Part shown: positions 1 to 21,218 of the stretch, one piece after another | Position numbering within the stretch: position 1 is the first letter of the stretch | Layout: each line of letters begins with the position of its first letter | From: Erythrobacter donghaensis | GTDB lineage: Bacteria > Pseudomonadota > Alphaproteobacteria > Sphingomonadales > Sphingomonadaceae | NCBI RefSeq assembly: GCF_001557325.1 | Contig: NZ_LSJS01000023.1 | Location: 1 to 21,218 of the forward strand | Direction: 5' to 3' | DNA length: 21,218 nucleotides | The notes under the pieces: model-generated | What the model was told of the DNA's origin: nothing | The model's database searches: none | The model's input: only the letters and a program-made list of their open reading frames with translations | Position numbers and translations under genes: made by a program

Positions 1-675
1 GGGGTGGGGTGCAGCTTTGCCTGGCTCAGCAACAATCCGGTGATCGACCGCGCGAGGAACGTGCTTGCCGCCGCTTTCCTCAAATCGGATGCGACGCACC
101 TCGTCTTCATCGACGGCGACGTCGGCTTCGTGCCCGAGGAGCTGCTCGCGCTGGCGGCGCGCATGGCCGCGGATGATCGCCTCGCGGTGGTCGGCGCGCC
201 CTATCCCAAGCGGAAGATCAACTGGAACCTGGTCGCCTCGGCCGCGGCCAAGGGGCTGGCCGAGGGCAACCCTGCCGCGCTCGAGAAATTCTCAGGCCTG
301 TTCCCGCTCGAACCGCTCGAGCCGGCGGCGAGCTTCGCGCTCGACCAGCCGATCGAGCTTAAGCACACCGGCACCGGGCTGATGGTGATCCGCCGCGACG
401 TGATCGAAAGCCTCGCCGCGCGCCACCCGGAACTGGCCTACAGCGCCGACGCGCTCGACCGCGAGAGCGGGCTGGTGGGCGAGACGCTCGCGGCGCTGTT
501 CCACCCGATGATCGATCCCGACACCGGGCACATGCTGTCCGACGACTACGCCTTCTGCCACCGTGTGCGCGCCGCCGGTTTCCGCATCTGGCTCGCGCCG
601 TGGATGCGCACCTCGCACACCGGCCCGGCGCGCTTTGCCGCCACGCTTTGCGACCTTGCTGCCCTCAACACCTGA
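1..675 (+). CDS. Glycosyltransferase-like protein, 5' partial
   Basis: The reading frame is open to the left edge, so the true start lies outside the window; the GTG at position 4 is probably internal, because the conserved part of the fold is already under way there. A short hydrophobic strand followed by VFIDGDVGF (about residues 34-42 counted from position 4) resembles the nucleotide-sugar and metal-binding DxD segment of GT-A fold glycosyltransferases. Further on, TGLMVIRRDV and SDDYAFCHRVRAAGFRIW resemble the later part of GT-A-like proteins, where an acidic pair precedes a helix and a final strand. The substrate cannot be told. It ends 33 bases before gcvPA on the same strand; no functional link to glycine cleavage is evident. 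A nucleotidyl or glycosyl transferase role is family inference only. Confidence 0.7.
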   Translation, partial: GVGCSFAWLSNNPVIDRARNVLAAAFLKSDATHLVFIDGDVGFVPEELLALAARMAADDRLAVVGAPYPKRKINWNLVASAAAKGLAEGNPAALEKFSGLFPLEPLEPAASFALDQPIELKHTGTGLMVIRRDVIESLAARHPELAYSADALDRESGLVGETLAALFHPMIDPDTGHMLSDDYAFCHRVRAAGFRIWLAPWMRTSHTGPARFAATLCDLAALNT

Positions 676-708
676 TCCTCCCACCACCAGCCACGGACAC
701 CCTCTCCC

Positions 709-2082
709 ATGCGCTACCTCCCCCTCACCGATAACGACCGGCAGGCCATGCTGGCGAAAATCGGCGCTTCGACCATCGACGACCTGTTCGTCGATGTGCC
801 CGAAGTCGCCCGTCTGGACGGCCCGATCCACGGGTTGCCGATGCACGCGAGCGAGATGGCGGTCGAACGCCACATGAAGGCGCTCGCCGCGAAGAACCTG
901 GTGGCGGGCGAGGTGCCCTTCTTCCTCGGCGCGGGGGCCTATCGCCACCATGTGCCGGCGAGCGTCGACACCATCATCCAGCGCGGCGAGTTCCTGACCG
1001 CCTACACGCCCTACCAGCCGGAAATCGCGCAGGGCACGCTGCAGATGCTGTTCGAGTTCCAGACGCAGGTCGCACGCCTCTATGGCTGCGCGGTGGCGAA
1101 CGCCTCGCTCTATGACGGCTCGACCGCGTGCTGGGAGGCCGTCGCGATGGCGACCCGCGTCACCAAGCGCAAGCGGGCGGTGCTCTCGGGCGCGCTGCAT
1201 CCGCACTATGCGCAGGTGGTGAAGACCATGGCGCACTTCACCGGCGACGAGATCGCCGATGCGCTCCCGGCGATCACCGCCGAGCCCGACCTCGATGGTC
1301 TGATCGCCCGGATCGACGGGGACACCGCCTGCGTCGTGGTGCAATATCCCGACATCCTCGGCCGGATCGCCGATCTCACCCCGGTCGCCGAAGCCGCCCA
1401 TGCCAAGGGCGCTCTGCTGGTGGTGGTGAACACCGAGCCGGTGGCGCTGGGCGCGATCAAGTCGCCCGGTGAAATGGGCGCGGATATCGTGGTGGGCGAG
1501 GGGCAGTCGCTCGGCGTCGGCCTGCAATTCGGCGGGCCCTACCTTGGCCTCTTCGCCGTGCGCGATCCCAAGCATGTGCGCCAGATGCCCGGCCGCTTGT
1601 GCGGCGAGACGACGGACGCCGAGGGCAAGCGCGGCTTCGTCCTCACCCTCTCGACTCGCGAACAGCACATTCGCCGCGAGAAGGCGACCAGCAACATCTG
1701 CACCAACTCGGGGCTGTGCGCGCTCGCCTTCACCGTCCACATGACGCTGCTGGGCGAGCGGGGCCTGCGCGAGCTCGCGGCGGAGAACCACCGCCTCGCC
1801 TGCCTTGCCGCCGATCGCCTCGCCAAGGTGCCGGGGGTCGCGGTGCTCAACAATGCCTTCTTCAACGAGTTCACCCTGATGCTCGGCGGCAAGCCCGCCC
1901 GCGAAATCATCCGCGACCTCGCCGACCGGGGCGTCCTTGGCGGGGTGTCGCTCGGAAGGCTCTATCCCGGGGTCGAGGCGCTCGAACATGCGCTGCTTGT
2001 CGCCGTGACCGAGACCACCACCGAGGAAGATATCGAACGGCTCGCCGAAGAGCTCGAAGCCAGCATCAAGGAGACCGTGTGA
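709..2082 (+). CDS. gcvPA: Glycine dehydrogenase (decarboxylating) subunit 1
   Basis: This 457-residue protein is the N-terminal half of the split P-protein of the glycine cleavage system, which decarboxylates glycine and passes the aminomethyl group to lipoyl-GcvH. Recognisable blocks are [16 protein letters not shown] (about residues 67-82), [16 protein letters not shown] (about 102-117), [14 protein letters not shown] (about 134-147) and a C-terminal [16 protein letters not shown] block (about 326-341). Length fits the usual 440-460 residues of subunit 1. It carries no PLP lysine; that lies in GcvPB, whose ATG overlaps this stop by one base, so translation is probably coupled. The ATG start is supported by the conserved MRYLPLT N-terminus, although no strong Shine-Dalgarno sequence precedes it. 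gcvT and gcvH are not in the window. Confidence 0.96.
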
Positions 2083-3635
2083 TGAACGCCCCCAACACCT
2101 CCGGCTGGAAGCCCGAAATGACCCCGGCGGACGGGATGCATTCCGGCCCCGTCACCACCACCGGCAACCGCGGGCTGATGCTCGAGGAGCCGCTGCTGTT
2201 CGAGATCGGCCGCGCGGACGTGACCGGCGTCGACCTGCCCCAGGTGGATGCGAGCGCGCCCACGCGCCTCGGCGGGCTTGCCCGCAGTGAGCCCATCGGC
2301 CTCGTCGGCCTGACCGAGCCCGAGACGGTGCGCCACTACACGCGCCTCAGCCGCCAGAACTACGGGATCGACCTCGGCTTCTTCCCGCTGGGCTCGTGCA
2401 CGATGAAGCACAACCCGCGCCTCAACGAGAAGATGGCGCGGCTGCCGGGGTTTGCGGACATCCACCCGCTCGCGCCCCAGAACGCGGTGCAGGGCGCGCT
2501 CGAGGTGATCCACCAGCTGGGCGGCTGGCTGTGCACCCTCACGGGCATGCCCGCCGTCGCGATGAGCCCCAAGGCGGGGGCGCATGGCGAACTGTGCGGC
2601 ATCCTCGCGATCCGCGCCGCGCACGAGGCCCGCGGCGACGCGCGCGAGGTGGTGCTGGTGCCCGAGAGCGCCCACGGCACCAACCCCGCCACCGCCGCCT
2701 TCGCGGGCTACCGGGTGGAGGATATCCCCGCGACGCCGGAAGGCCGCGTCGATGTCGCCGCATTGAAGGCCCGCCTGGGGCCGGATGTTGCGGGTGTAAT
2801 GATCACCAACCCCAACACCTGCGGTCTGTTCGAGAAGGACTTCCGCGAAATCGCCGATGCGGTCCATGCCGCGGGCGGCTATGTCTATTGCGACGGGGCG
2901 AACTTCAACGCCATCGTCGGCAAGGTGCGCCCGGGCGATCTCGGGGTCGATGCGATGCACATCAACCTCCACAAGACCTTCTCGACCCCGCACGGCGGCG
3001 GCGGGCCGGGCTCGGGGCCGGTGGTGCTGTCCGAAGCGCTCGCCCCCTACGCCCCGCTGCCCTTCATCCGGCAGGACGGCGAGGGGAGCTTCTACCTCGT
3101 CGAGGAAGAGAACCGCGAGGAGCGCGGGCCGAGCTTCGGGCGCATGACCGCCTTCCACGGCCAGATGGGCATGTTCACCCGCGCACTCACCTACATGCTC
3201 AGCCACGGCGCGGATGGCCTGAAGCAGGTCGCCGAGGATGCGGTGCTCAACGCGAACTACATCCTGCGCAGCATGGAGGACATCCTCCATGCGCCGTTCG
3301 GCGCCAGCGGCCCGTGCATGCACGAAGCCCTGTTCGGCGACAAGGACTTCACCAATGGCCTCTCGACGCTCGATGTGGCGAAGGGCCTGATCGACGAGGG
3401 CTATCACCCGATGACGGTGTATTTCCCGCTGGTGGTCCACGGCGCGATGCTGGTCGAGCCGACCGAGACCGAGAGCAAGGCCGCGATCGACCAGTTCATC
3501 GCGGCCTTCCGCGGTGTGGTCGAGCGCGCGCTGGCGGGGGACGAGGCGCTGAAGCAGGCGCCCTATTACTCGCCGCGGCGCAGGCTCGATGAAACCGGTG
3601 CGGCAAGGAAGCCGAAGCTCGCTTACGAGGGATGA
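2082..3635 (+). CDS. gcvPB: Glycine dehydrogenase (decarboxylating) subunit 2
   Basis: This 517-residue protein is the C-terminal, PLP-binding half of the split P-protein and forms a heterotetramer with GcvPA in the cytoplasm. The PLP lysine is K298 in the motif INLHKTFSTPHGGGGPGSGP. Other conserved blocks are GFFPLGSCTMKHNPRLNE (about 99-116), ESAHGTNPATAAFAGY (195-210) and YCDGANFNAI (269-278). The start at 2082 lies within the TGATG overlap with the gcvPA stop; the frame is open much further upstream, but that extension only overlaps gcvPA in another frame. Length is typical for subunit 2. The gene ends before a G/C-rich inverted repeat shared with the converging flippase gene. Confidence 0.97.
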   Translation: MNAPNTSGWKPEMTPADGMHSGPVTTTGNRGLMLEEPLLFEIGRADVTGVDLPQVDASAPTRLGGLARSEPIGLVGLTEPETVRHYTRLSRQNYGIDLGFFPLGSCTMKHNPRLNEKMARLPGFADIHPLAPQNAVQGALEVIHQLGGWLCTLTGMPAVAMSPKAGAHGELCGILAIRAAHEARGDAREVVLVPESAHGTNPATAAFAGYRVEDIPATPEGRVDVAALKARLGPDVAGVMITNPNTCGLFEKDFREIADAVHAAGGYVYCDGANFNAIVGKVRPGDLGVDAMHINLHKTFSTPHGGGGPGSGPVVLSEALAPYAPLPFIRQDGEGSFYLVEEENREERGPSFGRMTAFHGQMGMFTRALTYMLSHGADGLKQVAEDAVLNANYILRSMEDILHAPFGASGPCMHEALFGDKDFTNGLSTLDVAKGLIDEGYHPMTVYFPLVVHGAMLVEPTETESKAAIDQFIAAFRGVVERALAGDEALKQAPYYSPRRRLDETGAARKPKLAYEG

Positions 3636-3642
3636 CGCCCTT

Positions 3643-3759
3643 CTCCCCCTCCCCTTGCGGGAGGGGGCCGGGGGGAGGGGGCTCCACGCCAGCGGCCACG
3701 CGGCGAGGCCTTCGGCCTCGTCCCCTCCCCCAACCCCCTCCCGCAAGGGGAGGGGGGAG
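3643..3759. repeat. Long G/C-rich intergenic inverted repeat, possible bidirectional terminator
   Basis: Arms at about 3643-3680 and 3721-3759 are near-perfect reverse complements of roughly 36 bases; each contains CTCCCCTTGCGGGAGGGG, itself a small palindrome. Between them, 3704-3720 forms a perfect 7-bp stem with a TTC loop (CGAGGCC / GGCCTCG). The element fills almost the whole 124-bp gap between the converging stops of gcvPB and the flippase gene, where a transcription block for both strands would be useful. There is no clear T-tract, so intrinsic termination is not assured. Similar G/C-rich palindromes recur in alphaproteobacterial, including sphingomonad, intergenic regions; that statement is from general knowledge, not from this window. 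Confidence 0.8.
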
Positions 3760-5064
3760 TCAGCGAGCTGGCGGAACCTTGTCCGCCCCTTCTTCGTCAG
3801 GCTCGACCACCAGCCGGAACTGCTTGAGGTTCACGATCGCGACGTAGAAGCCGACCACCGCGAGCAGGCTCGATCCAAGTACCGCGAAGCCTGCGCCCTG
3901 CGCGCCCTTCCAGTCGATCGCCATCTCGAGCATCAGGAGCGCAAGGATCGTCGGGAACAGGCGGACGAGGAAGGCGACATGGGCCTTGCCCGCCGAGATC
4001 AGTAGGCTTTCGAGGCTCGCCCCGACCAGCTCGACCGCGCCCGCAATGCTGAGGATGATCATCGCCCAGTAGAAGCCGGTGAACTGCTCGCCCGCGATCA
4101 GCGCGAGGCCGGGGCGGCCGAACAGGATCGCGGTGACCACTGCCGTCACCCCGGCAATCGCGGCGATGTTCGCCATGCGCCGCGCGATCTCGACCGCGCC
4201 GCTCTTGGATTGCACCAGCTCGGGCAGGATCGCCTTGGAGATCGTCTGCGCCAGCGCGATCAGCGCCACGCCCAATTGGTTGGCGATGCGGAAGCCGCCC
4301 GCGAGATAGGCCCCACCGAAGGTGCCCACCAGCAGGATCATCACCTGCTTGCCCGCCACCGCAAGGCTGCTCGACAGGTTGGTCGAGACCACGAAGCGCC
4401 ACACGCCCTTGTGACGCGCGGGGATCGCCTTGAGGCTGACCGAGGCAAGGCTCAGCGGCTGCACCCGCACCGCGACCGCCCACAGCGCCAACGCCGTGCC
4501 GATTTCGGAAGCGGCGAAGGCGAGGATGAAACCGGTCACGTCGGGCATCAGCCACCATGCGAGCCCCGCACCCACGGCGCGGATCACCGGCTGCACCGCC
4601 TCGGCCCAGGTCGCCCTGCCATACTCGTTGTGGAGCCGCAGCATGCCCGTGGGCGTGGTGCGGATCGTCGCGACCGAGATCACGCAATACCAGAAGGTCA
4701 GCCACAGCAATTGTGCCGGCACGTCGAGCCACAGCGGCGCGGTCAGCACCAGCACGGCGGCGGCAATGGTTCCGCCCGCGAAGGACAGCAGGTCGAGCGC
4801 CACGGCAAAGCCCGTCGCCTCGCGGGCGCGGGCGATGTCGACCCCGGGGTTCTCAGGGTCGGCGCCCCAGCGGACGATGAACTGCCAGGTCTGGAAGCTC
4901 GAAAAGCCGGTCACCGCCTGCCCCAGCGCGATGATCAGCGCGAAATGGCCGAAACCGTCGGTCCCCAGCGTGCGCGCGGCGATGGCGAGGTAGAGCAGGC
5001 TCAGCACGGCGTTGAACCCGCGCCCGCCGAGCAGCCAGCCCATGTTGGCGAAAACCTGCTTCAT
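3760..5064 (-). CDS. Polysaccharide/lipid-linked oligosaccharide flippase-like membrane protein (MOP superfamily)
   Basis: The 434-residue protein is highly hydrophobic, with many predicted membrane helices along its length. The N-terminus shows GWLLGGRGFNAVLSLLYLAI followed by ARTLGTDGFGHFAL, typical of Wzx/RfbX-type polysaccharide exporters in the MOP flippase superfamily. Such proteins move lipid-linked glycans across the inner membrane. A charged C-terminus (VVEPDEEGADKVPPAR) is probably cytoplasmic. Length agrees with the 400-500 residues usual for the family. It is transcribed toward gcvPB and separated from it only by the inverted repeat. The start at 5064 has only a weak upstream AGAG; a second in-frame ATG seven codons in is possible. 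No glycan genes adjoin it except the partial glycosyltransferase at the left edge, so the substrate is unknown. Confidence 0.88.
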   Translation of the reverse strand: MKQVFANMGWLLGGRGFNAVLSLLYLAIAARTLGTDGFGHFALIIALGQAVTGFSSFQTWQFIVRWGADPENPGVDIARAREATGFAVALDLLSFAGGTIAAAVLVLTAPLWLDVPAQLLWLTFWYCVISVATIRTTPTGMLRLHNEYGRATWAEAVQPVIRAVGAGLAWWLMPDVTGFILAFAASEIGTALALWAVAVRVQPLSLASVSLKAIPARHKGVWRFVVSTNLSSSLAVAGKQVMILLVGTFGGAYLAGGFRIANQLGVALIALAQTISKAILPELVQSKSGAVEIARRMANIAAIAGVTAVVTAILFGRPGLALIAGEQFTGFYWAMIILSIAGAVELVGASLESLLISAGKAHVAFLVRLFPTILALLMLEMAIDWKGAQGAGFAVLGSSLLAVVGFYVAIVNLKQFRLVVEPDEEGADKVPPAR

Positions 5065-5194
5065 GGGCTCTAGCGCGCGAGGCTGGCGCGCGCGGCGGAC
5101 AGGGGCAGGCTGGGCATGGGCGGGGCCTTAGCCGGAAAGCGCGCGATTAGCCAAGAGCGGATTGCGAAGGGTTCGCAGGCGTTGCGGGCGCGGG

Positions 5195-5665
5195 TCAGGC
5201 GGGGCAGCGCTTGAGGCGCAGCGGCACGGGCATGCCTACCCTGTCTTCGAACGGCAAGATCAGCCGTTCGTCAGCGCCCTGGCCCATGAGGGACAGGGTA
5301 ATGGTCGTTTCCCATTGTTCGCCCTCGCCTTCCATCGCGAGGCCGATCAGCGCTTCGCCGTCCGGGCTTTCGGTAACGTGGGTGAGCGTGCCGTAACTCT
5401 CGATGAAGCCGATACCGTTCGGCGCGATTCTCAGCAGGAAGTCGGACTCCGGCGCGCAGGTGCCGGTCTCGCTATCCCACACGCCGAGGAAGCGCGCGGG
5501 GATGGTGGCAGCGGAAGGCGGGGCCGCGACCGCGGCGGAGCTGGCTGCGCCGCCCGGTGCCGCCGCATCCCGATCGCCCGCGGAGGCGGTCGTGGCCAGA
5601 GCGGAGCCGACAGCGAGCGCCGCTAGCCGCATGCGCGGCCTGCGCGCTCTTGCCGCCTGTGCCAT
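5195..5665 (-). CDS. Small exported protein of unknown function
   Basis: This is a 156-residue protein that I do not recognise. The N-terminus has several arginines followed by a hydrophobic stretch (MRLAALAVGSALATTASAG), a plausible signal peptide with cleavage after ASA, then an Ala/Pro-rich linker. The mature part starts around FLGVWDSETGTCAPESDFLL, with two cysteines (one here, one near the C-terminal RCPA) that could pair in the periplasm. I chose the ATG at 5665 because AAGGA sits 8 bases upstream; an ATG two codons earlier (5671) is too close to that site, and an internal ATG at the start of the hydrophobic stretch is also possible. It lies 130 bases from the flippase start and on the same strand. 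Function is unknown; no catalytic motif is visible. Confidence 0.75.
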   Translation of the reverse strand: MAQAARARRPRMRLAALAVGSALATTASAGDRDAAAPGGAASSAAVAAPPSAATIPARFLGVWDSETGTCAPESDFLLRIAPNGIGFIESYGTLTHVTESPDGEALIGLAMEGEGEQWETTITLSLMGQGADERLILPFEDRVGMPVPLRLKRCPA

Positions 5666-5795
5666 AATCATGTTCCTTCTCTCGCTGCCGCAAGTCTGCC
5701 CACCCCGAGGGGCGCGCGAAACTTGCCAGCACAGACAGAAAGCCGATCACATGGGGGCTGTCTTTCGCGTTACCACGCGGCGACCCGCACCCGCC

Positions 5796-7289
5796 TCACC
5801 CCATGGTCGGGATGACGAAGGCGTTTGAGCCATCCCCCCCGCCGTCGGGCCAGCGCTGGGTGATCTTCTTGTTCTTGGTCCAGAACCGCAGCCCTTCCAC
5901 GCCGTACTGGTCGATATCGCCGAAGCCCGAACGCTTCCACCCGCCGAAGGAGTGGTAGGCGACCGGAACCGGGATCGGCACATTGATCCCGACCATGCCG
6001 ACGTTCACCCGCGCCGCGAATTCGCGCGCGGCGTGGCCGTTTCGGGTGAAGATCGCGACGCCGTTGCCATACTGGTGCTCGCTGGGGAGGCGCACCGCTT
6101 CCTCGAAATCATGCGCGCGCACGATCTGGAGCACGGGGCCGAAGATCTCCTCCTGATAGGAGCGCATCTGCGGCGTGACGCGGTCGATCAGCGTCGGGCC
6201 GACGAAGAAGCCCTTCTCGTGGCCTTGCAGCGTGAACCCGCGCCCGTCGACGACGATCTCGGCGCCCTCTTCCTCGGCGGTGGTGATCCACTGTTCGATC
6301 CGCGCCTTGTGTTCGGGCGTGACGACCGGGCCGTAATCGGCCTCGGGATCGTTGGAGACACCGATCCGCAGGCCCGCAATCGACTTGAGCAGCTTTTCCT
6401 TGAGCTTTTCGGCCGTCTCCTCGCCCACTGGCACCACCACGGGCAGCGCCATGCAGCGCTCCCCCGCCGAGCCGAAGGCCGCGCCGGTGAGATCGGTGAC
6501 GACCTGGTCGAGGTCGGCATCGGGCAACACGATCCCGTGGTTCTTCGCCCCGCCGAAGGCCTGCACGCGCTTGTTGTTGGCCGAGCCGCGCGCGTAGATG
6601 TACTGCGCGATGTCGGAGCTCCCCACGAAGCTGATCGCGGCGATATCGGGGTGGTCGATGATGGCATCGACCATCTCCTTGTCGCCGTGGACGACCTGTA
6701 GAAGGCCTTCAGGAGCACCCGCTTCGAGGAACAGTTCGGCGAGCCGCACCGGCACACTAGGATCGCGTTCCGAGGGCTTTAGGATGAAGGCGTTGCCCGC
6801 CGCGCACGCCATCCCGAACATCCACATCGGGATCATCGCCGGGAAGTTGAACGGCGTGATCCCCGCGCCGATCCCGAGCGGCTGGCGCATCGAATAGACA
6901 TCGATCCCGGGCCCCGCGCCATGCGTGTATTCGCCCTTCATGATCTGCGGCAGGCCGCAGGCATATTCGATCACCTCAAGCCCGCGCTGCACGTCGCCGC
7001 GCGCGTCGGGAACGGTCTTGCCGTGTTCGCTCGAAAGCATTTCGGCCAGCGACTGCATGTTCGCCTCGACCAACTCCTTGAAGGCGAACATCACCCGCGC
7101 GCGGCGCTGCGGGTTGGTGGCGGCCCAACCGGGCTGGACGCGCTTGGCGGTTTCTACCGCGCGGGCGAGCAGCGCGGCATCGCCGAGCGCAACCTCGGCC
7201 TGCACCTCGCCGGTCGAGGGGTTCCAGATGGCGTGCTTGCGGGTGGGGGCGGGGCTGTCGCCGACGATGAAGTGGTCGATCTGACGCAT
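5796..7289 (-). CDS. mmsA: Methylmalonate-semialdehyde dehydrogenase (CoA-acylating)
   Basis: This 497-residue aldehyde dehydrogenase is of the CoA-dependent type, which oxidises (methyl)malonate semialdehyde to propionyl- or acetyl-CoA in valine, inositol and beta-alanine breakdown. Visible landmarks are ITPFNFPAMIPMWM (about 144-157), the NAD-binding FVGSSDIAQYIY (221-232), QAFGGAKNH (243-251) where most ALDHs have the general-base Glu but this subfamily does not, and the nucleophile C279 in FGSAGERCMALPVVVPVG. The ATG at 7289 has AGGAG upstream and begins MRQIDHFIVG as in relatives; a longer frame to 7373 lacks family similarity. It is divergent from the SMP-30 gene with a 140-bp shared upstream region. 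No other valine-degradation genes are nearby. Confidence 0.95.
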   Translation of the reverse strand: MRQIDHFIVGDSPAPTRKHAIWNPSTGEVQAEVALGDAALLARAVETAKRVQPGWAATNPQRRARVMFAFKELVEANMQSLAEMLSSEHGKTVPDARGDVQRGLEVIEYACGLPQIMKGEYTHGAGPGIDVYSMRQPLGIGAGITPFNFPAMIPMWMFGMACAAGNAFILKPSERDPSVPVRLAELFLEAGAPEGLLQVVHGDKEMVDAIIDHPDIAAISFVGSSDIAQYIYARGSANNKRVQAFGGAKNHGIVLPDADLDQVVTDLTGAAFGSAGERCMALPVVVPVGEETAEKLKEKLLKSIAGLRIGVSNDPEADYGPVVTPEHKARIEQWITTAEEEGAEIVVDGRGFTLQGHEKGFFVGPTLIDRVTPQMRSYQEEIFGPVLQIVRAHDFEEAVRLPSEHQYGNGVAIFTRNGHAAREFAARVNVGMVGINVPIPVPVAYHSFGGWKRSGFGDIDQYGVEGLRFWTKNKKITQRWPDGGGDGSNAFVIPTMG

Positions 7290-7429
7290 GTGGGGCTCTC
7301 CTGTCTCGCGCCCCCAATGCCCCCCGAGGGCGATGCTTGCAAGCCTCGCCGAACCCCTCAAAAGTGCTGGCACGCGATCGCGCGGCGGGGCAGTGTCGGG
7401 GCAGGACGAAACGAGCGGAGAGGTACGCG

Positions 7430-8389
7430 ATGGGCAGGCTTCGGACAGGCATCGGCATCGCCGCAGCCACCCTGCTGGCGAGCGCCGCGCCCGCGCAGGA
7501 GAGCGCCGGGGCGAGTGCGCAAGGGACGCTGGTGGTCGCCGAGCCGCGCATCATCGCCGAAAGCCTCGAGACGGTCGCGACCGGCTACACCTTCACCGAG
7601 GGCCCGGCGTGGGACGGCACGCGGCTGATCTTCAGCGACATTCCGGGCGATGCGGTCCATGCTCACACCCCCGGAGAGACCGGCGCGAAGCTGCTCTACG
7701 CGCCCAGCATGAACGCCAACGGCCACACCTTCGACCTTGCAGGCCGCTTGCTCAATGCCGAGCACGGCAGCGGCGCGCTGACCCGCTGGACGCCCGAGGG
7801 CGGGCGGCAGGTGATCGTGGAGGCCTATCAGGGCAAGCGCCTCAACAGCCCCAATGACGTCGTGGTGCGCAGCGACGGGCTGATCCTGTTCACCGACCCG
7901 CCCTATGGCCTCGGCGAGCGCGCGGCCGAGCTGGCGTTTTCGGGCGTCTTCGCGCTCGACGAGGTGACAGGACGGATGATGCTGATCGACGCCGCGCATT
8001 CGCGCCCCAACGGCCTCGCGCTCTCGCCCGACGAGAAGGTGCTCTATGTCGGCGATACCGCGACGCAGACCGTGTGGGCCTATGACCTTGCGGCGGACGG
8101 CACCGCATCGGGCAAGCGGCTGGTGGTCGACGTCACCGACGAGAGCAAGCCGGGCCGGGTCGACGGGCTGCGGGTCGACCGCGAGGGGTTGGTCTATGTC
8201 ACCTGCCCCGGCGGGATCTGCGTGGTCGATCCGGCGCGCCGCGAGGTGATCGAACGGCTCGCCACCCCCAAGCACGCGACCAACCTTGCCTGGGGCGGGC
8301 CCGAGCTGTCCGACCTCTACATTACCGCGCAATCCGATGTGTACCGGGTGAAGACCCGCGCGCGGGGCACCGGATCGTCGAGCCGCTAA
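7430..8389 (+). CDS. Exported SMP-30/gluconolactonase/LRE-family protein
   Basis: The 319-residue protein begins with a signal peptide (about residues 1-23, ending APAQE) and continues as a six-bladed beta-propeller of the SMP-30/gluconolactonase family, calcium- or zinc-dependent lactonases. Likely metal ligands are E57 in YTFTEGPAWDG, N142 in NSPNDVVVRSDG and D245 in RVDGLRVDREG, all in the expected order. TDPPYGLG (about 155-162) is another family signature. The start at 7430 has GGAGAGG upstream and gives a proper signal peptide; the frame is open further 5' but without family similarity. It would hydrolyse a sugar or other lactone in the periplasm; the exact substrate cannot be told. Its stop overlaps the stop of the converging M24 gene by four bases. 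Confidence 0.9.
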   Translation: MGRLRTGIGIAAATLLASAAPAQESAGASAQGTLVVAEPRIIAESLETVATGYTFTEGPAWDGTRLIFSDIPGDAVHAHTPGETGAKLLYAPSMNANGHTFDLAGRLLNAEHGSGALTRWTPEGGRQVIVEAYQGKRLNSPNDVVVRSDGLILFTDPPYGLGERAAELAFSGVFALDEVTGRMMLIDAAHSRPNGLALSPDEKVLYVGDTATQTVWAYDLAADGTASGKRLVVDVTDESKPGRVDGLRVDREGLVYVTCPGGICVVDPARREVIERLATPKHATNLAWGGPELSDLYITAQSDVYRVKTRARGTGSSSR

Positions 8390-9738
8390 TCCGAAGGAAT
8401 CAGCGTGATCGCGGTCTGCCGCCCGTCGATGAAGCGCACGCTCTCGCCGTCGAAGAAGGCGTCCTCCTCGGTGCGGAAGTCGACGCGCTGCCCGCCCCAT
8501 TCGGGCACCGCTGCATAGGAGGTGAGCTCGATCGACCATGCGGTGTTCGGCCGGATCGGGCCGCTCCCGCGCGGGTCGGCCTGCTGGTTGTCCCAGAAGC
8601 CGATCGAAGGCCCCGCGCCGTGGCCGTGGTGGCCGATGGGGTGGGTGTAGATCGAGGGATCGAGCCCGGCCGCGATGGACTTCGCCCGCGCCTCGGCCAG
8701 CGCCTCGTTGCCCGAGCGGCCCGGCTTGAACGCGGCGCGCAGGAAATCCTGCACGCGGTTGGAGTTGGCGAGCCCCGCCCGCAGCCCCGCCGGGGCCTCG
8801 GTCTCGCCCGGCTTCAGCACATAGGCGAGGTGCTGGGTATCGGTGTTGAGCCTGAGGTAGGTGATGCCGAAATCGGTCCAGAGCAGGTCGCCAGGGCGGA
8901 TCACCTCGTCGCCCTCGATCATCCCCTCGCGCCCCTGCCGCTGGATCGCGACCGAGGGGTGGAACCACGGCGCGAGCCCCAGTTGCATCAGCCGGTCGCG
9001 GTACCACCACTGGACCTGTTCGGCGGTGGTCACGCCGGGGGTGATGACCTTCCTCGAGAAGGCCTCGCCGATCACCGCATGGGCGATGCGGACCACGGTG
9101 GGGTAGAGCTCCATCTCGACAGGCGTGCGGGTTTCGAGCCAGCGGATCGCCAGCCCCTCGCCGCTGGTCACGCGCTCGTGGAGCGCGGGGGGCAGGGCGG
9201 ACATGAAGCGGTCGTACTGGCTCAGCGTCATCCCGTCGGCGAACTGGGTGAGGTCGCTGGAGTTGATCGCGATCTTCTTCGGATCACGAGCGGCGATGAG
9301 GTCCGCGACCGCCTGCCACTGGTCGGGCTGCTTGTCCGGATCCCACGCCGGCGCAAACAGTCCACCGAGGCCATAGCGGCTAACGGTCAGGCGTTCGACC
9401 GGCTTGCCCTCGCCCGGATCGTGGAAGACGAGAATGGTCCGCCGCCGCGCGTGGAAATTCTCGGCATCGAGCATGGTGGCGACCACCGGCTCCTCGAAGT
9501 ATTCGCGCGCGACCAGCAGCCACAGGTCGATCCCCTCGGCGCGCATGATCTGCGGGATCAGGGTGTCGAGTCGCTCGCGCAGGATACGGTTCTCGAGTGC
9601 GGCACGCGCGCGCGGGGCGAGGATGGGGGGAAGGGCCGGGGCGGCCTGCTCGGTTTCGGTGAGGCCGAGCGGGGTGTCGGCGAGCGCAGGAGACGCCGTG
9701 AGCGCCGCTGCCAGTGTAACAAGATGCCGTCCGTTCAT
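8386..9738 (-). CDS. Exported M24-family metallopeptidase (Xaa-Pro aminopeptidase-like)
   Basis: The 450-residue protein has a signal peptide (about 1-20, ending ALADTP), a creatinase-like N-terminal domain and a C-terminal pita-bread domain of peptidase family M24. All five metal-ligand positions seem present: D289 and D300, eleven apart in WTDFGITYLRLNTD, a histidine in the HPIGHHGHGAG cluster (366-376), E404 in WSIELTSY, and E424 or E425 in FRTEEDAFFDG. This suggests an active dinuclear-metal enzyme cleaving Xaa-Pro peptides or related amides in the periplasm. AGGGGAC precedes the ATG at 9738. The frame stays open upstream across the next gene in another phase, which is coincidental. It lies 52 bases after the citryl-CoA-lyase-like gene on the same strand and may be cotranscribed. 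Confidence 0.93.
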   Translation of the reverse strand: MNGRHLVTLAAALTASPALADTPLGLTETEQAAPALPPILAPRARAALENRILRERLDTLIPQIMRAEGIDLWLLVAREYFEEPVVATMLDAENFHARRRTILVFHDPGEGKPVERLTVSRYGLGGLFAPAWDPDKQPDQWQAVADLIAARDPKKIAINSSDLTQFADGMTLSQYDRFMSALPPALHERVTSGEGLAIRWLETRTPVEMELYPTVVRIAHAVIGEAFSRKVITPGVTTAEQVQWWYRDRLMQLGLAPWFHPSVAIQRQGREGMIEGDEVIRPGDLLWTDFGITYLRLNTDTQHLAYVLKPGETEAPAGLRAGLANSNRVQDFLRAAFKPGRSGNEALAEARAKSIAAGLDPSIYTHPIGHHGHGAGPSIGFWDNQQADPRGSGPIRPNTAWSIELTSYAAVPEWGGQRVDFRTEEDAFFDGESVRFIDGRQTAITLIPSD

Positions 9739-9790
9739 GCCCGTCCCCTGTCGCCGCCGGAGAGTGGCGCGGGGCGGGCGCGGGATCAAG

Positions 9791-10582
9791 CTATTCGATG
9801 CCTTCGCTGCCGTCGTCGAACCCGATGCGCTCCGCCGCCGCGCCCGACATGATGAAGCCGATGGGGCGCTCGGTCTCCTCCTGCAGGTGGGCGATGAGGC
9901 TGGCGGTGCGCGCGAGGAGCGAGATGCCCTTGAGCGCGGCGAGCGGGAAGCCGGCGTCGAGCATAACCGCGGGGATCGCGCCGTTGACGTTGATCGGCAG
10001 CGCGCGGCCGATGGCCTCGGGCAGCACCGCCTCGATGGTGCGCAGCATCGCGATGTGCTTGCCTTCCATCCCGTGCTCGGCGGCGAGCGCCAGCAGCCGG
10101 TGCGCGCGCGGATCGCCGCCCGAGTGCTGGGGGTGCCCGAAGCCGGGGATCGCCTGCTTCTCGGCGCGCAGGGCCTTGATCGCCGCGATCGCGGTGGCGG
10201 CGGGGTCCGCGCCTTCTGCATCGGCAACGACCTTCGCGTAGAACCGCCCCGCGACCTCAGCGCTCCCCAGCACCACGCTGCCGCAACCCAGCAGCCCCGC
10301 TGCGACCGCGCCGTGGAAGGCCTCGGGCGCGGCGGCATAGGTCATGCGGGTGGCGACCACGGAGGGTACCAGGCCATGCTCGGCGATTGCGCAAAGCACC
10401 GCATCGGCCAGCGCCTTCTGGGGGGCGGACGGCATGGTGCCCGTCACCAGCAGCCAGAAATAGGAGGTGAAGTCGACATGACCGATCACCTCGGAACACA
10501 GGTCCATGCCCCGCACCGTGATGCTGGTCGCATCCGAAGTGCAGATCGAGGTCACCGCGTTGTCCTGCTTGCCGATGCGCAT
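9791..10582 (-). CDS. Citryl-CoA lyase-like protein (citrate synthase fold)
   Basis: This 263-residue protein belongs to the short citrate-synthase-fold group that includes citryl-CoA lyase and the C-terminal part of ATP-citrate lyase. Recognisable blocks are FTSYFWLLVTGTMPS (38-52), AEHGLVPS (67-74), FHGAVAAGLLGCGSVVLGSA (89-108), GFGHPQHSGGDPRAHRLL (147-164) and LPINVNGAIPAVMLDAGFP (195-213). H69 and H150 fit the active-site histidines. The position corresponding to the catalytic Asp of citrate synthase and ATP-citrate lyase (NVD) reads N200, so ordinary citrate chemistry is doubtful. The likely role is cleavage or formation of a C-C bond in an acyl-CoA, fitting the divergent CoA-transferase. 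I chose ATG 10582 (MRIGKQD), with AAAAGG upstream; a longer frame runs through the operator. Exact substrate unknown. Confidence 0.85.
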   Translation of the reverse strand: MRIGKQDNAVTSICTSDATSITVRGMDLCSEVIGHVDFTSYFWLLVTGTMPSAPQKALADAVLCAIAEHGLVPSVVATRMTYAAAPEAFHGAVAAGLLGCGSVVLGSAEVAGRFYAKVVADAEGADPAATAIAAIKALRAEKQAIPGFGHPQHSGGDPRAHRLLALAAEHGMEGKHIAMLRTIEAVLPEAIGRALPINVNGAIPAVMLDAGFPLAALKGISLLARTASLIAHLQEETERPIGFIMSGAAAERIGFDDGSEGIE

Positions 10583-10595
10583 GGGTCCATGCCTT

Positions 10596-10627
10596 TTCGT
10601 TATTCGAAGTTGATTTCGGTATGCGAA
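10596..10627. promoter_or_regulatory. Tandem-palindrome operator, copy 1 (divergent promoter)
   Basis: Two 13-bp palindromes of form TTCG-N5-CGAA lie at 10596-10608 and 10615-10627, separated by GTTGAT. The same arrangement recurs at 14004-14035, with 24 of 32 bases identical. The differences fall almost only in the N5 loops, as expected for protein half-sites. It sits between the divergent citryl-CoA-lyase-like and CoA-transferase genes and just downstream of a good minus-strand promoter. The neighbouring IclR-family gene encodes the obvious candidate ligand; PcaR/PobR-type IclR regulators are known to bind TTCG-centred pseudo-palindromes. Confidence 0.8.
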
Positions 10628-10628
10628 G

Positions 10629-10657
10629 ATTATAGGGTCACGCAAGCATCAAGGCAA
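10629..10657 (-). promoter_or_regulatory. Sigma-70-type promoter for the citryl-CoA-lyase-like gene
   Basis: Read on the minus strand, TTGCCT (10657-10652) and a perfect TATAAT (10634-10629) are separated by 17 bases. Transcription would begin near 10622, inside the tandem operator, leaving about 40 bases of leader with AAAAGG before the ATG at 10582. A repressor bound to the operator would block initiation directly. For the opposite strand only a weak match exists: TTGATT at 10610-10615 within the operator spacer, followed by TATAGG or TAGGGT. Confidence 0.65.
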
Positions 10658-10675
10658 GCAGATGGGATTTGTAGG

Positions 10676-11836
10676 ATGACCGCTCGGCCCCTCGCAGGCG
10701 TCACTGTGCTCGAAATGGGCACCTTCATCACCGGCCCTGCCGCCGGGATGCTGCTCGCCGACATGGGCGCGGATGTCATCAAGGTGGAGCAGCCGGGGAC
10801 GGGCGATCCCTTTCGCAGCTTCAAGGGCGAACTCTACTCGCCCCACTTCCAGACCTACAACCGCAACAAGCGTTCAATCACGATCGACCCCAAGAAGGAA
10901 AGCGATCTTTTGGTGCTCGACCGGCTGGTCGAGGAGGCGGACGTGTTCATCCAGAATTTCCGCCCGGGCGTGGCGGGGCGGCTGAAGGTCGATGCCGAGC
11001 GCTTGCAGGCCATCAACCCGCGCCTCGTCTACGCCTCGATCTCGGGTTTCGGCAGCGAGGGGCCTGAGCGCGATCGCCCCGCCTTCGACACCGTCGCCCA
11101 GGCCGCGAGCGGATTCCTGCGGCTGCTGGTCAATCCCGAGCACCCGCGCGTCGTCGGCCCGGCGATCGCCGATGCCATGACCGGGTTCTACACCGCGCTG
11201 GGCATCCTCGCCGCACTCAATGAACGCCACACCACCGGCAGGGGCCGCGTGGTCGAGACCTCGATGTTCGAGGCGATGTGCCACTTCAACCTCGACGATT
11301 TCACCCACCTGCTCTCCGCCGACCAGGTGATGGGGCCCTATTCCCGCCCCCACGTCAGTCAGAGCTACGTTTTCCAGTGCGCGGACGGCAAGTGGCTTGC
11401 GCTTCACATGTCCTCGCCGCCGAAGTTCTGGGAGAACCTCGCCACCGCCGTCGGCCGGCCCGACATGCTGAGCCTGCCCGCCTTCGAAAGCCGCGAGGCG
11501 CGGATCGCGCATTACGAGGATGTGGTCGCCTTCCTCGCGCCGATCTTTGCCGGGCAGCCGCGCGATCACTGGACCGCCGAGCTGACCCGTCTCGAAGTGC
11601 CCAACTCGCCAGTCTATGACACCACCGAAGTCCTCGCGACCGAGCAAGCCAAGGTGCTGGGCATCGAAGTCACCGACCCGAACGGCCCCAAGGGCGAGTT
11701 CCGCACGATCCGTTTCCCCCTGTCCTTCGACGGCGCGCGGATGGACTCGGTCACCGCGCCGCCCCTATTGGGGGCAGACGATGCGGCGATCCGCCGCTCC
11801 ATCGAAAGGCCGGTGCATGGGATCCGCAGGGGCTGA
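10676..11836 (+). CDS. Class III (CaiB/BaiF, formyl-CoA transferase-type) CoA-transferase
   Basis: This 386-residue protein is a family III CoA-transferase, moving CoA between a donor thioester and a carboxylic acid. N-terminal signatures are LAGVTVLEMGTFITGPAAGM (6-25) and LADMGADVIKVEQPGTGDP (28-44); NRNKRSITIDPK (63-74) and FIQNFRPGVAGRL (91-103) follow. The catalytic aspartate is D166 in VGPAIADAMTGFYTALG. Length is usual for the family (380-410). The ATG at 10676 gives the conserved MTARPLAG start; the frame is open upstream across the operator without similarity. It is divergent from the citryl-CoA-lyase-like gene across the tandem operator, and its last 20 bases overlap the IclR gene. 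The pairing suggests activation of an acid to its CoA ester before C-C cleavage. The substrate is unknown. Confidence 0.93.
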   Translation: MTARPLAGVTVLEMGTFITGPAAGMLLADMGADVIKVEQPGTGDPFRSFKGELYSPHFQTYNRNKRSITIDPKKESDLLVLDRLVEEADVFIQNFRPGVAGRLKVDAERLQAINPRLVYASISGFGSEGPERDRPAFDTVAQAASGFLRLLVNPEHPRVVGPAIADAMTGFYTALGILAALNERHTTGRGRVVETSMFEAMCHFNLDDFTHLLSADQVMGPYSRPHVSQSYVFQCADGKWLALHMSSPPKFWENLATAVGRPDMLSLPAFESREARIAHYEDVVAFLAPIFAGQPRDHWTAELTRLEVPNSPVYDTTEVLATEQAKVLGIEVTDPNGPKGEFRTIRFPLSFDGARMDSVTAPPLLGADDAAIRRSIERPVHGIRRG

Positions 11837-12644
11837 AGCCGAAGACCGGGGGGCGGGGAAAGACCCCGAGTTCCTCTCGACGCTGGAACGCGGCCTGCGC
11901 GTCCTCAAGGCGTTCGACGAGGATCATCCCGAGATGACCCTCTCCGAGGTCGCCGCCAAGACCGGACTGCCCCCGGCGGTGGCGCGGCGCTGCCTGATCA
12001 CGCTGGTGGAGCTCGGCTATGTCGGCCAGCACGAGCGCAAGTTCCTGCTGCGCCCGGCGGTGCTGACGATCGGTTCGGCCTTCCTCGCCTCGATGCAGAT
12101 CGAGCAGGTGGTGCTGCCGCCCTTGCAGGCCCTGCGCGACCAGACCGGCGACAGCGCGAGCCTCGCCGTGCTGTCGGGCGCCGACATCCTCTACGTCGCC
12201 CATGTCTCGACCGACCGGCGGTTCCGCGTCGCGGCGGGGGTGGGGACGCGCTTCCCGTTCCATGCGACCTCGCTCGGCAAGGCGATCGCGGCGCACCTGC
12301 CCGAGGACGAGCGCGCGGCGCTGCTCGCCCGCGCGCCCTTCCAGCGCTTCACCGAGCGCACGGTCACCGACCACCCCGCGCTCGCCGACCGGCTCGCGCT
12401 GATCGCCGAGCGCGGCTACGATTCAGCGCTGGACGAGCTCGATTACGGGATCGTTTCGGTCGCAGTGCCGATTTTCGGACGCGATAAGCGGGTGATCGCG
12501 AGCATCAATTGCTCCACCTCCACCACCCGCATCTCGCAGGACGAGCTCGTCCGCACCCGCCTGCCCCTGCTGCGCCGCGCGGCGGGCGAGATCGAGGGAT
12601 CGCTGAAGCGCTGGCCCGCGCTCGAGGCGAGCCTGCGGCCCTGA
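11817..12644 (+). CDS. IclR-family transcriptional regulator (PcaR/PobR-like)
   Basis: The 275-residue protein has an N-terminal winged helix-turn-helix (about 20-85: FLSTLERGLRVLKAFD, then MTLSEVAAKTGLPPAVARRCLITLVELGYV) and a C-terminal IclR effector-binding domain (about 95-270), with RVAAGVGTRFPFHATSLGKAI and a late IASINCSTSTTRIS block. The helix-turn-helix resembles the PcaR/PcaU/PobR branch, which governs aromatic-acid catabolism in other bacteria. It starts inside the last 20 bases of the CoA-transferase gene, so it is translated from the same message and would be autoregulated if it acts on the operator at 10596-10627. The same operator before the TonB receptor suggests that it controls both units. 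Whether it activates or represses is not shown by the sequence. Confidence 0.92.
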   Translation: MGSAGAEAEDRGAGKDPEFLSTLERGLRVLKAFDEDHPEMTLSEVAAKTGLPPAVARRCLITLVELGYVGQHERKFLLRPAVLTIGSAFLASMQIEQVVLPPLQALRDQTGDSASLAVLSGADILYVAHVSTDRRFRVAAGVGTRFPFHATSLGKAIAAHLPEDERAALLARAPFQRFTERTVTDHPALADRLALIAERGYDSALDELDYGIVSVAVPIFGRDKRVIASINCSTSTTRISQDELVRTRLPLLRRAAGEIEGSLKRWPALEASLRP

Positions 12645-12782
12645 GGGGCGGGCAAAAGGTGACGTCCGCTCTGGCGGGCGCATAGAAAGACGCTGACATT
12701 CGCAGAGCGACCCCGTTGCTGCCATTTTCGATTGATGCTCATTACTCTAGCCAGAGCAAAGCTGGACGAGGTGGTCGGAGCA

Positions 12783-13595
12783 ATGAACTCTAATCGCGAG
12801 GAACTCTGCACTGCCCCAGCCTTGCCGGCAGAAATGAGGGAAGACCATCAAGGATACTCGTGGGCGCGCAGTGTGATCGGCCAGTCCGGCGGGTCGGTCT
12901 ATCGACTGCATGGCAAGCCCGGCGCTCCAGAGCTTTACTTGAAGCACGGTTCTGGCGCCGTGGCTGATGCGATCGTTGACGAGATGGTGAGACTACGCTG
13001 GCTGGCGAGTTACATTCCCGTCCCGACGGTGAGAAAATTCATCTATGCCAAAGAAGAGGCCTGGCTGCTCATGACGGCTTTGCCGGGCGAGACGGCTTAT
13101 CAGGTATTGGAGGCAAGGCCGGCAGACAGGGTGGCGGTGGTCGATGCGCTGGCAGGCTTCCTTCGCCGGGTTCATGCGATCCCGGTCAGCGAATGTCCGT
13201 TCAACAACGATCACACCTACCGGCTCGGCGTCGCGCGGCGACGAATCGATAACGGACTGGTCGACGAGGACGATTTCGATGCGGAACGAGAAGGCTGGAC
13301 AGCTCAGCAGGTGTGGCAATCACTGATGGAGCGGTTGCCCGTTACTCCCGACCCGGTGGTTACGCACGGAGACTTCTCGCTGGATAATCTGGTGATTGGC
13401 GACGGCGTTGTGACCGGCTGCATCGATGTCGGGCGAGCTGGAACAGGAAACCGCTATCAAGACCTCGCGATCCTTTGGAACTGCCTCGGAGAATTCGGGA
13501 GCACGTTGCAGGACAGGCTGCTGATGACTTACGGCGTGACCGAGGTGGACAAAAACAGCCTGCAATTTCACTTGATGCTGGACGAGTTGTTCTGA
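12783..13595 (+). CDS. Aminoglycoside 3'-phosphotransferase, APH(3') family
   Basis: The 270-residue protein resembles APH(3')-I enzymes, which phosphorylate the 3'-hydroxyl of kanamycin-type aminoglycosides with ATP. Motifs in order are GQSGGSVYRLHGKP near the N-terminus (nucleotide loop), ELYLKHGSG with the ATP-binding lysine, the Brenner motif VTHGDFSLDNLVI with catalytic Asp, the metal-binding GCIDVGRAGTGNRYQDLAI, and the closing LQFHLMLDELF, nearly identical to the APH(3')-Ia end. Length is within one residue of APH(3')-Ia, and I recall roughly 60% similarity, so it is a distinct variant. I chose ATG 12783 (GAGGTGG upstream); an ATG at 12735 is also in frame. Base composition is lower than in neighbours (34 of 60 G+C in 12961-13020, against 46 of 60 in 12121-12180), suggesting acquisition. 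Actual resistance is not shown. Confidence 0.93.
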   Translation: MNSNREELCTAPALPAEMREDHQGYSWARSVIGQSGGSVYRLHGKPGAPELYLKHGSGAVADAIVDEMVRLRWLASYIPVPTVRKFIYAKEEAWLLMTALPGETAYQVLEARPADRVAVVDALAGFLRRVHAIPVSECPFNNDHTYRLGVARRRIDNGLVDEDDFDAEREGWTAQQVWQSLMERLPVTPDPVVTHGDFSLDNLVIGDGVVTGCIDVGRAGTGNRYQDLAILWNCLGEFGSTLQDRLLMTYGVTEVDKNSLQFHLMLDELF

Positions 13596-14003
13596 CGGCG
13601 GCGGAAGGCTGCCACGAGACGTGACGCAAGCTGACCTTCAACTTCCCACCCGATCCCGGCTGACAGCCTTGCCCGAGGGCGGCCCTGAAATCCGCCTGCC
13701 GGCTTCCACGGCAAGTCCGGGGCGACGACTGGCTTGAACGCGGCCACGCGGCCCGGCCACCCTCGCGTCCCGTAGGCAAGCAGGTCGCCAAGCCGGGGGA
13801 TCGGCTCCAGAGCCCCGAACGGCGCGTGTGCCTGTCGAATACCCGCCTATGGAACGACAATTACCCCGATACAGCCCGCACACAGCCGCAGGCCATTTCC
13901 CGTGCCGCGGCGCCCCGCGAAAATCCTACCCGGGCCAAACCCGATCCCTGCTTTGCCTGCCTCGCGCCAAGCTGGCGTTGCCGCAACGCAACATTGCACA
14001 AGT
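13596..14003. other. Gene-free stretch downstream of the aminoglycoside phosphotransferase gene
   Basis: About 400 bases hold no convincing gene. Short open frames exist on both strands, but none has a ribosome-binding site plus recognisable protein sequence. I saw no terminal inverted repeats, tRNA fold or target-site duplication. It may be residue of the event that brought in the phosphotransferase gene. The last part leads into the TonB-receptor promoter. Confidence 0.5.
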
Positions 14004-14035
14004 TTCGCATATCGAAGTTGACTTCGCATTGCGAA
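14004..14035. promoter_or_regulatory. Tandem-palindrome operator, copy 2 (TonB-receptor promoter)
   Basis: TTCG-N5-CGAA palindromes at 14004-14016 and 14023-14035 are separated by GTTGAC, exactly the spacing and spacer of the copy at 10596-10627. The spacer together with the first base of the next palindrome gives TTGACT (14018-14023), a good -35 element. ATAACC or TAACCA at 14040-14046 lies 16-17 bases downstream and could be the -10. The regulator would therefore straddle the -35 box. The receptor ATG follows 73 bases after the operator. Confidence 0.8.
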
Positions 14036-14108
14036 TTTCATAACCAGCCGAACAGAGAGGGGTCGCCGATAAGAGCGGCGCGTTCGCGCGCAGACAGGGG
14101 AGAGACAT

Positions 14109-16343
14109 ATGAAGTTTTCGGGCCCGGGCCGCAGCGCCAAGGATCGCATCGGCCGCGCCGCTGCCAGCACCACCGCCATCGCTGTCGCCGCGATTGCCGC
14201 AACGCCGCTCGCTGCGCAGGACACCGCTGCCGAGCCGACCGCCGAAGCCGAGGGCGAAATCGTCGTCACCTCGCTGCGCCGTACCGAGACGCTGCAGGAC
14301 ACCCCCGCCGCGGTCACCGCCTTCGATTCGCAGGCGATCCAGAACGCCGGGATCGAACGCCCCGCCGACTTCATCGGTCTCACCCCCAACGTCACGCTGG
14401 TCGAGACCCAGAACGCGGGCAATGCCTTCGTCATCATCCGCGGGATCACCCAGAACCGCAATTCCGAGCCTTCGGTCGCCGTGATCGTCGACGGGGTGCA
14501 GCAGGTGAACCCCGCGCAGTTCAATCAGGATCTGTTCGATATCGAGCAGATCGAAGTGCTCAAGGGTCCGCAGGGCGGGCTCTATGGCCGCAACGCCATC
14601 GGCGGGGCGATCATCATCAACACCAAGAAGCCGACCGATGAATTCGCGGGCAACTTCACGGCGGGGATCGACAACGGCTTCGGCTATTTCCTGCGCGGCG
14701 GCGTCAGCGGCCCGCTGGCCGAGAACGTCAAGTTCCGCATCGCCGGGTCGTGGTACGACACCGACGGCTTCATCAACAACGCCTTCCTCGACGAGAAGGC
14801 CGATCCGGTCGAGGACTTCAGCTTGCGCGGCAACCTCCTGATCGAGGCGACCGACAGGCTGACCTTCGACCTGCGCGCCAGCCTCAACCAGCTGCGCACC
14901 CAGGGGCTCTATTACAACATCGTGGGTGACGTGAACACGATCGCCCCGGTGCTGGTCAACAACCCCGGGCAGAACGATCGCGACATCTACAACGTCGCGC
15001 TCAGGATCGAATATGCGGGCGACAACGCCGTGCTGACCTCGGTCTCGTCCTACGACACGCTCAAGGAAATCCTCACCGGCGACGCCTTCGACTTCCGGCC
15101 AATCCCCGACAGCTTCTTCTTCAACCTGTTCGAGCAGATCTTCGGGCCGGGCAACGGCTTCGATTTGAACCAGAGCCAGTATCTCAACGTCAAGGCGTTC
15201 AGCCAGGAAGTGCGCCTCGCCTCGCCCGAGGATGGCCGCAAGTTCAACTGGATGGTCGGCGGCTACCTGATCGACACCACCCGCTTCATCTCGACCGGCA
15301 ACATGATCGACACCGGCAACGGCGTCTTCCCGGTGTTCCGCTCGCCTTCGACCAATCCGCTCAACCCGCAGTTCTCCTATCTGGCTGACGGGCAGGAGAA
15401 CTTCGCCTGGGCGCTGTTCGCCAATGCGGGCTACGAGTTCTCGCCCGAATTCCGGGTCGATGCTTCCTTGCGCTATGACCGCGACCGCCGCCGCCAGACC
15501 ACGCTGACGCCGCAGAACTTCCTGCCCAACGTCCCCGGCGTGCCGCAGGCGCAGAGCGGCGAGGTGCGCACCGTCTCCTTCGACGACTGGCAGCCCAAGA
15601 TCACGCTCACCTGGGAGCCGACCCCCGACCTGACGCTCTACGGCGGCTATTCGCGCGGCTTCCGCTCGGGCGGGTTCAACCAGACCGGCGTGGGCGCGGA
15701 ATCGGTCAATGCCGGGATCGTCGGCGTGGGCGACATCTTCCAGGCCGAAACCGCCGACACCTTCGAGATCGGCGCCAAGGCGCAGGTCGGCCCGGTGCGC
15801 CTCGGCGCGGCGGCCTACACCACCAAGTCGGAAAACTCCTACTTCTTCGTCTTCCTCGCCCAGTCCTCGACCCAGAATCTCGGCAACATCCCCGAGACCC
15901 GGATCAACGGCTTCGAGCTGGAAGCGACCGCCGAGATCGTCCCCAATCTCGATGTCAACGCCGCGCTCGGCTTCACCGACAGCGAGATCGAGGCCTTCCC
16001 CGATCCGAGCGTGATCGGCAACGAGGCGCCGCAGATCTCGCGCTACACGCTGAACCTCGGCGCGCAGTATGCCGGGCCGGTCAGCGACAGCGTCGATGCG
16101 CTGCTCAGGGTCGATTATCGCCGCACGGGGCGCACCTGGTGGGAGCCGTTCAACACCACCTCGCGCGATCCGGTCGACATCGTCGATGCCCGCGCCGGGT
16201 TCACGCTGGCGAACGGCGTCTCGGTCACGGCCTTCGCGCAGAACCTGTTCGACGAGATCTACAACGCCGAATTCTCCCCCGGCGGCTTCGTGTTCCGCGC
16301 CCGGCCGCGGCGCTACGGGGTCGAGGTGGGCTACAAGTTCTGA
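14109..16343 (+). CDS. TonB-dependent outer-membrane receptor
   Basis: The 744-residue protein has a signal peptide (about 1-37, ending PLAAQD), a TonB-box-like EIVVTSLRR (50-58), a plug domain with IEQIEVLKGPQGGLYGRNAI and GGAIIINTKKP, and a long beta-barrel ending in an aromatic residue (VEVGYKF), as usual for outer-membrane proteins. It imports a ligand across the outer membrane using TonB-ExbBD energy. In sphingomonads such receptors often head catabolic operons rather than siderophore loci, and no iron genes are near. AGGGGAGAG precedes the ATG at 14109. It is the first gene of a tight five-gene run to 19518, and its promoter carries the tandem palindrome also found before the CoA-transferase. 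The substrate is unknown, presumably that of the pathway. Confidence 0.95.
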   Translation: MKFSGPGRSAKDRIGRAAASTTAIAVAAIAATPLAAQDTAAEPTAEAEGEIVVTSLRRTETLQDTPAAVTAFDSQAIQNAGIERPADFIGLTPNVTLVETQNAGNAFVIIRGITQNRNSEPSVAVIVDGVQQVNPAQFNQDLFDIEQIEVLKGPQGGLYGRNAIGGAIIINTKKPTDEFAGNFTAGIDNGFGYFLRGGVSGPLAENVKFRIAGSWYDTDGFINNAFLDEKADPVEDFSLRGNLLIEATDRLTFDLRASLNQLRTQGLYYNIVGDVNTIAPVLVNNPGQNDRDIYNVALRIEYAGDNAVLTSVSSYDTLKEILTGDAFDFRPIPDSFFFNLFEQIFGPGNGFDLNQSQYLNVKAFSQEVRLASPEDGRKFNWMVGGYLIDTTRFISTGNMIDTGNGVFPVFRSPSTNPLNPQFSYLADGQENFAWALFANAGYEFSPEFRVDASLRYDRDRRRQTTLTPQNFLPNVPGVPQAQSGEVRTVSFDDWQPKITLTWEPTPDLTLYGGYSRGFRSGGFNQTGVGAESVNAGIVGVGDIFQAETADTFEIGAKAQVGPVRLGAAAYTTKSENSYFFVFLAQSSTQNLGNIPETRINGFELEATAEIVPNLDVNAALGFTDSEIEAFPDPSVIGNEAPQISRYTLNLGAQYAGPVSDSVDALLRVDYRRTGRTWWEPFNTTSRDPVDIVDARAGFTLANGVSVTAFAQNLFDEIYNAEFSPGGFVFRARPRRYGVEVGYKF

Positions 16344-16358
16344 CGAAAGGCGAGACGC

Positions 16359-16961
16359 ATGACCAAGGTGCTGGTGCTCTACTATTCGAGCTATGGCCAT
16401 ATCGAGGCGATGGCCGCAGCGGTTGCCGAAGGCGCCGCAAGCGTCCCCGGCACCGAGGTCGTCGTGAAACGTGTCCCAGAGTTGGTGCCCGATGAGGTCG
16501 CCAAGGGTGCCGGGATGAAGACGGACCAGCAGGCTCCGATTGCGACCCCGGATGAACTGGCTGGTTATGACGCCATCATCTTCGGCACCCCCACCCGCTT
16601 CGGCAACATGGCCGCGCAGATGAGGAACTTCCTCGATCAGACCGGGGGGCTGTGGTTCCAGAACAAGCTGGTCGGCAAGGTCGGGAGCGTGTTCGTCTCG
16701 ACCGCCAGCCAGCACGGCGGGCAGGAGACCACCATCACCTCGTTCCACACCACGCTGCTGCATCACGGCATGGTGATCGTCGGCCTGCCCTACACCTTTG
16801 CGGGCAACAGCGAGATGGGCGAGATCAGCGGCGGCACCCCCTATGGCGCGAGCACGCTGGCGGGCAATGACGGCAGCCGCATGCCGAGCGACAACGAGCT
16901 TGCCGGGGCGCGTTTCCAGGGGGCACACGTCGCGCGGATCGCGGCGAAGCTGGCCGCGTGA
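16359..16961 (+). CDS. wrbA: WrbA-type NAD(P)H:quinone oxidoreductase (type IV)
   Basis: This 200-residue flavodoxin-fold protein reduces quinones by two electrons with NAD(P)H, using FMN, in the cytoplasm. Signatures are the FMN phosphate loop YYSSYGHI (8-15), [20 protein letters not shown] (about 76-95), [14 protein letters not shown] (about 112-125) and the C-terminal [14 protein letters not shown]. Length equals that of typical WrbA (about 198-200). It starts 15 bases after the receptor stop with AAAGGCGAG upstream, so it is cotranscribed. In this setting it may reduce a quinone formed during catabolism of an aromatic compound, rather than act only in general redox defence. The symbol follows the family; the cluster-specific role is inference. 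Confidence 0.95.
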
Positions 16962-16981
16962 ACAGACAGGGAGAGAGCACG

Positions 16982-17527
16982 ATGACGAAGATCCTGGCGA
17001 ACCGCCTCCACCACACCGCCTATGTCACCAAGGACCTCGAGGCGACCCGCGCGTTCTATGAGGACGTGCTCGGCTTCCCGCTGATGGCGACCTATTGCGA
17101 GAAGGACGAGCTGTTCGGCAAGGAGCGCACCTATTGCCACGTGTTCTTCGAACTCGCCGACGGCTCCGCGCTCGCCTTCTTCCAGTTCGCCGATCCAGAG
17201 GACCAGGCCGAATTCGGGCCCGACATCCCCTCGAGCCCCTTCATCCACATCGCGCTCCACGTCGATGCGGACGGGCAGGCCGAACTCGCCCGCCGCATCG
17301 CCGCCGCCGGGATCACCGAGCCGCAGACCTATGTGCTCGAGCACGGCTATTGCCGCTCGCTCTATGTCACCGATCCCAACGGCATGATCCTCGAATTCAC
17401 CCATGACGACGAGCGCGCCGCGCCGCTCGATGCCGAGCGCCGTGCCTCGGCCCACGCCGAGCTCAAGCGCTGGCTGGCGGGCGATCACCACAACAACAAC
17501 CCGTTCCGCGCCGAAGAAGCGGCCTGA
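16982..17527 (+). CDS. VOC-superfamily (glyoxalase/extradiol dioxygenase-like) metalloprotein
   Basis: This 181-residue protein has two beta-alpha-beta-beta-beta modules typical of the vicinal-oxygen-chelate superfamily. The first begins LHHTAYVTKDLEATRAFYEDVLGF and the second FIHIALHVDADGQAELARRI, ending YVTDPNGMILEFTHD. Likely metal ligands are H11, H89 and E138, the 2-His-1-Glu set shared by type I extradiol dioxygenases and some isomerases. It is shorter than classical two-domain extradiol enzymes (about 290 residues or more) and has a charged, His/Asn-rich tail. I chose ATG 16982, with AGGGAGAG upstream and 20 bases after wrbA; an ATG eight codons earlier overlaps wrbA and lacks family similarity. 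Between a quinone reductase and a hydrolase, ring cleavage or an isomerisation step is plausible but unproven. Confidence 0.9.
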   Translation: MTKILANRLHHTAYVTKDLEATRAFYEDVLGFPLMATYCEKDELFGKERTYCHVFFELADGSALAFFQFADPEDQAEFGPDIPSSPFIHIALHVDADGQAELARRIAAAGITEPQTYVLEHGYCRSLYVTDPNGMILEFTHDDERAAPLDAERRASAHAELKRWLAGDHHNNNPFRAEEAA

Positions 17528-17554
17528 GCGTTCGGGCGGGGGTGCGTCAGCGAA

Positions 17555-18394
17555 ATGCCGACTGCGCGCACCCCTGATTCCGCCGGCGCATGGTATCGCG
17601 ATGTCGCCGTGGAGGGCGGCGCGCTGCCGGTGTGCCTGGCCGGGGAGGAGGATCGTCCGGCGCTGATCCTGCTTCACGGCTGGACGCTCGATCACCGCAT
17701 GTGGGCGCCGCAGATCGCAGGGCTGGCGGGCGAGCATTTCCTGGTGATGCCAGACCGGCGCGGCTGCGGGCGGGCCACGGCCCCGGCGGACCTCCTGCGC
17801 GAGGCCGAGGACGTGATCGTCATCGCCGACAGCCTCGGGCTCGATCGCTTCGCGCTGCTCGGCCTCTCGCGCGGGGCGACGGTCGCGCTCGACGTGGCGT
17901 GCAAGTTCGCCTCGAGGCTGACCGGGCTGATCGTGTCCGGCGCGCCGCTGCCCGCGCTGGTGCCGCGCGAGGAGGTGATCGACCTCGAGCATTTCCGGGC
18001 GCTGGCGGCGGCGGGCGAGCTTGCGCGTCTGCGCGGCGAGTGGTCGCGGCATCCCCTGATGCAGACCCGCTCGCCCGAGGCTGCCGCGCTGGTGGCGATG
18101 ATCCTTGCCGATTATGACGGCCGCGATCTGCTCGCTCCCGCCAATGCACCGGACGTCCCGCGCGAGGCGCTGGCGATGCTGGCGATGCCCGTGCTGGCGC
18201 TGACCGGCGCGCACGACACCGCATGGCGCAAGGCCTGCGCCGAGGCACTCGGGCAGGTCGCCCCGCGCGCGATGCACGCGCTTGTGCCGCAGGCCGGGCA
18301 CATCGCCAACGCCGACAACCCGGCCCGCTTCAACGCGCTGGTCGCCGCATTCCTGCGCAATCTTGCCGCCCCTCACACAAGGCCACACCCATGA
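17555..18394 (+). CDS. Alpha/beta-hydrolase fold enzyme
   Basis: This 279-residue protein has the full catalytic set of the alpha/beta hydrolase fold: oxyanion HGW (41-43) in LILLHGWTLDHRMW, nucleophile S105 in GLSRGA, acid D221 in TGAHDTAW and H249 in QAGHIANADNP. The closest general type is the MhpC/PcaD-like group, which acts on ring-cleavage products, enol-lactones and similar esters, but substrate specificity cannot be read. It follows the VOC gene by 27 bases and overlaps the next gene by four (ATGA), so it is in the same operon and probably translationally coupled. No signal peptide is seen, so it acts in the cytoplasm. Confidence 0.92.
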   Translation: MPTARTPDSAGAWYRDVAVEGGALPVCLAGEEDRPALILLHGWTLDHRMWAPQIAGLAGEHFLVMPDRRGCGRATAPADLLREAEDVIVIADSLGLDRFALLGLSRGATVALDVACKFASRLTGLIVSGAPLPALVPREEVIDLEHFRALAAAGELARLRGEWSRHPLMQTRSPEAAALVAMILADYDGRDLLAPANAPDVPREALAMLAMPVLALTGAHDTAWRKACAEALGQVAPRAMHALVPQAGHIANADNPARFNALVAAFLRNLAAPHTRPHP

Positions 18395-19518
18395 CCGAAA
18401 AGCGCTTCCTGACCACCCACGTCGGCAGCCTGCCGCGCCCCGAGGCGCTGCTCGATCTTGTGTTCGCGCGCGAGGGCGGGGAGGCTGTGTCCGAGGCCGA
18501 TTTCGACGCTGCGGTCGAGGATGCCACGGCTTACGTCATCCGCCGCCAGATCGAGGCGGGCGTCGCCATCGTCAACGACGGCGAGCAGTCCAAGCCCTCC
18601 TACGCCACCTATATCAAGCACCGCCTGTCGGGCTTCGGCGGCGAGGCGGGGCAGTATGAATTCGCCGACCTCGAGGCCTTCCCCGGCGCCAAGGCGCAGG
18701 TGTTCGGCAACAAGGGCCGCGCCAAGCGCTCCGCCCCGGCCTGTACCGCGCCCATCGAGGTGATCGACATGGAAGCCCCGCGGATCGACGCCGAGCGGCT
18801 CAAGCGCCTCGCGGGCGGCCACGCCACCTTCATGTCGGCGGCCTCACCCGGCGTCACCGCGCTGTTCTTCCCCAACCAGTTTTACGCCAGCGACGAGGAG
18901 TATGTCTTCGCGCTCGCCGAGGGGCTGCGCCACGAATACGAGACGATCGCGGCGGCCGGGATCACGCTGCAGGTCGACTGCCCCGACCTCGCCATGGGCC
19001 GCCACGTGCAGTTCACCCACCTGTCCACGCAGGAATTCCGCAAGCGCATCGGCATGAACATCGCCGCGCTCAACCACGCGGTCGCGAACATCCCCGCCGA
19101 GCAGCTGCGCATGCACCTGTGCTGGGGCAACTATCCCGGCCCGCACCATTGCGACGTCGCGCTCGATGAAATCGCCGACATCGTCTGGAGCGCGAAGCCG
19201 CAGACCGTGCTGCTGGAGGGCGCGAACCCACGCCACGCGCACGAATTCGCTTTCTTCGAGAAGCACCCCCTGCCCGAAGGCAAGATCCTGTGCCCCGGCA
19301 TGGTCGAGCCGCAGAGCCCCTATATCGAGCACCCCGAACTGATCGCCCAGCGCATCGGCCGCTATGCCGATCTGCTCGGGGCCGACCGCGTGATGGCCGG
19401 GGTCGATTGCGGCTTTTCGGTTCACGCGGGCAGCAATGCGCTCGATCCGGAAATCGTCTGGGCCAAGCTCGCCGCGCTTGCCGAGGGGGCGGCGATCGCG
19501 AGCGAGAAGTATTTCTGA
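18391..19518 (+). CDS. MetE C-terminal-domain-like (cobalamin-independent methionine synthase II family) zinc methyl/alkyl transferase
   Basis: The 375-residue protein corresponds to the catalytic C-terminal half of MetE only, without the N-terminal half of the 750-residue enzyme. The start MTEKRFLTTHVGSLPRPE is typical of the stand-alone family, which includes archaeal-type methionine synthases and epoxyalkane:coenzyme M transferase. Zinc ligands seem complete: H242 and C244 in MHLCWGNYPG, E276 in LLEGANPR and C340 in GVDCGFSVHAG. Such enzymes activate a thiol(ate) on zinc for alkyl transfer. It is the last gene of the receptor-led run and overlaps the hydrolase stop by four bases. Its place in a catabolic operon argues against plain methionine synthesis; removal of a methyl group from, or thiol addition to, an intermediate is my inference. 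The natural substrate is unknown. Confidence 0.9.
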   Translation: MTEKRFLTTHVGSLPRPEALLDLVFAREGGEAVSEADFDAAVEDATAYVIRRQIEAGVAIVNDGEQSKPSYATYIKHRLSGFGGEAGQYEFADLEAFPGAKAQVFGNKGRAKRSAPACTAPIEVIDMEAPRIDAERLKRLAGGHATFMSAASPGVTALFFPNQFYASDEEYVFALAEGLRHEYETIAAAGITLQVDCPDLAMGRHVQFTHLSTQEFRKRIGMNIAALNHAVANIPAEQLRMHLCWGNYPGPHHCDVALDEIADIVWSAKPQTVLLEGANPRHAHEFAFFEKHPLPEGKILCPGMVEPQSPYIEHPELIAQRIGRYADLLGADRVMAGVDCGFSVHAGSNALDPEIVWAKLAALAEGAAIASEKYF

Positions 19519-19577
19519 AAAGGATTGCTCGGGCGCCCGCTTGCCGCGAGGCGCTGCGCGAGGCTAACAGGCAGGGC

Positions 19578-20546
19578 ATGAACGGCCCCGCCAACCCGCT
19601 GACCGCCAGGGCGCTGGTCGTCCAGAACGGCATCCTTGCCGAAATCGATCCGCAAGCGGTCGCGGGCTATGCCGGGCCCGGCTTCGTCTGGCTCCATGCC
19701 GAAGGCTCCGGCGAGCTCAATCCGGCAGACCTGCCGGGCTACGTTCCGCGGATGGCCGCCAATGCGCTGATCGCCCATGAGACCCGGCCGCGCTGCGACG
19801 AGGTGGATGATGCGGTGCTGATGAACCTGCGCGGCACGGCGCTCGCCGCATCGCATGGCAGCGACGGGCTGGTTTCGATCCGGGTCTGGGTGGAGCGGGG
19901 GCGCGTCACCTCGGTCAGCCGCTACCCGCTCGCCGCGCTCGGAAAGGTCGAGGCGCTGATGCGCGCCGGACGCATCACCGACGGGGGCGATTTCGTCGCG
20001 CAGCTGGCGCAGGCGATCAGCCAGGAGCTCGATCCGCAGGTCGCCGAGCTCGGCGACAGTCTCGACGATTGCGAGGGGATGCTCGATGGCGACATCTATG
20101 CCCTGCGCCGCATGATCGCCCGCATCCGCAGCCAGGCGATCGTGCTGCGGCGCTTCGTCGCGCCCGACCGCGATGCGCTGGCGCAGATGGCGCAGCTCGA
20201 GTTCGACTGGATCAGCAAGGACGACCGCCTGCACCTGCGCGAGGCGGCCGACCGCTTCGCGCGCATGGCCGAGGAGCTCGAGGCGGTGCGCGAGCGCGCC
20301 GCGCTGCTCCACGAACAGCTCACCGACCTGCGCGCCGAGATGATCGACCAGCGCAGCCTCGCGATTGCCGTGACGGCCTTCATCTTCCTGCCGCTGACCT
20401 TCGTCACGGGCCTTCTGGGGATGAACGTGGAGGGCATTCCCTTCGCGCATGAGCCCTGGTCGTTCTGGGGCGTGGTCGCCTTCTGCGTGGCGATCGGCGC
20501 GGGCGTGATGGGATGGTTCGCGTGGAAGCAGTGGCTCGACGACTAG
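19578..20546 (+). CDS. CorA/ZntB-family divalent metal transporter
   Basis: The 322-residue protein has a large cytoplasmic N-terminal domain with long charged helices (about 140-260) and two C-terminal membrane helices (about 262-282 and 296-316). The first ends in the family signature GMNVEGIP (281-288), and the protein ends in a short charged tail (KQWLDD), as in CorA and ZntB pentamers. The GMNVxGIP loop is closer to ZntB, associated with zinc, than to classic magnesium CorA, but the ion cannot be fixed from sequence. ATG 19578 with AGGCAGG upstream gives the family N-terminus. It starts 59 bases after the MetE-like gene, so read-through transcription is possible; supplying zinc to that enzyme is only a guess. 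Confidence 0.92.
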   Translation: MNGPANPLTARALVVQNGILAEIDPQAVAGYAGPGFVWLHAEGSGELNPADLPGYVPRMAANALIAHETRPRCDEVDDAVLMNLRGTALAASHGSDGLVSIRVWVERGRVTSVSRYPLAALGKVEALMRAGRITDGGDFVAQLAQAISQELDPQVAELGDSLDDCEGMLDGDIYALRRMIARIRSQAIVLRRFVAPDRDALAQMAQLEFDWISKDDRLHLREAADRFARMAEELEAVRERAALLHEQLTDLRAEMIDQRSLAIAVTAFIFLPLTFVTGLLGMNVEGIPFAHEPWSFWGVVAFCVAIGAGVMGWFAWKQWLDD

Positions 20547-20596
20547 GCGGGAGTGAGGCCCATCGCCGCGATCATGCGTGGCTTGGCTGGCCTTCG

Positions 20597-21136
20597 CTAG
20601 CGTCTGGCGGTCGTGGCCGATTGCCGTGCCGCGCGGGCGAGGGCGGTCAACCGGGCCTTGCTGGCCGCAGGGCCCGATAGCGCCGCCACCAGCTCGACTG
20701 TGCGCGTGGTGCCGCGCAGGTAATTGACCGTGACCCGCCGGACATAGTGGCCGAGCTCGGGCGCATAGTCCCACTCGCGCTGCTCGACGAGGCGCATGGT
20801 GGTGGGCGAGTAGCGGTCGCACTTGACGGGGATCGCCTCGTAGGTGCCGGCCGTGACGGCGAAGATCCTGGGCTTGCCTGTCTTGCACACCCACAGGCTG
20901 ACCGAACGGCGCAGCGAGGCCTGGGCGTTCGCCCTCGTCTCGGTCACCACCCGGAAGCGCGCGGACTTGCTCTTTGCGATCGGCCAAAGCGCATCGGGAT
21001 TGCCGTGCACCTCGCGCCGCCCCGTGGCGCGGCCGCTGCGCCATTCGAGCACCGGCACCACGAAATTGCGGCTGCGCTGGTAGCTCGCGCCCGACAGGCC
21101 GGCCCAGGTCATGCGCGTGTCGCCCATCGCGATCAC
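20597..21136 (-). CDS. Conserved-looking protein of unknown function, start unresolved at window edge
   Basis: I do not recognise this protein. The visible part is rich in arginine and beta-type sequence (FRVVTETRANAQASLRRSV, LWVCKTGKPRIFAVTAGTYE, RRVTVNYLRGTTRTVELVAAL), with one Cys pair that could form a disulphide; it looks like an exported or envelope protein. The furthest start available is GTG 21136, with ATG 21127 just inside. However, the frame upstream to 21208 reads VPLPEYEPGDAFVFSDGRV, which looks like genuine protein, and is then closed by TAG at 21209-21211 without a start codon. The true N-terminus may therefore be lost to a frameshift, a sequence error near the edge, or a nonsense mutation. 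It converges on the metal transporter gene with a 50-base gap. Confidence 0.6.
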   Translation of the reverse strand: MIAMGDTRMTWAGLSGASYQRSRNFVVPVLEWRSGRATGRREVHGNPDALWPIAKSKSARFRVVTETRANAQASLRRSVSLWVCKTGKPRIFAVTAGTYEAIPVKCDRYSPTTMRLVEQREWDYAPELGHYVRRVTVNYLRGTTRTVELVAALSGPAASKARLTALARAARQSATTARR

Positions 21137-21218
21137 CCGCTCGACCCGGCCATCGGAGAAGACGAAGGCGTCGCCCGGCTCGTATTCGGGGAGCGGAACG
21201 GGCGCGAGCTACCAGCGC

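Follow-up and report, generated by a model that had tools for sequence, protein, structure and literature searches.

Two nearly matching copies of a 32-bp element stand in front of gene units in Erythrobacter donghaensis, and the locus raises the question of whether this element is an operator, which protein would bind it and what binding would do to the promoters. Herein, we analyzed a stretch of 21,218 nt (the window). The pattern TTCGN5CGAAGTTGAYTTCGN5CGAA was matched exactly at two places:

10596 to 10627, plus strand: putative operator copy 1, with palindromes at 10596-10608 and 10615-10627 (19 nt from centre to centre)
14004 to 14035, plus strand: putative operator copy 2, with palindromes at 14004-14016 and 14023-14035 (19 nt from centre to centre)

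There was no third match in the window, and the pattern was absent from all 100 dinucleotide-preserving shuffles of it. In the whole window, exact TTCGN5CGAA was found only as the four 13-bp palindromes of these copies. When one mismatch was tolerated, a lone palindrome occurred 12 times against 11.4 expected, a background level, indicating that the signal lies in the exact tandem arrangement. A first-pass annotation of this DNA had described an identical operator in two promoters. Its coordinates and its count of two copies were right; "identical" is true of the arms and the spacing but not of every letter, as the two copies have 24 of their 32 bases in common. Its gene setting was also borne out, with divergent lyase and CoA-transferase genes around copy 1 and a TonB receptor gene after copy 2:

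9791 to 10582, minus strand: citryl-CoA lyase-like gene (NF004868, 309.1 bits, cut-off 193)
10676 to 11836, plus strand: class III CoA-transferase gene (PF02515, 349.5 bits)
11817 to 12644, plus strand: IclR-family regulator gene, the proposed binder (PF09339 and PF01614; co-occurrence with the site)
14109 to 16343, plus strand: TonB-dependent receptor gene (PF00593, PF07715), the first gene behind copy 2
16359 to 16961, plus strand: WrbA gene, likely receptor operon
16982 to 17527, plus strand: VOC protein gene, likely receptor operon
17555 to 18394, plus strand: alpha/beta hydrolase gene, likely receptor operon
18391 to 19518, plus strand: MetE-like gene, likely receptor operon

The start of the IclR gene overlaps the end of the CoA-transferase gene (11817 versus 11836), which suggests that the regulator may control its own transcription. 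An APH(3')-I family gene lies on the plus strand between the IclR and receptor genes. The genes from the receptor to the MetE-like gene (end at 19518) are likely to be co-transcribed as one operon, since they share one strand, are tightly spaced, and recur in this order in many loci. Structure hits for four of the proteins named folds and families and pointed to no substrate.

The genome-wide tests were made on the genomes of relatives. A collection with one genome per species (84,980 species) was scanned with the pattern TTCGN5CGAANNTGANTTCGN5CGAA, and at least 117 stretches matched. Among the matches listed, most came from Sphingomonadales; the remainder were from other Alphaproteobacteria, from Gammaproteobacteria (nine records) and from Burkholderia (one record). 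A gene of the cluster was present at 40% identity or more in 116 of the 117 loci listed, and the IclR gene in 93. Many listed loci lacking the IclR gene are short stretches or have the site close to their edge. For co-occurrence, 296 genomes were drawn evenly from the order of an Erythrobacter oryzae genome. An IclR match at E 1e-50 or better was found in 26 of them, and 25 of these matches have 48% identity or more; the match in genome G227, at 39% identity, was treated as a paralogue and excluded. With a tolerance of one mismatch, the site was present in 24 of the 296 genomes, all 24 falling among the 25 with the IclR orthologue, and in none of the 271 others. The reversed pattern, used as the control, gave no match in the same 296 genomes. 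The hypergeometric probability of this co-occurrence is 2e-34, a value that ignores kinship and overstates independence because the genomes are related; loci and genomes throughout are often close kin, and the counts are not independent. Among the matches listed, 50 sites shared a contig with the IclR gene and were no more than 6 kb away from it. When up to three mismatches were allowed, 120 of the 296 genomes had a match, and among those listed most looked like chance. In the remaining orthologue genome (G260), both sites carry two mismatches, with one change in common, and the helix-turn-helix (HTH) helix of the IclR protein is unchanged. Its receptor gene appears as two matching pieces with about 137 residues missing, and the hydrolase is likewise in two pieces, indicating that the cluster may be decaying or that the assembly is at fault.

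To define the extent of the regulon, 20 cluster-bearing genomes were searched with the spacer left free. Sites with no more than one arm mismatch numbered 44; of these, 43 were in the cluster, and the other one precedes a relocated MetE-like homologue. With up to two mismatches, there were 57 matches against 33 in the reversed control; the 13 two-mismatch matches comprised one near the cluster (G013) and 12 elsewhere that looked like chance. Thus, a dispersed regulon was not found in these 20 genomes.

The element is also kept in front of orthologous genes. We took the best 19-nt tandem in each complete divergent lyase/transferase intergenic region. Among the 67 loci listed, window included, 58 had no arm mismatch and 6 had one (64 of 67 with at most one), and the remainder had three (2 loci) or four (1 locus). 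The scan pattern itself misses the site in 22 of these regions, and 19 of the 22 still keep at most one arm mismatch. Upstream of the receptor, 74 of the 76 regions listed showed no arm mismatch, and the two exceptions had seven (L114) and six (L009). In L114, a site sits just beyond the counted interval; in L009, the receptor match is merely 30% identical. As a comparison, the best arm mismatch in 1150 shuffled 450-bp stretches was three in 2, four in 15 and at least five in 1133. In the loci compared, the sequence flanking the sites varies while the arms persist. Further sites were found before VOC genes in four loci (L004, L052, L060 and L084) and before MetE-like genes in two loci, L052 and L113; the L113 site, in Sphingosinicella terrae, is about 34 kb away from the closest site of the cluster. 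The site therefore follows cluster genes into separate units, and the regulon is otherwise local. An extra site in L021 and G019 was considered as a hydrolase promoter and ruled out, as it lies 3' of the hydrolase gene.

The regulator belongs to the IclR family, scoring 63.1 bits with PF09339 (cut-off 22) and 132.3 bits with PF01614 (cut-off 24). The best NCBIfam model was TIGR02431 (PcaR/PcaU/PobR), with 252.9 bits under a cut-off of 284.75, so the protein is PcaR-like without being filed as a member of that group. Six HTH residues (A54, R57, R58, C59, L60 and T62) were invariant in 88 of 88 distinct orthologues. A single listed locus among the 117, in Burkholderia (L108), lies outside the cluster. 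It was considered as a false positive, an idea that was dropped, as its site follows a 4-hydroxybenzoate monooxygenase gene and stands immediately before pcaI; the same genome has a three-mismatch site between pcaF and a PcaR-type gene (TIGR02431, 360.3 bits). This outlier and the best-scoring model, although below its cut-off, agree with the PcaR/PobR affinity proposed in the first-pass annotation.

More distant homologues were sought on plasmids, where 56 records carried a homologous regulator and 5 were examined, 2 of them without a usable gene table. The regulators of a Sinorhizobium and an Agrobacterium plasmid, 42-44% identical, stand beside citryl-CoA lyase genes, and the tandem arms keep the 19-nt spacing there. 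Sinorhizobium has two such sites, both with a single mismatch, and Agrobacterium has one with one mismatch and another with three; TTGA is absent from all of these spacers. Shuffled loci contained 0.21 tandem pairs of any such kind per locus. These results indicate that arms and spacing go with the regulator and TTGA goes with the promoter. In Cupriavidus necator, a three-mismatch form lies ahead of the lyase gene near a 49% homologue, and no clear site was found in the neighborhood of a 48% homologue in Cupriavidus metallidurans.

In many bacteria, the element is thus found again next to the same regulator gene, which makes it very probably that regulator's binding site. Judged from sequence comparisons, the element is real, specific and widely conserved, it is very probably the operator of the IclR protein, and we are highly confident that the product of 11817-12644 would bind both copies in the window. 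The first-pass annotation had predicted this binder and had proposed that the site should track the IclR orthologue and stand before orthologous genes, as opposed to being common and randomly placed. The predictions on co-occurrence (24 of 24 site genomes within the 25 orthologue genomes of the 296), placement (43 of 44 sites in the cluster across 20 genomes) and conservation all held.

The two palindromes have a fixed register to candidate promoters of the window:

10610 to 10638, plus strand: putative CoA-transferase/iclR promoter, -35 TTGATT at 10610-10615, TA at 10633-10634
10629 to 10657, minus strand: putative lyase promoter, TTGCCT-17-TATAAT, 10 of 12 consensus matches
14018 to 14046, plus strand: putative receptor promoter, -35 TTGACT at 14018-14023, TA at 14041-14042, weak -10 TAACCA

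The spacing resembles that of sigma70-type promoters, whose -35 and -10 hexamers are about 17 bp apart, with -35 and TA in register; the -10 boxes of the plus-strand promoters are weak (TAGGGT at 10633-10638 for CoA-transferase/iclR), and a stricter consensus scan of the window recovered neither of them, whereas the putative minus-strand lyase promoter is good. For comparison, the text of PMC2573895 gives the Sinorhizobium meliloti promoter consensus as CTTGAC-N17-CTATAT. In the loci listed, the -35 hexamer of receptor sites was TTGACT in 77, TTGATT in 5 and TTGAGT in 1 (n = 83), and that of CoA-transferase sites was TTGATT in 46, TTGTTT in 7, TTGCCT in 4, TTGTCT in 4, TTGACT in 2 and others in 5 (n = 68). 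Columns 16-18 of the scan were set by the search pattern and column 15 was left free; among the matches listed, column 15 was T in 135 of 136 sites, and column 19 was C or T in 132 of 136. In the same loci, TA began 17 bp after the -35 hexamer in 56 of the 83 receptor sites and 16 bp after it in 19, and 17 bp after it in 63 of the 68 CoA-transferase sites. In 53 of the 66 sites listed, a minus-strand TATAAT-like hexamer (at least 4 of 6) occurred at the same distance from the edge of the operator. At copy 1, the -10 of the putative lyase promoter overlaps the -10 region of the opposite-strand CoA-transferase promoter, so the TA there may serve either direction. The receptor sites show the TA register independently, as 77 of the 83 have no divergent partner gene in the table. 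The earlier reading of the spacer as a -35 element (TTGACT) at the receptor promoter is in agreement with this register, which places a -35 position at copy 1 too.

Based on this architecture, we consider it probable that the IclR protein acts as a repressor of three promoters, one of them its own, and is released by a pathway metabolite. Bound as two dimers or as one tetramer, it would occupy the two 13-bp palindromes, whose centres lie 19 nt apart. The -35 box would consist of the spacer and the first T of the second palindrome, and that palindrome would fill most of the gap to the -10. Occupation of copy 2 would block the receptor promoter and the genes behind it, while occupation of copy 1 would block the CoA-transferase-iclR promoter, amounting to negative autoregulation, and also the overlapping divergent lyase promoter, whose transcript is expected to start within copy 1. 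A pathway metabolite would then release the protein from its operators.

Several other readings of the element can be weighed against this proposal. That the repeat is chance or neutrally inherited sequence has a negligible probability and is contradicted: many loci do come from related species, but no shuffle of the window and no reversed match in 296 genomes reproduced the pattern, the best arm mismatch was four or more in 1148 of the 1150 shuffled stretches, and the arms persist while their flanks vary. Another regulator, encoded elsewhere, could bind the site, with the IclR gene merely linked to it. We regard this as very improbable: the arms are the IclR core at the tandem spacing given in the text of PMC8222616, none of the 271 genomes without the orthologue has the site at one mismatch or fewer, and the tandem arms also accompany IclR homologues in rhizobia, where the clusters differ in their genes. 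That the conserved TTGA is a contact read by the IclR protein itself and not a -35 box is likewise very improbable. The spacer is nearly invariant at receptor sites; however, most sites have a TA some 17 bp further on, TTGTTT, TTGCCT and TTGTCT also occur at CoA-transferase sites, the spacers differ although the arms are intact in front of the VOC genes of L052, L060 and L084, and the rhizobial sites do without TTGA.

Whether the bound protein would repress or activate is a closer matter. The nearest model for the regulator is the PcaR/PcaU/PobR model, the window has weak -10 boxes on its plus strand, and PcaR represses or activates according to the position of its box, as described in the text of PMC12455658. 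This two-way action makes it a live rival, though one with a minor share of the probability, that the IclR protein binds as a ligand-dependent activator or a dual regulator of the PcaR type and not as a plain repressor. Occlusion by a repressor is favored over it: the operator brackets the -35, in one direction it covers this box together with most of the spacer, in the other it covers the expected lyase start, and the receptor -35 is near the consensus (TTGACT in 77 of the 83 sites listed). Repression by the IclR protein is therefore the likelier of the two, and we hold net repression to be reasonably probable.

What the regulon is for can be approached through related clusters. In Sinorhizobium and C. 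necator, clusters with a homologous regulator have a citryl-CoA lyase gene beside an annotated dioxygenase gene and a gene annotated as CoA transferase or AMP-binding protein, and these annotations are the basis for reading the pathway as one for aromatic or quinone compounds. We suggest tentatively, as a possibility that is less likely than not, that the operator marks an uncharacterized aromatic or quinone catabolic pathway with TonB uptake, CoA activation and citryl-CoA lyase-type cleavage, that the operator accompanies its regulator through Alpha- and Gammaproteobacteria, and that a single composite element controls divergent overlapping promoters, the protein perhaps acting now as a repressor and now as an activator. 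Among the titles and abstracts listed in literature searches, none describes the cluster, its substrate or its regulation. The motif is specific enough to find the pathway in unannotated genomes (24 of 25 orthologue genomes, 0 of 271 others). The element joins the TonB receptor with the citryl-CoA lyase and CoA-transferase genes in a single uptake-and-catabolism unit, and the fixed register of the palindromes around the -35 position offers a natural series for testing PcaR-like repression and activation.

The element can be compared with several known systems. In the text of PMC8222616 (Suvorova and Gelfand 2021), the core of IclR group 1 is TYCRYW3RYGRA, that is TTCG-N-WWW-N-CGAA, the same as the arms of the window; the loop-centre columns of the sites are nearly all A/T, and the outer loop columns stray from Y and R. 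According to the same text, 94 IclR groups have tandem sites with a centre-to-centre distance of 18-22 nt, and the 19 nt of both window copies falls within this range. Interleaving with the -35, proposed here, was not found in the passages of that text consulted. Its main text names no TonB, citrate or CoA-transferase function and no such sphingomonad regulon, and its supplements may list the regulog. PcaU, PobR and HmgR are described there as using three-box sites, whereas four half-sites are present here; in both, adjacent half-sites alternate in direction. The sphingomonad regulator PheR of Sphingobium sp. SHPJ-2, as described in the text of PMC13273656, is an IclR repressor of an aromatic catabolic operon that protects -21 to +23. 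Like the regulator of the window, it is a sphingomonad IclR protein, and effects of PheR on TonB functions are described; unlike the window's regulator, PheR has the core GCAACG and different genes, and "tandem" does not occur in that text. The Pseudomonas PcaR motif, in published form WWWRKTCGATWATCGSAYRRW, has TCG/CG-type arms like those of the window element. The target genes proposed for the window's regulator are not pca genes. PcaR reportedly activates and represses via the -35 and -10, going by the title of a 1999 study by Guo and Houghton. The switch architecture is thus already known, and the novelty lies in this specific regulon and its uncharacterized pathway.

The window carries a phosphotransferase gene with iclR on one side and the receptor operator on the other:

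Window 12783-13595, APH(3')-I family aminoglycoside phosphotransferase gene (NF033059, 446.9 bits, cut-off 400)

Because this gene had no match among the 117 scan loci listed, it looks like a private insertion in the window. The gap between iclR and the receptor operator was approximately 1360 nt in the window, and it was unusually long in four compared loci, L008 (~1347 nt), L037 (~1149 nt), L048 (~811 nt), and L117 (~4903 nt), so insertions may have occurred repeatedly at this place.

Sequence comparison located two operators in the cluster stretch (L208) of G260, a genome of the order examined that has an IclR orthologue:

C2:298615-298646, operator
C2:300793-300824, operator

The second palindrome starts with the same T-to-G change in both operators, and both have an altered -35 element as well. 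In the cluster of this genome, the receptor and hydrolase genes were each matched piecewise. A row of palindromes was found on a Niveispirillum cyanobacteriorum plasmid (locus L217), upstream (5') of the receptor gene, with one mismatch in the first palindrome:

L217 8889-8939, three successive palindromes in 19-nt steps

In eight loci that are gammaproteobacterial by title (L009, L027, L035, L046, L062, L077, L082, and L114), the lyase, IclR, and operator were all present, and no CoA-transferase homologue was matched within these stretches. CoA activation may be performed there by a different enzyme. Behind the IclR homologue on a Sinorhizobium sp. B11 plasmid (locus L216), the following genes were annotated:

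L216 8928-14337, oxidoreductase, citryl-CoA lyase, CoA transferase, and extradiol ring-cleavage dioxygenase genes

These annotations next to the IclR homologue hint at what sort of pathway is involved.
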